Positions 1-64,000 of a DNA stretch of 64,000 nucleotides are shown here, in pieces (positions within the stretch are counted from its first letter, which is position 1; each line of letters opens with the position of its first letter). This stretch comes from Candidatus Promineifilum breve (lineage in GTDB: Bacteria; Chloroflexota; Anaerolineae; Promineifilales; Promineifilaceae), in assembly GCF_900066015.1 (NCBI RefSeq), contig NZ_LN890655.1, forward strand, positions 620,001-684,000. Direction: 5' to 3'. Both the position numbers and the translations under genes were made by a program. Under the pieces are notes generated by a model. That model saw only the letters and a list, made by a program, of their open reading frames with translations. It had not been told where the DNA came from and searched no databases.

Positions 1-514
1 CGGCATGGACGGCGGCGAAATCCTCGTAGCTGCGAAAGTAGCCGTTGAAGCGCGGGCTGTGGGCGAACAGGTGGCTCAGGCCGCTGAAGTGGCATAGCGC
101 GTTCCACGGCGTGGGGAAGCCACGATGGTTGTCGGGGTCGCGCCGGCCGTCGGGGTAGACCAGCCGCACCGTTAGCGCCCCCACCGCCGGGTTGGCCCGC
201 ATGTAGGCCAATGGCTCGACCAGCGCCCGCTCGCCCACGACCGTATCGGAGTTCAGGTAGAGCAGGTACTCCCCCCGCGCCACGGCCGAGCCGCGATTGT
301 TGGCTGCCGAATAGCCGCGATTCTCGTCGCAGGCCAGCAATACCGCCTGCGGATATTTTTCGGCCACCATCGCCACGCTGCCGTCGGCCGAGGCGTTATC
401 GACGACGATGACCTCCATGCCACCCGGCGGCGGCGCGGCGGCGTAGAGCGAGCGCAGGCAATCATCCAGCAATTGCCGCGTGTTATAAGAGACCACGATG
501 ACGGACAGATCCAT
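1..514 (-). CDS. Glycosyltransferase family 2, C-terminus cut by window edge
   Basis: Reading the minus strand from the ATG at 514 gives an open frame that runs off the window start (171 codons visible). The N-terminus MDLSVIVVSYNTRQLL is the classic GT-A fold opening of family-2 glycosyltransferases. It is followed by VIVVDNASADGS (nucleotide-binding Asp region) and YLNSDTVV, the DXD-equivalent metal/sugar-nucleotide site. This family moves a sugar from a nucleotide sugar to a lipid, glycan or protein acceptor at the inner face of the membrane; rhamnosyltransferase-like members have this N-terminus. The acceptor cannot be read from the fragment. It is divergent from surE across a 154-base gap. 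Confidence 0.85.
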   Translation of the reverse strand, partial: MDLSVIVVSYNTRQLLDDCLRSLYAAAPPPGGMEVIVVDNASADGSVAMVAEKYPQAVLLACDENRGYSAANNRGSAVARGEYLLYLNSDTVVGERALVEPLAYMRANPAVGALTVRLVYPDGRRDPDNHRGFPTPWNALCHFSGLSHLFAHSPRFNGYFRSYEDFAAVHA

Positions 515-668
515 AGCGCCCGATTTTACCCCTTTTCGGCCAGGCAACCCGGCGTTAACACAACCTTAGCCCGCCCTTAACCCGCCGTTGACCCCAAAAG
601 CCGCCGCGCCTGTTACAGTGTGAGTCAAAAGAGATGACCAAAATCCCAACCACACGAGAACAAAAACC

Positions 669-1499
669 ATGCATATTCTAGTGACGAATGATGACGGTGT
701 GACCGCGCCGGGCTTATTGGCGCTGGCCCAGGGAATGGCGCGCTTCGGCGAAGTCAGTGTGCTGGCCCCCGACCACGACTGGTCCGGCGGCGGCCACGTC
801 AAGACGTTGCGGCGGCCGTTGCGCGTGCGCCGTGTGCGCCTGGCCGACGGCTCGCCCGCCCTGACCAGCGACGGCGCGCCGTCCGATTGCGTCGCCCTGG
901 GGCTGATGGGGCTGCTACCCAACAAAGTCGACCTGGTCGTCTCCGGCATCAATCCCGCGGCCAACCTGGGCCACGACGTGACCTACTCCGGCACGGTCAC
1001 GGCCGTCATGGAAGGCATCATCTGGGGCGTGCCCGGCGTCGCCGTCTCCCTCGACGGCGGCGACACCGACAGCAGCGAACTGGATTACACCCAGGCCGTG
1101 GCCGTGGCCGCCCGCGTCGTCGAGGCGGTCATCGAGCATGGCTTGCCCAAGGGGGTTTTCCTCAACGTCAACGTGCCCAATGAGCCGCTCTACGACCTCC
1201 GTGGCATTCTGGTGACCCGGCAGGGGTTGCGCGTCTATCGCGACCGGCTGGATCGGCGCACCGACCCGCGCGGCCGCGATTACTACTGGATCGGCGGCGA
1301 CCGGCCGACCGGCGTGCCCAAGGAAGGCACCGACGTCGGCGCGCTGGCCGAGGGCTACGCCTCGGTCACGCCGCTCACGCTCGATCTGACCGCCTATGAC
1401 GCCCTAACCGCCATGAACGAGTGGGCGTGGCAGCAGTCGAGCTTCAGCGCCAACGGCCAGACCGTCGCCGCGGCCGAAATGACGCTTGCCGCCCCCTAA
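669..1499 (+). CDS. surE: 5'-nucleotidase SurE
   Basis: This 276-residue protein is a stationary-phase survival phosphatase that removes phosphate from nucleoside 5'- and 3'-monophosphates in the cytoplasm. The metal site NDDG is at residues 7-10 (Asp8, Asp9). Ser39 lies in DWSGGGH, and the signature SGINPAANLGHDVTYSGTV spans about 92-110 and includes Asn95. These are the four metal ligands expected in SurE. The length is normal for the family (250-270 residues). The start at MHILVTNDDG is fixed by the fold, although the upstream Shine-Dalgarno is weak (GAGAAC). The TAA stop overlaps by a few bases the stop of the convergent membrane-protein gene. Confidence 0.95.
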   Translation: MHILVTNDDGVTAPGLLALAQGMARFGEVSVLAPDHDWSGGGHVKTLRRPLRVRRVRLADGSPALTSDGAPSDCVALGLMGLLPNKVDLVVSGINPAANLGHDVTYSGTVTAVMEGIIWGVPGVAVSLDGGDTDSSELDYTQAVAVAARVVEAVIEHGLPKGVFLNVNVPNEPLYDLRGILVTRQGLRVYRDRLDRRTDPRGRDYYWIGGDRPTGVPKEGTDVGALAEGYASVTPLTLDLTAYDALTAMNEWAWQQSSFSANGQTVAAAEMTLAAP

Positions 1500-1981
1500 T
1501 AGCTCGGCGGCGACGGGTTGCCCACGAACCAGGTGATGTAGACAAACAGACCGATCAACGAGGCCAGCATGTAGAGCGCGTAGGACACGCGCATGAAGGC
1601 CTTGTAGTTGTTGAAGCGCAATGGCCTGGGCATCAGCCCGTTGGCCCGCAGCGTGACGAACAGGCCAAGAATCAGCGCCGCCGCGCCGACCGCGGCGTGG
1701 ATGCGCGTAACGGCGATGGCCGACAGGGGCAGCCCGGCCGGGTTCGTCGGCGGGGCCACGAAGTCACGATAGGGCAGGAGCATCAGCCACAACACCAGGA
1801 TGGCGTTGATCGTCGCCGCGCTGGTCTGGAAGACGCGGTGCGCCCCATATTGGCCGCGCACGGCCAGCACGACGCCGATGGTCAACAGCAGGGCCACCAG
1901 CGCGCTCGCCAGCAGCGTCACGTCGGCCGCCCAATTGGCGCTCGTGCCCAGAAAGCCGGGTTGGTGCATTAATTCGGTCAC
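1496..1981 (-). CDS. Small four-helix membrane protein, DUF420-like
   Basis: The protein has about 161 residues and four hydrophobic segments, with histidines next to membrane spans (GAHRVFQTSAA and TRIHAAVGAAALI) and a C-terminal MRVSYALYMLASLIGLFVYITW. This pattern resembles the DUF420/CtaM-like predicted membrane proteins that work near cytochrome oxidase. The assignment is tentative because no diagnostic motif is absolute. I chose the GTG at 1981 as start because AGGAGG lies six bases upstream. The open frame continues further upstream, but that part only translates the heptamer repeat and is not protein-like. It converges on surE with overlapping stop codons. Confidence 0.6.
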   Translation of the reverse strand: MTELMHQPGFLGTSANWAADVTLLASALVALLLTIGVVLAVRGQYGAHRVFQTSAATINAILVLWLMLLPYRDFVAPPTNPAGLPLSAIAVTRIHAAVGAAALILGLFVTLRANGLMPRPLRFNNYKAFMRVSYALYMLASLIGLFVYITWFVGNPSPPSY

Positions 1982-1998
1982 GTTAAGCCTCCTCTGAA

Positions 1999-2015
1999 GA
2001 ATCCACAGATTACAC
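1999..2015. repeat. Fragment of the CACAGATT hairpin repeat family
   Basis: The 17 bases GAATCCACAGATTACAC are identical to part of the arm of the perfect hairpin at 22537-22609. The second arm is absent here, although TTCACAGAT occurs shortly downstream (about 2038). It looks like a decayed copy lying just upstream of the membrane-protein gene that starts at 1981. Confidence 0.55.
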
Positions 2016-2080
2016 CCGGCTGTCCTCAGCCGCGACTTCACAGATGGCTTAACCCCCACACTACATCCTAGCCATTGCGC

Positions 2081-2157
2081 ACCCGCCACCCGCCACCCGC
2101 CACCCGCCACCCGCCACCCGCCACCCGCCACTCGCCACTCGCCACCCGCTACCCGCT
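2081..2157. repeat. Tandem heptamer array, 11 units of ACCCGCC type
   Basis: Seven perfect copies of ACCCGCC are followed by two of ACTCGCC and two of ACCCGCT, all in 7-base register without interruption. The array fills the gap between the 3' end of the ABC-transporter ATPase gene and the 5' side of the membrane-protein gene. Because the period is 7, not a multiple of 3, it is open in some frames by chance but has no coding character. Confidence 0.9.
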
Positions 2158-2162
2158 ACCCC

Positions 2163-2930
2163 CTAATGACTAATAATCTTGCTCAAAAACAACTTCGTCC
2201 GTTCATGCTTGGGATCGTTGAACAGCACGCGCGGCGCTTCCATTTCGACCACGCAGCCCTGATCCATGAACACCACGCGATCGGCCGCCGAGCGAGCGAA
2301 CCCCATCTCGTGCGTCACCACGACCATCGTCATGCCGCCCTTCGCCAGATCGAGCATCACGTCGAGCACTTCCTTGATCATCTCCGGGTCGAGGGCGCTG
2401 GTCGGCTCGTCGAAGAGCATGATCTTGGGGTTCATCGCCAGCGAGCGGGCAATCGCCACGCGCTGCTGCTGGCCGCCGGATAGCTGGCGCGGGTAGGCGT
2501 GGGCCTTCTCCGGGATGCCGACGCGCTCCAGTTGCTCCATCGCCACCCGCTCGGCCTCCTGCTTGTTGCGCTTGCGGATCAGCCGTTGGGCCAGGGTGAT
2601 GTTGTCCAGCACCGACAGGTGGCCGAACAGGTTGAACTGCTGGAAGACCATGCCCACCTCGGCCCGCACGGCGTTGATGTCGGTCTTCTTGCCTTCCAGA
2701 TGGACGCCATCGACGTAGATCGCGCCCTCGGTCGGCACTTCCAGGTGGTTGATACAGCGCAATACGGTGCTCTTGCCGGAGCCGCTCGGCCCGACGACGA
2801 CCACCACTTCGCCGCGTCGCACGTTCAGACTGAAACCGTTTACGGCCTGCACGCTGCCGAAAGTCTTAGACAGATTATCAATGACGATGATATCGTCTCC
2901 CAGGACGTGGCCGACAGGGCTATTTTGCAT
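2163..2930 (-). CDS. Polar amino-acid ABC transporter ATP-binding protein (GlnQ/HisP type)
   Basis: This cytoplasmic ATPase powers the permease encoded just upstream. Walker [10 protein letters not shown] is at residues 47-55 from the chosen start. The signature [15 protein letters not shown], Walker [13 protein letters not shown] and H-loop [10 protein letters not shown] follow in order. Full-length members are about 240-260 residues, matching 255 here. The ATG at 2930 has GGAGG ten bases upstream. An earlier ATG at 2951 gives seven more residues but has no ribosome site. The gene overlaps the permease stop by 11 bases, so the two are translationally coupled. The exact amino-acid substrate cannot be told from sequence. 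Confidence 0.93.
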
Positions 2931-3780
2931 TGCGGCGTAACCTCCGCTCATACCAACGCAAGAGCAAACTCAGGGCGATGGTCATGGTCAGGTAAAGGAA
3001 TGTCAGCACCAGGTACGTCTCGCGGAAGCGAAATGTACTGCCGGAATGAAGACGGGCCATCTGGGTGATGTCGCGCACGGCCAGGACGGAGATCAGGGAC
3101 GAGTCCTTGAGCATGGCGATAAAGTCATTGCCCAAAGCGGGTAGCACGTTGCGGACGGCCTGGGGTAAGACCACATAGCGCATCGCTTGCCGGCCGTTTA
3201 GCCCCAACGAGCGGGCGGCCTCGGTCTGGCCGTGCGGCACCGATTCGATGCCCGCGCGAAATATTTCGGCCAGAAATGCGCCGTAGATAATCGCCAGAGC
3301 GATGATGCCGCGCGTACTGGGAGTGATGCTCTGATTGGGGATGCCCAACCGATTCGACACTTCCGGCACAATGACGAGAGCCACGGTGAAGATGAGTACG
3401 AGCGTCGGCACACCGCGAATGAATTCAATGTAGGTGATGGCAACGTTGCGAATGACAACGTTCGTGTTGACACGGCCCAACCCGGCCAACAAGCCGATGA
3501 CCAGGGCGATGGCGAAGGCGACCAACGTCGTGTAGATGGTGACGGTGATCCCGGTGCCGATTAGCCCCGCCAACCCGCCCTGTTGCCAGCCTTCCAGGCC
3601 GCCGAAGTGGCCGCGGATGAAATGGAAGGCACGGTTGTACTCTTCGTTGGTGGCGATTAGCAGCAGCATCAAGGCCAGAAAGCCAATGATCGTCGCCAGC
3701 CACCAGGGAAAGCCCTGCAGATCGAGACGCCGACCGGGTTGTTTGACGTTCACTGTGTTATGGAATTGGTCTCCTGTCAT
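2920..3780 (-). CDS. Polar amino-acid ABC transporter permease (HisM/GlnP family)
   Basis: This is the membrane subunit of the amino-acid importer. It has several hydrophobic spans and the cytoplasmic EAA loop ([20 protein letters not shown]) that contacts the ATPase. The stretch [15 protein letters not shown] is typical of His/Glu/Gln/Arg permeases. I chose the ATG at 3780, with AAGGA about 11 bases upstream, giving 286 residues; an in-frame ATG at 3792 is also possible. Only one permease gene is present, so the transporter is presumably a homodimer in the membrane. It follows the receptor gene after a terminator-like hairpin and precedes the ATPase. Confidence 0.92.
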
Positions 3781-3864
3781 TCGTTCTGCCATCCTTATTA
3801 TTAAGGCACCATGTGGTGGCCGGTTCTTAACGTCACAAATAATACCGTGCCTGCGCCAAATGAA

Positions 3865-3895
3865 AAGACGCCGGTACACGAATGCCCGGCGTCTT
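3865..3895 (-). terminator. Rho-independent terminator after the receptor gene
   Basis: A 10-bp stem (AAGACGCCGG with CCGGCGTCTT) with an 11-base loop is followed on the minus strand by TTTTCATTT. It lies between the receptor gene and the permease gene. Such partial terminators are common after binding-protein genes and would keep receptor mRNA more abundant than permease/ATPase mRNA. Confidence 0.8.
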
Positions 3896-3940
3896 ATCGT
3901 TCCATCGTTAATTGGCTATAAGCCTGAGAGATTCGCGGGG

Positions 3941-4798
3941 CTACTCCAGGTCTTCATACGTAAGGGTGAAGGCGTCGGTGAAGTACTTTTCGGCCAATCG
4001 GGCCAGCGTCCCATTTTCCCGCAGCGCGGCCATGGCGGCGTTGAATGGCGCCACCAGGTCGCTGCCCTTCGGGAAGACAAAGCCCAGTTGGTCACTGGAC
4101 AACGAATCGCCCACCAGCTTCAACGCTTCGGCGTTGGCGCCCTGGTAGCCCAGGCCGGCCGTCTCATCGATGATCACGGCGTCGACGTCGCCGGCCAGCA
4201 GCGACTGAACGGCAAAGGAGAAGGAATCAAACGCCTGAATGCGCTCGGCCGGCACCAACTCGGAAATCGTCTCGAAGTTGGTTGTGCCGGTCTGCGTGCC
4301 GACGGTCAAATCCGAGTTGTCAACAAAAGAATCCACGGAATCGAAGCGATCCTCGTCAATGCGCGCCAACAGGCGCTGCTCGATATTGATGAAGCCATCG
4401 GAAAAATCGACGAGTTCCCGCCGCTCCTCGGTAATGGTGATGCCGTCGGCGGCCATGTCAAACTGCCCGTCGGCCACCGCCTGAATCATGCCTTCCCAAG
4501 CTGACTCGACGAAAACGGGCGTGCAATTGAGCAATTCGCAGATCGCGCCAATAGCCTCGTAATCCCAGCCGGCCGGTTCGCCGGTGGCCGGGTCGATATA
4601 GTTGAACGGCAGATAGGCGTTCTCCAGCGTAACGGTGATCTCCCGGCCGCCCAGATCGGGCAGTTCGCTCGTGGCGCCGGTCTCGGCCGCCGTCTCGGCT
4701 TCCGGTTCGGCCGCCGGTTCGGTGGCCCCACCGCCGCAGGCGACCATCGCCAGCGTCATCAACAGCACAAACAACAAGGCAAATCGCTTACTCCACAT
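3941..4798 (-). CDS. Amino-acid ABC transporter substrate-binding lipoprotein
   Basis: The extracytoplasmic receptor has 285 residues. The N-terminus is a lipoprotein signal (MWSKRFALLFVLLMTLAMVAC) with the lipidated Cys at about residue 21, then a Glu/Ala/Thr-rich linker to about residue 45. The rest is an SBP_bac_3 fold: NAYLPFNYIDPATGEPAGWDY at the start, GMIQAVADGQFDMAADGITIT in the middle (ligand-binding segment) and DAVIIDETAG near the hinge. The ribosome site GGAAGGAG is eight bases before the ATG. As first gene of the receptor-permease-ATPase operon it sets substrate specificity, likely a polar amino acid, not resolvable further. Confidence 0.93.
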   Translation of the reverse strand: MWSKRFALLFVLLMTLAMVACGGGATEPAAEPEAETAAETGATSELPDLGGREITVTLENAYLPFNYIDPATGEPAGWDYEAIGAICELLNCTPVFVESAWEGMIQAVADGQFDMAADGITITEERRELVDFSDGFINIEQRLLARIDEDRFDSVDSFVDNSDLTVGTQTGTTNFETISELVPAERIQAFDSFSFAVQSLLAGDVDAVIIDETAGLGYQGANAEALKLVGDSLSSDQLGFVFPKGSDLVAPFNAAMAALRENGTLARLAEKYFTDAFTLTYEDLE

Positions 4799-4966
4799 GT
4801 TCTTCTCTCCTTCCTAATAATCCACGGTTATTCAAATCGACGACCCGCCGCAGTGTGGTCGGCTTACCCCGCGCGGCGGCCAGGCGAATTTTTAGCACCA
4901 TTCGCGGCGATGCGCAATGAGCCAAAAGGCACAGCGTCGTGATATTCGCTATTGGGTCTCAGGCCA

Positions 4967-5623
4967 TCACAGGCGCACCGGCTGTTGATTCACCCGGCTA
5001 TGGGCGGCGTCGATGATGCTCAGCAACCGCTCGACGGCCACGTCCGGCTGCCCCTCCGGGTTCACCACGCAATAATCGAATTCCTCCAGCCGTTTCATTT
5101 CCTGCCGGGCGGTGGCCGTTCTGAGGGCGATGCCCTCGCTTGTATCCTGCTTGCGTTGCTGCAAGCGGTTCACCAGCCCTTCCTCGGTGCGGGTGGTCAG
5201 GAAAACGGAGATGGCATTGGGGATGATGCGGCGCACCGTGGCCGCGCCCTGCACGTCAACGCGCAGGATCACGTCCCGGCCGCTGCTCAGCGCGTCGCGG
5301 ATCTGCTGCTTGGGGATGCCCTTGTAATCGTTATAGACGATGGCATATTCCAGCAATTCGTCGTCCTCGATCATGCGGGCGAATTCGTTGAAACTGACGA
5401 AGAAGTAGTTGATGCCGTGCACCTCGTCGTCGCGCGGCGGGCGCGTGGTGGCGGTCACAACGAAGTAGAAGCTATCCGGCCGCCGCTCGATCAGCAGACG
5501 GGCCACGGTATCCTTGCCCACCCCGGACGGCCCGGAGAGGATGAGCAAGAGAGGATAGTCGTCGCACTCGTAGGCGCTATCCATTACCTGATCGGGATTA
5601 GGGGCCAAAGTATCGATCATCAT
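4967..5623 (-). CDS. gmk: Guanylate kinase
   Basis: It transfers phosphate from ATP to GMP (or dGMP) to make GDP, an essential nucleotide step. The P-loop GPSGVGKDT is at residues 31-39 of the chosen start. TATTRPPRDDEVHGINYFFVS is the GMP-binding region with the Arg and Tyr residues expected, and LRVDVQGAATVRR is the conserved core motif. The ATG at 5623 is followed by a second ATG at 5620; another at about 5584 (MDSAYE) would place the P-loop closer to the N-terminus as in most family members. The start is therefore uncertain while the function is not. Confidence 0.93.
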   Translation of the reverse strand: MMIDTLAPNPDQVMDSAYECDDYPLLLILSGPSGVGKDTVARLLIERRPDSFYFVVTATTRPPRDDEVHGINYFFVSFNEFARMIEDDELLEYAIVYNDYKGIPKQQIRDALSSGRDVILRVDVQGAATVRRIIPNAISVFLTTRTEEGLVNRLQQRKQDTSEGIALRTATARQEMKRLEEFDYCVVNPEGQPDVAVERLLSIIDAAHSRVNQQPVRL

Positions 5624-5730
5624 ATGGTATTTGGTTCCACCGGCCGGGCTTGCCACGGGGCAAGTCCGCTCCGTATAATGGGGCCATTGTAGCAAATTTT
5701 GCCGAATCGGCGGAATTTTATGAGGATATG

Positions 5731-6114
5731 ATGCCGCATTACGATTATCGCTGCCAAAACTGCGGCCGTCGCACGCGCCTCTTTATGACCTTTGCCGAGT
5801 ACGACCGCGCCGTGCCGGTCTGTGCCCACTGCGGCAGCGCCAGCTTGCAACGGCGCGTCGGCCGCGTCGCCGTCGCCCGCTCCGAAGATTCGCGCCTCGA
5901 CACGCTGATGGCTGATGACGCGCTGGCCGGGCTGGAAGACGACCCCCGCGCCATGGGCCAACTCATGCGCCGGATGAGCCAGGAGATGGGCGAGGACCTG
6001 GACGGCGAACTGGATGAAGTAGCCGGCCGGCTGGAGAAAGGGGAGTCGCCGGAATCGATTGAGGCATCGATGCCGGCGCTGGGCGAAGCGGCAGGGCTGG
6101 ACGACAGCTTCTAG
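5731..6114 (+). CDS. FmdB-family zinc ribbon protein
   Basis: A 127-residue protein starts with MPHYDYRCQNCG and has paired cysteines at 8/11 and 31/34, the four-Cys zinc ribbon of the FmdB/CxxC regulatory family. This domain usually covers the first 40 residues. The remainder is an acidic, helix-rich tail (MRRMSQEMGEDLDGELDEV) seen in many homologues. The role is uncertain; such proteins are often called regulatory but lack experimental proof. The ATG at 5731 is preceded by GAGG at normal spacing; the frame extends upstream into the gmk promoter area without protein character. It is divergent from gmk and convergent with tmk. Confidence 0.85.
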   Translation: MPHYDYRCQNCGRRTRLFMTFAEYDRAVPVCAHCGSASLQRRVGRVAVARSEDSRLDTLMADDALAGLEDDPRAMGQLMRRMSQEMGEDLDGELDEVAGRLEKGESPESIEASMPALGEAAGLDDSF

Positions 6115-6140
6115 TGGCTATCGGCCGGAATGAGGCCCGG

Positions 6141-6758
6141 CTAGGCGATAAGCCGTTCCGCGACCACACGCCACACGTCGGCGGCCACGGCCGCCACGGG
6201 GCGATCGGCGTCGAGGCTGATCCACCGCACCGGCTCGGCCGCCGCCAGCGCGTGATACCCGGCGCGCACCCGCTGATGAAAACCCACCGCCTCCAGATCG
6301 AGCCGGTTCATCTCCTCCCCTCGCTCGGCGCGGCGGGCCAGCCCGCGCTCCACGTCCAGGTCGAGCAGCAGGGTCAGGTCAGGGGTCAGGCCGCCGGTGG
6401 CAATGGCCGTGAGGGCGGCCAGCATCGCCCGATCCAGGCCGCGGCCATAGCCCTGATAGGCCATCGAGCTATCGGCAAAACGGTCGCACAGCACCACCTG
6501 GCCCGCAGCCAGCGCCGGGCGAATCACCTCGGCCACGTGCTGGGCGCGCGAGGCCGAATAGAGCAGCAATTCGGCCGTGGGCGACATGGCCGTGTTGGCC
6601 GTGTCGTGCAACACGTCGCGAATCTGGTCGCCGATGGCCGTGCCGCCCGGCTCGCGGGTCATCACCACGCCATACCCCTGTCGGCGCAGGCGCTCGGCCA
6701 GCATCTGGATTTGAGTCGATTTGCCGCCGCCCTCCGGCCCTTCAAAGGTAATGAACAT
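6141..6758 (-). CDS. tmk: Thymidylate kinase
   Basis: It phosphorylates dTMP to dTDP with ATP, the committed step to dTTP. The P-loop GPEGGGKST is at residues 7-15. REPGG is at 35-39 (dTMP and phosphate contacts), and VVLCDRFADSSMAYQG holds the DR(Y/F) motif. At 205 residues it has the usual length. The gene lies 52 bases downstream of the R3H-AAA ATPase gene on the same strand and is probably cotranscribed with it. It converges on the FmdB-like gene. Confidence 0.95.
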   Translation of the reverse strand: MFITFEGPEGGGKSTQIQMLAERLRRQGYGVVMTREPGGTAIGDQIRDVLHDTANTAMSPTAELLLYSASRAQHVAEVIRPALAAGQVVLCDRFADSSMAYQGYGRGLDRAMLAALTAIATGGLTPDLTLLLDLDVERGLARRAERGEEMNRLDLEAVGFHQRVRAGYHALAAAEPVRWISLDADRPVAAVAADVWRVVAERLIA

Positions 6759-6810
6759 ACCGTTTCGCCCGGCTCACGAACCGTTGCCCGTGAGCGCTAT
6801 TCCCCACTGG

Positions 6811-8550
6811 TTAGTCGTTGCGCGCCGTGTTGAAGACGCGCACGTGGCGGAACGGTTCGCGGCCGTAACTATGGGACACCAGGTTGGCCTGGCGCACCAT
6901 CTCATGCTGGTAGCGCCGGATGGCCGCGCCGACCGGCCGCAAGTCCATGCTCGGCTGCCCCGAGCGCACCTGGGCGATGGCCTGCTCCGTCTCGGCGATG
7001 GCTGTCTCAAAAGGGTCGGCGGTAGAGGCCACCTCCAGCCCCAACGCCTCCACCAGAAAGCGCTCCATCTGACTGACCGTATTGGCCCGCAACACGTAGA
7101 CCGAGACATTATGCTGCTCGGCGTCGTTGATGAGGCGGCGGCGCTTGCGATAGTAGCTCTTCAGCGTCACCAGCACGTCGGCCTCCTCCAGGGTCTCGGC
7201 GATTGTCAGCTTGACCCCCAGATGCTTGGCCGCCTGATACAACCGATTGCGGGCCACCCCATAAGCAAAGACGCGCACGCGCCGGCCACCATTGCCGCCA
7301 TCCGCGCCGTTGCCGCCGCTATCGCCGGCCGGTGTCGGCCGTCCGGGGTTACGGCTCTCGGCCGCATCCGGGCCGCTGCTCCTCGGCTCCCGCGCCGGCG
7401 GAAAAATCGCCGGCAGACGGCCGCTGTCTTCCGGCCTGGGCATGGCCGTCTCGCCCAGCGAACGCATCTCGCGCCCGCCGCGCCCCTGCCCTTGCCGGGC
7501 GGCGCCGAGCGGATTGCGCCGCCCGGTCACGGCCGCCGACGTCACCACCAGCGATTGGCGCTCGCTATGGATCTGACCGGCGTCATCGGTGTGGCGCAAT
7601 TCCACCTGCACCGGTTCACCGCGCAGCATGGCATCGACCGAGGTCGTCACGTCGTTGTGGACGAGCAGCCGCCGCCGATCCTGCAATTCGATCAGCACGT
7701 CGAAGGTCGGCGGGGCGCGGCGCTCCAGCACCGTCTTTTGCGTGCCGCGTCGGCGCGCTTCCTCGTCGGAGAGGGTCACGCTCTCGATGCCGCCCACCAG
7801 GTCCGACAGCGTCGGGTTCAGCAGCAGATTCTCCAGCGTGTTGCCGTGGGCTGTGCCGATGAGCTGGACGCCGCGCTCGTTGATCGTCCGCGCCGCCTCG
7901 GCCTCGCGCTCGCGGCCGATCTCGTCGATGACGATGACTTCCGGGTTGTGGTTCTCCACGGCCTCGATCATCGTCTCGTGCTGGTGGGCCGGGCGCGGCA
8001 CCTGCATCCGCCGGGCGCGGCCGACGGCCGGGTGGGGGATGTCGCCATCGCCGCCGATCTCGTTGGAGGTATCGACGATGATCACCCGCTTCGTCTCGGC
8101 CAGGATGCGGGCCATCTCGCGCAGCATGGTCGTCTTGCCCACGCCAGGCCGGCCAAGGATCAGGATGCTATGCCCCTGATTGATGATGTCTTCGATGATG
8201 GTGATCGTGCCATAGACGGCGCGGCCGATGCGCAACGTCAGGCCAACGACCTGCTCGCGCCGGTTGCGAATGCCGGAGATGCGGTGCAGCGTGCGGGCGA
8301 TGCCGGCGCGGTTGTCGTCGTCGAAATCGCCGATGCCGGCCACGACCCGCTCGATCTCCTCATGGGTCACCTCGCTCTCGCGCAAGACCCGCTCGCCGTC
8401 CACGTAACGGGCCGTGGGCACGCGGCCGAGGTCCATGACGATCTCCAGCAGCTCATCCTCGTGCCCGTTGGCCTCGACGTTACTGCGTATGCTGTCCGGC
8501 AATACCGCTAATAAATTGCGTAAATCTTCGTGGGATTGTATTGAATCCAT
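6811..8550 (-). CDS. AAA ATPase with R3H nucleic-acid-binding domain (Ycf45/SpoIIIAA-like)
   Basis: The 579-residue protein has three parts. Residues 1-110 are a helical N-domain. Residues 115-330 are a RecA/AAA ATPase with Walker A GRPGVGKTT (133-141), Walker B VIVIDEIGRE and a typical DTSNEIGGDGD segment. After a low-complexity linker (about 340-420), the last 150 residues include an R3H domain (LRPVGAAIRRYQHEMVRQ ... SYGREPFRHVRVF) that binds single-stranded nucleic acid. This architecture matches the SpoIIIAA-related R3H ATPases conserved in cyanobacteria, plastids and Gram-positives, whose substrate is unknown. It lies 10 bases downstream of the acetyltransferase-like gene. Confidence 0.88.
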   Translation of the reverse strand: MDSIQSHEDLRNLLAVLPDSIRSNVEANGHEDELLEIVMDLGRVPTARYVDGERVLRESEVTHEEIERVVAGIGDFDDDNRAGIARTLHRISGIRNRREQVVGLTLRIGRAVYGTITIIEDIINQGHSILILGRPGVGKTTMLREMARILAETKRVIIVDTSNEIGGDGDIPHPAVGRARRMQVPRPAHQHETMIEAVENHNPEVIVIDEIGREREAEAARTINERGVQLIGTAHGNTLENLLLNPTLSDLVGGIESVTLSDEEARRRGTQKTVLERRAPPTFDVLIELQDRRRLLVHNDVTTSVDAMLRGEPVQVELRHTDDAGQIHSERQSLVVTSAAVTGRRNPLGAARQGQGRGGREMRSLGETAMPRPEDSGRLPAIFPPAREPRSSGPDAAESRNPGRPTPAGDSGGNGADGGNGGRRVRVFAYGVARNRLYQAAKHLGVKLTIAETLEEADVLVTLKSYYRKRRRLINDAEQHNVSVYVLRANTVSQMERFLVEALGLEVASTADPFETAIAETEQAIAQVRSGQPSMDLRPVGAAIRRYQHEMVRQANLVSHSYGREPFRHVRVFNTARND

Positions 8551-8560
8551 TTCTGCCTAT

Positions 8561-9610
8561 TTATCGCCCGTGTGATGGGGCGTCACTGCTACCATTAGGA
8601 TGCTTGGGCCGCCGGAAATTGCGTACCAACGGCGATGAAGCGGAAACACGTTGGCCCTCCAGGGCCACGGCCGTTTCGGGCAGCGCCCGCGTCACGTGGT
8701 GAACGGTGTGGCGCACCATCACCGCTTGGCTGCCGCCGACGACAAAGCCGCTACGTTCCAGCGCGCGCGGCAGCCAACTCTCATAGCGCCGGACACAGCA
8801 AAAGACCTGCTGCGGCTCGCGGGCGAAGGTGACGTCCAACGCCGCGGCCACGATCTCGTCCGCCTCGGCCTCGGCGTCGGGGTGGATGAAAAAGCGCAAC
8901 CAGGTTGCCACCGCGCCGTGGCGAATACTGACAAAAGCGGCCAACTCCTGGCCGTCGCGCAAGACCCAGCCATCTCCCTCGCCGGCCGCCGGCAGCGGCT
9001 CGACCAGTTGCACCAGGCGGGGGACGGTGTTGGCATAGAGCAACTGGATGTCCCATTCGTCGGCCGGCGCGCGGCGGGTCAACTGGCGCGGCGCGCTGCC
9101 CGGCGGACGGTAGTCGGCCGCGCGCACGCTCCAGATGTCCTGCCGGGTATAGACGGCGAACCCGGCCCGGCGCATGACCAGCAGTTCCGGGCTGTGCTCA
9201 TCGATCTCGGCGATGACGTGGTGGATGCCGCGCGCCCCAACGCCGGCCACGGCCTCATCGAGCAGGGCCAGCCAGACCGCGCAGTCCGGGCTGCGGATGA
9301 TGGCCTCGGCCGCACCGCCGGCGCTGCCCGTCGCCCCTTCGCCATTCGGCTCGCCACACCGGGGGCTGATATAGAGAACGTGGGCCTGGGTCGCGCCGTT
9401 GGCGATTCGCAACTGGATAAAACCCGCGCGGTCGCCGTTATCCATTTTCCAGACAAACGTCGGAAACTCGCCCCCCACCAGCATACTGACGATGGCGCCG
9501 CGCAGGGGATGGAAGTTTTCGGCCAGGGCGGAGGCGGTATGCAGCGCGATGCCGCGTTCGCCTAGCCGGCGAATCAAGGCCAAATCGCGCAGGTCAAAGG
9601 GCCGAACCAT
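8561..9610 (-). CDS. GNAT-like acetyltransferase-fold protein, uncharacterised
   Basis: The protein has 349 residues from the ATG at 9610 (a TTG at 9646 would add 12 residues). It appears to contain two half-length GNAT-like modules. The first (about 1-175) ends in IIRSPDCAVWLALLDEAVAGVGARGIHHVIAEIDEHSPELLVMRRAGFAVYTRQDIW, written here in outline as helix, strand, then the RAGF turn typical of acyl-CoA-binding folds. The second (about 190-330) includes a similar SGFVVGG turn. No acetyl-CoA loop of the QxxGxG/A type is clear, so catalytic activity is uncertain. It is first in a minus-strand group with the R3H ATPase and tmk. Confidence 0.6.
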   Translation of the reverse strand: MVRPFDLRDLALIRRLGERGIALHTASALAENFHPLRGAIVSMLVGGEFPTFVWKMDNGDRAGFIQLRIANGATQAHVLYISPRCGEPNGEGATGSAGGAAEAIIRSPDCAVWLALLDEAVAGVGARGIHHVIAEIDEHSPELLVMRRAGFAVYTRQDIWSVRAADYRPPGSAPRQLTRRAPADEWDIQLLYANTVPRLVQLVEPLPAAGEGDGWVLRDGQELAAFVSIRHGAVATWLRFFIHPDAEAEADEIVAAALDVTFAREPQQVFCCVRRYESWLPRALERSGFVVGGSQAVMVRHTVHHVTRALPETAVALEGQRVSASSPLVRNFRRPKHPNGSSDAPSHGR

Positions 9611-9718
9611 TGGCTGTAGTTTATCAATCCGCGCCCGCCTCGGCAAGCGCGCGAAAATAGCTTGCCTTCTCGCATCATGTTATACTCACTCGCGAAGTTC
9701 ACCCACGGAGAGCCTCTT

Positions 9719-10183
9719 ATGAGTTCATTCATCCTCACTGTACGCGAAAGCATTCGGTATCGCGGTCGCTCCGGACAGTATAGCTGGTTGGCGCACCGCC
9801 TATCCGGCCTCGCCATCCTCTCTTTTCTCGTCATCCACGTCTGGGACACGGCCAACGCCCACTTCTGGCCCCAAGCCTACGCCTGGTCGCTGGCCCTGTT
9901 CAAGAACCCCCTCTTCGGCATCGGCGAAGTGGGCATCATGGCCGCCGTGCTCTATCACGCCTTCAACGGCATTCGCATCACCCTGCTCGATTTCAAGCCG
10001 GAATGGTGGCGACACCAGCGCACCAGTTCCCTCATCACCTGGGGCCTGTTCTTCCTGGCCTTTATCCCGGCCGCGGTGCTGATGTTGAGCGGCATGATCA
10101 ATCATTGCTCCACCTTGGCCGCCGCCGGCGATAGCTGCTGGCGTCTGCCGGCCTTCAGTGAATTTGCCCACTACGCCCGCTAG
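9719..10183 (+). CDS. sdhC: Succinate dehydrogenase cytochrome b556 subunit
   Basis: A 154-residue membrane anchor of complex II with three hydrophobic spans. SWLAHRLSGLAILSFLVIHVWDT carries the His-Arg-hydrophobic pattern near the quinone site, and LYHAFNGIRI holds the conserved heme/quinone region histidine. The ATG at 9719 has GGAGA seven bases upstream. It opens the sdhCDAB operon, whose order is standard. TATACT at 9681-9686 could be its -10 element, but no convincing -35 sequence is seen. Confidence 0.92.
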   Translation: MSSFILTVRESIRYRGRSGQYSWLAHRLSGLAILSFLVIHVWDTANAHFWPQAYAWSLALFKNPLFGIGEVGIMAAVLYHAFNGIRITLLDFKPEWWRHQRTSSLITWGLFFLAFIPAAVLMLSGMINHCSTLAAAGDSCWRLPAFSEFAHYAR

Positions 10184-10192
10184 GAGAACGAC

Positions 10193-10606
10193 ATGGCTGC
10201 CATTAGCGAAAAAAACCCCGGCAAGATCACCATTCGGCGCGTCCACCTGGAGCGCAATTTCGAGCGCTACGCCTGGCTCTTCATGCGCCTGTCCGGCGTG
10301 GCGATGCTCGTGCTGGCCGTCGGCCACATGGTCATCCAGCACATCCTCAACAGTTCCGCCAACCTGACGCTGCAATTCGTGGCCGTCCAATGGAGCGCGT
10401 GGGGCTGGAAGGGGTACGACATCCTGTTGCTATGGATGGCGATCCCTCACGGCATTCGCGGCCTCTATAACATTCTCAGTGACTACATTCACAATCCCGG
10501 CTTGCGGCGGCTCGTCGGCGGGGCGCTGGCGCTATTCGTCATCGCCACCGTCATCTGGGCCACCATCGGCATCACGCTGTTCGATTCGTCCGCATTCATT
10601 AACTAA
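10193..10606 (+). CDS. sdhD: Succinate dehydrogenase membrane anchor subunit
   Basis: A 137-residue second membrane anchor with three hydrophobic helices. FMRLSGVAMLVLAVGHMVIQHIL contains the histidine expected to ligate heme b, and WMAIPHGIRGLYNILSDY has the conserved H-G-R and D-Y pair of the quinone-binding side. The gene begins nine bases after sdhC, with AGGAGA upstream, so the two anchors are probably made in equal amounts. The family diverges quickly, so identity rests partly on position between sdhC and sdhA. Confidence 0.88.
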   Translation: MAAISEKNPGKITIRRVHLERNFERYAWLFMRLSGVAMLVLAVGHMVIQHILNSSANLTLQFVAVQWSAWGWKGYDILLLWMAIPHGIRGLYNILSDYIHNPGLRRLVGGALALFVIATVIWATIGITLFDSSAFIN

Positions 10607-10668
10607 TCGGGATTAGGAAGACGGAACGGGAATGGAATCGGCCAACACCTCCACACCGTCCTTACCCC

Positions 10669-10701
10669 AATTCCTAATTCGTAATTCCTAATTCGTAATT
10701 C
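10669..10701. repeat. Tandem heptamer repeat TAATTCC/TAATTCG in sdhA leader
   Basis: Alternating TAATTCC and TAATTCG units (four full plus partial) lie between sdhD and sdhA, ending 14 bases before the sdhA ATG. The repeat is AT-rich in an otherwise GC-rich context, and it sits close to where the ribosome site should be. CGAGG at 10706-10710 then serves sdhA. Confidence 0.85.
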
Positions 10702-10715
10702 TCTTCGAGGCATCT

Positions 10716-12494
10716 ATGAAAACGCACGTGTTCGATGCAGTCATCGTCGGCGCGGGAGGCGCGGGCCTGATGGCTGCCCTCTACGCCAGCCGCGGCGCGA
10801 ACGTGGCCGTCGTCTCCAAGCTCTACCCGACGCGCTCCCACACCGGCACCGCCCAGGGCGGCATCGGCGCCGCGCTCGGCAATCTGGAAGAAGACCGCTG
10901 GGAGTGGCACGCCTACGACACCGTCAAAGGCTCGGATTATCTAGCCGACCAGGACGCGGTCGACGTGCTGTGCAAGGAAGCCATCGATACGGTCATCGAA
11001 TTGGAGCACATGGGATTGCCGTTCGACCGCCTGCCCAACGGCCGCATCTCCCAGCGTCGCTTCGGCGGCCACACCAATAACGAAACCGGCAAGCCGGTCA
11101 TGCGCGCCTGCCACGCCGCCGACCGCACCGGCCACATGATCCTGCAAACCCTCTACCAGCAGTGCATCAAGAACCGGGTCAACTTCTTCGATGAGTTCCA
11201 CGTGGTCGATCTGATTCGCGTCGATGACACCGTGCGCGGCATCATCGCCTACGAGATCGCCACCGGCGAACTCCACGTCTTCCACAGCAAGGCCGTCCAC
11301 TTCGCCACCGGCGGCTGGGGGCGCTGCTGGGATGTCACGTCCAACGCCCATTCGCTGACCGGCGACGGCACGGCCATCTGCCTGCGCAACGGCGTGCCGA
11401 TGCAGGACATGGAATTCTTCCAGTTCCACCCCACCGGCATCTACAAGCTGGGCATCCTCATCACCGAGGGCGTGCGCGGCGAGGGCGGCATCCTGCTCAA
11501 CGGCCAGGGCGAGCGCTTCATGGAGCGCTACGCGCCGAGCATCAAGGACCTGGCCAGCCGCGACGTCGTCAGCCGGGCCATCTACATGGAGATTCAGGCC
11601 GGGCGGGGCATCAACGGCCAGAACTACGTCCATCTCGACGTGCGGCCGGAGACGGTCAATAAATACAATGAACTGGCCGGCGACCCCAAGCGCATCGACC
11701 GGGCCTACATCGAGTCGAAGCTGCCCGACATCGCCGACTTCACCCGCACCTACCTGGGCATCGATCCCGTCGAGGAGCCGATGCCCATCCAGCCCACGGC
11801 CCACTACGCCATGGGCGGCATCCCCACTGACCTCGACGGCCGCGTCCTCATCGGCGCGGAGAAGCGCGTGCTCCATGGCCTCTATGCCGCCGGGGAGTGC
11901 GCCTGCGTGTCCGTCCACGGGGCCAACCGGCTGGGCACGAACTCGCTGGTCGATCTGGTCGTCTTCGGCCGCCGCTCCGGCCGCCACATCGCCGAGTATT
12001 GCGGCCAGGCTGACCTGCTGCCCTTGCCCACCGGCGCCGGCCGGGCCATCCAGGGCGAACTGCAACGACTGCGCAACGGCAAAGGGGGCATGAAGCCCTA
12101 CGAGCTGCGGCACAAGATGCAGCAGACCATGACCGACAATGTCGGCGTCTTCCGCACCGAGGAGACGATGACGCGGGCCATCGATGAGTTGCGCCGGCTG
12201 CGCCACGATTACGACACCAAGCTGCAAATCGACGACAACGGCCAGCGCTACAACACCGACCTGCTGGAGGCGTGGGAATTGGGCTGCCTGCTGGAACTGG
12301 CCGAAGTGACGGCCTTCTCGGCCCGCGCCCGCAAGGAAAGCCGCGGCGGCCACGCCCGCGAGGATTACCCCGAGCGCGACGACGCCGGCTGGCTGAAGCA
12401 CACCCTCTGCGCCCGCGCCGAGGATGGCTCCTACTCCCTCGATTACAAGCCGGTCGTTCTCGGCCGCTATGAACCCAAAAAGCGCGTTTATTGA
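10716..12494 (+). CDS. sdhA: Succinate dehydrogenase flavoprotein subunit
   Basis: This catalytic subunit oxidises succinate to fumarate. The N-terminal FAD site is [14 protein letters not shown], and [18 protein letters not shown] contains the histidine that binds FAD covalently. HPTGIY and RGEGGILLN are substrate-site motifs, and [19 protein letters not shown] is the late FAD-binding signature. At 592 residues it is normal length and complete. The cytoplasmic protein docks on SdhB. It follows sdhD after 109 bases that include the heptamer repeat, and precedes sdhB by 12 bases. Confidence 0.97.
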
Positions 12495-12506
12495 GAGGTT
12501 ACGACG

Positions 12507-13229
12507 ATGCAAGCCAAGCTACGAATCCGACGCTATAACCCGGAAAACGACAAGAAATCCTGGTGGGGCGAATACACGTTGCAGAACGTGTTGCGCACCG
12601 ATTCCGTCCTCGACCTGCTGCACCGCGTGAAGTGGGAGCAGGACGGCACGCTGGCCCTGCGCCGCTCGTGCGCCCACGGCGTGTGCGGCTCCGACGCCAT
12701 GCGCATCAACGGGGCCAACGCGCTGGCCTGCAAGACGCTCGTCAGCCGCCTGGGCGTGAAGAACGACACCGTCAAGATTCAGGTCGAGCCGATCCTGGGC
12801 ATGAAGGTCGAAAAAGACCTGATCGTCGATATGGAGCCGTTCTTCGACCACTACCGCTCGGTGATGCCCTTCTTCATCAACGAGCAGCCGGCCCCGGCCG
12901 ACGGCCGCGAGCGGTTGCAATCGCCCGAAGACCGCGAGCGCTTCGACGACACCACCAAGTGTATCCTCTGCGCCGCCTGCACGTCGTCGTGCCCCAGCTT
13001 CTGGGCCGACGGCCGCTATGTCGGCCCGGCGGCCATCGTCCAGGCCCACCGCTTCGTGTTCGATTCGCGCGACGAGGGCGCGGCCGAACGTCTGGAAGTT
13101 TTGTCCGACACGTTCGGCGTGTGGAAGTGTCGCACGATCTTCAACTGCACCAACGCCTGCCCGCGCGACATCAAGGTGACGGAAGCCATCGCCGACGTGA
13201 AGATGGCGATTACCGGCGGCAAAGTTTAG
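12507..13229 (+). CDS. sdhB: Succinate dehydrogenase iron-sulfur subunit
   Basis: The 240-residue electron-transfer subunit passes electrons from FAD to the quinone site. The [2Fe-2S] site is SCAHGVCGSDAMRINGANAL followed by Cys, in which the third position is Asp instead of Cys, as in E. coli SdhB. CILCAACTSSCP and the later C...CTNACP cysteines bind the [4Fe-4S] and [3Fe-4S] clusters. It completes sdhCDAB and is followed immediately by a strong terminator. Confidence 0.96.
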   Translation: MQAKLRIRRYNPENDKKSWWGEYTLQNVLRTDSVLDLLHRVKWEQDGTLALRRSCAHGVCGSDAMRINGANALACKTLVSRLGVKNDTVKIQVEPILGMKVEKDLIVDMEPFFDHYRSVMPFFINEQPAPADGRERLQSPEDRERFDDTTKCILCAACTSSCPSFWADGRYVGPAAIVQAHRFVFDSRDEGAAERLEVLSDTFGVWKCRTIFNCTNACPRDIKVTEAIADVKMAITGGKV

Positions 13230-13253
13230 TCGCCGCGATTACCCACACGATAG

Positions 13254-13282
13254 AAAAAAGGCGCACCATCGTGCGCCTTTTT
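13254..13282. terminator. Bidirectional intrinsic terminator between sdhB and UGPase
   Basis: AAAAAA, then GGCGCAC, loop CATC, GTGCGCC, then TTTTT. The 7-bp GC stem with an A-run on one side and a T-run on the other terminates transcripts arriving from both sides: sdhCDAB on the plus strand and the UGPase gene, which ends at 13285, on the minus strand. Confidence 0.93.
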
Positions 13283-13284
13283 CA

Positions 13285-14730
13285 TCAGGGGTGGGCCGCC
13301 GGCTGGGCGACCATTGTGTCACCCACGGCAATCGCCTCTTCCGGCCAACATTCATCTTCCAGCAATAGCCCGTCGGGCACGATCCGGCAGTCGTCGTCGG
13401 GGTTGTGCAGCAGAACGTCGCCGCGCAACACAATCCGCCGGCCGAACTCAAACTCCCCCTCGACCCGCAGCTGACGGCAACAGCGTAACGATGGCGCGCC
13501 GGCCGGGAAGTGGTGGTCGAGATCACTGACAAAGCGGTAATGCTCCTCATCCAGTTCAATCGTCGGCGGCGTGCCCTGCCGTTCGGGGGCCAGCACAATG
13601 CGATAATCGTCGGTCAGAATGTAGGCATCGGAGCGCACGGCCAGCAGGTCGTCGGTGCGCTTGACCGGCGCGAAGCGGGCGCGCGGCACGCGGATGGCCT
13701 GCGCGCCGTCGAACACGGCGATGGCCGATCCCATGGCCGTCTCCAACTGGTAGACCGGCGTCGAGTCGGGGTCGCGGGGATCGATGGTCTTGCGATTGCG
13801 GATCATCGGCAGGCCCAGCCGGAAATCGCGCTCCAGCAACACCCGTTTCAAGGTGGGCAGATGGAGCCACAGGTTGTTGGTGTTGAAGTAGCGATGGCGC
13901 TCGATGTCCTGGAAGGCGTCCATATCGTCGTCGGGGCATTGGGCGATTTCGCGCAGCACGAGGCGGCCGTCCTTCAGACGCGCCAGATGGCCGCCCTTGC
14001 GGTCGGCCGGCGTGCGGTCGGCCACTTCCATCAGGAACGGCAAGCGGTTGTCGATGAAATGGCCCAGGATAGACAGATCGAGCACCGCCCCCAGATTGTC
14101 GGCGTTGGAGATGAAGGCGTTCTCGAAGCCGGCGGCCAATAGTTGATCGAGCATCCCGCTCGTCACCAGCGCCACGTACAGGTCGCCATGCCCCGGCGGG
14201 CACCACTCCAGCTCGCTATCTTCCGGCCAGTGGGCCGGGGCCAACGTATCGACCTCGACCTTGGGTTGTTTGTGTTGCAGGAAGCTGAGCGGCAGACGGC
14301 CGCACAATGACGAGTAGTGGTTCAGCACGGCCAACGATTCTTCGTTGGTGGCAAAGCTGTTCATCAGCAGGAGCGGCGCGCCCACCCCAATCGCCTGGCG
14401 GGCGATGATGTCGAGAAAGGTCAGATCGTTCTTGACCGTCAGCAAAGATTTCGGCCCCACCAGCCCCATGCCTGTGCCCAGCCCGCCATTGAGTTTGATG
14501 ATGATGGTGCGCTCGACCGCCGCGCGCCCAATCTCGGCCAGATTGCGCGGCAAGCGAGCCGCGTCGGTCAACGATTCGACCGGGACGATGTGGCCCTCGG
14601 CGATCAGGCCGTCATCACCGGCGGTTAGTTTGTCATAGTAGTAGGCGAAATTATCGATGAACGTCTCGGATAATTGTTCGGCTTCCATCCGGTCGACGAA
14701 CGGGGTAAATTGGGCCGAATAAGATTTCAT
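13285..14730 (-). CDS. UTP-glucose-1-phosphate uridylyltransferase, eukaryote-type UDPGP family
   Basis: It makes UDP-glucose from UTP and glucose-1-phosphate. The motif LNGGLGTGMGLVGPKS (80-95) is the nucleotide-binding loop of the UDPGP type-1 family found in eukaryotes and some bacteria, unlike the short bacterial GalU enzymes. ISNADNLGAVLD follows as the sugar-phosphate/UTP contact, and the C-terminal third is a left-handed beta-helix-like region. At 481 residues the length fits this family. The ATG at 14730 is preceded by GAGG. It supplies UDP-glucose for glycan or trehalose-type synthesis and fits the many glycosyltransferases in the window. Confidence 0.9.
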   Translation of the reverse strand: MKSYSAQFTPFVDRMEAEQLSETFIDNFAYYYDKLTAGDDGLIAEGHIVPVESLTDAARLPRNLAEIGRAAVERTIIIKLNGGLGTGMGLVGPKSLLTVKNDLTFLDIIARQAIGVGAPLLLMNSFATNEESLAVLNHYSSLCGRLPLSFLQHKQPKVEVDTLAPAHWPEDSELEWCPPGHGDLYVALVTSGMLDQLLAAGFENAFISNADNLGAVLDLSILGHFIDNRLPFLMEVADRTPADRKGGHLARLKDGRLVLREIAQCPDDDMDAFQDIERHRYFNTNNLWLHLPTLKRVLLERDFRLGLPMIRNRKTIDPRDPDSTPVYQLETAMGSAIAVFDGAQAIRVPRARFAPVKRTDDLLAVRSDAYILTDDYRIVLAPERQGTPPTIELDEEHYRFVSDLDHHFPAGAPSLRCCRQLRVEGEFEFGRRIVLRGDVLLHNPDDDCRIVPDGLLLEDECWPEEAIAVGDTMVAQPAAHP

Positions 14731-14831
14731 TGTATTTCCTCAAGCCGTCGCTGATTGTTGGCCGGCTGCTCATGGGGTCCTGTTGTGTTGTGTGTCCGAT
14801 GAATTCTACAGGACGATGCTTATCGTTTGTC

Positions 14832-16052
14832 TTAAGTATGTTTGCGCCGCGGCCGCCACAACAACAGGCCGGCCAAGCCGAACCCGGCCAGGACAAACAC
14901 CAGCCACACGGCCACCTCGGCCAGCGTGCGGCTGCCGGGGCGGCCGCTCTGGGCACGCCGCCAGGTGGCCTCCAGCTGTTCCGGCGACAGTTTAGTGGCC
15001 TGCCGCACCGCCGTCGGGCAGTCGTCGCCGGCGGCGAAGGCGTTGACCAGATCGACCACGGCCCGATCGCCATAGGTCGCGGCAATAAAGGCCACCAGTG
15101 CCTCGCTCTGCGCCGCCGCCAGATCGTCATCTATCGCCAGCCCGGCGCACAATTCCCCGAAGGGGATCGTCGTCTCGGCCACCAGGGCCGAGCGCAAGGC
15201 GTCGTCGAGGATGGGGTCACTCTGACCGCGCACCATGCCCGCCAAGCCGCGCCGCAGCCAGGGCGGCACATTGAGTGCATACTGATTTAAGCCCTGATAG
15301 AGCAACAGGTCAACCAGCTCGCGTGATAGCTCATGGCGCAGTTCCGTTTCGGCCGTCTGCGGATTGACGACCGTGACCAGCGCCACGCCCAGATCGGGGT
15401 AGGTCCGGCCGGGGACGTACTCCCGCCCAGCCAGCAGCAGGGCCGCGCCCAGATCGGCCGTGGAGGGGTAGATATAGACGTCGAACGGGATGATGTGCTC
15501 CAGTGGGACGAGGCGACCGATCGCCGGCAGCATCTCGAAGGTGATCGCCCGCGCCGTCTCGCCCAGCGCCTCATCGTCGGCCGTCCAATGGATGCGAATG
15601 CTGCCCCCGCCCTGCTCGTCGGTGCTCACCAGTTGCCGCCAGATAAACTGATCGTCCACGTAACTGATGACCTGTTCGGGGACGCGCAACGGCGTGCCGA
15701 TCTCGCGCCCCAATTCCCACCAATAGGTGATGGAGCCGAAGGGCGGTAGGCGGGTCTGGGACAGGTCGAGCGTATAGACCACCTCCGCCCGCTCGCCCGG
15801 CGTGATGGGCACATCCACGGAAAAGGAGTCGGGCGAGGCCCCCAGCCGGAAAAAGAGGGTGACGGACTCAATCCGGCCAACGTTGGCCGCGGCCAGATGA
15901 AAATTCATCGATTGGCCGTAGACGTAATCGGCGGTGGAACGCAACTCTATTTGCTCGTCCTGCCGGGCGGCGACCAACAACAGTGGTAGCAGCCAGAGCA
16001 CGAGCAGCCCGCGCACGCGACGGGGAGTAATAGAGGACAGCAGCGAGATCAT
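14832..16052 (-). CDS. Membrane-anchored peptidase-MA-like protein with degenerate active site
   Basis: This 406-residue protein has an N-terminal hydrophobic signal/anchor (about 13-29), an extracellular beta-rich region, a peptidase-MA-like domain (about 165-345) and a C-terminal transmembrane helix (about 382-399) before RRKH. The family normally has HExxH and then PxWLxEGLA. Here the first motif reads HELSR (240-244), lacking the second zinc histidine, and the second reads PPWLRRGLAGM, with Arg for the usual Glu. It is therefore probably not a working zinc peptidase and may be a binding or structural derivative. Its ATG overlaps the carrier gene's TGA. Confidence 0.65.
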   Translation of the reverse strand: MISLLSSITPRRVRGLLVLWLLPLLLVAARQDEQIELRSTADYVYGQSMNFHLAAANVGRIESVTLFFRLGASPDSFSVDVPITPGERAEVVYTLDLSQTRLPPFGSITYWWELGREIGTPLRVPEQVISYVDDQFIWRQLVSTDEQGGGSIRIHWTADDEALGETARAITFEMLPAIGRLVPLEHIIPFDVYIYPSTADLGAALLLAGREYVPGRTYPDLGVALVTVVNPQTAETELRHELSRELVDLLLYQGLNQYALNVPPWLRRGLAGMVRGQSDPILDDALRSALVAETTIPFGELCAGLAIDDDLAAAQSEALVAFIAATYGDRAVVDLVNAFAAGDDCPTAVRQATKLSPEQLEATWRRAQSGRPGSRTLAEVAVWLVFVLAGFGLAGLLLWRPRRKHT

Positions 16053-16960
16053 AGGCCCAATACGGTGATCGCCGCGGCAATGGTCAGCGGACTGATCAGC
16101 GTTGAAAAAACTACTATACGCGCCACGGTCGAAGTGGGCAAGCCGAACTCGGCGGCCAGGATCAGATTGATGACCGCCGCGGGCATGGCTGACTCAATGA
16201 TCATCGCGCTGCGGCCGGCGCCTTGCAAGCCCAGCAAGGCGGCGATAGCAATCCCAACCAGCGGCCCGCCCAGCAAGCGCAGGCCAACCGCCGGCCATAC
16301 CAGACGGCCATCTGCCTCGGGCTGCATGTCGGCGATCTGCATCCCCAGGGCCACCAGCATGAGGGGAATGGCCCCGCTCCCGGCAATGGTGATGCCGTTC
16401 ATCAGCGGCGCGGGCACGGGCAGCCGAAAGGCGTAGACGACAATCGCCAGCAGCACGGCATAGACGGCGGGCAAGCGCACAATGCGTTGCCCGGTTGCGC
16501 GCCAACTCACGCGCCCCAGCGAGGCAATGGCAACGCCCAGCGTATAAGCCATGATCGTACTGGTGACATAATAGACCACGCCCCGCGCCAACCCCTCGTC
16601 GCCATAGCGCAATTGCAGCAGCGTCAACCCATAGTTACCGGCATTCACGAACATCGCCACGATGAGCAGCGTCGCCAATGCCGCGCGATCGAGATGTAAC
16701 AGGCGGGCCAACACCAGAGCCAGCCCCCCGGTCACGAGAATACTCACCGCGGAAAAGGCAACCAGCACGGCCAATTCATCCGCCGGTAAGTTGGACGTTG
16801 CCAGGGAGGAAAAAACGAGGCAGGGGCTAAGGATGTAGAAAATGACGCTGGACAGCGTACCGCTATCCAGCGCCAAGCGCCGCCGCAGCAGGTAGCCGAA
16901 CGAGACCACCAGCATAATCGGCAGAATATTCTGCGTCAGGACGTGGAGAAAGACGTTCAA
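16049..16960 (-). CDS. Auxin-efflux-carrier family (AEC) transporter
   Basis: A 303-residue inner-membrane protein with ten predicted hydrophobic helices in two fivefold halves. PIMLVVSFGYLLRRR at the start and MFVNAGNYGLTLLQLRYG in the middle are typical of the AEC/bile-acid-transporter clan (Mem_trans family), which exports or imports organic anions such as malate or auxin. The substrate is not identifiable. The start codon is TTG at 16960, which overlaps the TGA of the preceding HEAT-repeat gene (TTGA). The TGA overlaps the ATG of the next gene, so three genes are tightly coupled. Confidence 0.88.
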   Translation of the reverse strand: MNVFLHVLTQNILPIMLVVSFGYLLRRRLALDSGTLSSVIFYILSPCLVFSSLATSNLPADELAVLVAFSAVSILVTGGLALVLARLLHLDRAALATLLIVAMFVNAGNYGLTLLQLRYGDEGLARGVVYYVTSTIMAYTLGVAIASLGRVSWRATGQRIVRLPAVYAVLLAIVVYAFRLPVPAPLMNGITIAGSGAIPLMLVALGMQIADMQPEADGRLVWPAVGLRLLGGPLVGIAIAALLGLQGAGRSAMIIESAMPAAVINLILAAEFGLPTSTVARIVVFSTLISPLTIAAAITVLGL

Positions 16961-17943
16961 TTGAGGCGCAGGTCATCGGGGAAAGCGTCATCATCCTCGT
17001 CATCGTCGAAAGCGAGCAGATCGAACTCACTGCCCATCATGTCCATCTCCTCCAGTGCCTCGTCGATGGCGTCGTAGAACTCTTCAAAGTCCGGGTCTTC
17101 GGCCAGACGCGAGAGCAAGGCCGTCACCCGTTCCCCGCCGATTTGACCCAGGGCATAGACGGCGGCCAACCCGACTTCCAACTCTTTATCCGTCAGGAGT
17201 TCTTCCAGCGCGTCAATCGCTGATTGCGAGCCGATCATGCCGCAGGCGCGCGCCGCCTCGGCCCGGAAGTCGGGCGAAAGGCTGCCCAGTTCCGCCTCCA
17301 GGATAGGCAACCAGCGGTCATCGGCCGAGTTGCCCATGGCGAAGATGGCGCTCAACTGCATGTCGTCGTTGCCCTCTTCATAGGCATCATCGATCAACTC
17401 GGCCACGCGCGGATGGCCGGAGGCGGAGACGGCTTCCAGCGCCGCCCGCTTCACCTCCTGCGCGACCAGCGGCTTGTCGTATTCGGCCAACAAGGCCTCG
17501 ATGATGGACGTTTCCAGTTCAGTGTCGATCTGGCCCCACTCGGCCAGCAGGATGTAGTGGGCCAAGGCCCGCGCCGCCGATGCGCGCACGCTCACGTCCG
17601 GGTCGCTCTTGAGCATGGTCAATATCGGCGCAACGATGTCGGGGGATTCGGCATCCCACACGCCATCGAGCGCGGCCACGCGCACCACCGCCGCCTTATC
17701 CGTGAACAGATGGGCAAACAGCGGCGTGAAATCGACGATGTAGTTATCCTCGGCGATGTCGGCCATGTGGCGGGCCAGGGCCAGACGGCGCTCCTCGGCC
17801 ACCTCCGGCCACTCCTTCTTGAAGGTGCGATAATCGGCCTCGGACAGATCCGACAAGCGATAGATCAGATGGATCGGCATATCCTCGCTTGTGAACAGCG
17901 ACGTCAATACCACGGCGAAAGGCAACTCTTTGTGTGTGGTCAT
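16957..17943 (-). CDS. HEAT-repeat protein
   Basis: A 328-residue soluble protein made of helical HEAT/armadillo-type repeats, for example VRVAALDGVWDAESPDIVAP, VRASAARALAHYILL, FRAEAARACGMIGSQSAIDA and VGLAAVYALGQIGGERVTAL, repeated about every 35 residues from residue 70 to 290. The C-terminus is a highly acidic tail (DDDEDDDAFPDDL). Such proteins are protein-interaction scaffolds; no partner can be named. The start at 17943 (MTTHKELPF) follows the site-2 protease gene by 17 bases. A longer frame upstream lies in another reading frame of that gene and is not used. Confidence 0.85.
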   Translation of the reverse strand: MTTHKELPFAVVLTSLFTSEDMPIHLIYRLSDLSEADYRTFKKEWPEVAEERRLALARHMADIAEDNYIVDFTPLFAHLFTDKAAVVRVAALDGVWDAESPDIVAPILTMLKSDPDVSVRASAARALAHYILLAEWGQIDTELETSIIEALLAEYDKPLVAQEVKRAALEAVSASGHPRVAELIDDAYEEGNDDMQLSAIFAMGNSADDRWLPILEAELGSLSPDFRAEAARACGMIGSQSAIDALEELLTDKELEVGLAAVYALGQIGGERVTALLSRLAEDPDFEEFYDAIDEALEEMDMMGSEFDLLAFDDDEDDDAFPDDLRLN

Positions 17944-17960
17944 AGTCCAGCTAATTGGTT

Positions 17961-19031
17961 TTATTGAATCGGGATGATTGGGTTGATGATGTCCTGAACG
18001 ATCAAGACAAACATCAGGGCCAGCAGAACCAACATGCCGATGACGTGCACCATGCCCTCGCGCTCCGGTTCGATGCGCCGGCCGCGAACGGCCTCGATGA
18101 GCACGAACAGGATGCGGCCGCCGTCCAGCGCCGGGATGGGCAGCAGGTTGGTCAGGCCCAGGGCGATGCTGATGAAGGAAGCCATCGTCAGGATGGGATA
18201 GAGCGTCCGGCCGGAGGCGGAAGATTCGGCCGCCTCGCCGGCGATCTGGCTGATGCCGACGATGCTGACCGGGCGCGCCTCCTGCGGGGTGATCTCGCCG
18301 TTGATCAGCATGGACGGCAGCCGGGCATAGAGGGAGATATATTCCCACATGAATTGGCCAGAACCGACGAGAGCCTCAATGGGGTTGCGGCCGATGCGCG
18401 GCCCCTCGCCCAGGCCAATGCCCAACGGTCCCTCGATCGCGGCGTCATATTCGCCCGCGCGGCGGGGGATGACCGTCACTGTCTGCTCCTGGCCGCCGCG
18501 CAGGATGAGCAGATCGATCTCCGTCCCGGCCCGTTCGGCCACAGCATTGATGAGCGTGCCGGCCGACATGACCATGCGCCCCTCGACTTCCAGGAGCACG
18601 TCGCCGCTCTGCAAGCCGCCGACGGCCGCCGGCGAACCGGGGTTGACGTCGCCCACCTGCACCGCCGGCGCGCCCAACACCAACGCCAACCAGAAGAAGA
18701 AGATGGCGGTGATGAAGTTCATGCCCGATCCGGCGGCCAGCACGAACAGGCGCGCCTTTTTGGACGCGGCGGCCAGGCCGCCGGGCACGCCGGGGTTATC
18801 TTCGCCGGCCGGGCGCACGAAACCGCCGACCGGAATCCAGTTGAGGGAGTAGATCGTGCCGTTGCGCTCAAAGAGCTTGACGGCCCGCGGCGGCAGACCG
18901 AAGCCGAATTCCTCGACCTGAACCTTCACCAACTTGGCCGCCGCGAAGTGGCCGAATTCGTGGATCAACACGATCGGCGTCAGAATGATCAGAAAGCCAC
19001 CGATGGCCCACAGGATATTTGAATCGAACAT
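17961..19031 (-). CDS. rseP: Site-2 zinc metalloprotease, RseP/RasP family (M50)
   Basis: An intramembrane protease that cuts transmembrane anti-sigma factors or leftover signal peptides. Residues 24-28 are HEFGH inside the first helix (zinc ligands and catalytic Glu). A PDZ domain spans about 125-205 (VQVGDVNPGSPAAVGGLQSGD), and NLLPIPALDGGRILF near residue 310 supplies the third zinc ligand Asp in the last helices. The length of 356 residues is normal. The ATG at 19031 is preferred because the fold begins there. The IS982 element ends 70 bases upstream, so it may have separated this gene from its old promoter or from upstream genes. Confidence 0.93.
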   Translation of the reverse strand: MFDSNILWAIGGFLIILTPIVLIHEFGHFAAAKLVKVQVEEFGFGLPPRAVKLFERNGTIYSLNWIPVGGFVRPAGEDNPGVPGGLAAASKKARLFVLAAGSGMNFITAIFFFWLALVLGAPAVQVGDVNPGSPAAVGGLQSGDVLLEVEGRMVMSAGTLINAVAERAGTEIDLLILRGGQEQTVTVIPRRAGEYDAAIEGPLGIGLGEGPRIGRNPIEALVGSGQFMWEYISLYARLPSMLINGEITPQEARPVSIVGISQIAGEAAESSASGRTLYPILTMASFISIALGLTNLLPIPALDGGRILFVLIEAVRGRRIEPEREGMVHVIGMLVLLALMFVLIVQDIINPIIPIQ

Positions 19032-19101
19032 AATGTTTTTCCCGCTACGACTGTTCGCACCCCGGTCAACTTTGGCGAGCGAACGCGAGCATTGTTGATT
19101 A

Positions 19102-20027
19102 ACCCAAGTTGCTACCTTGTTTAACAAAAAGGAGTCCATGAACTATCCTAGTGGTTGGTAACACGCCAATGTCCGCAACCAACCAGGAGTAATTCATGGA
19201 CACCGAGATCATAACCATTTACTGTCTGTGTGACGACTTTTTGAAAGCGATGAACCACGTCGAAGACCGCCAACGCCGCCTGATTGACGCCGAAGTGATG
19301 ACCGTAGCCATTGTGGCTGCGCGGTACTTCGGCGGCATCATCGAGCGGGCACGGGTGATGCTGGCCGAGCCACGTTACATGCCCCTGATGGTGAGTCGGA
19401 GCCGGCTGAATCGCCGTCTGCGACGGGTCATGCCGCTCTTGCTGAGCCTCTTTGAGACGTTGGCCGAGGAGTGGAAGGCGCAGAACGAGGCGTCGTGGTA
19501 CGCTCTGGACACCTTTCCGGTGGCCGCGTGTGACCCGTACCGCGTCATCCGCGTTCGTCTCTATGACGGCGAGGCGTATCGCGGCTATCAGGCCAGTAAG
19601 CGCCGGTACTACTATGGCCTCAAGCTCCATCTGATGGTTACCGCCCACGGTCAGCCGGTCGAGTTCTTCCTGACCCCCGCTAGCTGTGGCGATGTCACCG
19701 GCTTGCAGTTGTTCAACTTTGACTTGCCGGAAGGCTCGCATGTCTATGCCGACAAGGCCTACAACGACTATCGCATTGAAGACGAACTGACCCAGGTAGG
19801 CATTCACCTCTTGCCCCTGCGCAAGAAGAACTCCAAGCGTCCCCACCCAGCGTGGTTGACCACCTTGATTAGTGCCAAGCGCAAAGTCGTTGAGACGGCA
19901 GGCAGCCTGATCCAGCGTTGCATGCCCAAGAGCATTCATGCCGTGACCGCCGCTGGTTTTGAGATGAAGGTCGTCCTGTTCGTCCTGGGCCTTAGCTTGC
20001 ATTATGTCCTAGGGTAGCAACTTGGGT
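19102..20027. mobile_element. IS982-family insertion sequence, intact, 926 bp
   Basis: The element has perfect 15-bp terminal inverted repeats, ACCCAAGTTGCTACC at 19102-19116 and its complement at 20013-20027. Both sides are flanked by the same 6 bases, TGATTA (19096-19101 and 20028-20033), read as the target-site duplication. It contains a single full-length transposase gene. Ends beginning with ACC, a size near 1 kb and the transposase type all fit IS982. Perfect ends, target duplication and intact frame point to recent insertion. Confidence 0.95.
19196..20017 (+). CDS. IS982-family transposase
   Basis: A 273-residue DDE transposase. The N-terminus ITIYCLCDDFLKAM is the family hallmark. 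The catalytic acids are Asp105 in WYALDTFPV, Asp186 in VYADKAYNDY and Glu233 in KRKVVETAGSLI. The ribosome site AGGAG lies six bases before the ATG at 19196. Downstream of the Glu the family usually has an F-S-x-L type helix, present here in altered form (SLIQRCMPKSIHA). The frame is uninterrupted, so the enzyme is probably active. Confidence 0.93.
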   Translation: MDTEIITIYCLCDDFLKAMNHVEDRQRRLIDAEVMTVAIVAARYFGGIIERARVMLAEPRYMPLMVSRSRLNRRLRRVMPLLLSLFETLAEEWKAQNEASWYALDTFPVAACDPYRVIRVRLYDGEAYRGYQASKRRYYYGLKLHLMVTAHGQPVEFFLTPASCGDVTGLQLFNFDLPEGSHVYADKAYNDYRIEDELTQVGIHLLPLRKKNSKRPHPAWLTTLISAKRKVVETAGSLIQRCMPKSIHAVTAAGFEMKVVLFVLGLSLHYVLG

Positions 20028-20114
20028 TGATTATATGTCTATCAGACGTTCGACCGCAAGAGGCAGGTTCCCGATCTAACACCCCTCTAACCAGCCGAAT
20101 TCACGCCGCCACGC

Positions 20115-20143
20115 TTGACAAGCGATCATTCGGCCGCTATTCT
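20115..20143 (+). promoter_or_regulatory. Sigma-70-type promoter of glmS leader
   Basis: TTGACA (20115-20120), a 17-base spacer, then TATTCT (20138-20143). The -35 matches the consensus exactly and the -10 at four of six positions. It lies about 65 bases upstream of the predicted ribozyme cleavage site, so the transcript would include the complete ribozyme and the hairpin at 20164-20196 (CGGGTAGCC with GGCTACCCG). Confidence 0.75.
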
Positions 20144-20208
20144 GTGCGGCAACAACCGAATATCGGGTAGCCCCCTCGCTCCGGCGCGGCTACCCGAGGG
20201 GCGAGACA

Positions 20209-20480
20209 GCGCAAGGCCTGGAGTAGTGGGTAGTAGACAGTGGGTAGTGGGTAGTGGGCAGTGGGTAGTTCTATACTGACCACTGTCCACTACCCACTAC
20301 CCACTAACTCCAGGTGACGAGGTGGAGGTTCCTCGCGGCGACGCGAGGCCAAGCCGGGTAGAGGCCAATGGTTTGAATAGACCAGAGCTTCCTTCCGGCG
20401 AAAATCGAACGATCAGCGGATGCCTCCCAGGGTCGATCACACTCTGAGCTTTTGCCCCTTCAACTGAGCGCGGCGACAAA
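20209..20480 (+). ncRNA. glmS self-cleaving ribozyme / glucosamine-6-phosphate riboswitch
   Basis: The leader of glmS matches the glmS ribozyme core in order. GCGC at 20209 follows the expected A, so cleavage is predicted between 20208 and 20209. A 7-bp P1 closes with CCTGGAG (20217-20223) and CTCCAGG (20308-20314). The invariant GACGAGGTGGAGGTT is at 20316-20330, GCGGATGCCTCCC at 20416-20428 (P2 pairs GGAGG with CCTCC), and P4 pairs CAGGGT (20428-20433) with ACTCTG (20441-20446) around the conserved GATCACA. P3 is extended by extra hairpins. Known members bind glucosamine-6-phosphate, cleave themselves and lower glmS mRNA. The 3' limit is approximate. Confidence 0.93.
20224..20307. repeat. 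Heptamer repeat hairpin inside ribozyme P1
   Basis: GGGTAGT-type heptamers on the left half (about six units, some varied) face complementary ACTACCC units on the right half, with TTCTATACTGA as apical loop. Together they form a long imperfect hairpin that extends P1 of the glmS ribozyme by more than 25 base pairs. P1 is the variable helix of the ribozyme, so the insertion should not break the core. Confidence 0.9.
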
Positions 20481-20683
20481 CCGGCACGGGTAACCGACCG
20501 ACAAATCGCCGGGCAGGTGATCAACGAACAGGATCAATCGAAGGGGCGTCCCCGCGCAAACCACAATTGGGAACGCCTGCATGGCCGGTCATGGCCGCCG
20601 GATGAACGCGCCTCGCTTGCGCCGGGCAGCGTTCGCGCCGGAGCGCCGACAACCATGACCGCCACAACCCGTGGAGGTTGACC

Positions 20684-22528
20684 ATGTGTGGTATTGTTGG
20701 TTACATCGGGCCGCGCCAGGCCCCCGAGATCGTCTTGCAAGGCTTGAAGCGGTTGGAGTATCGCGGCTATGATTCGGCCGGGATCGCCGCGTTGGGCGAC
20801 GACGGCGCCATCGCCATCCGCCGCGACGTGGGTAAATTGGCCAATCTGGAGGCGACGCTGGCCGCCGCGCCGCTGGCCGGTCACGTCGCCATCGGCCACA
20901 CGCGCTGGGCCACCCACGGCGCGCCCACCCAACGCAACGCCCATCCCCATCTGAGCATGAACGGCCGCGTCGTCCTCGTCCACAACGGCATCGTCGAGAA
21001 CTTCAAGGCCCTGCGCGATGAATTGACCGCCGAGGGCGTCGAGTTTCGCTCGGAGACGGACACCGAGGTCATCGTCCAGTTGGCCGAGCGCTACATGGCC
21101 GGCGGGCAATCGCTGGAAGAGGCCGCCCGGCACACGCTGGGCCATCTGGAAGGGGCCAACGCCGTCGTCCTGATGAGCGCCGACCAGCCCGACCGCATCG
21201 TCTGCGCCCGCATCGGCAACGCCGGCGGCATCACCCTGGGCCTGGGCGAAGGCGAGATGTTCATCGCCTCCGACATCCCGGCCATCCTGGAATACACGCG
21301 GCAAATGATCTTTCTGGAGAGCCGGCAGATGGCGGTCATTACCGCCGGCGGCTATCGCGTCATGACCCTGGACGGCCGCCCGGTCGCCCCGGAACGCCAC
21401 ACCATCGCCTGGGACCCGGTCAGCGCCGTCAAGGGCGAATACAAGCACTTCATGCAAAAGGAGATCTTCGAGCAGCCGCGGGCGCTCATCGACACCCTGG
21501 GCGGCCGCGTCGATTTCGAGACCGGCTGTGTGACGCTGCCGGAGATGAACCTGACGCCGGAACTGGTGGCCCGCCTCAACAAGCTCATCATCGTCGCCTG
21601 TGGCACCAGCTACTACGCCGGGCTGGTGGGCAAGTTCATGATCGAGACCATCGCCCGCCTGCCGGTCGAGGTCGAATACGCCTCGGAATTTCGCTACTAC
21701 AACCCTATTATTGACGAGCGCACGGCGGTGCTGTCCATCACCCAGAGCGGCGAGACGGCCGACACGCTGGCCGCCGCCGAACAGGCCCGCGGCCAGGGGG
21801 CGACGCTGTGGGCCATCGTCAATGCCATCGGCAGCCAATCGATGCGCCTGTCCGATGGGGCCATCCCCATGCACGCCGGGCCGGAGATCGGCGTCGCCAG
21901 CACCAAGGCCTTCACCAGCTCGCTGGCCGATCTCTATCTGCTGGCCTGTGCGCTGGGGGAGATGCGCGGCCTACTGACACCCCAACGCCGCCGGCAGTTG
22001 GCCGACGACGTGGCCCATTTGCCGGCGCTGGTCGGCCGGGCGCTGGAGCACGATGCCGCCTATCAGGCGTTGGCCGAGCGCTTCCACAAGGCCGAGAATT
22101 TCCTGTTCCTGGGTCGGGGTATCAACTACCCCATCGCGCTGGAAGGGGCGCTCAAGCTGAAGGAGATCAGCTACATCCACGCCGAAGGCTACCCGGCGGG
22201 CGAGATGAAGCACGGCCCCATCGCCCTGATCGATGAGTCAATGCCGGTGCTGGCGATTGTGACCAAGGATGCGCTCTACGACAAGATGATCAGCCAGGTG
22301 CAGCAGGCCAAGGCGCGCGGCGGCGTGGTCATCGCGTTGGCGACGGAGGGGGACGAGGCCATCCGCGCCGAGGCCGATCACGTCATCTACGTGCCGGAGA
22401 CGCCGCCGCTGCTGGCCCCTATTGTCAACGTCGTGCCCCTACAACTGCTCAGCTACCACATCGCCGTGCGCCGCGGCGCGGACGTCGACCAGCCGCGCAA
22501 CCTGGCTAAGAGTGTGACGGTGGAGTAG
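20684..22528 (+). CDS. glmS: Glutamine-fructose-6-phosphate aminotransferase (isomerising)
   Basis: It makes glucosamine-6-phosphate from fructose-6-phosphate and glutamine, the first step to UDP-GlcNAc for peptidoglycan. The start MCGIVGYIG exposes the catalytic Cys after Met removal; GGAGG is six bases before this ATG, so 20684 is preferred to the ATG two codons earlier. The class II glutamine amidotransferase domain (about 1-230) has GHTRWATHG and the NGIVEN motif. Two SIS sugar-binding domains follow (CGTSYYAG; SQSGETADT; STKAFTS), ending in KSVTVE, the usual C-terminus. At 614 residues it is complete. The preceding ribozyme gives product feedback at the mRNA level. Confidence 0.97.
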   Translation: MCGIVGYIGPRQAPEIVLQGLKRLEYRGYDSAGIAALGDDGAIAIRRDVGKLANLEATLAAAPLAGHVAIGHTRWATHGAPTQRNAHPHLSMNGRVVLVHNGIVENFKALRDELTAEGVEFRSETDTEVIVQLAERYMAGGQSLEEAARHTLGHLEGANAVVLMSADQPDRIVCARIGNAGGITLGLGEGEMFIASDIPAILEYTRQMIFLESRQMAVITAGGYRVMTLDGRPVAPERHTIAWDPVSAVKGEYKHFMQKEIFEQPRALIDTLGGRVDFETGCVTLPEMNLTPELVARLNKLIIVACGTSYYAGLVGKFMIETIARLPVEVEYASEFRYYNPIIDERTAVLSITQSGETADTLAAAEQARGQGATLWAIVNAIGSQSMRLSDGAIPMHAGPEIGVASTKAFTSSLADLYLLACALGEMRGLLTPQRRRQLADDVAHLPALVGRALEHDAAYQALAERFHKAENFLFLGRGINYPIALEGALKLKEISYIHAEGYPAGEMKHGPIALIDESMPVLAIVTKDALYDKMISQVQQAKARGGVVIALATEGDEAIRAEADHVIYVPETPPLLAPIVNVVPLQLLSYHIAVRRGADVDQPRNLAKSVTVE

Positions 22529-22536
22529 AGAAGAAA

Positions 22537-22609
22537 GAGAATCCACAGATTACACAGATTTCACAGATTTTTCTCTTATCTGTGAAATCTGTGTAATCTG
22601 TGGATTCTC
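22537..22609. repeat. Perfect 32-bp hairpin of the CACAGATT family
   Basis: The arms at 22537-22568 and 22578-22609 are exact reverse complements (32 of 32) with a 9-base loop TTTTTCTCT/T. Each arm is itself built from CACAGATT spaced 9-10 bases apart. It lies between the stops of glmS and the convergent PHP phosphatase gene. It has no U-tract after the stem, so it may act as a folded 3' barrier but is not a standard intrinsic terminator. Confidence 0.92.
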
Positions 22610-22636
22610 CTCTTCTTACCCTAGCGAAAACTTATA

Positions 22637-23437
22637 TCAGGCGAAGGCGGTCGCGGGTTGAAGGGTCGCCGGTTCGAGGCCGGCCTCGTCCAGCACGGCG
22701 CGGGCGATCTCCAGGTTAGCGCCCATCTGGCTGACGCGGTGGGCGTCGGAGTTGACCACAACGCGCGCGCCGCCCTCTTCGCCATACCAGCGCAACATCG
22801 TCGTCAGCGCCGGCCGCCAGCCGGGCGTATGATTCAGAAAGCGAGTGTTCAATTCCAGGGCCAGCCCGCGCCAGGCGATGGTCGCCAGCGCATCGCGGAT
22901 GACGCCTTCCAGCCGCCGGGGCTGCAAGGGCGCGCCCAGCATCGTGCCGCGCCACAGGATGCGGTCGAAGTGGGCGACGACGTCGATCGATGAGAAGTCG
23001 GCGGCCATGTGGCCCAACGCGCTGAAGTAATCGGCGTACACGTCCTGCGGGTCGCGCCCGGCGAAGCAGGAGGCATCGTGGATGTTCTCGCCGTGCAGCC
23101 AGTGCAGCGAGGCGATGCGCACGTCGAACGGGTGGGCGGCCAGTAGCGCCGCCGCCGGCCGCGCGAACTCGTGCGGGTTGCCCAGTTCCACGCCGCTCAG
23201 GAGCGTCAGCCCGCGCGGCGCAAATTCGTCTTTCAGTCGATTCAGTTCAGCGAAATAGGCCGTGGCGTCAAACGGGCCGCCATGCCAGCGGCCGTGCCAT
23301 TCGGCGTGCTCGGTGACGGCGATCTCCGTCAGCCCCAGCGCCAGCGCCCGCCAACAGAGCGCCTCAATGGAATCCTGCCCATCCACGCTGAAAGTAGAGT
23401 GCATGTGATAGTCAGTCATTATTTCTTGTGCGTTCAT
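22637..23437 (-). CDS. PHP-domain phosphatase (histidinol-phosphatase HisK type)
   Basis: A 266-residue metal-dependent phosphoesterase. The four PHP motifs are visible: YHMHSTFSVDG near the N-terminus (His pair), AVTEHAEWHG, the SGVELGNPHE glutamate and LHWLHGE histidines, and NSDAHRVSQMG near the C-terminus. This is the layout of HisK-type histidinol-phosphate phosphatases. No other his genes are nearby, so histidine synthesis is a reasonable but unproven role. The ATG at 23437 has AGGAG just upstream; MTDYHMH at 23419 is an alternative. Confidence 0.85.
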   Translation of the reverse strand: MNAQEIMTDYHMHSTFSVDGQDSIEALCWRALALGLTEIAVTEHAEWHGRWHGGPFDATAYFAELNRLKDEFAPRGLTLLSGVELGNPHEFARPAAALLAAHPFDVRIASLHWLHGENIHDASCFAGRDPQDVYADYFSALGHMAADFSSIDVVAHFDRILWRGTMLGAPLQPRRLEGVIRDALATIAWRGLALELNTRFLNHTPGWRPALTTMLRWYGEEGGARVVVNSDAHRVSQMGANLEIARAVLDEAGLEPATLQPATAFA

Positions 23438-23568
23438 ATACTCCTATTAGACCGAATTTGCCGCGTTGCGTCAATTGGGCAGTGTTAACAGTTGGTTATG
23501 TGTCGGTTATGCGTATATCAACAGTCGGACTATAATCACCTGAGAACTGATGCCCCAGGGAGATAACC

Positions 23569-24387
23569 ATGACGAAGTTTGCGGACAAAAATGTTTTGAT
23601 CACCGGCAGCGCCAGCGGGATCGGCCGCCTGATGGCCCAGAAGATCGCCGCCCGCGGGGCCAAGGTCATCCTGTGGGACATCAACCTCGCCGGGCTGGAG
23701 TCGCTCAGCGATCAGATTGAACGCTGGGGCTACCGCGCCGCCGTCTACCAGCAATGCGACATGAGCGACCGCGAGGAAATTCGCGAGACGGCCCAGCGCG
23801 TGCTGGCCGAGCACGGCACGGTGGACGTGGTCATCAATAACGCCGGCGTCGTCTCCGGCAAGCCGCTGCTGGAACTGACCGACGAGGCCATCCAGCGCAC
23901 CTTCGACATCAACACCCTGTCGCTTTATTGGACGACGCGCGCCTTTCTGCCGGGCATGATGGCCCGCAACGCCGGCCACATCGTGACCATCGCCTCGGCC
24001 GGCGGCCTCATCGGCGTGCCCCGGATGACCGACTACAGCGCCAGCAAATCGGCGGCCATCGGCTTCGACGACGCGCTGCGGGTCGAGTTGAAGCGGATGG
24101 GCTATCGCGGCATCCGCACGACCATCGTCTGCCCCTTCTACATCAACACCGGCATGTTCAAGGGGGTCAAGACCCGCTTCCCCTTCTTGCTGCCCATCCT
24201 TGAGCCGGACGACGCCGCCAACAAAATCGTCCACGCCATCGAGAAGGACAAACAACGGCTCATCATGCCGCCATTCGCGCTGATCACCTACCCCGGCCGC
24301 CTGCTGCCGTTACCGCTCTTCGACCGATTGGCCGAGTTCGTCGGCATCAACAAGTCGATGGACGATTTTACCGGGCGCGGCGGCTGA
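23569..24387 (+). CDS. Short-chain dehydrogenase/reductase (SDR16C/retinol-dehydrogenase-like)
   Basis: A 272-residue NAD(P)-dependent oxidoreductase with the Rossmann motif TGSASGIG near residue 12, the structural NNAG motif, catalytic Ser in VTIASAGG and the YSASK motif (Tyr and Lys). The C-terminal membrane-interacting helix pattern (LITYPGRLLPLPLFDRLAEFVGI) resembles the RDH10/DHRS3-type long-chain alcohol and retinol dehydrogenases. The substrate is probably a lipid alcohol or sterol-like molecule, which is inference. AGGGAG stands eight bases before the ATG. TATAAT at 23531-23536 may be a -10 element. Confidence 0.88.
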   Translation: MTKFADKNVLITGSASGIGRLMAQKIAARGAKVILWDINLAGLESLSDQIERWGYRAAVYQQCDMSDREEIRETAQRVLAEHGTVDVVINNAGVVSGKPLLELTDEAIQRTFDINTLSLYWTTRAFLPGMMARNAGHIVTIASAGGLIGVPRMTDYSASKSAAIGFDDALRVELKRMGYRGIRTTIVCPFYINTGMFKGVKTRFPFLLPILEPDDAANKIVHAIEKDKQRLIMPPFALITYPGRLLPLPLFDRLAEFVGINKSMDDFTGRGG

Positions 24388-24422
24388 GCGACACCGCTTG
24401 CCACCGCTAAGGAAGGGGCCGC

Positions 24423-26273
24423 GTGAATCCGTCTGTCGATAGTCTGGTACTCTATAAGGGTCAGCCGGCCGTCGTGCGGCAGGCGGCGGCCAAGAAGCTG
24501 ACCATTGAGCTGGCCGGCGGCGAACGGGTCAGCGTGCGGCCCAAGGATGTGGCCCTGCTCCACCCCGGCCCCGTGGCCCATCTCCGCCAACTGCCGCCGG
24601 CAATCGGCGACCCGCTGACCGCCTGGGAACTGCTCCAGGGCCAGGCGACGACGCTGCCGGAATTGGCCGAGCTGTCCTTCGGTAGTTATACGCCGGCGAC
24701 GGCCTGGGCGGCCTGGACCGTGGTGGCCGACGGGCTTTACTTCATCGGCGACCCCGAGGCCATCACGGCGCATACGGCCGAGGAAGTGGCCAAAATCCAG
24801 GCCGCGCGCGAGGCCAAGGCCGCCGATGAGCGCGATTGGGACGCCTTCGCCACGCGAGTGGCCGACGGCCGCGTCGTGCTCGAAGACGAACGCTATCTGG
24901 CCGACGTGATCGCCCTGGCCGTGGGGCGGGCCGAGGCCAGCCGCACCCTGCGCCGTCTGGGCCGGCCGCAGACGCCGGAATCGGCCCATACCCTGCTGCT
25001 GAGCGTCGGCCGCTGGCAGCCGGCCGATAACCCCTATCCGGCGCGCCTCGCTGTGCCGACCGAACCCGTCGCGGACACGATTGTCGCCGCAGCGCAACAA
25101 GCCCAGCTGCCGGACGAAACGCGCCGCGATCTGACTCATCTCCTGGCCCTGGCAATCGACGACGAGGGCAGTAGCGACCCCGACGACGCCCTGTCGCTGG
25201 ATGAGGGCCGGTTGTGGGTCCACGTTGCCGACGTGGCCGCCCTGGTGACGCCGGATGATGCCGTCGATCGCGAAGCCCGCGGCCGCTCGGCCAACCTCTA
25301 TCTGCCCGACGGCACGATCCACATGCTGCCGGAGGAGCTGACCGCCCGGCTGGCCTTGGGCCTCCAACCTGTGTCCCCGGCGCTATCTCTATTGTTGGCG
25401 CCACAACCGGATGGCGATTTTGAATTGTTGGAAATCGTTGCCAGTTGGGTGCGCGTCACTCGCCTCTCCTACGAGCAGGCCGAGACCCTGCTGGACGAAA
25501 GCCCGTATGATGCGTTAGCCGCCGTGGCCGCGGCCAATCGCGCCCGGCGCATTGCCAACGGCGCGGTGGAAATCGATCTGCCGGAAGTCAAGATTAAGGC
25601 CGCGCTGGATGGGATGGTCACCATCCGCCCCCTGCCGTCGTTGGGCAGCCGGGCGCTGGTGCGCGAGGCGATGCTGATGGCCGGGGAAGCCGTCGGCCGT
25701 CTGGCGATGGCCCAGAATATCCCCCTGGCCTTCACCGCCCAGGATTCGCCGCAGAGTGACGACGGCTTGCCGGCCGATCTGACCGGCGCCGGGATGTCGA
25801 TCATGTGGGCCAAGCGCCGCTCGATGCAACGCAGCCGGCCCTCGACCGCCCCCGGCCGTCATGCCGGGTTGGGTCTGGACGTGTACGTGCAAGCCACCAG
25901 CCCGCTACGCCGCTACCTGGATCTGCTGGCCCACCAACAGTTGCGCGCCCATCTGCGCGGCGCGCCGCTATTGGACACGGCGGCGGTCACGCTGCGCATC
26001 GGCACGGCCGACGCCGTGGCCGGGGCCGTGCGCGCCGCCGAGCGCCAATCGAACCAACATTGGACGCTGGTCTACCTGCTACAGCACCCCGATTGGCAGG
26101 GTGAGGGCGTCGTCGTGGAGCAGAAACAGGGGCGCGACGTGGTGGTGATACCGGCGTTGGCCTGGGAGACGGAGCTATACCGGCGGCCGTCGCGTCCGCT
26201 GGACAGTGTGGTGACGTTGGCGGTGGAGAGCGTTGACTTGCCTAACCGGACCGCCCGTTTCAGAGTGGTCTAG
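24423..26273 (+). CDS. RNase II-family 3'-5' exoribonuclease (RNB domain)
   Basis: The 616-residue protein has an RNB catalytic domain from about 225 to 510. AIDDEGSSDPDDALSL holds the acidic cluster (four Asp) that binds magnesium. RRYLDLLAHQQLRAHL is the conserved Arg helix. An N-terminal SH3/cold-shock-like region (about 1-60) and a winged-helix-like part precede it. The form without a clear C-terminal S1 domain is typical of cyanobacterial and chloroplast RNR1-like and Chloroflexi enzymes. It degrades single-stranded RNA processively. The start is GTG with GGAAGGGG upstream, 35 bases after the SDR gene, suggesting one transcript. Confidence 0.87.
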   Translation: MNPSVDSLVLYKGQPAVVRQAAAKKLTIELAGGERVSVRPKDVALLHPGPVAHLRQLPPAIGDPLTAWELLQGQATTLPELAELSFGSYTPATAWAAWTVVADGLYFIGDPEAITAHTAEEVAKIQAAREAKAADERDWDAFATRVADGRVVLEDERYLADVIALAVGRAEASRTLRRLGRPQTPESAHTLLLSVGRWQPADNPYPARLAVPTEPVADTIVAAAQQAQLPDETRRDLTHLLALAIDDEGSSDPDDALSLDEGRLWVHVADVAALVTPDDAVDREARGRSANLYLPDGTIHMLPEELTARLALGLQPVSPALSLLLAPQPDGDFELLEIVASWVRVTRLSYEQAETLLDESPYDALAAVAAANRARRIANGAVEIDLPEVKIKAALDGMVTIRPLPSLGSRALVREAMLMAGEAVGRLAMAQNIPLAFTAQDSPQSDDGLPADLTGAGMSIMWAKRRSMQRSRPSTAPGRHAGLGLDVYVQATSPLRRYLDLLAHQQLRAHLRGAPLLDTAAVTLRIGTADAVAGAVRAAERQSNQHWTLVYLLQHPDWQGEGVVVEQKQGRDVVVIPALAWETELYRRPSRPLDSVVTLAVESVDLPNRTARFRVV

Positions 26274-26335
26274 AAGAGGGGACAACAAGAGCATAGGCGC
26301 TATGCCTCTCGCTATCCCCCCGCTTCATCTTGGCC

Positions 26336-27154
26336 CTAGTTCCGCCGCGTCCGCACCCGCAGCGCATAGACGGCCAGCGCGTACATCGCCACCGCCAGGA
26401 TGAGGCAGGCGGCCACGCCCTGCCACAGCAAGGTCATGTTCCACCCTTCATTGAGCAGCGAGCGCATGGCTTCCAGCACGTAGGTGATGGGATTCAGACG
26501 CGCCGCGACCTTTAGCCAACCGCTGAGGAGTTCCAGGGGCACAAAGCTGGCGGTCAGAAAGGTGAGCGGGAAGAAGAGAAAGCTGGCGGCCTGCGTCACC
26601 GCCGCATTGCCGCTGCCCAGCGCGGCCGATACGGTGAACCCGGCAAAACCACTGCCCAACAAGATCGCCAGAGCGACCACCGCCAACAGCCCGGCCACAC
26701 CCGTGGCCGATACCAGGCCCATGATCAACCCAACGGCGATGACGAACAAGGCCTGAATGCCCAGGATGAACCCACCGGCGATGATCGGCCCCAACAGCAG
26801 CGCCGTTCGACTGACCGGCGTCAGCAGGAGCTTATCGAAGTAGCCGCTCTCGATGTCACGCACCAAATTTTGAGCGGCCAGGCTGGAGCCGGACAATGCC
26901 GAGCTGACCAATGACAGGGGCAGGATAAACCCCAGGTAACTATTGCCGCTCAGGCCCGGCAGATAGCCGGCCGCCTCGCCCAACGTTGACTCGTAGATGA
27001 GCAGGAAAAAGACACTGATCGCCAGCGGCGGGATCAGCGCCTGGGGCGTGCGAAAGATGACGGTCAGGTTGCGGCGGGTGATCAAGATGATCTGCTGCAA
27101 CAGATTGAGATTGGCGGCGCCCTTAGCGGGCTGGGGAATGGATAGTTGAGCCAT
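26336..27154 (-). CDS. ABC-2-type exporter permease (DrrB-like)
   Basis: A 272-residue membrane protein with six hydrophobic helices. It has the conserved ABC-2 features: an N-terminal amphipathic helix before the first span, GYFDKLLLTPVSRTALLLG between helices two and three, and ARLNPITYVLEAMRSLL near the end, which is typical of DrrB/NodJ drug or polysaccharide exporters. The ATG at 27154 has AAGGA eight bases upstream. The gene follows its ATPase after a 31-base gap. The exported substrate is unknown. Confidence 0.88.
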   Translation of the reverse strand: MAQLSIPQPAKGAANLNLLQQIILITRRNLTVIFRTPQALIPPLAISVFFLLIYESTLGEAAGYLPGLSGNSYLGFILPLSLVSSALSGSSLAAQNLVRDIESGYFDKLLLTPVSRTALLLGPIIAGGFILGIQALFVIAVGLIMGLVSATGVAGLLAVVALAILLGSGFAGFTVSAALGSGNAAVTQAASFLFFPLTFLTASFVPLELLSGWLKVAARLNPITYVLEAMRSLLNEGWNMTLLWQGVAACLILAVAMYALAVYALRVRTRRN

Positions 27155-27185
27155 GTTATTATTCCTTGTGGCAAGGTTGCTCCGC

Positions 27186-28187
27186 TTAGCGATTTCTTTT
27201 ATGACCGTTCCCGTTGGCCGGGGTCGGCGCCATTTCCGGCGAGTCATCCTTCAACCGCTGGCCGGTGACGCGCAGGAATACGTCGTCGAGTGTCGGCTGG
27301 GTCAGGGTCAATGAGAGAGGGGCGATCTGATCCTCGCGCAATAGATTGATGACGCCGGGAATGGCCTCGGCCGCGTTGTCCATATAGAGCCGCACGATGT
27401 CCCGGTCGATCTGCACTCTAGGCGACAGTTCGGCCAAACGTTTCTGGGCTAACTCGGCCGTTTGCCGCTCCTCAAAGGCTAGATTGATCGATTCGTTACC
27501 CAGTTCGCTCTTCAGCTTGGACGGCGTGCCCTGAACGGCGATGCGCCCTTTATCGATAATCGCCACGATGTTGGCCAGTTCGTCGGCTTCTTCCAGATAT
27601 TGCGTGGTCAGGAAGATGGTCATCCCCAATTGGCGATTCAGGCGGCGCACTTCCTCCCAGACGTCGCGGCGGCTGGCCGGATCGAGGCCGGTTGTCGGCT
27701 CATCGAGAAAGAGCACCCGCGGCTCGTGGGCCAGGGCCAAGGCCAGGTCGAGACGTCGCCGCATGCCACCGCTATAGGTTCCCACGCGGCGGTCGGTCAC
27801 CTCGCTGAGTCCCACCAGGTCCAGCAGTTCGGTCGCCCGTGCCCGCGCCTGCGCCGAGGTTGCGCCAAACATGCGAATCTGCAACATGAGCAATTCATAG
27901 GGCTTCATCAGCGGATCGAGGCCGATGTCTTGCAAGGCCACCCCGGCGATGCGTCGCACCTTGTCGGCCTCGGTAACGACATCATAACCGCCCACCGTGG
28001 CCCGGCCGCTGGTCGGCAGCGCAAAGGTGGTCAGAATCTTGATGGTTGTGCTCTTGCCCGCTCCGTTCGGCCCCAGGAAGCCGAAGATAAGGCCCTCATC
28101 GACACTTAGCGTGATGTCATCGACGGCAACGACGTTACCCGGATAGCGTTTTACCAAATTTTGGACGGCGATATGGCCCGTAGTCAT
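27186..28187 (-). CDS. ABC-2-type exporter ATPase (DrrA-like)
   Basis: A 333-residue ATPase. Walker A GPNGAGKST is at 39-47, the signature TYSGGMRRRLDLALAL, Walker B VLFLDEPTTGLD and H-loop FLTTQYLEEAD follow. Residues after about 230 form the DrrA-type C-terminal domain (SLTLTQPTLDDVFLRVTG). This family exports antibiotics, lipids or polysaccharides with a DrrB-type permease, here encoded downstream. GGGAG lies nine bases before the ATG. It is expressed from a near-consensus promoter with an operator-like palindrome about 60 bases upstream. Confidence 0.92.
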   Translation of the reverse strand: MTTGHIAVQNLVKRYPGNVVAVDDITLSVDEGLIFGFLGPNGAGKSTTIKILTTFALPTSGRATVGGYDVVTEADKVRRIAGVALQDIGLDPLMKPYELLMLQIRMFGATSAQARARATELLDLVGLSEVTDRRVGTYSGGMRRRLDLALALAHEPRVLFLDEPTTGLDPASRRDVWEEVRRLNRQLGMTIFLTTQYLEEADELANIVAIIDKGRIAVQGTPSKLKSELGNESINLAFEERQTAELAQKRLAELSPRVQIDRDIVRLYMDNAAEAIPGVINLLREDQIAPLSLTLTQPTLDDVFLRVTGQRLKDDSPEMAPTPANGNGHKRNR

Positions 28188-28242
28188 GCTGTTATCTCCC
28201 AGTGAGGCGCGTAGAATGGACTCCAGCGCTTACAACCTGGAC

Positions 28243-28281
28243 ATTATACACCATGTCGAAATATTGTCAATATTTTGTCAA
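28243..28281 (-). promoter_or_regulatory. Consensus promoter with palindromic operator for the drrAB-like operon
   Basis: On the minus strand TTGACA (28270-28265) and TATAAT (28248-28243) are both perfect, separated by 16 bases. The -35 hexamer lies inside AATATTGACAATATT (28274-28260), a palindrome with a 3-base centre, and a second copy of ATATTGACA occurs 11 bases upstream. One-turn spacing and overlap with -35 suggest repressor binding. No regulator gene is adjacent. Confidence 0.75.
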
Positions 28282-28362
28282 TATCTAATAGACAAAGGCT
28301 AGGGGGATAGGAACTGTGATGGGGACAAACACCCTACATGGGCAAAAAGGCGAGGTGGCGCG

Positions 28363-29142
28363 TCAGCCGGTAATGAGTTCGCTCGGCAGATGGTCTACCT
28401 TATTCAAGTAGCGGATGACGGCGTTGCCATTGTCAAACTCCATCCGGCTGATCGAGGTATTGCTCATGCCAAACCACAGGGCATTCATACCCCAATCCGG
28501 TTGGGTCAGGGTGTCATCCGGACTGAGGAAAACCGTCAACAGCGCCTGGAAAAAGCCGCCGTGCAGGACGAGGCCCACGCGATCCTCCGTGCCGCCGTGA
28601 CGCGCCAGCAGTTGCTCCCAGACCAACCGGGCGCGGGGGATCGATTCGGTCACGGTTTCCGGCGGCCTATTCCACCAGCCCGCCTCATCGATTGCTTCGG
28701 GCAGGATGAGATGGGGGTACTCTTTCACAAAGAAGGAGCGCCCCGGCCCGGCCACGCCAATATCCGCCCCACTCGTTTCGTCCCATTCGTGCAAGCCGCC
28801 GCGCTCGTGAATCTCCGGCCAGGCGGTGAGGGGCAGGCCGGTGGCGGCGGCGATGTAGCCGGCGGTCTGGATGGCGCGGGTCATCAGACTACAGTACAGG
28901 TGGGTCAGGCCATAGCCCAGGCGGTCGTGGCGCGCGGCGTATTTGCCGATTAACTCGGGCATCGGGTCGGCAGCGGGTGGCGCGCCGGCCAGGCAGTGGG
29001 CCAGCAGTTGCGCTTGCCGGTGACCAATCTCGGTCAGCGGCGGGTCGGCCGTGCGGCCGTGGGCGGTGCCGCCACGGGCGTAGAGGTCGTTGTTGGCCGA
29101 TTGGGCATGTCGGATCAAATAGAGCAACATAGCGGCGATCAT
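28363..29142 (-). CDS. Histidine phosphatase superfamily protein
   Basis: About 259 residues with the phosphoglycerate-mutase-like motif LLYLIRHAQSANND, whose histidine is the phosphorylated nucleophile (RHA in place of the more common RHG). SLMTRAIQTAGYI has the second Arg, and VGLVLHGGFFQALL carries the second His. The broad family acts on phosphorylated sugars, nucleotides or proteins; the substrate cannot be called. Starts at 29142 (MIAAMLL) and 29130 (MLLYL) are both possible since neither has a clear ribosome site. It is divergent from murJ with only about 30 bases between. Confidence 0.83.
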   Translation of the reverse strand: MIAAMLLYLIRHAQSANNDLYARGGTAHGRTADPPLTEIGHRQAQLLAHCLAGAPPAADPMPELIGKYAARHDRLGYGLTHLYCSLMTRAIQTAGYIAAATGLPLTAWPEIHERGGLHEWDETSGADIGVAGPGRSFFVKEYPHLILPEAIDEAGWWNRPPETVTESIPRARLVWEQLLARHGGTEDRVGLVLHGGFFQALLTVFLSPDDTLTQPDWGMNALWFGMSNTSISRMEFDNGNAVIRYLNKVDHLPSELITG

Positions 29143-29172
29143 ATCAGAAAAATGGGGTAAAATCCCGCCTCT

Positions 29173-30720
29173 ATGCAGCGCACCCGCCATCTATTTCGCT
29201 CCTCCGTCATCGTCATCGCCCTCTTTGGACTTGGCAAACTCATCGGCCTCTTTCGGGCGCGGCTGGTGGCCCAGGCGTTTGGCGCGTCGCCGGCCTTCGA
29301 TGCCTTCACCGCCGCCAATCAGTTGCCGGAAGTGTTCTTTGTCGTCATCGCCGGCGGCTCGCTGGCCGCGGCCTTCATCCCTATCTATAGCCAATACCTC
29401 AATCAGGAAAGCCGGGCGGAGAGCACGCGGCTGGCCAATACCGTCCTGACGCTGGTCATCCTGCTACTCGGCGGCATTTCGGCCGTCGGCGCCCTCTTCG
29501 CCCCCTGGCTGGCGACCCACGTCCTGGTGCCCGATTTCTCGCCCGCCCAACAGCAATTGACGGCCCAGATCATGCGCGTCATCCTCATCCAGACGACGAT
29601 CTTCGGCATCGGTGGTGTGCTCAGTAGTCTACTCAATGCCCACCAGCATTTCTTCCTGCCGGCATTGGCGACGTTGGCTCTCGACGTTGGTTACTTCTTT
29701 GGCCTGTTCTTCCTCGTGCCGTCGCTGGGTATCATGGGGCTGGCCTGGGGCACGGTGGTCGGCGGCGTGCTGTTCGTCCTCATCCAACTGCCGGGGCTGG
29801 TGCGCTACCGGCTGCGCTACCGGCCGCAACTCGCCGTGAAGATGCGCGGCATCGGCGAGCTGGTGCGCCTCATGGGGCCGCGCATCGTCACCCTGGGCAT
29901 GATCCAGATCGCCGACCTGCTCATCATTCGTCTGGCGTCCGGCCTGCCCGCCGGGGCCACGTCGAGCTACTTCTACGGCTACGGGCTGATGCAGTTTCCC
30001 CAGACGCTCTTCGGCACGGCCATCGCCCTGGTCGTCTTTCCCACCCTGGCCGAGCTATATAATGCGCGCGACATCGACGGGCTGAAGCGCACCGCGTCTA
30101 ACACGCTGGCGATCATCTGGACGCTGACCGTGCCCGCCGCCGCCCTGACCGTGCTGCTGGGGCGGCCGATCATCGTCTTCCTTTTTCAGGGCGGCGCGTT
30201 CGACGAGCAGGCCACGCGGCTGGTCTATGCCGTGTTGGCCGCGTTCAGCCTGCGCATCGTCAGCGAATCGACGCTGGAAATCGTCGTGCGCCTCTTCTAC
30301 GCCCGCCACAATACGCTCGTGCCCATGCTGACCTATCTGGGCTGGTTCGCTCTGACGGCGCTCCTGTCCCTGCTCCTCGTGCGGCCGTGGGGGGTGGTCG
30401 GTCTGGCGGCGGCCACGACCATCGGCTTCACCGCGCTGGCCGTCGTCCTGTTCGCCCTGAACCGGCGCGAACTCAATGGCCTGGGGGGACGCCCCCTGGC
30501 GCTGGCCCTGCTCCGCGCCGTGGCGGCCACCGCCCTGATGAGCGCCGCCATCTGGCTTGTCGGCCGCTTCGTGACCGGCACGATCCTCTTCCTTGGCGTG
30601 GGCCTGTTGGTTGGCGGGCTGGTCTATCTGGCGGCGACGTGGCTGCTGGGCGGGCGCGAATTAGCCACGCTATGGGGCCTTGTCCGGTCAAGGAACAAGG
30701 CCGAAAAGCCTCTTATATAA
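29173..30720 (+). CDS. murJ: Lipid II flippase MurJ
   Basis: A 515-residue polytopic membrane protein with about 14 helices. The N-terminus FGLGKLIGLFRARLVAQAFGASPAFDAF is diagnostic for MurJ/MviN. The stretch carries the central-cavity Arg residues. PEVFFVVIAGGSLAAAFIP is a second family motif. MurJ moves undecaprenyl-linked peptidoglycan precursors across the inner membrane. It supports a cell wall with peptidoglycan in this organism, alongside glmS. The C-terminus follows the family length. Confidence 0.93.
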   Translation: MQRTRHLFRSSVIVIALFGLGKLIGLFRARLVAQAFGASPAFDAFTAANQLPEVFFVVIAGGSLAAAFIPIYSQYLNQESRAESTRLANTVLTLVILLLGGISAVGALFAPWLATHVLVPDFSPAQQQLTAQIMRVILIQTTIFGIGGVLSSLLNAHQHFFLPALATLALDVGYFFGLFFLVPSLGIMGLAWGTVVGGVLFVLIQLPGLVRYRLRYRPQLAVKMRGIGELVRLMGPRIVTLGMIQIADLLIIRLASGLPAGATSSYFYGYGLMQFPQTLFGTAIALVVFPTLAELYNARDIDGLKRTASNTLAIIWTLTVPAAALTVLLGRPIIVFLFQGGAFDEQATRLVYAVLAAFSLRIVSESTLEIVVRLFYARHNTLVPMLTYLGWFALTALLSLLLVRPWGVVGLAAATTIGFTALAVVLFALNRRELNGLGGRPLALALLRAVAATALMSAAIWLVGRFVTGTILFLGVGLLVGGLVYLAATWLLGGRELATLWGLVRSRNKAEKPLI

Positions 30721-30723
30721 CAT

Positions 30724-30783
30724 TGAACGATAGTTCATTTCTATAAACTCGGTCTTGACTTAGACGAACATCTGTGCTATTCT
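30724..30783 (+). promoter_or_regulatory. recA promoter with two LexA-box-like sites
   Basis: TTGACT (30755-30760), a 17-base spacer and TATTCT (30778-30783) form a promoter. TGAACGATAGTTCA at 30724-30737 is a perfect palindrome of the GAAC-N4-GTTC form used by Gram-positive-type LexA. A second, imperfect CGAACATCTGTGC (30765-30777) fills the spacer between -35 and -10, close to the Bacillus box CGAACATATGTTC. Binding of LexA here would block transcription until DNA damage. Confidence 0.75.
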
Positions 30784-30856
30784 TTAGCCATTGCCCACGC
30801 GCTCATCCCCTTCCGGCGTCGTGGAATCGTTCCGAATTATAGGAGTACCAATCCTC

Positions 30857-31924
30857 ATGTCCCGTACAAACGGCAGCAATCAAAACGACGGGCGGCTGGC
30901 CACGCTCGACAAGACCATCGATTCCCTGACCAAGCGCTTCGGCGAAGGCACGATCATGCGCCTCGGCGCGGGCCACAACCTCCACATCCAGGTCGTGCCC
31001 ACCGGCTCCATCTCCCTCGACATCGCCCTGGGCGTGGGCGGCGTACCGCGCGGCCGCATCATCGAAATCTACGGCCCTGAATCCTCCGGCAAGACCACCC
31101 TCTGCCAGCACATCGTCGCCGAAGCCCAAAAGCTGGGCGGCATCTGTTCCTTCATCGACATGGAGCACGCCCTCGACCCCATCTACGCCGCCCGCTGCGG
31201 CGTCGACATCGACAACCTCTACGTCTCCCAGCCCGACACCGGCGAGCAAGCCCTGGAGATCGCCGACGCCCTCATCCGCTCCGGCACGATGGACGTCGTC
31301 GTCATCGACTCCGTGGCCGCCCTCGTCCCGCGCGCCGAGATCGAGGGCGAGATGGGCGACACCCACGTCGGTCTCCAGGCCCGTCTGATGAGCCAGGCCC
31401 TGCGCAAGCTGTCGGGGGCCATCAAGCAGACCAACACCGTCGTCATCTTCACCAACCAGTTGCGCGAGAAGATCGGCGTCATGTTCGGTAGCCCGGAGAC
31501 GACCCCCGGCGGCAATGCCCTCAAGTTCTACGCCTCGGTACGGCTCGACATCCGCCGCATCCAGGCCATCAAGTCGGGCAACGACGTCATCGGCAATCGC
31601 ACCCGGGTCAAGGTCAAGAAGAACAAGGTCGCCCCGCCCTTCACCGAATGCGAGTTCGACATCATGTACAACGAGGGCATCTCCAAGACCGGCGATGTGC
31701 TGGACCTGGCGACCACCTACAACATCGTTGACAAGCGCGGCGCTTACTTCCGCTACAACGATATGTTGTTGGGCCAAGGGCGCGAGAACGCCAAGGTCTT
31801 TTTGGCCGAAAATCCGACGATTCTGGTCGAATTGGAGCGGCGTATTCGCGGCGAAACGGTGATGCCGGTCGTGGTGATGGAAGCGGCGGCCGAAGAAGAC
31901 CTGCTGGCCGAAGAAGCGTTCTAG
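30857..31924 (+). CDS. recA: Recombinase RecA
   Basis: The 355-residue DNA strand-exchange protein is also the SOS coprotease. Walker [10 protein letters not shown] is at 73-81; the Walker B-like [13 protein letters not shown], the L2 region [22 protein letters not shown] and the DNA-binding L1 follow in the right order. The N-terminal [11 protein letters not shown] is conserved. The ATG at 30857 (MSRTNGS) is preferred; AGGAG is present but 12 bases away. The C-terminus ends in an acidic tail ([13 protein letters not shown]), as usual. The gene has its own promoter with LexA-like boxes. Confidence 0.97.
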
Positions 31925-32011
31925 TGCGCGTCTCGCATTGCCAAAAGACAGACAACCTGTAAGGGTGACAGGGTAGGATAAATGCACTGGCTAAAAGTCA
32001 GCCTGAATGGG

Positions 32012-32039
32012 TTGACACATGAGACGCCACTGCTATAAT
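32012..32039 (+). promoter_or_regulatory. Consensus sigma-70-type promoter for the S1-domain gene
   Basis: TTGACA (32012-32017) and TATAAT (32034-32039) both match the consensus exactly and are separated by 16 bases. The gene starts 120 bases downstream, leaving a leader of roughly 110 bases. Confidence 0.8.
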
Positions 32040-32158
32040 CCTACCCTGTTGAATTAACACTTGGCAATGTTCTACCCCCCATTGAACAAAGCACAAAGCT
32101 AACGTCGCGCCGGAAGTCCGAGCGCTATTTCAAATCGCCTTTGCAGGAGAGTTCTGTC

Positions 32159-33073
32159 ATGAGTGCAGACCCTATCGAAATCACCACCGACATCACCACC
32201 GAGGCCGCGCCCGCCACCATCGCGGACCTATCGCCCAAAATGCAGCTAATGGGCACGGTAAAACGTTTGGAACTTTACGGCGCGTTCATTGATCTGGGGC
32301 TGGATGCTACCGGCCTCATCCACATCTCAAAAATCGGCGGCGAACAAGTCAACCGTGTTTCCGATGTGCTCAACGTAGGCGACCAGGTTACCGTCTGGGT
32401 GGACAAAGTGGATGCCGAGCGCCAGCAGGTCATGCTGACGATGATCCCCCCGTTGGCCGTGGACTGGACCGAACTGAAGACCGATCAGATTTATGAAGGC
32501 AAGGTCACCCGCCTGGAGACGTTCGGCGCGTTCGTCAGCATCGGCGCCGAGCGCGAGGGCCTCGTCCACATCAGCGAATTGAGCCACAACTACATCAAGC
32601 ACCCCAGCGAAGTGGTCAAGATCGACGACGAAGTGAAGGTCAAGGTGTTGGGTTTCAATCGCCGCAAGCGCCGCATCGACCTGAGCATGAAGGCCCTGAG
32701 CGAGAAGCCCGAAGCCGAGCCGATGGCCGCGCCGTCGCGCGGTCGGGATGGCGGGCGCGATGGCGGCCGTTATGCCGGTCGGGATAGTGGTGGTGGTGGC
32801 GGTCGGGATGGTGGTGGTGGCCGCGACAGTGGCCGGCGCCGTTCCAACCGCGACCGTCAGGAACCGGAAGTGTACGAATACGTCGATGACGACGCGGAAG
32901 AAGTGCCGACGGCGATGGAAATCGCCATGCGCCGCGCGCTGGGCAGCGATGCCGTCGCCACGGTGCAGGGCGAACAGTCCGGCCGCCGCGGCAAGAAGGC
33001 CCACCGCGAAGATCAGCGCCGCTTGCAGGAAGAACTGCTCAAGCGCACGCTGACCATGCAGAGCGACAACTAA
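32159..33073 (+). CDS. RNA-binding protein with two S1 domains and an RGG-like tail
   Basis: This 304-residue protein has two S1 (OB-fold) domains, at about 33-105 (GTVKRLELYGAFIDLGLDATGLIHISKI) and 115-190 (GKVTRLETFGAFVSIG ... GLVHISELSHNY). From about 198 to 235 it is a Gly/Arg/Asp-rich low-complexity segment (GRDGGRDGGRYAGRDSGGGG) like RGG boxes, and the C-terminal 70 residues are charged and helical. It probably binds mRNA or ribosomes in the cytoplasm, similar to bacterial S1-like general RNA-binding proteins. The start at 32159 has AGGAG nine bases upstream and its own perfect promoter. Confidence 0.87.
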   Translation: MSADPIEITTDITTEAAPATIADLSPKMQLMGTVKRLELYGAFIDLGLDATGLIHISKIGGEQVNRVSDVLNVGDQVTVWVDKVDAERQQVMLTMIPPLAVDWTELKTDQIYEGKVTRLETFGAFVSIGAEREGLVHISELSHNYIKHPSEVVKIDDEVKVKVLGFNRRKRRIDLSMKALSEKPEAEPMAAPSRGRDGGRDGGRYAGRDSGGGGGRDGGGGRDSGRRRSNRDRQEPEVYEYVDDDAEEVPTAMEIAMRRALGSDAVATVQGEQSGRRGKKAHREDQRRLQEELLKRTLTMQSDN

Positions 33074-33096
33074 GTCGCTCCCTGCCCCACCAAGCA

Positions 33097-33141
33097 ATCG
33101 ACTGGCCGGGCGGCCTAAAACACGCCGCCCGGCCAGTCGAT
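33097..33141. repeat. 18-bp perfect inverted repeat at the moeA 3' end
   Basis: ATCGACTGGCCGGGCGGC (33097-33114) is an exact inverse copy of 33124-33141, with loop CTAAAACAC that contains the moeA stop. The right arm codes for the last residues of MoeA (IDWPGG), the left arm lies in the gap to the convergent S1 gene. It can form a strong hairpin on both transcripts, without a long U-tract. Confidence 0.85.
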
Positions 33142-34380
33142 CATCAACGCCACCAGCGCCGTCCCGGCCGCCACTTCCCTGACACCTTCCGGCACAATCA
33201 GTAAAGCATTGGCCTTCACCAGCGACGTCAGCACGTGCGATCCCTGGCTGCCGGTGGTGCGCGCCACGTAGCCGCCCGTGGCCTCGCGGCTGACGACGGC
33301 GCGCAGATAGCTCTCGCGGCCGTCGGAGCGAAGGTTCTCCCCCACAACCGCCACCACCCGCGGCCGTTCCAATTGGTCATGGCCGCTCATTTTCAGGATG
33401 GCCGGGCGGGCGAACGTCTCGAACGACACCAGGGCCGACACCGGATTGCCCGGCAGCCCCAGATAAGGCATGCCGCGATACGCGCCAAAGGCCAGCGGCT
33501 TGCCCGGCCGCATCCGCACCCGCCAGAAGGCCACGCCGCCCGCCTCGTCCAGCACACTCTTCACCACGTCATACGCGCCGACGGAAACCCCGGCCGAACT
33601 GATCAACAGATCGACCTGGGCGGCCACGGCCGTGTCGAGCCTGGCGCGCACGTCGTCGGCCGTATCCTTGGCCGTGCCCAACAGCAGCGGCTCGCCACCC
33701 AGGGCGATCACTTGCGCCGCCTGGGCATGGCTGTTGCTATTGCGAATCTTGCCCGGCGACAAGGGTTGGCCGACGTCGATCAACTCGTCGCCGGTTGACA
33801 ACACGCCGATACGCGGCCGGCGCACCACACTCACCCGTTCCTGCCCCAGCGCGGCCAACACGCCGATCTCCTGCGGCCGGATCAGATGGCCGGCGGGGAT
33901 GACCGTTTGGCCGGCGCGAATGTCCTCGCCCGGCCAACGCACGTAGGCCCCCGCATCCACCCGGCGATAGACGGCCACGCGCTCCGGCAAGGCTCGCGCC
34001 TCATCGCGCCACGGCTCATCGGTATCTTCCACGGGGACGACAGCATCCGCGCCGGGCGGCAACGGCGCGCCGGTCATAATGCGGGCCGCGGTTCCCGGCC
34101 CAATCGCCGTGGTGGGGTTGGTTCCGGCGGCGATGTCAGCCACGACACGGAGCAGGGCCGGCGCGTCCCGCGTGGCGGCGGCGAGGTCGGCGGCGCGCAG
34201 GGCGTAGCCGTCCATGGCCGAGTTGGCGAAGGGCGGCAAATCATCCCCGGCCACGACCGGCGCGGCCGACACGCGGCCGAGGGCCTCGAGCAACGCCACC
34301 TCTTCGGCGGGCAAGACGGCGAATCGCGCCAGCACCAGCGCCAGCGCCTCGCGGACGGTTAGATCTTCCAGTCGGGACAT
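33115..34380 (-). CDS. moeA: Molybdopterin molybdenumtransferase MoeA
   Basis: A 421-residue cytoplasmic enzyme that inserts molybdate into adenylated molybdopterin. Family signatures are MDGYALRAADL near residue 55, VLSTGDELIDVGQPLSPGKI in the MoCF-binding domain, and ISSAGVSVGAYDVV followed by RPGKPLAFG and LPGNPVSALV. The length is normal (about 400). It is the last gene of a group with the HD hydrolase and yaaT, nine bases after the HD gene. Its presence implies molybdoenzymes elsewhere in the genome. Confidence 0.94.
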   Translation of the reverse strand: MSRLEDLTVREALALVLARFAVLPAEEVALLEALGRVSAAPVVAGDDLPPFANSAMDGYALRAADLAAATRDAPALLRVVADIAAGTNPTTAIGPGTAARIMTGAPLPPGADAVVPVEDTDEPWRDEARALPERVAVYRRVDAGAYVRWPGEDIRAGQTVIPAGHLIRPQEIGVLAALGQERVSVVRRPRIGVLSTGDELIDVGQPLSPGKIRNSNSHAQAAQVIALGGEPLLLGTAKDTADDVRARLDTAVAAQVDLLISSAGVSVGAYDVVKSVLDEAGGVAFWRVRMRPGKPLAFGAYRGMPYLGLPGNPVSALVSFETFARPAILKMSGHDQLERPRVVAVVGENLRSDGRESYLRAVVSREATGGYVARTTGSQGSHVLTSLVKANALLIVPEGVREVAAGTALVALMIDWPGGVF

Positions 34381-34389
34381 GGTGGGTGA

Positions 34390-35010
34390 TTAAGCCGACA
34401 GACGCCCGTCGAGTTCCAGTTCGGCGGCGTTGGCCTGCATCGCTTGCAGGACGTGGGCGATGTGCGTCCACAACTCAAGGCCGCCGCCGAAGCACTCGCG
34501 GCTGAAGTCGGCCGTGTAGGCGATCACGTCGTCGCGGTCGACGCCGGCGGCAAAGCGCTTGTCTTTCCACTTCTTGCGGATGGTGTCCACCGAGACGTCG
34601 GCGATATTGCGCGACGACTTCACCAGCGTAGCGGCGATGACCAGCCCGGTGATCTCGTCGCAGGCCAGCAGGGCGAAGTCGATCGGCTTAGTGCGTTCGA
34701 CGCCCGTACCCTCGGTGTAGTGCGACAGGATGACGCGGATCGTCTCCTCATCCCAGCCCTCGGCCCGCAGCAAGGCCGCCCCGGCGATGGGATGCCGGTC
34801 GAGGTCAGGGTGGATCTCCCAGTCGAAATCGTGGAGCAGGCCGACCGTGGCCCAATACGCCTCGTCCTGGCCCAACCGGCGGGCATAATCAGCCATCGCC
34901 GTGCTGACGGCCAGCATGTGCCGCCGCAGGCCGCGCTCCTGCACGTGGCGGCAGACCATCTCCCAGGCATCGTCGCGGGTCTTGGGTTGGCCGGTGGCCG
35001 CGTGGCTCAT
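34390..35010 (-). CDS. HD-domain hydrolase
   Basis: About 206 residues with an HD metal-dependent phosphohydrolase core: HMLAVSTAMADYARRLGQDEAYW, then VGLLHDFDWE (metal-binding His-Asp), DRHPIAGAALLRAEG and ALLACDEITGLV. This matches the short HD proteins (HDIG-like) annotated as phosphohydrolases acting on nucleotides or other phosphoesters. The ATG at 35010 overlaps the TGA of yaaT (ATGA), which decides the start. It is placed between yaaT and moeA in one transcript. Confidence 0.88.
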   Translation of the reverse strand: MSHAATGQPKTRDDAWEMVCRHVQERGLRRHMLAVSTAMADYARRLGQDEAYWATVGLLHDFDWEIHPDLDRHPIAGAALLRAEGWDEETIRVILSHYTEGTGVERTKPIDFALLACDEITGLVIAATLVKSSRNIADVSVDTIRKKWKDKRFAAGVDRDDVIAYTADFSRECFGGGLELWTHIAHVLQAMQANAAELELDGRLSA

Positions 35011-35936
35011 TCGGGGGCGTCCTTCTTCTCTTTCGCGCCGCAATCGCAGCCGCCGCCCTCGTGCTTGGAGCAGCCGGCTTCGGCCTTGTTCTTCAGCGCC
35101 GCCAGCTCCTCCAGCGGTTCGATCTGGTGCCGCTCCACCTCGTGGACAGCATCATCGACGGCCACCAGCACCGAATCGCGCAACGGCCGCACGTCGATGA
35201 CCCGCCCCTCGCCGTGGGGCGTGCCGATGGTTTTGCCCACCTTGGGCAATTGCTTCTTGGCCGCCACGTACTGCTCGTATTCGTAGACCAGGCAGCAGCG
35301 CAGCCGGCCGCACATGCCGGTAATCTCCTGCGGGCTGAGCGAAATGCCCTGCTCCTTGGCCATGCGGATCGAGATAGGGCTGAAGTCGGTCAGGAAGGTG
35401 GAGCAGCAGCGGGGGATGCCGCACGCCCCATAGCCGCCCATGACCTTCGCCACGTCGCGCGGGCCGACGAGCTGCATCTCCACCCGGGTGCGATAGATGC
35501 GGCCGAGGGCGCTCTGCACGCCGCGCACGTCGAGCTTCTTGTTTTCGGTGGTATAGGCGATGGTCAGCCACGAGCCGTCGAAGCTGTATTCGGCCTTGAC
35601 GAACTTGGCGTCGTTGATGCCCGCCCGTGCCGCTTCCTCGCGGCAGGTGATGAGGGCATCGAGTTCCTTGCCTTCCCACACCTGCTTCATCACCAGGTCA
35701 CGCGGCGTGGCCTTGCGCTGCACGGCGCGCAGCCCCTTTTGGCGGTGCACGTCCTGCGGATCGATGAAGGCGATGACCTGACCCAACTGCTTGCCGCGTT
35801 TGGTTTCGACGATGACGTGATCGCCGGCGACCAGGTCTTTTTGCGCGCCGGTCTTGAAATGGTAAAGCTTACCGAGCTTTTGAAAGCGAACCCCGATGTA
35901 GTCGGAGGTTTCGCCGGGAGCCATTACAGTGGCCAT
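35007..35936 (-). CDS. PSP1/YaaT-family protein
   Basis: A 309-residue protein with the PSP1 domain at about 10-270. The cysteine-rich core GGYGACGIPRCCSTFLTDF and GMCGRLRCCLVYEYEQY (paired CC motifs) is the hallmark of Bacillus YaaT (RicT), which with RicA and RicF binds iron-sulfur clusters and controls RNase Y and phosphorelay activity. The C-terminus adds a short Cys/Gly-rich extension (CSKHEGGGCDCG), which may bind an extra metal. RicA/RicF homologues are not visible in this window. Confidence 0.9.
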   Translation of the reverse strand: MATVMAPGETSDYIGVRFQKLGKLYHFKTGAQKDLVAGDHVIVETKRGKQLGQVIAFIDPQDVHRQKGLRAVQRKATPRDLVMKQVWEGKELDALITCREEAARAGINDAKFVKAEYSFDGSWLTIAYTTENKKLDVRGVQSALGRIYRTRVEMQLVGPRDVAKVMGGYGACGIPRCCSTFLTDFSPISIRMAKEQGISLSPQEITGMCGRLRCCLVYEYEQYVAAKKQLPKVGKTIGTPHGEGRVIDVRPLRDSVLVAVDDAVHEVERHQIEPLEELAALKNKAEAGCSKHEGGGCDCGAKEKKDAPE

Positions 35937-35956
35937 AGGCCTATGTCCTCATTTAG

Positions 35957-36053
35957 AACGGATTAGGAAATAGAACACGGATGACACGGATTCACGCCGA
36001 TTAGAAGGATGATATCCGTTTGAGCCGCGTCGATGCTGTTTCCTATCCGTAAT
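35957..36053. repeat. Degenerate copy of the CACGGATT hairpin repeat
   Basis: GAACACGGATGACACGGATTCACG and a facing CGTGG/CCTATCCG-rich half are imperfectly complementary (about two thirds of positions in the outer arms, GGATTAGGAAA against TTTCCTATCC). The motif CACGGATT is the same as in the 52644-52745 element. It lies between yaaT and the mrp terminator. Confidence 0.6.
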
Positions 36054-36121
36054 TATTTGATTTTTAATCTCACGCGGCCAAGTGTACCGGAAAATGGGGC
36101 GAAGCGGCAACCTGACATAAC

Positions 36122-36150
36122 AAAAGGGGCGAGCATCGGCTGCTCGCCCC
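36122..36150 (-). terminator. Rho-independent terminator after mrp
   Basis: On the minus strand a 10-bp stem (GGGGCGAGCA with TGCTCGCCCC, 5-base loop) is followed by TTTTG. It starts 26 bases after the mrp stop. Confidence 0.85.
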
Positions 36151-36175
36151 CACGAATTGGCTTACGGGTCGCTCA

Positions 36176-37252
36176 TCAACCGATCATGCTGATCGGGATG
36201 AAGTTGTCGGCCTGCACCTGGAGGGTCAGGACGCTGACGCGGGCGGCCACCTCGCGGGCGATGTGGCGGATGGCCTGGGCCGCGGCCGAATCGGGCTGGG
36301 CCACGACGATGGGCCGGCCGCTATCGCCGCCCACGCGCACCTGGGCTTCCAGCGGGATGGAGCCGAGGTAAGGCGTGTTGTGCTCACGGGCCAACTTCTC
36401 ACCCGCGCCGGTGCCGAAGAATTCGCCGCTCATGTTCTCGATGACGCCGATGATGGGCACTTCCAGCTTCTCGAACGTCTTCAGGCCGCGCAGCGCGTCG
36501 GCCGCGGCCACCTGCATCGGTTGGGTGATGACCAGCGCGCCCGACAGGGGTAGCACCTGGGCCAGCGTCAATTGCGCGTCGCCCGTCCCCGGCGGCAGAT
36601 CGACCACCAGATAATCCAGTTCGCCCCAATCGACGTCGGTCAACAGTTGGCGGATGGCGCTGTGGAGCATCGGCCCGCGCCAGATGAGCGGCTGGTCGGG
36701 CTTCACGAGGAAGGCCATCGAGATGAACTTGACGCCATACGCCTCGGCCGGCACCATCTTGCGGTTCACCGGCGGTGGCATCTCCTCGCGCCCCATCATC
36801 ATCGGCACGTTCGGCCCCAGGATGTCGGCATCGAGCAGGCCGACGCGAGCCCCTTCCATCGCCAGCGCGATCGCCAGATTGACGGCTATCGTGGTCTTGC
36901 CCACGCCGCCCTTGCCGCTGGAGACGGCGATGGTGTTGCGAAAATTCTGGCCGATCTGCTCACCAATACGGCGGTCGGACGGCACGTTGGCGTCCCAGTT
37001 GATGGTCACCTGACCGATACCGGGCACGCGGGCCAGCGCGGCGCGGGAGTCGCCTTCCATCTTGCCCCGCAGCGGGCAGGCCGGCGTGGTCAGCATGATG
37101 GTGAAGGCCACGTCGGCCCCGTCGATCTTCAGGTTGCGAATCATATTCAGGCTGACGAGGTCGCGGTGTAGCTCCGGCTCGATCACCGTTGAAAGGGCCT
37201 GCATCACCGCCGCGTCCGTCACGCCCGCTGGATCATTTTTTCGTCCAAACAT
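36176..37252 (-). CDS. Mrp/NBP35-family P-loop ATPase (Fe-S carrier, ApbC/Ind1-like)
   Basis: A 358-residue protein. Residues 10-90 are a MIP18/DUF59 domain with TTPACPLR (Cys59), then a deviant Walker A GKGGVGKTT at 113-121, DADILGPNVPMMMG and LPPGTGDAQLTL. Mrp/Ind1 proteins transfer [4Fe-4S] clusters; the human member NUBPL/Ind1 serves complex I. The usual CPxC cluster-binding pair after GVIENMS is missing here (the sequence goes GVIENMSGEFFGTGAGEKL). It lies downstream of nuoI behind a terminator-like hairpin, so coexpression is partial at best. GGGAG lies nine bases upstream of the ATG. Confidence 0.9.
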   Translation of the reverse strand: MFGRKNDPAGVTDAAVMQALSTVIEPELHRDLVSLNMIRNLKIDGADVAFTIMLTTPACPLRGKMEGDSRAALARVPGIGQVTINWDANVPSDRRIGEQIGQNFRNTIAVSSGKGGVGKTTIAVNLAIALAMEGARVGLLDADILGPNVPMMMGREEMPPPVNRKMVPAEAYGVKFISMAFLVKPDQPLIWRGPMLHSAIRQLLTDVDWGELDYLVVDLPPGTGDAQLTLAQVLPLSGALVITQPMQVAAADALRGLKTFEKLEVPIIGVIENMSGEFFGTGAGEKLAREHNTPYLGSIPLEAQVRVGGDSGRPIVVAQPDSAAAQAIRHIAREVAARVSVLTLQVQADNFIPISMIG

Positions 37253-37276
37253 GAGTTTTTTCTCCCGGCCGTCCGC

Positions 37277-37302
37277 AAAAAGAAAGCGCTCCGGGGGAGC
37301 GC
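37277..37302 (-). terminator. Terminator or attenuator between nuoI and mrp
   Basis: On the minus strand GCGCTCC, loop CCC, GGAGCGC is followed by TTTCTTTTTG. The stem ends 24 bases before the mrp ATG. As there is no room for a promoter between it and mrp, mrp must be read through it from upstream or start within or before it, so it may work as an attenuator. Confidence 0.8.
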
Positions 37303-37327
37303 GACCGGATATTCAAAGAGTTGGTCA

Positions 37328-37359
37328 GACCTCAGAGGTCTCGGACGACCTCTGAGGTC
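37328..37359. repeat. 13-bp double-palindrome hairpin GACCTCAGAGGTC
   Basis: GACCTCAGAGGTC, loop TCGGAC, GACCTCTGAGGTC. The two arms are perfect inverse copies, and each arm is itself a palindrome with one central base. It lies nine bases after the nuoI stop, before the nuoI/mrp terminator. Confidence 0.85.
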
Positions 37360-37368
37360 AGTAAGTAG

Positions 37369-38055
37369 CTAATACTGCAAACCCCGATAATACAACTGGC
37401 GGGCCACGGCCTCGGAAATACGCTGCTGGCGGTTTTCGCCGTCAGCGTCCTTCTTCTTGGTCTTGGCGGCCTCGGCCATCTGGCGGGCCAGCTCTTCGGC
37501 CTCGGCCTTCTTGGGGGCGATCTCGCGCCAATAGCTGATCGGCTTGCTCAGCCGCTCCTTGTCATGGATGTGGGCCGTGGTGCGGTCGTAGCTGGCGAGT
37601 TCGTAATCGTGATCCATCTTGATCGCGTCGAACGGGCAGAATTCGGCGCAATAGCCGCAATTCATGCAGATGTCGATGTCGATGAAGAACTTCTCCGGCT
37701 CCGGCTTGGGGCGGCCGTTGGGCTGCTTGCCGCGCAGGATCCAGATGCACTGCGGCGGGCACACCTTGGCGCAGATGCCGCACGAGGTACACCAGTCGTG
37801 GCCCCAGCGCTGCCCCGGCGGCGGCTCGTCGGTCACTAGAAAGGGCACAAAGCGGAAGCGCTCCGGCGGCGCCAGCTTTTCTTCGGGATAGAAGACCGTC
37901 TTCACCCCTTCGCCGTAGGGGCCTTGGCGTACCTGAAAAGCCTCATCGTTGTAGTAACGACCGCCCTTGCCAGCCCACTTGACGTCATCGACGTAGCTCT
38001 GAACGAAATGGCGGAGGACAACCCCCATCCCTTTGAGGATTCCTAATCCGTACAT
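37369..38055 (-). CDS. nuoI: NADH-quinone oxidoreductase subunit I (8Fe ferredoxin-like)
   Basis: A 228-residue complex I subunit in the hydrophilic arm at the membrane interface. Two tetracysteine motifs bind clusters N6a and N6b: CTSCGICAKVCPPQC and CMNCGYCAEFCPFDA. The N-terminal helix GMGVVLRHFVQSYV faces the membrane as usual. The C-terminal 60 residues are a charged, Lys/Glu-rich extension not needed in short NuoI forms. It is 38 bases downstream of nuoCD. The usual neighbours nuoH and nuoJ are absent. Confidence 0.95.
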   Translation of the reverse strand: MYGLGILKGMGVVLRHFVQSYVDDVKWAGKGGRYYNDEAFQVRQGPYGEGVKTVFYPEEKLAPPERFRFVPFLVTDEPPPGQRWGHDWCTSCGICAKVCPPQCIWILRGKQPNGRPKPEPEKFFIDIDICMNCGYCAEFCPFDAIKMDHDYELASYDRTTAHIHDKERLSKPISYWREIAPKKAEAEELARQMAEAAKTKKKDADGENRQQRISEAVARQLYYRGLQY

Positions 38056-38093
38056 GAATACTCCCGTTTCGGCATGTTACTGATCACGTACCG

Positions 38094-39914
38094 TTAGCGA
38101 TCGACTTCGCCAAGGACGATGTCGATGCTGCCCAGAATGGCGACCACGTCGGCCACCTTGTGGCCGCGCGACATCGGTCCCAGCGCGGTCAGGTTGATGA
38201 AAGATGGGGCGCGAACGTGATAGCGCTCCGGGTTGCCGCCCCGGCGCTTGGTCGTCACGTAATAGCCCAGTTCACCTTTGGGATTCTCGACGCGGGCGTA
38301 GGACTCGCCGGCCCGCGGCGCGCGCAGGGCGTATTGCGGCTTGTCGCCGACGATTGGCCCACCCTCGGTGCGTCGCAGGTGGGGCAATATCTGCTCCAGG
38401 ATGCGCAGACTCTGGCGCATCTCGTCCATGCGCACCAGATAGCGGTCGTAGATGTCGCCGTTGTAGCGCACGGCCACGTCAAAATCGAGGTGCTCGTAGT
38501 AGGAGTACGGCTCGGCGCGGCGCACATCGTAGGGCACACCGCTGGCGCGCAAGAGCGGCCCGGCCGTGCTCAGGGCGATGGCGTCCTGCGGCGTGAGGAT
38601 GCCCACGCCAATGGCTCGGGCGCGCACGATCTCGTTGCCGGTCATCAGGTCGTCGCCCTGCTCCAGCACCCGCGGCAGCCGGTTGAAGATCAACTCTTCC
38701 AGGAACTTCAACGTCGGCGTGCCGCGCACGTCGTCGGGCAAGTCGTAGGCCACGCCGCCGAAGCGCATGTAGTTGTAGAGCAGGCGCGCCCCGGAGGTAG
38801 CCTCGAAGAAGTCGAGAATCAACTCCCGTTCCAGGTAATAATAGAGCATCGGCGTCTGCAACGCGCCGAGGTCGTTGAGCAAAAAGCCCAGCGCCCACAG
38901 ATGGTTGCCGATGCGGTTCAGCTCGACCATCAGGATGCGAATCCACTCGGCGCGCTCCGGCACGGTCATGCCGAACAGCTTCTCGATGGTCAGCGCGTAG
39001 CCGTGGTTGTTCGACATCGACGCCAGGTAGTCCAGCCGGTCGGTGAAGGGCATGTTCATGTTGAACGTGTTGCGTTCGCCGATCTGCTCATGGTTGCGAT
39101 GCAGATAGCCCATCACCGGCTTGAGATCGACGACCGTTTCGCCGTCCAGGGTGACGACCATGCGGAACACGCCGTGAGTAGACGGATGCTGCGGCCCCAT
39201 GTTGACCGTCACTTTATCCGTCTTCAGGCCCGGTGTGGCGTCACGACTGTAGGACAGCCCCAGATAGACGTCCGTTTCCACGTCGTACTCGTCGCCCGTG
39301 GGCAGCCAGCCCGGCGGGTATTGCACGTTCTTGCCGTAAGGGTTCTTTTCCTCGGCGCGGAAGACGTTGCCGTCGGGCCAGCGGCTGCCGAACGGCTTGT
39401 ACTCCTCTTCGTAGAACGGCTCCTTCCAATCCTTGCGCAGGGGGTGGCCGTTGAAGCCATCCCAGGTCAGGATGCGCCGCGGGTCGGGATGGCCCAGGAA
39501 GTGGAAGCCGTACATGTCGTAAGCCTCGCGCTCCTGAAATTCAGCGCCGGGGAAGATGGGCGTCAGCGACGGCAGGACCGGCTCGTCGCGGTTGACCTGG
39601 GCCTTCAGCACCAGCGGCCCGCCGCCGCGGGCGATGTTGTAGAGGTGATAGACCACCTCCAGCTTACCTTCTTCGAGATAATCGACGCCGGTCACGCTGG
39701 ATAGATAGTTAAAACCCAGATCGTCGCGCAATGACTTGGCGACTTCGGTGATCGAATCGGCGTAGACGATTAGCCCTTCGTAACCTTCGCGGGCGTCGTC
39801 GGACACCACGTTGGGATGGAGTTCTTTCAGCTTGGCCGTCGCCTCCTGGGCAGGCGTCAGGTGTTGTTCGCCCTGCTCCGGCGCGACCACGGGATCGAGG
39901 ATTGTGTCGCTCAT
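38094..39914 (-). CDS. nuoCD: Fused NADH-quinone oxidoreductase subunits C and D
   Basis: A 606-residue fusion. Residues 25-200 are NuoC (30-kDa), with [35 protein letters not shown] as the recognisable end. Residues 225-606 are NuoD (49-kDa): [15 protein letters not shown] starts it, and [16 protein letters not shown] and the quinone-site His and Tyr are in the expected places. NuoC-NuoD fusion occurs in enterobacteria and several other phyla. It forms the quinone-reducing module with NuoB. It sits 15 bases after nuoB. Confidence 0.95.
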
Positions 39915-39929
39915 CGACTTCTTCTCCGG

Positions 39930-40658
<729 letters not shown>

Positions 40659-40660
40659 AT

Positions 40661-40921
40661 CTAGGTCGCCTCCTCATACCAAACGGTTAAAATATCAAGC
40701 AAGAACTGTTCCGTCGCCTGGGCCGGGTCGTCCTGGAAGCCGGGCAGCGCTTCAATCAGCGCGGCCAACTCCGCTAAGCCTACGTCCGTCGGCCGCCGCG
40801 ATGGATGATGTTCCATCAATGAGACCACAATGGCGTAAGTCGAATCCCAGTAAAGTTCAGGTTCGTGCTCGGACAAAAGTGTCAACTTTCCCGACAATCT
40901 TTCCCGGTAAGTATAGACCAT
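40661..40921 (-). CDS. iscX: Fe-S assembly regulator IscX
   Basis: An 86-residue protein. Residues 23-86 align without gaps over 64 positions with E. coli IscX/YfhJ as I recall it: [35 protein letters not shown] and [10 protein letters not shown] correspond to the family's W...IA..L...P, FDDDP and EAILLVWLDEA. IscX is a small acidic frataxin-like modulator that binds the cysteine desulfurase IscS and iron. The 22-residue N-terminal extension is unusual and the start is uncertain (no ribosome site; a TTG downstream is an alternative). It is first in a transcript with nuoB-nuoCD-nuoI. Confidence 0.85.
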
Positions 40922-41010
40922 ACTATTGGGATGGGCGAATTGTTAGCATGGTAAAACATTGTGAATGAGATCGCTGTAACAACGAAGTTAGGCGATCAGA
41001 CTAATTAACT

Positions 41011-42135
41011 ATGCGAACCGATCTTCTTTCCCCCTATCATGGCGGCAGCCATCAGGCCTGGGCCGAAGGCTACCGCGATCATAGCGCCCACGCGGTAACG
41101 CTGCTGACTCTGCCGGCCCACTTCTGGAAGTGGCGGATGCACGGCGGCGCGGTCACCCTCGCCCGGCGCTGGCTGGCGGCCGGCGAGCCGACGCCCGATC
41201 TCATCCTGGCCACCGACCTGCTCGATCTGACCACCTTCCTGGCCCTGACGCGGGCGCGCACCGGCCACGTGCCGACCGCCCTCTACATGCACGAAAACCA
41301 GTTGACCTATCCCCTGCCCGATGACCCCACCACCGGCCCCATGCGCCGCCAACTCGGCGAGCGCGACCGCCACTACGCCTTCATCAACTACGCCTCCATG
41401 CTGGCCGCCGACCGGGTCTACTTCAACTCGCAATACCATCTGGACACTTTTTTCGACGCCCTGTTGCCCTTCCTGCGCCACTACCCGGAGTACAACGAAC
41501 TGGAAACGGTCGCGCTATTGCGGCACAAGAGCGGGGTCTTGCCGGTGGGCATCGATCTCCGGCGGCTCGATCCGCCACCGCCACGGCCCGACCCGGCCGC
41601 CGCGCCGCTCATCCTCTGGAACCAGCGCCTGGAGTTCGACAAGAACCCGGAGAGCTTCATCACCCTGCTCGTGGAATTGGCCGAATCAGGCGCGCCGTTC
41701 CGCGTCGCCCTGTGCGGCGAGCGCTTCGGCCGGCCCAGCGCGGGCTGGGAAGCGGCCGTCAATCAACTGGGGCCGCGGGTTATCCATGACGGCTACGCTG
41801 AGCAAGAGGTCTACCGCCGCCTGCTGTGGGAGGCCACGGTCACCATTTCCACCGCCGCCCACGAATACTTCGGCATCGCCATCCTGGAGGCGGTCTATTG
41901 CCACACGCTACCCCTGTTGCCGGCGCGCCTCAGCTACCCCGAACTGATTCCGGCCGCGTTCCACGCCGATTGTCTCTACCACGGCCGGCCGGATTTGAAG
42001 CGGCGGCTGGCCTGGGCGCTGGGTGACCCGGCGGCGGCAAGGGCCGTGGCGGCGCGTCTGGCCCCGGCGGTGGCGGCCTATGATTGGGGCGTCGTCGGCC
42101 CGCGCTATGATGAGGTGCTAGGGGATAGGTTCTAG
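41011..42135 (+). CDS. DUF3524 glycosyltransferase, tRNA-queuosine mannosyltransferase-like
   Basis: A 374-residue GT-B glycosyltransferase. The N-terminal domain (about 1-170) carries the DUF3524 signatures YHGGSHQAWAEG, LPAHFWKWRMHGGA, YMHENQLTYP and FNSQYHLDTFF. The C-terminal half has a GT4-like nucleotide-sugar site (ILWNQRLEFDKNPESF; STAAHEYFGIAILEA). The eukaryotic member GTDC1/QTMAN adds mannose to queuosine of tRNA-Asp, so a role on queuosine-modified tRNA is an inference from family. No queuosine genes are nearby. The stop codon lies inside the first units of a heptamer repeat. Confidence 0.88.
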   Translation: MRTDLLSPYHGGSHQAWAEGYRDHSAHAVTLLTLPAHFWKWRMHGGAVTLARRWLAAGEPTPDLILATDLLDLTTFLALTRARTGHVPTALYMHENQLTYPLPDDPTTGPMRRQLGERDRHYAFINYASMLAADRVYFNSQYHLDTFFDALLPFLRHYPEYNELETVALLRHKSGVLPVGIDLRRLDPPPPRPDPAAAPLILWNQRLEFDKNPESFITLLVELAESGAPFRVALCGERFGRPSAGWEAAVNQLGPRVIHDGYAEQEVYRRLLWEATVTISTAAHEYFGIAILEAVYCHTLPLLPARLSYPELIPAAFHADCLYHGRPDLKRRLAWALGDPAAARAVAARLAPAVAAYDWGVVGPRYDEVLGDRF

Positions 42136-42160
42136 GTGCTAGCTGCTAGGTGCTAGGGGT
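42126..42160. repeat. Tandem heptamer repeat TAGGTGC across the stop of the DUF3524 gene
   Basis: Five consecutive 7-base units (TAGGTTC, TAGGTGC, TAGCTGC, TAGGTGC, TAGGGGT). The first two units encode the last residues (DRF, then TAG stop) of the preceding gene, so the repeat now provides the C-terminus and stop. Confidence 0.85.
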
Positions 42161-42198
42161 TCGTCTACCATTGTGGCGTCTTTGCCCGGCTGAGCGGT

Positions 42199-42807
42199 TT
42201 AGCGGCGGCGGAACCAGAACCAGCCCGAGTTCCACGGCGGCCGATCTTCGACCTGGGTCGTGCCATATTCTACCCGCTCCAGAGAAAGAAGCGGCTCCAG
42301 CAATTGCCTGAGCGTCGCTTCCGGGATGCCGCGCGGGCCTTCTTCGCCCTCGACAACTTCGTCGCGCAGGTGGGCAAAGAGCACATACTGTCCGCCCGGC
42401 CGCAGCAAGCGAACTAACTCCGCGCGATAGGCAGCCAGCATCTCTTCCGTGAAGGAGTGCATACAGCCGATATCGACCGCCAAATCGTAGGGCGGCTGGA
42501 GGAAGGGCAGATCGGCGGCCGAGGCGACGTGGCCGTGCACCCGGTCAGCCACGCCGGCGTCGGCCGCCCGCTGCCGGGCGATGTCGATGGCCTTGGGGAT
42601 GAAATCGATGGCGTCCACCGACCAACCCCGCCGCGCCAAATAGATGGCGACGCGGCCGTAGCCGCAACCCAGATCGAGCGCCCGCCCCGGCGGCAAGGTC
42701 TCGGCCAACGCGACGATCTCCGGCGGCGGCAGCGGGTCATCCCAGGGTACGCGCTCGCCCTCGTACCGTTCCCGAAAGCGATCATAAGGGGTTGGATCAG
42801 TCATCAT
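42199..42807 (-). CDS. Class I SAM-dependent methyltransferase
   Basis: A 202-residue Rossmann-fold methyltransferase. Motif I is ALDLGCGYGRVAIYLARRG, followed by the acidic loop VDAIDFIPKAIDIARQRA and LRPGGQYVLFAHL after the substrate strand. The N-terminal FRERYEGERVPWDDPLPPPEIV resembles thiopurine-/small-thiol-methyltransferase-like proteins. The substrate is unknown. The ATG at 42807 has GGAG six bases upstream, the MEM start at 42819 does not. Confidence 0.88.
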   Translation of the reverse strand: MMTDPTPYDRFRERYEGERVPWDDPLPPPEIVALAETLPPGRALDLGCGYGRVAIYLARRGWSVDAIDFIPKAIDIARQRAADAGVADRVHGHVASAADLPFLQPPYDLAVDIGCMHSFTEEMLAAYRAELVRLLRPGGQYVLFAHLRDEVVEGEEGPRGIPEATLRQLLEPLLSLERVEYGTTQVEDRPPWNSGWFWFRRR

Positions 42808-42845
42808 TCCCATCTCCACATGCAGGGTTTATCAATAGTCACCTT

Positions 42846-42951
42846 GGGGACACAGAGACCACAGAGAAGTCACAGAGATTCACAGAGAAAGCGCCTTCTT
42901 CCCTCCGTGTTCTCTGTGACTCCTCGGTGTTCTCTGTGTCCTCTTTTGACA
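42846..42951. repeat. Imperfect hairpin of the CACAGAGA family
   Basis: Left half GGACACAGAGACCACAGAG and AGTCACAGAGATTCACAGAG faces a right half with TTCTCTGTGACTCC and TTCTCTGTGTCC. The halves pair over more than 30 positions with some mismatches. The motif CACAGAGA recurs at 9-11 base spacing. It lies in the divergent gap between two methyltransferase genes. Confidence 0.8.
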
Positions 42952-43048
42952 ACCGAAAAGCCCTGTCTCCACATGACGTTCAAGGGCAATGCCCGTACAA
43001 TAGCACAGGTCGAACAGATTGAGCCACCGGGCAGACCTAACCCACACC

Positions 43049-43873
43049 ATGTCAGTCAAACGCCGCTTCCGCCGCACGTTACGCCACATTCGCACCCATT
43101 GGCCCATGTTCGTGGCGCTGTATGGGGCGCTGGTGGCCGGCATGTTGCTGATTGGCTTGAGCCTGGCCCTGGGCTGGTTCTCGTTCATCCCCTTTTCGCT
43201 GGTGATCATGTTGCTGGCCGCCTACTTTCTGGTCGCGCTGACCTACGTGGCCTATCGCATCAACGACGCGCCCGGCGGCACGGCGGCCGAAATTCTGGTA
43301 GAGATGGCCCATACGCGGGCTGAGGAGCGCGTGGTCTGCATCGACCTCGGCTTGCGGGCCACGGCGCTCACCATCGCCCAACACCTGACCACCGGCCAGG
43401 TGACGATCGTCGACGTCTACAACCCGCAATCCAACAATGGCTCAGCCCTGCGCCGGGCCCGCGCTCGCGCCTACAAGCCGCCCGATGACCCGCGCCTGAA
43501 CTGGATCGACGGCTCGATCAATCTCCTGCCTCTGCCCGATCGCAGCGTCGCCGCCGTCTTTATGAACCACATCTTGTCCGAGTTCTGGCTGCCCGAAGAG
43601 CGGCGGCAATTGCTGGCCGAGGTCTTTCGCATCCTGACGCCGGAAGGCAAGGTACTCATCGCCGAACCGATCCGCGCCGAGAGCGATCTGCTGCTGACCG
43701 GCCTGATCACCTACACGTTGCCCCCCGCCGATTACTGGCGCTCGTTCCTGCAATCGGCCGGCTTCGTCATCCGGCGCGAGGAGAAGGCGCGCGGCCTGCT
43801 GACCTGCATCCGGGCCGACAAACCTTCCCCCTCGGCCGGCAAGCAGATGCAGCTGAATCTGGAATTCATCTGA
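43049..43873 (+). CDS. Membrane-anchored class I methyltransferase
   Basis: A 274-residue protein with two transmembrane segments at about 18-70 (PMFVALYGALVAGMLLIGLSL and FSLVIMLLAAYFLVALTYV) joined to a cytoplasmic methyltransferase domain (about 85-260). The domain has VVCIDLGLRATALTIAQHL (motif I region, with GLRAT instead of the usual GxGxG), INLLPLPDRSVAAVFMNHILSEFW and LTPEGKVLIAEP. The altered motif I makes activity uncertain. Two N-terminal helices suggest a lipid or membrane-bound substrate. It overlaps nothing and ends by abutting the convergent DNA methylase gene. Confidence 0.75.
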   Translation: MSVKRRFRRTLRHIRTHWPMFVALYGALVAGMLLIGLSLALGWFSFIPFSLVIMLLAAYFLVALTYVAYRINDAPGGTAAEILVEMAHTRAEERVVCIDLGLRATALTIAQHLTTGQVTIVDVYNPQSNNGSALRRARARAYKPPDDPRLNWIDGSINLLPLPDRSVAAVFMNHILSEFWLPEERRQLLAEVFRILTPEGKVLIAEPIRAESDLLLTGLITYTLPPADYWRSFLQSAGFVIRREEKARGLLTCIRADKPSPSAGKQMQLNLEFI

Positions 43874-45853
43874 TCAACCCTTGCCGTTGCCGGGCAAAGC
43901 CTCGTCCCACAGGCGCTCGATGTCGCCGGCGGAAAATTCCGCCCGATCAAGCAGCCGGCCCATGAAAGACGCGCAATACTCCGTAAAGCGATAACTATCG
44001 CGGCGGGCCGTCGCCTCCGGTTCGGGCCAGCGCGCGGCGTGGCCGGCGGCGCGAGGGGCCAGGACGAGGATGGCGTCGTGAGTCAGAGCGTGCATGTTGC
44101 TGATGTGGACCGACATCGGATGCTCGGCGTGGACGACGTAGCGATTGAGCAACACGAACCCGGCCTGGTGGAGCGCGGCGGTCAGGGCGGCCCAGGCTCG
44201 CGGTTGCCAGTGATGAAAGGTGAAGATGAGGCGGCCGCGTTCGGGCATCAATACTCGCCGGCACTCGCCAAAGATAGCCCCCATCGCCGCGACGTAATGG
44301 CGGGCCTCGCCGTCGCGCTCGGAGTTGACCGCCGCCGCCGTGCCGTCATAGGCCCAATCGGCCGCATCGGGCAGGAAGCGGCGCAGCCAGACGCGAAAAA
44401 AAGCGGCCAGATCGCCATACTGGATGCTGTCGAAATAGGGCGGGTCGGTGACGACGGCGTCGATGCTATGCGCCGCCACCGGCAAGCGCGTCGCTGAGCC
44501 TTGCCACAGGAAAAAACGGTGCGAATCGGCCCGCAAGTCGCCCGGCGACGCCACTTCCTGGCCGCCGTCGAACTCGCCGTCGATCACGCGCATGGTCGCC
44601 GCGCCGCCGTCCAGGCTGCGCTCGGTGGGGGCCGCCGCCCAGCGCCGCCCGCGGGCGATGCGACTATGGTAGAGCTTCTGTAGCGTGCCCGATGCCCGGC
44701 GCGGGTAGATGGGGTTATTTTCCAGCGCGGTATAGGGGAAGGAGTAGCCGTGATGGGCGAAGGTGTGGCGCACCGCGCCCGCCCGCCGCTTCTTGATCCC
44801 CTTGTGGCCGCACAACATGGAGTTGAATTCCAGCGACGTGGAGACCAGCAGGGCCAGATTCAGGCGCACAACGGGATCAGCGTCGGGCAGCAGGCGGGCC
44901 GCCGCGCTCAGAACGGCCAACTGGCGGCTGGAAAACAAATCCAGATAGGTGTGGACGTTGCGCCGCAAGAGCTGGATGGACTTGTCGCCCGCCTCCACAC
45001 AGAACTCCTCCGCGTTCAGGGGCAACCGGGCGCGGCCGTCGTCGGCCCGCGCCACGGCCGCCCGGTCGCGCCAATCGGGCGATTTGTGGAAGAGGCCGTG
45101 TTGGGGGCAATGTCCGGCGACGGCCAGCATAGCATACCGCGCGTAGAAGGGCAGCTCAGTCAACTCCCGGTAGCGTTCGCCGCACAGGTGGCACTCCGTT
45201 TCGCTCTTGTCGATGACCGTGACGGAGCCGCCCCGGCAACGATGGTCCCCAGCGTGCACCAGCTCGCCGCATTCGCCGCACCAGCTCAGGATGGCCCCAT
45301 CCGGCTCATGGCGCAGGGTCAGCGAATCGACGACGAGCACCTCGCGACAGCCACAGCGCCGCCGCAGGCCATAGAGCGTATACCACAGGGGAACCGGCTC
45401 ATCGCAGCGCGGGCAATGGCTGCGAAACGTATCGCCCAGCGCCTCGACCAACGCCTCATAGAACTGGTCAAAGGCGGCCTGCAAATCCGCCAACGGCCGC
45501 CCGGTCAGCGTCGCCCGCGCCTGCAACACCGGGATCGGATCGACGTCCACGCCCATCACCGACGCCCCCAGCCGGATGGCCTCATGCAGCGTCGTGCCCC
45601 CGCCCATCATCGGATCGAGAATCACCTTCCCCGCCAACCCGCCGGGGCGATAATAGTCCCGCGCCTCGGCATCATCGACCAGCCCCTTGAGGATCAGCCG
45701 GAAGGTGCTGCCGCAGCGTCGCCCCCACCACTTGTGCAAATAGGTGTTCGGCCGGTAGTGATGCTTATTGTACGTTTCATAGCGCGCCAGCCGGTCGGCA
45801 AAGGCGCTGTCAAACGACGAATCGATTGGCAGCCACTTGTCAGGGGGGATCAT
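43874..45853 (-). CDS. DNA methylase with zinc-ribbon insertions (COG1743-like)
   Basis: A 659-residue amino-methyltransferase. Residues 30-60 are YRPNTYLHKWWGRRCGSTFR, like the STLHLWWARRP start of COG1743. SAM-binding DPMMGGGTTLHEAIRLG is at 80-95. Residues about 140-260 insert several zinc-ribbon-like pairs (CPRC, CGCR, CGEC, CHLC, CPQH). The catalytic DPPY is at 470-473, then YFDSIQYGDL. The order places the GGGTT block before DPPY. It probably methylates adenine or cytosine amino groups in DNA. No restriction gene or specificity subunit flanks it, so it looks like an orphan. Confidence 0.8.
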   Translation of the reverse strand: MIPPDKWLPIDSSFDSAFADRLARYETYNKHHYRPNTYLHKWWGRRCGSTFRLILKGLVDDAEARDYYRPGGLAGKVILDPMMGGGTTLHEAIRLGASVMGVDVDPIPVLQARATLTGRPLADLQAAFDQFYEALVEALGDTFRSHCPRCDEPVPLWYTLYGLRRRCGCREVLVVDSLTLRHEPDGAILSWCGECGELVHAGDHRCRGGSVTVIDKSETECHLCGERYRELTELPFYARYAMLAVAGHCPQHGLFHKSPDWRDRAAVARADDGRARLPLNAEEFCVEAGDKSIQLLRRNVHTYLDLFSSRQLAVLSAAARLLPDADPVVRLNLALLVSTSLEFNSMLCGHKGIKKRRAGAVRHTFAHHGYSFPYTALENNPIYPRRASGTLQKLYHSRIARGRRWAAAPTERSLDGGAATMRVIDGEFDGGQEVASPGDLRADSHRFFLWQGSATRLPVAAHSIDAVVTDPPYFDSIQYGDLAAFFRVWLRRFLPDAADWAYDGTAAAVNSERDGEARHYVAAMGAIFGECRRVLMPERGRLIFTFHHWQPRAWAALTAALHQAGFVLLNRYVVHAEHPMSVHISNMHALTHDAILVLAPRAAGHAARWPEPEATARRDSYRFTEYCASFMGRLLDRAEFSAGDIERLWDEALPGNGKG

Positions 45854-45939
45854 TCGGACTATTGTATGAGCAATTCATTTACTCGCAATCCCAATGGGCG
45901 ACGTTTTCGCCCATGTGGCTATGATTCGTGAGATGCGCC

Positions 45940-46884
45940 ATGAATGAAATCCAGGAATTCTCGCAACAACTGCTCGACAACGTGGAGCGGGTCATCATCG
46001 GCAAGCGCGACGTGCTCGAACGACTCATGGTCGCCATCCTGTGCGAGGGGCACGTCTTGCTGGAGGACGTGCCGGGCACGGGCAAGACGATGCTGGCCCG
46101 CGCCCTGGCCGCCGGTCTGGGCATCGACTTCAAGCGGCTGCAATGCACCCCCGACCTGCTGCCCAACGACGTGACCGGCGTCTCGGTCTACGACCCGCAG
46201 CGCCAGGAGTTCGCCTTCATCCCCGGCCCGGTTTTCACCAATATCCTGCTGGCCGACGAGATCAACCGGGCCACGCCGCGCACCCAATCGGCCCTGCTGG
46301 AGGCGATGGGCGAGCGGCAGGTGACGGTCGACGGCGTCACGCGCCGTCTGGAGCCGCCCTTCCTGGTCATCGCCTCGCAGAATCCGGTCGAATATGAGGG
46401 CACGTTCCCCCTGCCGGAAGCCCAACTGGATCGTTTTTTTATGAAGTTGACCCTCGGCTATCTGGACGAGGCCACCGAGAGCCAGATGTTGCTCAACCTC
46501 GGCGGCGCGCACCCCATCGAGACGATTGGCGCGGTCGTCGATGGCCGTCGGCTGCCGGCGCTGGCCCGTCAGGTGTGGGACATCCACGTCGATGAGACGA
46601 TTCGCGCCTACATTGTGACATTGGCCTTTGCCACCCGCCGCCACAGCGATCTGCTGCTGGGGGCCAGCCCACGCGGCAGCCACGCCCTCTATCGCGCCGC
46701 CCAGGCCTACGCCGCCCTGCACGGCCGCGACTACGTCTTGCCCGACGACGTGAAATACCTGGCCGCCCCCGTCCTGGCCCACCGCTGTTTGCTTCATCCC
46801 GAAAGCGCCCTGCGCGGGGCCACCCTGCCCGACGTCATCGCCGGCATCATCCAGGAGGCGCCGCTCGCCATCGGGGAACTGTAG
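45940..46884 (+). CDS. MoxR-family AAA+ ATPase
   Basis: A 314-residue chaperone-like ATPase. Walker A EDVPGTGKTML begins at residue 43, Walker B ILLADEINRATPRTQSALLEAM follows, and IASQNPVEYEGTFPLPEAQLDRF holds sensor 1 and the conserved PLPEAQLDRF. MoxR proteins help assemble or activate enzyme complexes and membrane proteins. It is first of a MoxR-DUF58-DUF4129 operon. The ATG at 45940 is used; a GTG at 45928 is in frame. Confidence 0.94.
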   Translation: MNEIQEFSQQLLDNVERVIIGKRDVLERLMVAILCEGHVLLEDVPGTGKTMLARALAAGLGIDFKRLQCTPDLLPNDVTGVSVYDPQRQEFAFIPGPVFTNILLADEINRATPRTQSALLEAMGERQVTVDGVTRRLEPPFLVIASQNPVEYEGTFPLPEAQLDRFFMKLTLGYLDEATESQMLLNLGGAHPIETIGAVVDGRRLPALARQVWDIHVDETIRAYIVTLAFATRRHSDLLLGASPRGSHALYRAAQAYAALHGRDYVLPDDVKYLAAPVLAHRCLLHPESALRGATLPDVIAGIIQEAPLAIGEL

Positions 46885-46886
46885 CG

Positions 46887-48179
46887 ATGAACCAATTCCT
46901 GTGGCTGCTGCTATTGCTGCTGGGCGTCGCCTTCCTGCTGCGCGTCGATTTCATCTTCTACATCCTCTACGTCGCCGTGGGCGTCTTTGCCTGGAGTCGC
47001 TGGTATGCCGGCCGGGCGCTGCAAAACCTCACCGGCGAACGCCATTACCGGCGGCGGGCCTTCCTGGGCGAGACGGTCGAGATTCGCCTGACGCTGGTCA
47101 ACAAAAGCCGGCTGGCCCTGCCCTGGGTCGAGTTCCACGAGAGCGTGCCGCCCGAATTGCGGCTGGAGCAGGCCACGCGGCAAGTCGTGACCCTGCGCGG
47201 CCACCAGACGGCCGACTTCATCTACCACATCAAAGCCCAGCAGCGCGGCTACTACCAGCTGGGGCCGTTGCGCCTGTCCAGCGGCGATCTGTTCGGGCTG
47301 GCCCGCCAACGCCACGGCACGCTGCCGCCCGATCACCTGACCATCTACCCGCGCATCATCCCCCTGGCCCACCTGGGCTTGCCGTCGCGCCTGCCCTTCG
47401 GCACCATCGCCAGCCGCCAGCGCCTATTTGAAGACCCGGCCCGGCCGATGGGCGTGCGCGAGTTCCGCTCCGGCGACTCCTTGCGGCGCATGAACTGGAA
47501 GGCCAGCGCCCACACCCAGAAGCTGCTGGTGCGCACCTTCCAGCCGGCCATCTCGCTGGAGACGGCCATCCTGCTCGACCTCCACAGCACAACCTACGAG
47601 CGGCGCGACCGCTACACCGCCACGGAGTGGGCCATCGTGGTCGCCGCGTCGCTGGCCTCGCATCTGATCGATGCCCGGCAAAGTGTCGGCCTGATGACCA
47701 ACGGCATCGACCCGCTGCGGGTGCGCGAGGATACCCACGAGTTCGACGAAGTGACCGGCCGGCTGCTCTTTCAGGCGCCGGCCGATAAGGGGCCGGCCGC
47801 TTTCATGGCCCCGGCCATCGCCCCGCGCAACGGCCGCCCGCAATTGATGAAGCTCCTCGAACAGTTGGCCCGCGTAGAGACGGCCGAGACGGTGCCGTTC
47901 GTCGAATGGGCCTCGCCAATCAGCGTGGGCCTCAATTGGGGGGTGACCATCCTGGCGATCACCGCGCGCGGCGACGCCCGCATCGCCAACACCCTGCACC
48001 ACATGGCGCGGGCCGGGTTCAACCCCATCCTGATCGCCGTCGAGCCGGACGCCAATTTCGCCCTCGTGCGCGAGCGCGGCCGGCGGCTGGGCTTCCAGGC
48101 CTTCAACGTCACCGACCGGCGCGACCTGACCCCCTGGCAACAGCCGCAACACCTTTCGTCCCGGAGCCAAACGCGATGA
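46887..48179 (+). CDS. DUF58 (VWA-like) membrane protein
   Basis: A 430-residue protein with two N-terminal hydrophobic helices (about 4-38), then a beta-rich region with GETVEIRLTLVNKSRLALPWVEF and DUF58 core FEDPARPMGVREFRSGDSLRRMNWKASAHTQKLLVRTF. The DSLRRMNWKASA motif is diagnostic. These proteins contain a von Willebrand A-like domain and function with MoxR ATPases. It starts two bases after the MoxR stop, and its TGA overlaps the ATG of the next gene. Confidence 0.92.
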   Translation: MNQFLWLLLLLLGVAFLLRVDFIFYILYVAVGVFAWSRWYAGRALQNLTGERHYRRRAFLGETVEIRLTLVNKSRLALPWVEFHESVPPELRLEQATRQVVTLRGHQTADFIYHIKAQQRGYYQLGPLRLSSGDLFGLARQRHGTLPPDHLTIYPRIIPLAHLGLPSRLPFGTIASRQRLFEDPARPMGVREFRSGDSLRRMNWKASAHTQKLLVRTFQPAISLETAILLDLHSTTYERRDRYTATEWAIVVAASLASHLIDARQSVGLMTNGIDPLRVREDTHEFDEVTGRLLFQAPADKGPAAFMAPAIAPRNGRPQLMKLLEQLARVETAETVPFVEWASPISVGLNWGVTILAITARGDARIANTLHHMARAGFNPILIAVEPDANFALVRERGRRLGFQAFNVTDRRDLTPWQQPQHLSSRSQTR

Positions 48180-49894
48180 GCACCCGCCGCCGGCGCACCA
48201 TCCGCAACAAGGGCGTGATCGCCGCCGCCCGCCTGCGCCGCGCGCCGGAGCCCGGCGAACGCCTCATCTTTCGCACCGACCCGTTGACCCGGCGGTTCAT
48301 TCGCCCACTGCTCATCACCCTGCTGGCGACGTCGGTGAGCGTGGCGCTGCTGGTCATCCTGCGCATCGCCACACCGGAAATGGAATGGATGCTTCTTGTT
48401 CCGCTGTGCTTCTTGGCCGCGCTGGAGGGGACTTATACCGCCGCCTGGCTCAGCAACCCGGACAGCCGCGCCGTGGATCGTGGGGTCTATCGGGCGGCCG
48501 AAGTGCTGCTGCTCATCGTGATTGCCCGCGTCTATAGCTGGATCGTCTTCGGCCAGGGCATCCCGTCGCCGGACGAGATGCGCCTGTTTCTGACCGCGCC
48601 GCTGGCCGTGCTCAGCGTCGCCGGCTTCGTCTCGACCACGGTGGTCACGCTCATCGCCTGGTGGCTGGCCGTCACCGTCAGCCGGATATTCGTCAAGCTG
48701 GACGCGAGCGCCGAAGAGTTGAACTTCTACACCCTCTCCCCGGCCGAGCAGAAAGCGCAGGCCGATAATGTGCCCATTCAGGTCGCCCGCGAGGAATTGT
48801 TGCGCAACTATACCTACCTCTGGCTCAACGGCGGCATGGTGATGGTGGTTGTCGCCGCCCTGAGCACGTTTGAAGTCAATCAATTCGCCAACGTCATCAA
48901 CCCGTTCGAGATCACCCGCCTGGGTCTCAGCGCGGCCATGCTGTTGGCCCTGATGACCTATTTTCTGGTCGGCTTCTGGCTGCTCAGCCACGCGCGGCTG
49001 CTGCGGATGAATGCCCGCTGGCTGATGGACGGCGCGGCCAAGGATGCCGGCGTGGAGCGCGGCTGGCAGCGGAGTTCGTTCGCCATTCTGGCGATCATCG
49101 CTCTGGTCGCCGCCTTCCTGCCCATCGGTTCGACGCTGGCGATCAGCCGCATCCTGTCCGCCGGTCTGGCCGGTCTCGGCTATCTGGCCAGCCGCGTCTT
49201 TGCCCTCATCAGCTATTGGTTCGTCTCGGCCCTGCTCTGGCTCACCCGCAACGCGGAGGACGCGCCCCTCCAACCGCTGCGGCCGACGCCCCCGCCCCCC
49301 CCCGTGGCGCCGCCGCCGCCGCTAACCGCGACCAATCCGATCACCAGCATGGTGATCAGTTCCGCCTTCTGGGCCTTGGTCATCGCCATCATTATCGCCG
49401 CCCTGCTCTTCTTCCTGCGCGAGCGGGGCTATCGCGTGGATACCGGCCGGCTACCCGGTTACTGGGCCGCCGCCACCGCCTGGCTGCGCGCCGCCTGGGC
49501 CAGACTGACCGGCCGCGCCCGCGCCGCCGGCCGGGGGCTACAGGCGCGTTTTCGCGGGCCAGGCGACGGGCCACCGCCGCCGCCGAGGGTGGCGGCGCGG
49601 CCGCGGTTCCTGCGCCTGGGCGGCCTCTCGCCGCGCGAGCAGGTGCGCTTCTACTACCTGTCGCTGGTGCGGCGGGCCACGGAGCGCGGCGTCAATCGCC
49701 AGGACAGCGCGACGCCGCTGGAATACACCGACCAACTACGCCAGGCCTGGCCTGAAGCCGAGGATGACATCGAGGAATTAACCCAATCGTTTCTGGCGGC
49801 CCGCTACAGCCCCCAACCGATTGAGAAGGGCGACGCCCTGACCATGAAGGAACGCTGGAACCGGGTGCGCAACCGCCTACGCGGGCGCAAGTAG
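48176..49894 (+). CDS. DUF4129-domain membrane protein
   Basis: A 572-residue polytopic membrane protein. About eight hydrophobic segments lie between residues 40 and 435, interrupted by a proline-rich linker (PTPPPPPVAPPPPL at about 375). The C-terminal cytoplasmic domain (LSPREQVRFYYLSLVRRATERGVNRQDSATPLEYTDQL) is DUF4129, commonly found C-terminal to transglutaminase-like TgpA proteins in MoxR/DUF58 operons. Here no transglutaminase core is visible, so the operon is a reduced form. The ATG overlaps the DUF58 stop (ATGA). Confidence 0.85.
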   Translation: MSTRRRRTIRNKGVIAAARLRRAPEPGERLIFRTDPLTRRFIRPLLITLLATSVSVALLVILRIATPEMEWMLLVPLCFLAALEGTYTAAWLSNPDSRAVDRGVYRAAEVLLLIVIARVYSWIVFGQGIPSPDEMRLFLTAPLAVLSVAGFVSTTVVTLIAWWLAVTVSRIFVKLDASAEELNFYTLSPAEQKAQADNVPIQVAREELLRNYTYLWLNGGMVMVVVAALSTFEVNQFANVINPFEITRLGLSAAMLLALMTYFLVGFWLLSHARLLRMNARWLMDGAAKDAGVERGWQRSSFAILAIIALVAAFLPIGSTLAISRILSAGLAGLGYLASRVFALISYWFVSALLWLTRNAEDAPLQPLRPTPPPPPVAPPPPLTATNPITSMVISSAFWALVIAIIIAALLFFLRERGYRVDTGRLPGYWAAATAWLRAAWARLTGRARAAGRGLQARFRGPGDGPPPPPRVAARPRFLRLGGLSPREQVRFYYLSLVRRATERGVNRQDSATPLEYTDQLRQAWPEAEDDIEELTQSFLAARYSPQPIEKGDALTMKERWNRVRNRLRGRK

Positions 49895-50027
49895 ACGATT
49901 AGCCCGACTCCTGTTACAAATGCCGGGAAACAAAGACCTGACGGAGCGGCGAGCCCCACCCCGGGCCACACCCTTGCCGGAGTAAAATTTTTCGCCATCC
50001 TGTCAGGTCCGACACTGGAGAATTAGT

Positions 50028-51554
50028 ATGCAACCTATCGTTGAATGTGTTCCCAACTTCAGCAACGGCCGCGACCCGGAGGTCTACGGCCGCATCGTGG
50101 ACGCCATTCGCGGCGTACCGGCCGTCCAGGTGCTGGACGTGAGCGCCGACGCCGACCACAACCGCACCGTCGTCACCTACGCCGGGCCGCCCGACGCTGT
50201 CGTGGAGGCCGGCTTCCGGGCCATCGCCGTCGCCCGCGAACTCATCGATCTGGAGCATCATCGCGGTGAGCACCCGCGCATCGGCGCGACCGACGTCTTC
50301 CCGTTCATCCCCGTGCGCGGGGTGACGATGGACGAGTGCGTGTTGCTGGCGCGGCGGCTGGGCCAGCGCGTCGGCGACGAGTTGGGCGTGGCCGTCTATC
50401 TCTATGGCGCGGCGGCTACCCGCCCGGAGCGCGAGAGTCTGGCCGCCATCCGCAAGGGAGAGTATGAACTCTGGCGCGACGAAGTGGCCGCCAACCCCGA
50501 CCGCCGGCCGGACTTCGGCCCGGCCGAGCCGCGCCGCTGGGGGGCCACGGTCATCGGCGCGCGGCCGTTCCTCATCGCCTACAACCTCTACCTCAACAGC
50601 GACGACGTGGCCGTGGCCGAGGCCATCGCCCGCGCCATCCGCCACACCAGCGGCGGGCTGCGCTTTGTGCAGGCGCGCGGCTTCCTGGTCGAGGGGCAGG
50701 CCCAGGTCAGCATGAATCTGACCAACTTCGACCGCACGCCCATCCACCGGGTGCAGGAACTGGTGCGGCGCGAGGCGGCCCAGCATGGCCTGACGATTAC
50801 CCGCGCCGAGCTTGTCGGCCTCGTCCCGCAGAAAGCGCTGCTGGATAGCGCCAAGTGGTACCTGCAACTGGGCGACATGCCCGATGAGCAGGTGCTGGAG
50901 CAGAGCCTGCAAGCGCCGGCCGCGGCCGAACCCCCGGCCGATTCTTCCCAGCCGGGCCGCTTTGCCGACCTGGTGGCCGCGTCCACGCCGACGCCCGGCG
51001 GCGGGTCTGTGGCCGCGCTGGTAGGCGCGCTGGCCGCCGCTTTGGCCCAGATGGCCGCCGGCCTCACCGTCGGCCGCAAAAAGTACGCCGACGTGGGCGA
51101 GCAGGCCGGGCGCATCCTGGACGAGGCCGAAGCCATCCGGCGCGAACTGGTGGCCGCCATCGAGGAGGACGCGGCTTCCTTCGAGGCGATTCTGGCCGTC
51201 GTCCGCAACAAGGAGATGGGCGAGGCCGACAAAGCCGCCGCGCTGGAGGCGGCCACGATCCACGCCGGCGAAGTGCCGTTGCGCGTGGCCCGCCGCAGCC
51301 GCGACGCCGCCCGCCTGGCCCAGACCATCGCCGCCATCGGCAACGTCAACGCCGCCACCGATGCCGCCGTGGGCACGATCATGGCCCGCGCCGCCACCCA
51401 GGCTGCCGGTCTCAACGTGAAGGTCAACGGGGCCGGCCTCAAGGATCGGGCGCGGGCCGACGCCTGGGCGGCCGAGGTCGATGCGTTGGTCGAGGAAGTC
51501 GAACAGTTGGCGCGCGCCGCCGTAGCCACAGCCGGGGAGCACGGGGGCGCGTAG
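50028..51554 (+). CDS. Glutamate formimidoyltransferase / formimidotetrahydrofolate cyclodeaminase fusion
   Basis: A 508-residue two-domain enzyme. Residues 1-300 are the formimidoyltransferase (VECVPNFSNGRD, HPRIGATDVFPFIPVRGVTM, NFDRTPIHRVQELV) and residues 315-505 the cyclodeaminase (VAASTPTPGGGSVAALVGALAAALAQM). The transferase moves the formimino group from histidine-derived formiminoglutamate to tetrahydrofolate; the second domain then makes 5,10-methenyl-THF and ammonia. Fusion is the animal FTCD arrangement, found in some bacteria too. No other hut genes are adjacent. The ribosome site is CTGGAG, ten bases before the ATG. Confidence 0.94.
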   Translation: MQPIVECVPNFSNGRDPEVYGRIVDAIRGVPAVQVLDVSADADHNRTVVTYAGPPDAVVEAGFRAIAVARELIDLEHHRGEHPRIGATDVFPFIPVRGVTMDECVLLARRLGQRVGDELGVAVYLYGAAATRPERESLAAIRKGEYELWRDEVAANPDRRPDFGPAEPRRWGATVIGARPFLIAYNLYLNSDDVAVAEAIARAIRHTSGGLRFVQARGFLVEGQAQVSMNLTNFDRTPIHRVQELVRREAAQHGLTITRAELVGLVPQKALLDSAKWYLQLGDMPDEQVLEQSLQAPAAAEPPADSSQPGRFADLVAASTPTPGGGSVAALVGALAAALAQMAAGLTVGRKKYADVGEQAGRILDEAEAIRRELVAAIEEDAASFEAILAVVRNKEMGEADKAAALEAATIHAGEVPLRVARRSRDAARLAQTIAAIGNVNAATDAAVGTIMARAATQAAGLNVKVNGAGLKDRARADAWAAEVDALVEEVEQLARAAVATAGEHGGA

Positions 51555-51555
51555 G

Positions 51556-52623
51556 TTGTTTCGTCAAACCGGGTGGGTGGGTCACCGATTGGGCGCGGTC
51601 TTAGGGGCGTGGCTGCTCCTACTGGCCGCCTGTGGGCCGCCAGCAACGGCCGTTGTCGGCCCCACGCCGGCGGCTGTTGTCCAGACCGCGCCGCCGCGCC
51701 CGGCGGGCAGCGCTACGCCGTCCGCGACCGCGCCCGCCACACCAGCGCCCTCCGTCGCCGCGCCGCCGTCGCCCACCAGCATCCAGACCGCGCTGCCGCC
51801 CAATACGGCCGCGCCTACCACGCCGCCAACCGCCACCGCGCCGCCGCCGACCTTCACCCCCCCGCCCCCGCCGCCGTCGCTGGCGGGCGAGCATCTCCTC
51901 TGGCCGCGCCCAGTGCCGCTTGCCAGCCAAATGTGGACAGATAAAAGCTATCCTTATGGCAGCACGCGCGGCGGGGCGTTGCGGCCCCATACCGGCGTCG
52001 AATTCGGCGTGGGCGCGGGGACGCCGGTGCTGGCCGTCGCGCCGGGCACGGTCGTCGCCGCGGGCAATGACGCCCAGCTCGCCTATGGGCCGCAGACCGA
52101 TTTCTACGGCAATCTGGTCATCGTGGAACTGGAGGGCGGCGCGCCGACGTTCGTGTTGTACGGCCACCTGTCGGAAGTCAGCGTGGCCGTGGGGCAAACC
52201 GTGGCCGCGGGCGACGTGCTGGGCCTGTCCGGGGCCACGGGCGTGGCCGATGGGCCGCACCTGCATTTCGAGGTGCGCGTTGGGGCAAACGACTATAGCG
52301 CGACGCGCAACCCATTGCTCTGGCTGGTCCCGCTGCCCCAGACCGGCGTCGTGGCCGGGCGCGTCGTCAGCCCGTCGGGCGAGTTGCTACACGAAGCGCC
52401 CATCACATTGCGCCGCGTCGATGCCCCCGCCGCCTATACGGCCACCACGTCTTACGCGTTGGGCGAACCGAACAGCGACGGGATCGACGAGAACTTCGCC
52501 GTCGATGACGTGGTGGGCGGTTTCTATGAAGTGATCGTGGACAACGGCCGGCGGCGCTTCACCACCGAGCTGTGGGTCTATCCCGGCCGGATCAACTGGG
52601 TCGAGTTGGTCGTGGGGCCGTGA
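51556..52623 (+). CDS. M23 (LytM-like) peptidase lipoprotein with variant zinc site
   Basis: A 355-residue secreted lipoprotein, start TTG at 51556. The signal ends at LLLAAC (Cys26). Residues 30-110 are a Pro/Thr/Ala-rich linker. The LytM domain is about 115-250: the first zinc motif is HTGVEFGVGAGTPV (His145, with Glu149 in the place of the normal Asp), and the later motif GPHLHFEV has His235 and His237; HLS at 204 is also present. A C-terminal beta domain (about 262-355) follows. It probably cuts or binds peptidoglycan outside the membrane. The start is one base after the preceding stop. Confidence 0.85.
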   Translation: MFRQTGWVGHRLGAVLGAWLLLLAACGPPATAVVGPTPAAVVQTAPPRPAGSATPSATAPATPAPSVAAPPSPTSIQTALPPNTAAPTTPPTATAPPPTFTPPPPPPSLAGEHLLWPRPVPLASQMWTDKSYPYGSTRGGALRPHTGVEFGVGAGTPVLAVAPGTVVAAGNDAQLAYGPQTDFYGNLVIVELEGGAPTFVLYGHLSEVSVAVGQTVAAGDVLGLSGATGVADGPHLHFEVRVGANDYSATRNPLLWLVPLPQTGVVAGRVVSPSGELLHEAPITLRRVDAPAAYTATTSYALGEPNSDGIDENFAVDDVVGGFYEVIVDNGRRRFTTELWVYPGRINWVELVVGP

Positions 52624-52643
52624 TAGGTCAGAGTGAAGAGAAA

Positions 52644-52745
52644 GAATTCAACACGGATTTACACGGATTTCACGGATAGGGCACGGATAGGGCATCGATT
52701 CAATCCGTATCTTCCGTGAAATCCGTGCCAATCCGGGTTGAATTC
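52644..52745. repeat. Hairpin of the CACGGATT family, convergent gap
   Basis: GAATTCAACACGGATT plus TACACGGATTTCACGGA on the left pairs with the right half TCCGTGAAATCCGTG, then CCAATCCGGGTTGAATTC, with three mismatches over about 32 positions. A central segment repeats GGGCACGGATA. It fills the gap between the M23 gene and the DUF1461 gene, both ending here. Confidence 0.88.
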
Positions 52746-52746
52746 A

Positions 52747-53451
52747 TTAAGCCGCAATCGTCGCCGCTCGGCTGCGTCGGGTCATTACGTAGCCCACTAA
52801 CCCCACCAGCACCCCCAGCGCCAGCGTCGTCACGCTGATGAGCACGCCGATGTCGAACCAGAACTGCTCCGGGAAGAGGCGAATGAGCGAATCGGAGTAG
52901 GCAAACGTCCACGTGCCGGGCGGGAAGAGCAACTCGTGGAACTGCACGAAAAAGATGGGCCAGGCGATGAGGATGAGCAGGGCGATGACTCCCAAAATGA
53001 CCACCGTCCCCAACCCGGCCAGCATCAGCGTGCGCCAGCCGAACGGCCGCGTGGGGCGCGGGATGAGCAGGATCGCCAACCCAATGATGACCACCGCCCC
53101 GGCGATATAGGCGACCCAGCGAATGGCGTCGGCCAGGTTCTTGACGTCGATCATGTGGTCGATTTCCGACACGTTATAGAGCGGCCGATCCGTGCCCGGC
53201 AAGCGCAGCTCTTCCAGCAGGTGAATCACCTCGGCCGCCGGTTCGATGCGCTGCAAATAGTCCAGCGTGCCCTGGGCCAGTTCCAGCCGCTCCTCGGGCG
53301 AAAAGCCGAACATATCGGGCGCGATGCGGCCATATTCAAAGGCCGGGTAATCCCAGGCGATGATGGCCCGGATGGTGCCCATGCCCAGAAAGAAAGGCAT
53401 GGCCAGAATGACCAGCCAGCGAATGAGCGTCAGAAGCGTCTTGTTTGCCAA
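52747..53451 (-). CDS. DUF1461/TIGR01906 integral membrane protein
   Basis: A 234-residue membrane protein with four hydrophobic helices (about 8-30, 112-130, 143-165, 200-225). Between the first and second helix is an extracellular loop with EIDHMIDVKNLADAIRW. FFVQFHELLFPPGTWTFAYSDSLIRLFPEQFWFD is the recognisable DUF1461 signature. The function is unknown. It is convergent with the M23 gene and about 25 bases after the spermidine-synthase-like gene. Confidence 0.85.
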   Translation of the reverse strand: MANKTLLTLIRWLVILAMPFFLGMGTIRAIIAWDYPAFEYGRIAPDMFGFSPEERLELAQGTLDYLQRIEPAAEVIHLLEELRLPGTDRPLYNVSEIDHMIDVKNLADAIRWVAYIAGAVVIIGLAILLIPRPTRPFGWRTLMLAGLGTVVILGVIALLILIAWPIFFVQFHELLFPPGTWTFAYSDSLIRLFPEQFWFDIGVLISVTTLALGVLVGLVGYVMTRRSRAATIAA

Positions 53452-53476
53452 AGGTTCACCTCAAAAAGTGGGCCGC

Positions 53477-55003
53477 CTAGCGGCCGAGCGGGTCGAAGCC
53501 CGCGGTTCCGGTTTGCAATAAATAGCGCACGGCCATCGAATCGCTGATCGGCTCGATCGGCGCGCGATCATCGGTCATCACCACGCCGCCCGCGCCCAAC
53601 GGCGCGACGTTGGCGGCGGCCAGGGTCAGCGCGTCGCGCAGCAACGGGTCGGCATCCGGCCCCAGCGCCGCGGCATTGGCCCGCAGGTCGCCGAGGGTCG
53701 TCGGTTGCTGGGTCGCCACCAGAATTGTATTCAAAGTGCCGGGCACGTCGATAGCGTGGACGGTGGGAAAGACAGTCAGCAGGGTAGCCCCCACCGCGTC
53801 GACCAGCCGCCGGTCGTCGGGCACGCGGCCGACGTTGATCGCCACGACGCCGGTCGCGCTCAGCCGGTCGCTGACCTCGGCGAAGAACTCCTGCGTGGTC
53901 AGATGCCAGGGGATATAGGGCACTTTGTAGGCGTCGATGGTGATGACGTCATAGGGGCCGGTTAGCCGGTTCAAGCCGTAACGGCCATCGCCCACGATGG
54001 CCGTGATATTGTCCTCGTTCAGGTCAAAGTAGCGGCGGCCCGCTTCCACGATAGCCGGATCAAGCTCGATCCCGTCGATGGCGATCGGCCCGAAGACACG
54101 GGTGAATTGCTTGGGAATCGTCCCCGCGGCCAGCCCGACGACGGCCATAGTCCGCGGCGCAACCGGCTCAGGGTTGAAGTAGGGCGCGGCCAGCATCATG
54201 CTCCACACGGAAATCGAGGGCACACGGCCGCCATCGCAGTAGAAGGAGTGGTAGGCCTGGCTCTCGTTCAGCAGCAGGTAGTTGCAATCGTCGTGGCGGA
54301 TGACCTGGATGTAGTTGTAGGCCGATTCGGTCTCGAAGAGCTGCCCCTCATACGCCTTGACCCCGCCGCCCAGCCACAGGGCCGCGACCGGCAACAACGC
54401 CAGCGGCAGGGCCAGGGCCACCAGCCGCCCCCGGCCGCGAGGCGACGAACGCCACAGACCAACCAGCCCGACAACCAACAGCAGCGCGCCGAAGATGACC
54501 GCCGTGGCCCGCGAGCCGGCCAGCGGGATGACCACCAGCACCGGCAGATACGTGCCCAGCAGGCTGCCCAGCGTGGAGACGGCATAGATGCGACCACTGA
54601 TGCGCCCCGCCTCGTTCACGTCGCGCACGGCCAGCCGCACGGCGAAAGGGGACAGACAGCCCAGTAGCGTGACCGGCACGACCAGCGCCAGCACCACCAG
54701 CAGCAAAGAGCCGCCAATGGCGCTCACGTTCAGCACGGCCATGGCCGCCGCCGCCCGGCGCAAGACGGCCCCGGTGAGCAGCAGAAAGAACACGGCGCAG
54801 AAGCCGGCGGCCGTGACCAGCCCATAGAACGTGCCCGATTGCGGCCGGCGGTCGGCCCAGCGCCCACCGATGAAGTAGCCGGCCGTCAGCGACAGCAAAA
54901 CCAGGCCGATCACGTTGGCCCAGACGATGTTGGACGTGCCGTAGACGGCCTGGAGCAGCCGGCTGGCGGTGAACTCAATCGCCAGAGTGCTCATGCCGGC
55001 CAC
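53477..55003 (-). CDS. Membrane spermidine-synthase-like protein, N-terminus uncertain
   Basis: A 508-residue (from GTG 55003) protein: about eight hydrophobic helices in the first 215 residues, then a class I methyltransferase/spermidine-synthase fold (VVGLAAGTIPKQFTRVFGP, GIELDPAIVEAGRRYF, VGDGRYGLNRLTGPYDVITIDAY). Such fusions may act as aminopropyltransferases or exporters. Upstream in the same frame RRYLFLTVFVAGMSTLAIE continues the first helix, so the real protein is longer, but no ATG lies in frame before the preceding gene. An ATG after AAGAGG at about 55057 is off by one frame, so a small frameshift or non-ATG start is likely. Confidence 0.8.
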   Translation of the reverse strand: MAGMSTLAIEFTASRLLQAVYGTSNIVWANVIGLVLLSLTAGYFIGGRWADRRPQSGTFYGLVTAAGFCAVFFLLLTGAVLRRAAAAMAVLNVSAIGGSLLLVVLALVVPVTLLGCLSPFAVRLAVRDVNEAGRISGRIYAVSTLGSLLGTYLPVLVVIPLAGSRATAVIFGALLLVVGLVGLWRSSPRGRGRLVALALPLALLPVAALWLGGGVKAYEGQLFETESAYNYIQVIRHDDCNYLLLNESQAYHSFYCDGGRVPSISVWSMMLAAPYFNPEPVAPRTMAVVGLAAGTIPKQFTRVFGPIAIDGIELDPAIVEAGRRYFDLNEDNITAIVGDGRYGLNRLTGPYDVITIDAYKVPYIPWHLTTQEFFAEVSDRLSATGVVAINVGRVPDDRRLVDAVGATLLTVFPTVHAIDVPGTLNTILVATQQPTTLGDLRANAAALGPDADPLLRDALTLAAANVAPLGAGGVVMTDDRAPIEPISDSMAVRYLLQTGTAGFDPLGR

Positions 55004-55083
55004 GAAGACGGTCAGGAAGAGATAGCGGCGGTCGGTGGGTGGCTGGTCGATGGCATTCCTCTTGTCGCGCGGGTTGGGCTGAT

Positions 55084-57102
55084 CTAGTCGCCGGGTAGGT
55101 CGAACGCGGCGCGCAGTTGCGCCACGCTGAGCCGGCCGGTGTTGCGAAAGATCATGGTCAACGGCTGATCATACACGATAAAGCTCTCGTCGGCGCGGCC
55201 CAACGTCAAACCGGCTTGCTCTTGCCAATAAGCCGCTACACCATCGGGCGGGCGCAGGCCGGGCCAGCCGAATGTATCGGCCCGCAGCGACCGGCCCAAC
55301 AGCCGCGGCGTTCGCTCGCCGACCCAGACTAATTCATACCCCAACCGGCCATCGAAGAGTAATTGATGGTACTGATTGGAGATGGGGAACCGCTGTGGCA
55401 AGCGGGGCACGACGCCGTAGACCCGGTTCGAAATAACGGTCAGATAGTCCGCTTCGGCCAGCAGGCGCAGGTTTTCGTCCAGCTTGGCCGCGTCGTCGGC
55501 CGCGTCGGGCAGCGAGAGCCAGGTCAGTTCGGCGTTGGGGTAGTCGGTTCGCAGCCGCAGCGCGCCGTCCATTTCGATGGTCACCGGCAAATAGTCGTCC
55601 AATTGCTCGCTCAGGATCAGCGTCCCCGGCGGCACGTTGGCGTGAATCCAGCGCGAGGCCGCATTCCAGGGGTGTTCCGCGCCATAGAGCGCGACGAAGG
55701 CCAGGGCGTAGATCGCCCCGCCCGCCAGCGCCACCAGGACGGCCGCCCGTCGTCCAGCCTCATTCCGCCAGCGCCACAGCATGGCCGCGCCGAACAACAG
55801 CAGAAAGGGCACGATGGGTTGCATGTAGCGCAAGAACTTGACATAAAATGAGCCGGTCAGGAGGAGATAAGGGATCACCCATAGCAAGGGCGCCACGACC
55901 GGGTTTTCGGCCAGATGGTCGCGGATCGCCATGAGGCCATGACGGCCACGCATGGTCGACGTCACGTCGCCTACCGCCCAAACCAGCCCGCCCAGCCCAA
56001 CCAGACCCAACACCGGCCCCATCCCCCAACGGACAAGCATCTCGAAGAAGTAGAGATAGGGAATCGTCCCGGCATACTGGCGGGTGAAACCGAGATCGAT
56101 CCGGCCGCGCACCATCCCGTTTTGGGTCATCACGTTTTGCGCGTAACAGGAGCGCGACAACGTTTCGCCCACGCCCCCCAAAAAGCCGCCCACGGCTTGC
56201 GGCGGGCACGTCCAATCCAGCAGCGCGAAGGGATTCGTCAGCGCAAAGACGACGGCCGCCGCCCCTACGGCCAGCAGCGCCGGCCACCAGCGGCGAGACG
56301 CGCTCCGCCCCACGACCCATGACGCCCATAGCAATGGTAGCAGGAGCAGGACGGCGGTGAACTTCGACCCCACGGCCAGCCCGACCATCCCCCCGGCCAA
56401 GGCCAGCCGGAGCGCCGCGCCATTGTGGCGCGGGTTGGCAGCCCGCGACGCGCCGGCCTGCTGCGCCGCGACCATGAAATAGATGGCCGCGACGGCAAAA
56501 AACGTCAGGTAAGGATCACTGGTGAAGAAATGGGCCAGTTGGATGTGCAGGACGGTGACGGCCAGCAGGGCCGCGGCCGTCAAACCGACGGTCGGGCCAT
56601 ACAATCGCCGGCCGAGCAGAAAAACGAACAGCACCGTGCCCACGTCGAACAGGGCCGTCAGCGCCCGGCCGACGGCCGCCAGATGGTGGAACTCGATCCG
56701 CCCCGCGCCGTTGAGCACGTCGGCGGTCAATGACCAATCGGACGGCAGCAGCGGGATGAGCCAGGGGGCGACGCGCTCGACCAGCCGCGTGGCGATGACG
56801 CCCAGATAGAGCGGCACGTGGCCGTAGGCGAAATCGCGCGGCTGATCCTGTAAAACAACAATCCCCTCGCTGGCCGCCCCAGGCGGCCAGCGAAAGGGAT
56901 TGAACGGTGACGTTTCCGGCCGCCACTGGGCGGCCCAATCAGTTGAACGGAGCGCGGGAAACTCAATCGTCGTGGCGACCCACGTGATGTAGCGCTCGTC
57001 GGGATGGTGGTGCTGAAAGCCGTCCCAATCCAGCCCGGTCAGGCGCAGCGCGGCGGCTGATATCAGAATGAGAACCAGAGCGCCACGCTGCAATCGGGTC
57101 AC
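55084..57102 (-). CDS. GT39/ArnT-like membrane glycosyltransferase
   Basis: A 672-residue polytopic protein. The N-terminus has one helix, then a periplasmic loop with the acidic motif FQHHHPDERYITW (Asp-Glu pair typical of dolichol/undecaprenyl-phosphate-sugar dependent GT-C enzymes). More than ten hydrophobic helices follow. The C-terminal part (about 470-672) is a soluble extracellular domain. These enzymes transfer mannose or other sugars from lipid carriers to proteins or glycolipids. The start is uncertain: GTG at 57102 is preferred because the longer frame (to 57222) would overlap rplY. Confidence 0.83.
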   Translation of the reverse strand: MTRLQRGALVLILISAAALRLTGLDWDGFQHHHPDERYITWVATTIEFPALRSTDWAAQWRPETSPFNPFRWPPGAASEGIVVLQDQPRDFAYGHVPLYLGVIATRLVERVAPWLIPLLPSDWSLTADVLNGAGRIEFHHLAAVGRALTALFDVGTVLFVFLLGRRLYGPTVGLTAAALLAVTVLHIQLAHFFTSDPYLTFFAVAAIYFMVAAQQAGASRAANPRHNGAALRLALAGGMVGLAVGSKFTAVLLLLPLLWASWVVGRSASRRWWPALLAVGAAAVVFALTNPFALLDWTCPPQAVGGFLGGVGETLSRSCYAQNVMTQNGMVRGRIDLGFTRQYAGTIPYLYFFEMLVRWGMGPVLGLVGLGGLVWAVGDVTSTMRGRHGLMAIRDHLAENPVVAPLLWVIPYLLLTGSFYVKFLRYMQPIVPFLLLFGAAMLWRWRNEAGRRAAVLVALAGGAIYALAFVALYGAEHPWNAASRWIHANVPPGTLILSEQLDDYLPVTIEMDGALRLRTDYPNAELTWLSLPDAADDAAKLDENLRLLAEADYLTVISNRVYGVVPRLPQRFPISNQYHQLLFDGRLGYELVWVGERTPRLLGRSLRADTFGWPGLRPPDGVAAYWQEQAGLTLGRADESFIVYDQPLTMIFRNTGRLSVAQLRAAFDLPGD

Positions 57103-57121
57103 GACCGGAGGGGGATAAGGC

Positions 57122-57766
57122 TTAGAATTCCTCTTCGTCCTTCTTGCCCTTGGTGATGACTTCCACCGCGTCGGCCCCCGCGCCCTCTTCGCCGGCCATT
57201 TCTTCTTCCTCGGAAGCGGCATACTCGAAGCGAGCCACGACCTGATCGGGGTCGGTCAGGATTTCCACACCGCGCGGCAGCACCAGGTCCTTGACGTGGA
57301 TCACGTCATCCGGCGTGCGAATGGTGCTCAGGTCGACGTCGATCTCCGACACGAGGTTATCGGGCAAGCACTCGATCTCCACCTCGCGCAGCATCAGGGT
57401 GGCGACGCCCAGGCCCTCGGCCTCGGGCACAGCCTGGCCGACACTCACCAGTTCAGCTTCGGTGCGCAGCTTCACCTTCATGTCCACTTCGAGGAAATCG
57501 ACGTGGACGATGTCGCCGCGGGTGGCGTGCTGCTGAATCTCGCGCACCAGCACGGTGTGGGTGCGGCCGTTGACGGTGACGTCGGTCAGATGGGTCGTGC
57601 CCACGGCGCGCAGGGCGCGCCGGAGCGCCTTCTGCTCCATCTGCACACTTTGGGTAGTCTGGCGGCCGTAGATGACGCCGGGGATCCACCCCTCGCGCCG
57701 CAACTGTGCCACCTGCTTGCCCGTGATTTCGCGCGCTTCTGCTTCGATTACGATTCTATCACTCAT
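57122..57766 (-). CDS. rplY: 50S ribosomal protein L25, CTC-type
   Basis: A 214-residue long form of L25 that binds 5S rRNA. Residues 1-95 are the L25 domain (EAREITGKQVAQLRREGWIPGVIYG; IQQHATRGDIVHVDFLEVD). Residues 95-190 are the TL5/CTC C-terminal beta domain. The tail is acidic (EEEEMAGEEGAGADAVEVITKGKKDEEEF), common in CTC. In E. coli L25 has only 94 residues, whereas this two-domain form is standard outside gammaproteobacteria. Confidence 0.95.
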   Translation of the reverse strand: MSDRIVIEAEAREITGKQVAQLRREGWIPGVIYGRQTTQSVQMEQKALRRALRAVGTTHLTDVTVNGRTHTVLVREIQQHATRGDIVHVDFLEVDMKVKLRTEAELVSVGQAVPEAEGLGVATLMLREVEIECLPDNLVSEIDVDLSTIRTPDDVIHVKDLVLPRGVEILTDPDQVVARFEYAASEEEEMAGEEGAGADAVEVITKGKKDEEEF

Positions 57767-57983
57767 GTTCTGCCTACCTTATCATGCAGCGGATTAAAGC
57801 GGATAGGCCATGCCCACGCCGTCTCACGCGCGAAAGTTCGCCCTGAACGACTCATTTGATCGCCACGGCCGCTGCGGTTATATTCCTTATTAAACGTCTT
57901 GTCGGCTATAATCTGTGACTACCAGACCGAACATAGAAGTATAGCCACAAAATAATGCAAGTCAATCCGGGTAAGCGATTTTC

Positions 57984-58391
57984 ATGAGCAACCAGACGAT
58001 TACCAAAGACACCTTCTACCGTACCATCATGCAGGACGGCAATCTGCGGACGCCCGAACACGCCTCGCGCCTGACCTTTGCCGTGCTCCACACGTTGGGG
58101 TTCAACCTGAGCGGCGGCACCAAGCGCGAATTGGCCCAGGCCCTGCCCGATGAGCCGGCCCGCTATCTGACCCGCGGCTGGCGCTTGATCAACATCCGCC
58201 ACGGCAATCTGACGTTGGATCAATTCGCCAAGGATGTGGCCCGCCACAACGGCAACACCGACCCCCACAACGCCCAACGGGCGACGGCGGTCGTGTTCCG
58301 GCAGATGAAGACGCTGATCGATGACGATCTGGTTCGCGCCGTGGCCCGCGATCTCAGCCCGGAAGTCCGCGCGCTGTGGAACGCGGCCTAA
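57984..58391 (+). CDS. DUF2267 domain protein
   Basis: A 135-residue soluble helical protein. RLTFAVLHTLGFNLSGGTKRELAQALPDEPARYL matches the DUF2267 pattern (L.tLg.rLsggea.dLaaqLP). The second half repeats a weaker copy (ATAVVFRQMKTLIDDDLVRAVARDLSPEVRALW). The function is unknown. TATAAT at 57907-57912 is a possible -10 box with no good -35. It precedes the G5-propeller gene by eight bases. Confidence 0.82.
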   Translation: MSNQTITKDTFYRTIMQDGNLRTPEHASRLTFAVLHTLGFNLSGGTKRELAQALPDEPARYLTRGWRLINIRHGNLTLDQFAKDVARHNGNTDPHNAQRATAVVFRQMKTLIDDDLVRAVARDLSPEVRALWNAA

Positions 58392-58398
58392 GAAGAAC

Positions 58399-60096
58399 TT
58401 GCCGCGCTTGAACCAGCTTAATTGCGCGCGGGTGTGGTCGGCGGTCTGGGCCGCGCTGTTGGGCGCGTGCCTGATGGCCGGGGTGGCCTGCGCGCCCCTC
58501 GCGCTGTCGGTCGTGCCCACGCCTACGGCCGCCCCGGCCTCGCACTCGGTCACGATCATCGCCGACGGCGAAACGGTGCGCCTGACCACGGCGGCGACCA
58601 CGGTCAGCGCCGCGCTGGCCGAGGCCGGTATTGCCCTGAACCCGGCCGACGAGATCGATCCGCCGGGCGCTACGGCCCTGCCCTCGGCTGCTCCGGGCGG
58701 CGAAACGACCATCACCATCGTCCGCGTCACCGAGACCCTGGAGACAATCCCCGAAACCATCCCGTTCGAGCGCCGTATCGTGCGCACGGCCGACATGTCG
58801 CCCGACGACCCGCCGCGTATCGTGCAGGCGGGCGCGCCGGGCCTGCGCGAGGTCAGCCTGCGCATCGTCTATCGTGACGGGCTGGAAGCGGAACGGTGGC
58901 CGACCGAGGTGACCATCATCGAGCCGCCCATCCACGAGATCATGATGATCGGTGTCGGGTCAGACGCGGCGGCCATGCCCCTCAGCGGCCGGCTGGCCTA
59001 CATCGACGACGGCCGGGCCATCCTGCTGGAAGGGGCCACCGACGCGCCGCGCCAACTGGCGATCGACGGCGCGCTCGACGGCCGCGTCTTCCAGCTATCG
59101 CCCGCCGGCGACTATCTCCTCTACACGATTGCCCGCGAGAGCACGGCCGGTGGTTTTAGCAACGAGCTACAGGTGATCGCCACGGCCGATGCGGCCCTGC
59201 CCCAACCGTTGCAGATCGAAAATGTGTTGTGGGCCGGGTGGGATCCCGCCGCCGCGTCGCCGCGCATCGCCTACACCACGGCCCGCTCCACCACCCAGCC
59301 GCCGGGCTGGGAAGCCAACAATGACCTGTGGCTGCTGGCCTTACCGGCCGCCGGTACACAGGCCGCGCCGGTGCGCCTCGTCGAGACCTACCCGGCGACT
59401 TTCGGCTGGTGGGGCGGCGACTATGCCTGGTCGCCCGACGGCACGCGGCTGGCCTATGCGTTGGCCGACGAGATCGGCCTGTTGGCAATGCCCGCCGCCG
59501 AAGACCTCGCCGTCCCGGAGGCCACCACCCCGGCCGAACCGGCCCGGACCGTGCTGCACACCTTCACCGCCTACGACAGCGGCGGCGATTGGGCCTGGTT
59601 GCCGGGCCTCAGCTGGTCGGCCGACGGGCGCTTCCTGGCCTTCACCGCTTATGTGGCCGATAGCGACCGCTTCGACCTGCGCCTGATCGACACAACGACC
59701 GGCGAGGAAACACCCATCATCGAAGATGTGGGCATTTGGTCGGCCGCCGCGTGGTCGCCGCCGGCCGCCGCCGCCGTCCAACTGGCAACGCTGCGGGCAC
59801 TTGACCCCGGCGCGGACGAAAGCGCCGGTTACGCCCTCTGGTTAGCTGATCCCCAAGGCGACAATGCCCAGCGCCTCTTTCCGCCGGCAGGCGAATCAGG
59901 CGATTTCGCGCGCGCCGCGACCTATCTGGCCTGGGGGCCGGACGGCGACACGCTGGCTTTCATCTTCGACGACGCGCTCCACGTCCTCGATCTCATCGGC
60001 GGCGAGGTCTTCCGCGCCGGCCTCGACGATACGACCAGCAGCCGCCCCACGTGGTCGCCCTATGGCGCGGCCAACCTGCCGACCACGACGCCATGA
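58399..60096 (+). CDS. Lipoprotein with DUF348 and G5 domains and a TolB-like beta-propeller
   Basis: A 565-residue predicted lipoprotein from TTG 58399. The signal helix ends with lipobox GVAC. Domain 1 (about 45-85, VTIIADGETVRLTTAATTVSAALAEAG) is DUF348-like, as in YabE/RpfB. Domain 2 (about 95-185, TITIVRVTETLETIPETIPFE onward) is a G5 domain that binds peptidoglycan or glycans. Residues 200-560 have about six WD40/PD40 blades (LSWSADGRFLAFTAY; LAWGPDGDTLAFIF), a TolB-like propeller. The combination is unusual. The stop overlaps the next gene's ATG. Confidence 0.8.
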   Translation: MPRLNQLNCARVWSAVWAALLGACLMAGVACAPLALSVVPTPTAAPASHSVTIIADGETVRLTTAATTVSAALAEAGIALNPADEIDPPGATALPSAAPGGETTITIVRVTETLETIPETIPFERRIVRTADMSPDDPPRIVQAGAPGLREVSLRIVYRDGLEAERWPTEVTIIEPPIHEIMMIGVGSDAAAMPLSGRLAYIDDGRAILLEGATDAPRQLAIDGALDGRVFQLSPAGDYLLYTIARESTAGGFSNELQVIATADAALPQPLQIENVLWAGWDPAAASPRIAYTTARSTTQPPGWEANNDLWLLALPAAGTQAAPVRLVETYPATFGWWGGDYAWSPDGTRLAYALADEIGLLAMPAAEDLAVPEATTPAEPARTVLHTFTAYDSGGDWAWLPGLSWSADGRFLAFTAYVADSDRFDLRLIDTTTGEETPIIEDVGIWSAAAWSPPAAAAVQLATLRALDPGADESAGYALWLADPQGDNAQRLFPPAGESGDFARAATYLAWGPDGDTLAFIFDDALHVLDLIGGEVFRAGLDDTTSSRPTWSPYGAANLPTTTP

Positions 60097-63000
60097 TTCC
60101 CAGCGATTCCGGCACGACTAGACATAATACTTTCGCTTCGGCCGCGAAGTGGCGAGCGATCAGCCTCATTTGTCTCGCGGTGGCGGCGCTGGCCCTGCTC
60201 GCCAGCGGCGCGTTGGCGGCCCGTGACGCCTACCTGACGCGCGGTATCCCCAACGGCCTGCCTGAACCCATCCCCCAAGGCGGCGCGCGGCTGGGGGTCA
60301 ACGTGGCTCTGGAGCGGTATGACGACGAATTGCCCGCCGTTCTGGCAGAGATAGGCCGCAACCGCGTTACTTATGTCAAGCAATCATTCTACTTTAGTGA
60401 GGCCTTCGACTGGGCCGCCGCCGACCGCCTGATCGACGCGACCACGGCCGCCGGTCTCACGCTCGTCCCGCTGCTCGACGGCGACCCGGCGACCGGCTTC
60501 GCGCCGCCTGCCCCCGCCGCCTATGCCGCCTGGGCCGGTGCATTTGCCGGCCGTTATGGCGACAACCTGAGCCACTACATCATCTGGGATGAGCCGAATC
60601 TGGCCGGTCATTGGGGCGGCAACGGGGTGAACCCCAGCGACTATGCCGCCCTGCTGTCGGCCGCCGCCGCCGCCATTCGCGCCGCCGACCCCGACGCCGT
60701 CATCGTCGCCGGGCCGTTGGCCCCCACGACCGAGACCGGGCCACAAAATATGGCCGAGCCGCTCTTCCTGGCCGCGCTCTACGAGGCGGGCGCGGCGGCG
60801 GCCTTCGACGTAGTAGCCGCCAAGCCCTATGGCTTTGACGATGGCCCGGAAGATCGGACGGTGGACATCGATCATCTTAACTTCAGCCGCCCCATCCTGT
60901 TGCGCGAGGTGATGCTGGCCCACGGCGACGGCCATAAGGCCATCTGGGCCGGCAACTGGGGCTGGAATAGCCTGCCGCCGGGCTGGACGGGACAGCCATC
61001 GATCTGGGGCCAGACAACCGAGGCGGGACAGGCCGAGCGCAGCGTGGCCGCCCTGGAGCGCGCCCGCCGCGAATGGCCGTGGATGGGCCTCATGTTTCTG
61101 GAGAATTGGGAGCCGGGCGGCGCATCCGATGACCCGCGCTGGGGCTTCAGCATCGCCGGGCGGCCCACGGCCGACGCGCTGGCCGCCTACGTTGCCGCGC
61201 AGCCGCCCGACGTCGCCATGCCCGGCTTCCGCCCGGCCGAGCCGGCCGACCCCGCGCAGCAATTCAGCGGCGCGTGGGAATTCTCGCCCGAATTCGGGGC
61301 CGACATCGGCCAATCGGGCGACACGGCGCGCTTCAACTTCTGGGGAACCGCCGTCGGGGTGCGCGTGCGTCGTGCCGACTTCCGCGCCCGGCTCTATGCC
61401 ACGGTGGACGGCCAACCGGCCAACGCCCTGCCGCGTGACGAGAACGGGGCCATGCTCATCCTGACCGCGCCCAACCCGGCCGAGGACGTGATAGCAATGG
61501 AAGTCATCGCCCGCGATCTGCCGCCCGGCCCTCACGTGCTGGAGTTGACCGCGGCGCGGGGCTGGGATCAGTGGGCGCTCAATGGCTTCAGCGCCGGCTA
61601 CCGGCCGGAGGGGGTCGCGCGGCCTTGGCCCAGGCCGGCCCTGGGCGTTTTGGCGTTGGCCTCTCTTGTCGCGGCATGGTGGGCGGGGCGGCGGGCGGCG
61701 TGGGGCGCGGCCGGTCGCTCGTTGGCTCGCGCCTACGAGCGGCTCAGCGACCGGGCGCAACTGGGCCTGACCGCGCTGGCCGCCGCCCTGGCCGGGCTGA
61801 CCGGCTGGCTCACCTGGGGTCAGGACGCCTTGGGCCTCTACCGGCGGCTGGGCGACGGCGGGCAACTGGCGGCCACGGCCGCGGCGGCCACTGTTTTCTA
61901 CGTTACACCCTCCTTCATCCTGTTCTCGCTGGCCCTGCTGGCCCTGTTTGTGCTACTGGTCATGCGTCCGGCCTGGGGTCTGGCCCTCATCGCCCTGACC
62001 ATCCCCTTCTACGTGCCGCCGCTGCCCAAGGCGATCCTCGGCTACCGCTTTTCGCCGGTGGAGATATTCACCTGGGTCACGGCCGCCGCCTGGCTGGCCC
62101 GTTCCGCGCTGGATGCCGGGCTGCCTCCCCGCCGGTGGGCGTTGGCCCGGCCACGGCTGGCAAGGGCCGATGTTGCCGTGCTGGCTTTCACGCTGATCGC
62201 CACACTCTCCCTGCTCTTCACCGAACGGCGCGACGTGGCCCTGAGCGAATGGCGCGTGGTCATCCTGGAACCCGTCCTCTTCTACCTGTTGCTGCGGGCC
62301 AGCCGGCCCAGCGCCAAAGAGTGGTGGGTCATCCTCGACGCCTTCGTCCTCAGCGGGCTGCTCGTGGCCGGCTACGGCCTGTGGCAATACGCCACCGGCC
62401 AGAACCTGATCACGGCCGAGGGCGGCCTGATGCGCCTGCGCTCGATCTACGGTTCGCCCAACAACGTGGCCCTCTACCTCGACCGCTTGCTGCCGCTGCT
62501 GCTGGCGATGGCGCTGCTGGGCAAGCAGGCCATCCACGGCCGCCGCCGACTCATCTATACGGTGGCGCTGCTGCCCATCGGTCTGACCATCCTCCTGACC
62601 TTCAGCAAGGGGGCGCTCTTCCTGGGCGTTCCGGCGGCGGTGGTCGTGGTGTTCTGGGTCTGGCAACGGCGGGCCGGGCGGCGCGCCTGGCCGTGGGTGG
62701 TCGCCGCGGCGCTGGCCGGGCTGGCCGCCATCATCATCGCCGGGCGCATCCCAGCCCTGGCCGCCCGCCTCGATCTGTTCGGCACGACCGGCGTCTTTCG
62801 TCTCAACCTGTGGCGCGCGGCGGTCAACATGATCCGGGATCATCCCTGGTTCGGCGTCGGGCTGGACAACTTCCTCTACGCCTATCGCGGCCGTTACATC
62901 CTCGATGCCGCCTGGCAGGAGCCGAACCTCAGCCACCCGCATAACGTCATCCTCGATTTCGCCACGCGCCTGGGGCTGCTGGGATTAGTGGCCGGGGGCT

Positions 63001-63242
63001 GGCTGATCTGGGAAGCGGGCCGGGCCACCCTGGGGGCTATTCGTCGCGCCGACGCGACGTGGTTGCCGGTGGCGGCGGGCATCGGCGGGCTGCTGGCGGC
63101 CATGTTGGCCCACGGCCTGGTCGACCATAGCTTTTTCCTGGTCGATCTGGCGTTTGTTTTCTTCCTGGCCTTGGGCGCGGCCGTCTGGCTGGGCGAACCA
63201 ACGGCCGTCAGCCGAGCAGAATTCGCTCCTCCGGAACGGTGA
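60093..63242 (+). CDS. Glycoside-hydrolase-like / O-antigen ligase fusion
   Basis: A 1049-residue protein. One N-terminal helix (about 20-42) precedes an outer domain (60-400) that is a clan-A TIM-barrel glycosidase-like fold: YIIWDEPNL with acid/base Glu167 is present, but the usual nucleophile Glu of W-TE-GW is Asn288 (AIWAGNWGW). A beta domain (about 405-515) resembling a carbohydrate-binding module follows. Residues about 530-1035 have more than ten helices with the O-antigen ligase/Wzy_C motif (GVGLDNF, HPHNVILDFATRLGLLGL). It may attach or process surface glycans. The ATG overlaps the preceding TGA. Confidence 0.8.
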   Translation: MIPSDSGTTRHNTFASAAKWRAISLICLAVAALALLASGALAARDAYLTRGIPNGLPEPIPQGGARLGVNVALERYDDELPAVLAEIGRNRVTYVKQSFYFSEAFDWAAADRLIDATTAAGLTLVPLLDGDPATGFAPPAPAAYAAWAGAFAGRYGDNLSHYIIWDEPNLAGHWGGNGVNPSDYAALLSAAAAAIRAADPDAVIVAGPLAPTTETGPQNMAEPLFLAALYEAGAAAAFDVVAAKPYGFDDGPEDRTVDIDHLNFSRPILLREVMLAHGDGHKAIWAGNWGWNSLPPGWTGQPSIWGQTTEAGQAERSVAALERARREWPWMGLMFLENWEPGGASDDPRWGFSIAGRPTADALAAYVAAQPPDVAMPGFRPAEPADPAQQFSGAWEFSPEFGADIGQSGDTARFNFWGTAVGVRVRRADFRARLYATVDGQPANALPRDENGAMLILTAPNPAEDVIAMEVIARDLPPGPHVLELTAARGWDQWALNGFSAGYRPEGVARPWPRPALGVLALASLVAAWWAGRRAAWGAAGRSLARAYERLSDRAQLGLTALAAALAGLTGWLTWGQDALGLYRRLGDGGQLAATAAAATVFYVTPSFILFSLALLALFVLLVMRPAWGLALIALTIPFYVPPLPKAILGYRFSPVEIFTWVTAAAWLARSALDAGLPPRRWALARPRLARADVAVLAFTLIATLSLLFTERRDVALSEWRVVILEPVLFYLLLRASRPSAKEWWVILDAFVLSGLLVAGYGLWQYATGQNLITAEGGLMRLRSIYGSPNNVALYLDRLLPLLLAMALLGKQAIHGRRRLIYTVALLPIGLTILLTFSKGALFLGVPAAVVVVFWVWQRRAGRRAWPWVVAAALAGLAAIIIAGRIPALAARLDLFGTTGVFRLNLWRAAVNMIRDHPWFGVGLDNFLYAYRGRYILDAAWQEPNLSHPHNVILDFATRLGLLGLVAGGWLIWEAGRATLGAIRRADATWLPVAAGIGGLLAAMLAHGLVDHSFFLVDLAFVFFLALGAAVWLGEPTAVSRAEFAPPER

Positions 63243-64000
63243 CCGCCGCCGGAACCAGCGGCCGGGCCAGGGCAACGATGATGGTCAGCGTGCCGACGCG
63301 GCCGAAGAACATCAGCCCGGCAATGAGCAACTGCCCAAATAAATCCAGACGCGGCGTCAGCCCCAACGAAAAGCCGCAGGTGGCAAAGGCCGATATCGCT
63401 TCGATCAACGCCGCGATCAAGGTGACATTTTCCTGGGTATAGAGCAATAGCCAGGTGACGACAATGATAGCCGCCGACGCCGCCGTCAAGATGGCCGTGG
63501 CCTTGAATAACAGCTCCATCGGCAGCGCCCGCCGGCCGACGACGATGGCGCTCCGGCCGCGCGCGAAATTCCAGAGGGCCAACACCAGGATGGCGAAGGT
63601 GCTGGTGGTGATGCCGCCGCCCGTGGAAGCCGGCGACGCGCCGATGAACATCAGGATCATCAGCAGAAAACCGTTGCCCGGCTCCAACTGGCTAAAATTG
63701 GCCGAAACCACAAAGCCGCTGGTACGGCTGGCGACGGAGTGGAAGAAAGACAGAAGGAGCAAACGCGGCACGCTCTCGCTGGCGAAGACGTTACGATAGC
63801 GATACTCCATCAGAAAAAACAGCAGCGTGCCGGCCACGATGAGCACGGCGGCCGTCGTCAAGGTGATCCGCGTATGCAGCGACAGCCGGCGCGTCCGTCG
63901 ATAGCGCAACAGATCGCTGATGACCGGGATGCCGATTCCGCCCAGGAAGATCAGAGCCGACAGGGTCAGCAGGGTCACCGTATCGGTTGGAAAGCCGGCC
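63208..64000 (-). CDS. TrkH/KtrB-type potassium uptake membrane subunit, N-terminus cut by window edge
   Basis: The open frame runs past the window end (AGFPTDTVTLLTLSALIFLGG). The visible 264 residues include pore-helix motifs SVASRTSGFVV, MILMFIGASPASTGGGITTST and SAFATCGFSLGLTP, followed by MFFGRVGTLTI. These are the repeats of the TrkH/KtrB K+ channel-like subunit, which works with a TrkA/KtrA ring. Its 3' end overlaps the 3' end of the convergent fusion gene by 35 bases. Confidence 0.92.
   Translation of the reverse strand, partial: AGFPTDTVTLLTLSALIFLGGIGIPVISDLLRYRRTRRLSLHTRITLTTAAVLIVAGTLLFFLMEYRYRNVFASESVPRLLLLSFFHSVASRTSGFVVSANFSQLEPGNGFLLMILMFIGASPASTGGGITTSTFAILVLALWNFARGRSAIVVGRRALPMELLFKATAILTAASAAIIVVTWLLLYTQENVTLIAALIEAISAFATCGFSLGLTPRLDLFGQLLIAGLMFFGRVGTLTIIVALARPLVPAAVTVPEERILLG

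What the first reader, a model, noticed from the sequence alone, without database searches (positions are those of the whole stretch)
20209..20480. glmS ribozyme in a probable Chloroflexota genome, with a heptamer repeat array inside its P1 helix
Seen: conserved ribozyme segments (cleavage-site GCGC, GACGAGGTGGAGGTT, GCGGATGCCTCCC, GATCACA in P4) in correct order upstream of a full glmS, plus a perfect 7-bp P1 base. The 84 bases inside P1 are a heptamer repeat folded on itself. Known: glmS ribozymes bind glucosamine-6-phosphate and occur mostly in Gram-positive bacteria. The repeat sits in the one helix where length is free, as if selection purged insertions elsewhere. The long hairpin could also change folding speed.
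Basis: partly seen in the sequence, partly recalled or inferred. Interest (0 to 1): 0.78.

Follow-up and report, generated by a model that had tools for sequence, protein, structure and literature searches.

The report
glmS ribozyme with repeat-filled P1 hairpin
This is a genuine self-cutting RNA switch in front of the glmS gene of a Chloroflexota bacterium; one of its hairpins has been filled by a seven-letter repeat that is scattered through this genome, and the same kind of filling, with different repeats, has happened many times in related bacteria.

Summary
Window 20209-20522 is a glmS ribozyme. The Rfam model sees it only weakly (25.7 bits; cut-off 37), but a model built from 18 same-family leaders, without the window and without P1, scores 111.5 bits here and hits nowhere else in the genome. 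It precedes a clear glmS gene and a TTGACA-N17-TATTCT promoter. P1 closes with seven perfect pairs around an 84-base, self-complementary heptamer array. That array is a copy of a repeat private to this genome (240 matches; none in three congeners, three in a fourth). The new part is scope. Among 136 Anaerolineae glmS ribozymes with clear boundaries, strict heptamer arrays occur in 17 P1 helices and in none of the P2-side hairpins; a looser test finds them in 30 P1 helices across seven families. Unit sequences differ, and in all four genomes tested the P1 unit matches that genome's own dispersed family. I read the array as a tolerated passenger, like the heptamer repeats in P6b of the cyanobacterial tRNA-Leu intron. 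An effect on folding or RNase III cleavage is possible but unsupported.

The parts
20115..20143 (+). likely sigma-70-type promoter TTGACA-N17-TATTCT
   Evidence: only promoter-like site in 19900-20720, 10 of 12 matches; 0.2 expected
20164..20196 (+). hairpin 5' of the cleavage site (CGGGTAGCC/GGCTACCCG), with changed but pairing arms in congeners L082 and L019
   Evidence: sequence
20197..20205 (+). 5' strand of a candidate extra helix pairing with 20451-20459
20208..20212 (+). cleavage site A|GCGC (between 20208 and 20209)
   Evidence: conserved AGCGC in relatives
20217..20223 (+). P1 5' strand CCUGGAG
20224..20307 (+). heptamer (TAGTGGG) array folded on itself inside P1
   Evidence: same family dispersed in the genome
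20308..20314 (+). P1 3' strand CUCCAGG
20316..20465 (+). ribozyme core (GACGAGGUGGAGGUU ... CAGCGGAUGCCUCC, P2/P2-side hairpins/P3, linker)
   Evidence: 111.5 bits, E 1.4e-32 with model R1
20331..20399 (+). two P2-side hairpins; the second (about 20354-20399) is expanded against L019
20435..20440 (+). P3.1 pseudoknot, 5' strand GAUCAC
   Evidence: sequence; partner changes with it in L011, L014, L017
20451..20459 (+). 3' strand of the candidate extra helix, in the P3-P4 linker
20468..20516 (+). P4 and P4.1
   Evidence: alignment to RF00234; pairing probabilities of 0.95-1.0 for the inner P4 pairs
20517..20522 (+). P3.1 pseudoknot, 3' strand GUGAUC
   Evidence: sequence
20684..22528 (+). glmS, glutamine--fructose-6-phosphate aminotransferase
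   Evidence: TIGR01135 790.6 bits (cut-off 418)

Best explanation
A working glmS ribozyme of the usual kind: when glucosamine-6-phosphate is plentiful it binds the core, the leader cuts itself between 20208 and 20209, and glmS expression falls (mechanism inferred from family membership). The upper part of P1 has been taken over by a copy of a self-complementary heptamer repeat family that is private to this genome. The array is tolerated because P1 lies outside the catalytic core and because both arms arrive together as a hairpin, so the P1 base and the core still fold. Such take-overs have happened repeatedly in Anaerolineae with whatever heptamer family each genome carries. Shown: identity of the ribozyme by sequence and structure, presence and genomic source of the array, recurrence, absence of arrays from the rest of the ribozyme. 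Inferred: cleavage, ligand response, and neutrality of the array.
For: Ribozyme: core model built without the window gives 111.5 bits and one hit in the genome; 16 of 26 model pairs show compensatory change; several model members pass the RF00234 cut-off themselves; glmS downstream and promoter upstream. Array source: GTAGTGG trimer pattern, 240 matches in the own genome, 0 in G033, G035, G038, 3 in G039, and none for the reversed control in the own genome. Diagonal pattern for four units: GTAGTGG in G000 240, CGGTAAT in G028 197, GCTAATG in G051 271, GTTGGAA in G231 589, each at most 23 in the other genomes tested, and each is the unit in that genome's P1. Recurrence: 30 of 58 P1 helices of 40 nt or more have lag-7 periodicity at p of 0.01 or less, about 0.6 expected; best lag is 7 in 34 of 58. 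At least seven changes of state on a GlmS tree within one family. Tolerance: outside P1 the predicted structure is the same with and without the array; P1 deletions of several bases keep Tte ribozyme activity (PMC7125110).
Against: No cleavage data. RF00234 score is under its cut-off. The array lowers the predicted pairing probability of the P1 base from about 1.0 to 0.69 through register slippage, so it may not be wholly neutral. P1 holds heptamers at a higher density than the leader spacer (16% against 6.3% of bases), which simple tolerance need not predict.
Confidence: 0.85

Rival explanations
1. The P1 array is adaptive: its length or slippage tunes co-transcriptional folding of the ribozyme, or makes glmS expression variable between cells, like a contingency locus.
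For: Recurrent and enriched in P1 over the spacer; tandem repeats mutate fast (general knowledge); predicted P1 base stability depends on the array.
Against: P1 arrays are no more self-complementary than arrays outside the ribozyme (Mann-Whitney p 0.098), so pairing looks like a property of the repeat, not of selection in P1. Four of six congeners with a readable P1 have none.
Confidence: 0.1
2. The 26-bp perfect helix is an RNase III site that gives a second, ligand-independent way to destabilise glmS mRNA.
For: 26 uninterrupted pairs exceed the usual RNase III need (general knowledge); the genome has RNase III, 243 bits.
Against: Many P1 arrays in relatives fold less perfectly; RNase III would cut any such hairpin, so this may be a side effect rather than a function.
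Confidence: 0.07
3. The ribozyme is a decaying relic, invaded because it no longer matters.
For: Below the RF00234 cut-off; a second hairpin is also expanded.
Against: All invariant core segments, P1 base, P3.1 and P4 are intact and the lineage model scores about as high as in congeners with normal P1 (111.5 against 105.6-119.6 bits). Heptamers never enter the core in 136 relatives.
Confidence: 0.03
4. P1 is an actual insertion hotspot for a mobile hairpin element rather than merely a tolerant site.
For: Higher density in P1 than in the spacer; many dispersed hairpins of one family per genome.
Against: Element borders are not constant and no target duplication was seen by eye; arrays of different lengths suggest growth in place; no transposase is linked.
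Confidence: 0.12

Closest known systems
glmS ribozyme, Rfam RF00234
   Same: Gene context, cleavage-site GCGC, core segments, P1-P4, P3.1 pseudoknot.
   Different: Two extra P2-side hairpins as usual in this class, a long repeat-filled P1, a candidate extra helix 5' of the cleavage site; scores below the Rfam cut-off.
Heptanucleotide repeats in P6b of the cyanobacterial tRNA-Leu(UAA) group I intron (TDNGATT and NNTGAGT classes; PMC4476775)
   Same: Seven-base repeats pairing with each other in a peripheral stem of a self-splicing RNA; repeat class replaced repeatedly between lineages.
   Different: Another ribozyme, another phylum, many more unit sequences, and the unit matches the genome's own dispersed family.
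STRR / heptanucleotide simple repeats of bacteria (cyanobacterial STRR from memory; Beggiatoaceae TAACTGA repeats, PMC4679880)
   Same: Seven-base units, dispersed, intergenic, sporadic in distribution.
   Different: TAACTGA repeats are direct arrays, usually near start codons; here many arrays are fold-back pairs and one sits in a ribozyme.

Membership tests
glmS ribozyme (RF00234) | Located in the leader of glmS | tested here: met
   glmS ORF 20684-22528, TIGR01135 790.6 bits
glmS ribozyme (RF00234) | Conserved catalytic and ligand-binding core segments in order | tested here: met
   Core model R1 match without broken pairs; all invariant segments of alignment A1 present
glmS ribozyme (RF00234) | Covarying P2/P3 core structure in the lineage | tested here: met
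   16 of 26 pairs with both-side changes among 18 relatives
glmS ribozyme (RF00234) | P3.1 pseudoknot | tested here: met
   GATCAC 20435-20440 / GTGATC 20517-20522 by inspection; partners change together in L011, L014, L017
glmS ribozyme (RF00234) | Score over the Rfam gathering cut-off (a curators' threshold, not a biological feature) | tested here: inconclusive
   25.7 bits against 37; but relatives used in R1 pass it, so membership is transitive
glmS ribozyme (RF00234) | Glucosamine-6-phosphate-dependent self-cleavage | not testable with these tools
   needs an in vitro assay
Dispersed heptanucleotide repeats | Seven-base period | tested here: met
Dispersed heptanucleotide repeats | Many copies at unlinked places of the same genome | tested here: met
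   240 matches, reversed control 0; about 50 places
Heptamer array in a ribozyme stem, as in tRNA-Leu intron P6b | Array arms pair with each other inside a peripheral helix | tested here: met
   26-bp helix inside P1 (predicted)

The most novel reading that the evidence does not exclude
Heptamer arrays in P1 of Anaerolineae glmS ribozymes are not just tolerated: array length and pairing register act as a fast-mutating dial on ribozyme folding or on RNase III decay, setting glmS expression, and each lineage has recruited its own repeat family for this.
Probability: 0.1. Interest if true: 0.88.

Novelty: new variant of a known kind. Interest (0 to 1): 0.6.

Why it matters
It gives a second, independent ribozyme, after the cyanobacterial tRNA-Leu intron, in which heptamer repeats repeatedly colonise one peripheral stem while sparing the core. 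That is a natural insertion-tolerance map of the glmS ribozyme, and it makes the open question 'why seven, and how do these arrays spread and turn over' testable by comparing congeners. It also shows that the Rfam model misses most Chloroflexota glmS ribozymes: over the cut-off in 16 of 52 family genomes, against 45 with a lineage model.

Tried and rejected
miRNA families at the top of the lax Rfam scan are chance matches to the repeat hairpin, far below their cut-offs. Truncating the search to 20300-20535 lowered the RF00234 score (12 bits), so the P1 base contributes to the Rfam score. Stronger selection for pairing in P1 arrays than in other arrays: tested and not found. Literature: no held paper joins glmS ribozyme with Anaerolineae or Chloroflexota, and the two holding 'Chloroflexi' show no glmS ribozyme in that phylum in the passages read. 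The two McCown papers on glmS ribozyme distribution are not held, so novelty of the distribution is not established. Relatedness: counts of genomes are not independent events; the tree count (seven changes in one family) is the safer figure, and it covers 40 rows with a quick tree, some of them partial.

Full report
What was checked. The coordinates hold: GCGC at 20209, P1 base 20217-20223 with 20308-20314, 84 bases between. The 7-base period is found independently in both arms, and the P1 segment's lag-7 self-match is 7.7 standard deviations above dinucleotide-preserving shuffles. The insert folds into a 26-bp uninterrupted helix plus a 3-bp cap.

Is it a glmS ribozyme? At the Rfam gathering threshold nothing is called in the window or the genome. 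With lax settings RF00234 covers 20197-20524 at 25.7 bits, E 0.0005. The same model finds 37 of 52 same-family genomes at E up to 1, but only 16 over its cut-off, so Rfam under-calls this lineage. I built a core model (R1) from 18 leaders of the family, starting after P1 and leaving out the window. It hits the window once, 20316-20465, at 111.5 bits, E 1.4e-32, and nowhere else in the genome. Sixteen of its 26 pairs show compensatory change. It finds 45 of 52 family genomes, 47 of 56 of the order and 227 of 396 sampled from the class. By inspection, P3.1 is GATCAC 20435-20440 with GTGATC 20517-20522, and the pair covaries in L011, L014 and L017. glmS follows; a promoter lies at 20115-20143. 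The taxonomy is Anaerolineae/Chloroflexota: the nearest named GlmS is a Chloroflexi MAG (75%), the next a MAG titled Anaerolineae whose contig length equals that of contig C20 of family member G026, and all 12 R1 hits among 80 named loci are in records labelled as Chloroflexota or subgroups of it.

Where the array comes from. The own genome holds about 50 places with GTAGTGG trimers, many of them fold-back pairs between genes. Congeners G033, G035 and G038 have none and G039 has three. For four genomes whose P1 holds an array I searched the P1 unit across twelve genomes: GTAGTGG (240 matches in G000), CGGTAAT (197 in G028), GCTAATG (271 in G051), GTTGGAA (589 in G231). In every case the home genome dominates; the largest other count is 23 (G025, CGGTAAT). 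So each P1 carries its own genome's repeat.

How general. I extracted P1 from 142 ribozymes, 136 with well-scored boundaries. P1 is usually 18-35 nt, but 58 are 40 nt or longer. Of these 58, 30 have lag-7 periodicity at p of 0.01 or less, about 0.6 expected, and 7 is the best of lags 4-12 in 34. They fall in seven families (codes f1, f18, f26, f39, f40, f42, f44). In the genus of the window, one species has TAGTGGG (window), one has TCAGTTA (G039) and four have no array. A GlmS tree of 40 rows within the family needs at least seven changes of state. With a strict local criterion, heptamers cover 16% of P1 bases, 0% of the P2-side hairpins (8.4 kb in all), 0.1% of the 3' core, 6.3% of the downstream spacer and 1.2% of upstream sequence; no other period from 4 to 12 comes close in P1. 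P1 against P2-side hairpins is 17 of 136 against 0 of 136, Fisher p 9e-6. The genomes were the best-scoring hits of one class sample, and related genomes are not independent, so these are descriptive counts.

Length is not free in P1 alone. The window's second P2-side hairpin is longer than that of L019; L025, L028 and the G027 copy have large inserts there. G027's insert is a palindrome like the one that fills P1 of G018. What is confined to P1 is the heptamer kind of insert.

Mechanism. The ribozyme itself should work as its family does: binding of glucosamine-6-phosphate, cleavage at 20208/20209, lower glmS expression (inferred). P1 is peripheral enough that deletions of several bases there keep activity in the Tte core (PMC7125110). 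Secondary-structure prediction gives the same structure outside P1 with or without the array, with the P1 base at 0.69 instead of about 1.0 pairing probability (pseudoknots are not modelled). P1 arrays are not more self-complementary than arrays outside the ribozyme (p 0.098), so the fold-back is a trait of the repeats. The simplest reading is a tolerated passenger. The long perfect helix could be an RNase III substrate, and the genome has RNase III; this is a rival or a side effect.

Relation to known work. The closest parallel is P6b of the tRNA-Leu(UAA) group I intron of Nostoc and Calothrix, built from TDNGATT or NNTGAGT repeats that have replaced each other repeatedly (PMC4476775). [quoted passage not shown] I found no held paper on heptamers in glmS ribozymes or on glmS ribozymes in this class, but the main distribution papers are not held.

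A possible extra helix. In the class, the strand just 5' of the cleavage site is complementary to the linker between P3 and P4 (window 20197-20205 with 20451-20459). Matched strands pair better than strands swapped between loci (z 7.1, 0 of 200 permutations; z 2.9, 1 of 200, when swapped only within families), while neighbouring control strands do not (z -2.3 to 1.5). RF00234 leaves this 5' stretch unpaired. This deserves its own study.

Noticed in passing
window 20197-20205 with 20451-20459; same in relatives: Candidate extra helix between the strand just 5' of the cleavage site and the P3-P4 linker; covaries across 136 loci (z 7.1; controls -2.3 to 1.5), not in the Rfam structure.
   Followed up: partly
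window 20164-20196: Genus-level hairpin directly 5' of that helix, with arms that change but still pair (L082 GGACAGCC/GGCTGTCC, L019 GGGCGGCC/GGCCGCCC).
   Followed up: no
window 20453-20462 and 20544-20552; also L005, L011, L013, L014, L029: The linker GCCCCTTC is also complementary to a recurring GAAGGGGC(GTCCCC) in the spacer before glmS, so the linker has two possible partners.
   Followed up: no
window 19101-20028: IS982-family element (transposase 19196-20017, inverted ends AACCCAAGTTGCTAC / GTAGCAACTTGGGTT) between rseP and the glmS promoter; the promoter is left intact.
   Followed up: partly
window 22536-22609: Nonamer arrays (CACAGATTT and its complement) forming a long hairpin just after the glmS stop; similar CACAGAG and ACACGGATTT arrays at 42851-42944 and 52651-52694.
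   Followed up: no
window 2076-2167: About twelve copies of CACCCGC, a second heptamer family, not folded back on itself.
   Followed up: no
G018 P1 (L022), G027 P2-side hairpin (L097), G105 P1 (L187), G252 P1 (L182): Other dispersed palindromes (TCATTCCTGCGAAGGCAGGAATCC-like, or TCATTGCGAGC/TCATTCCGAGC-like) inside the same ribozyme's hairpins.
   Followed up: no
class Anaerolineae, family codes f29 and f54: Many of these genomes have two R1 matches; what the second one controls was not examined.
   Followed up: no
G161 and G138 P1 (L170, L158), L206: P1 arrays with period 8 (TTAGTAGA-type, TAGTTGGG-type) instead of 7.
   Followed up: no
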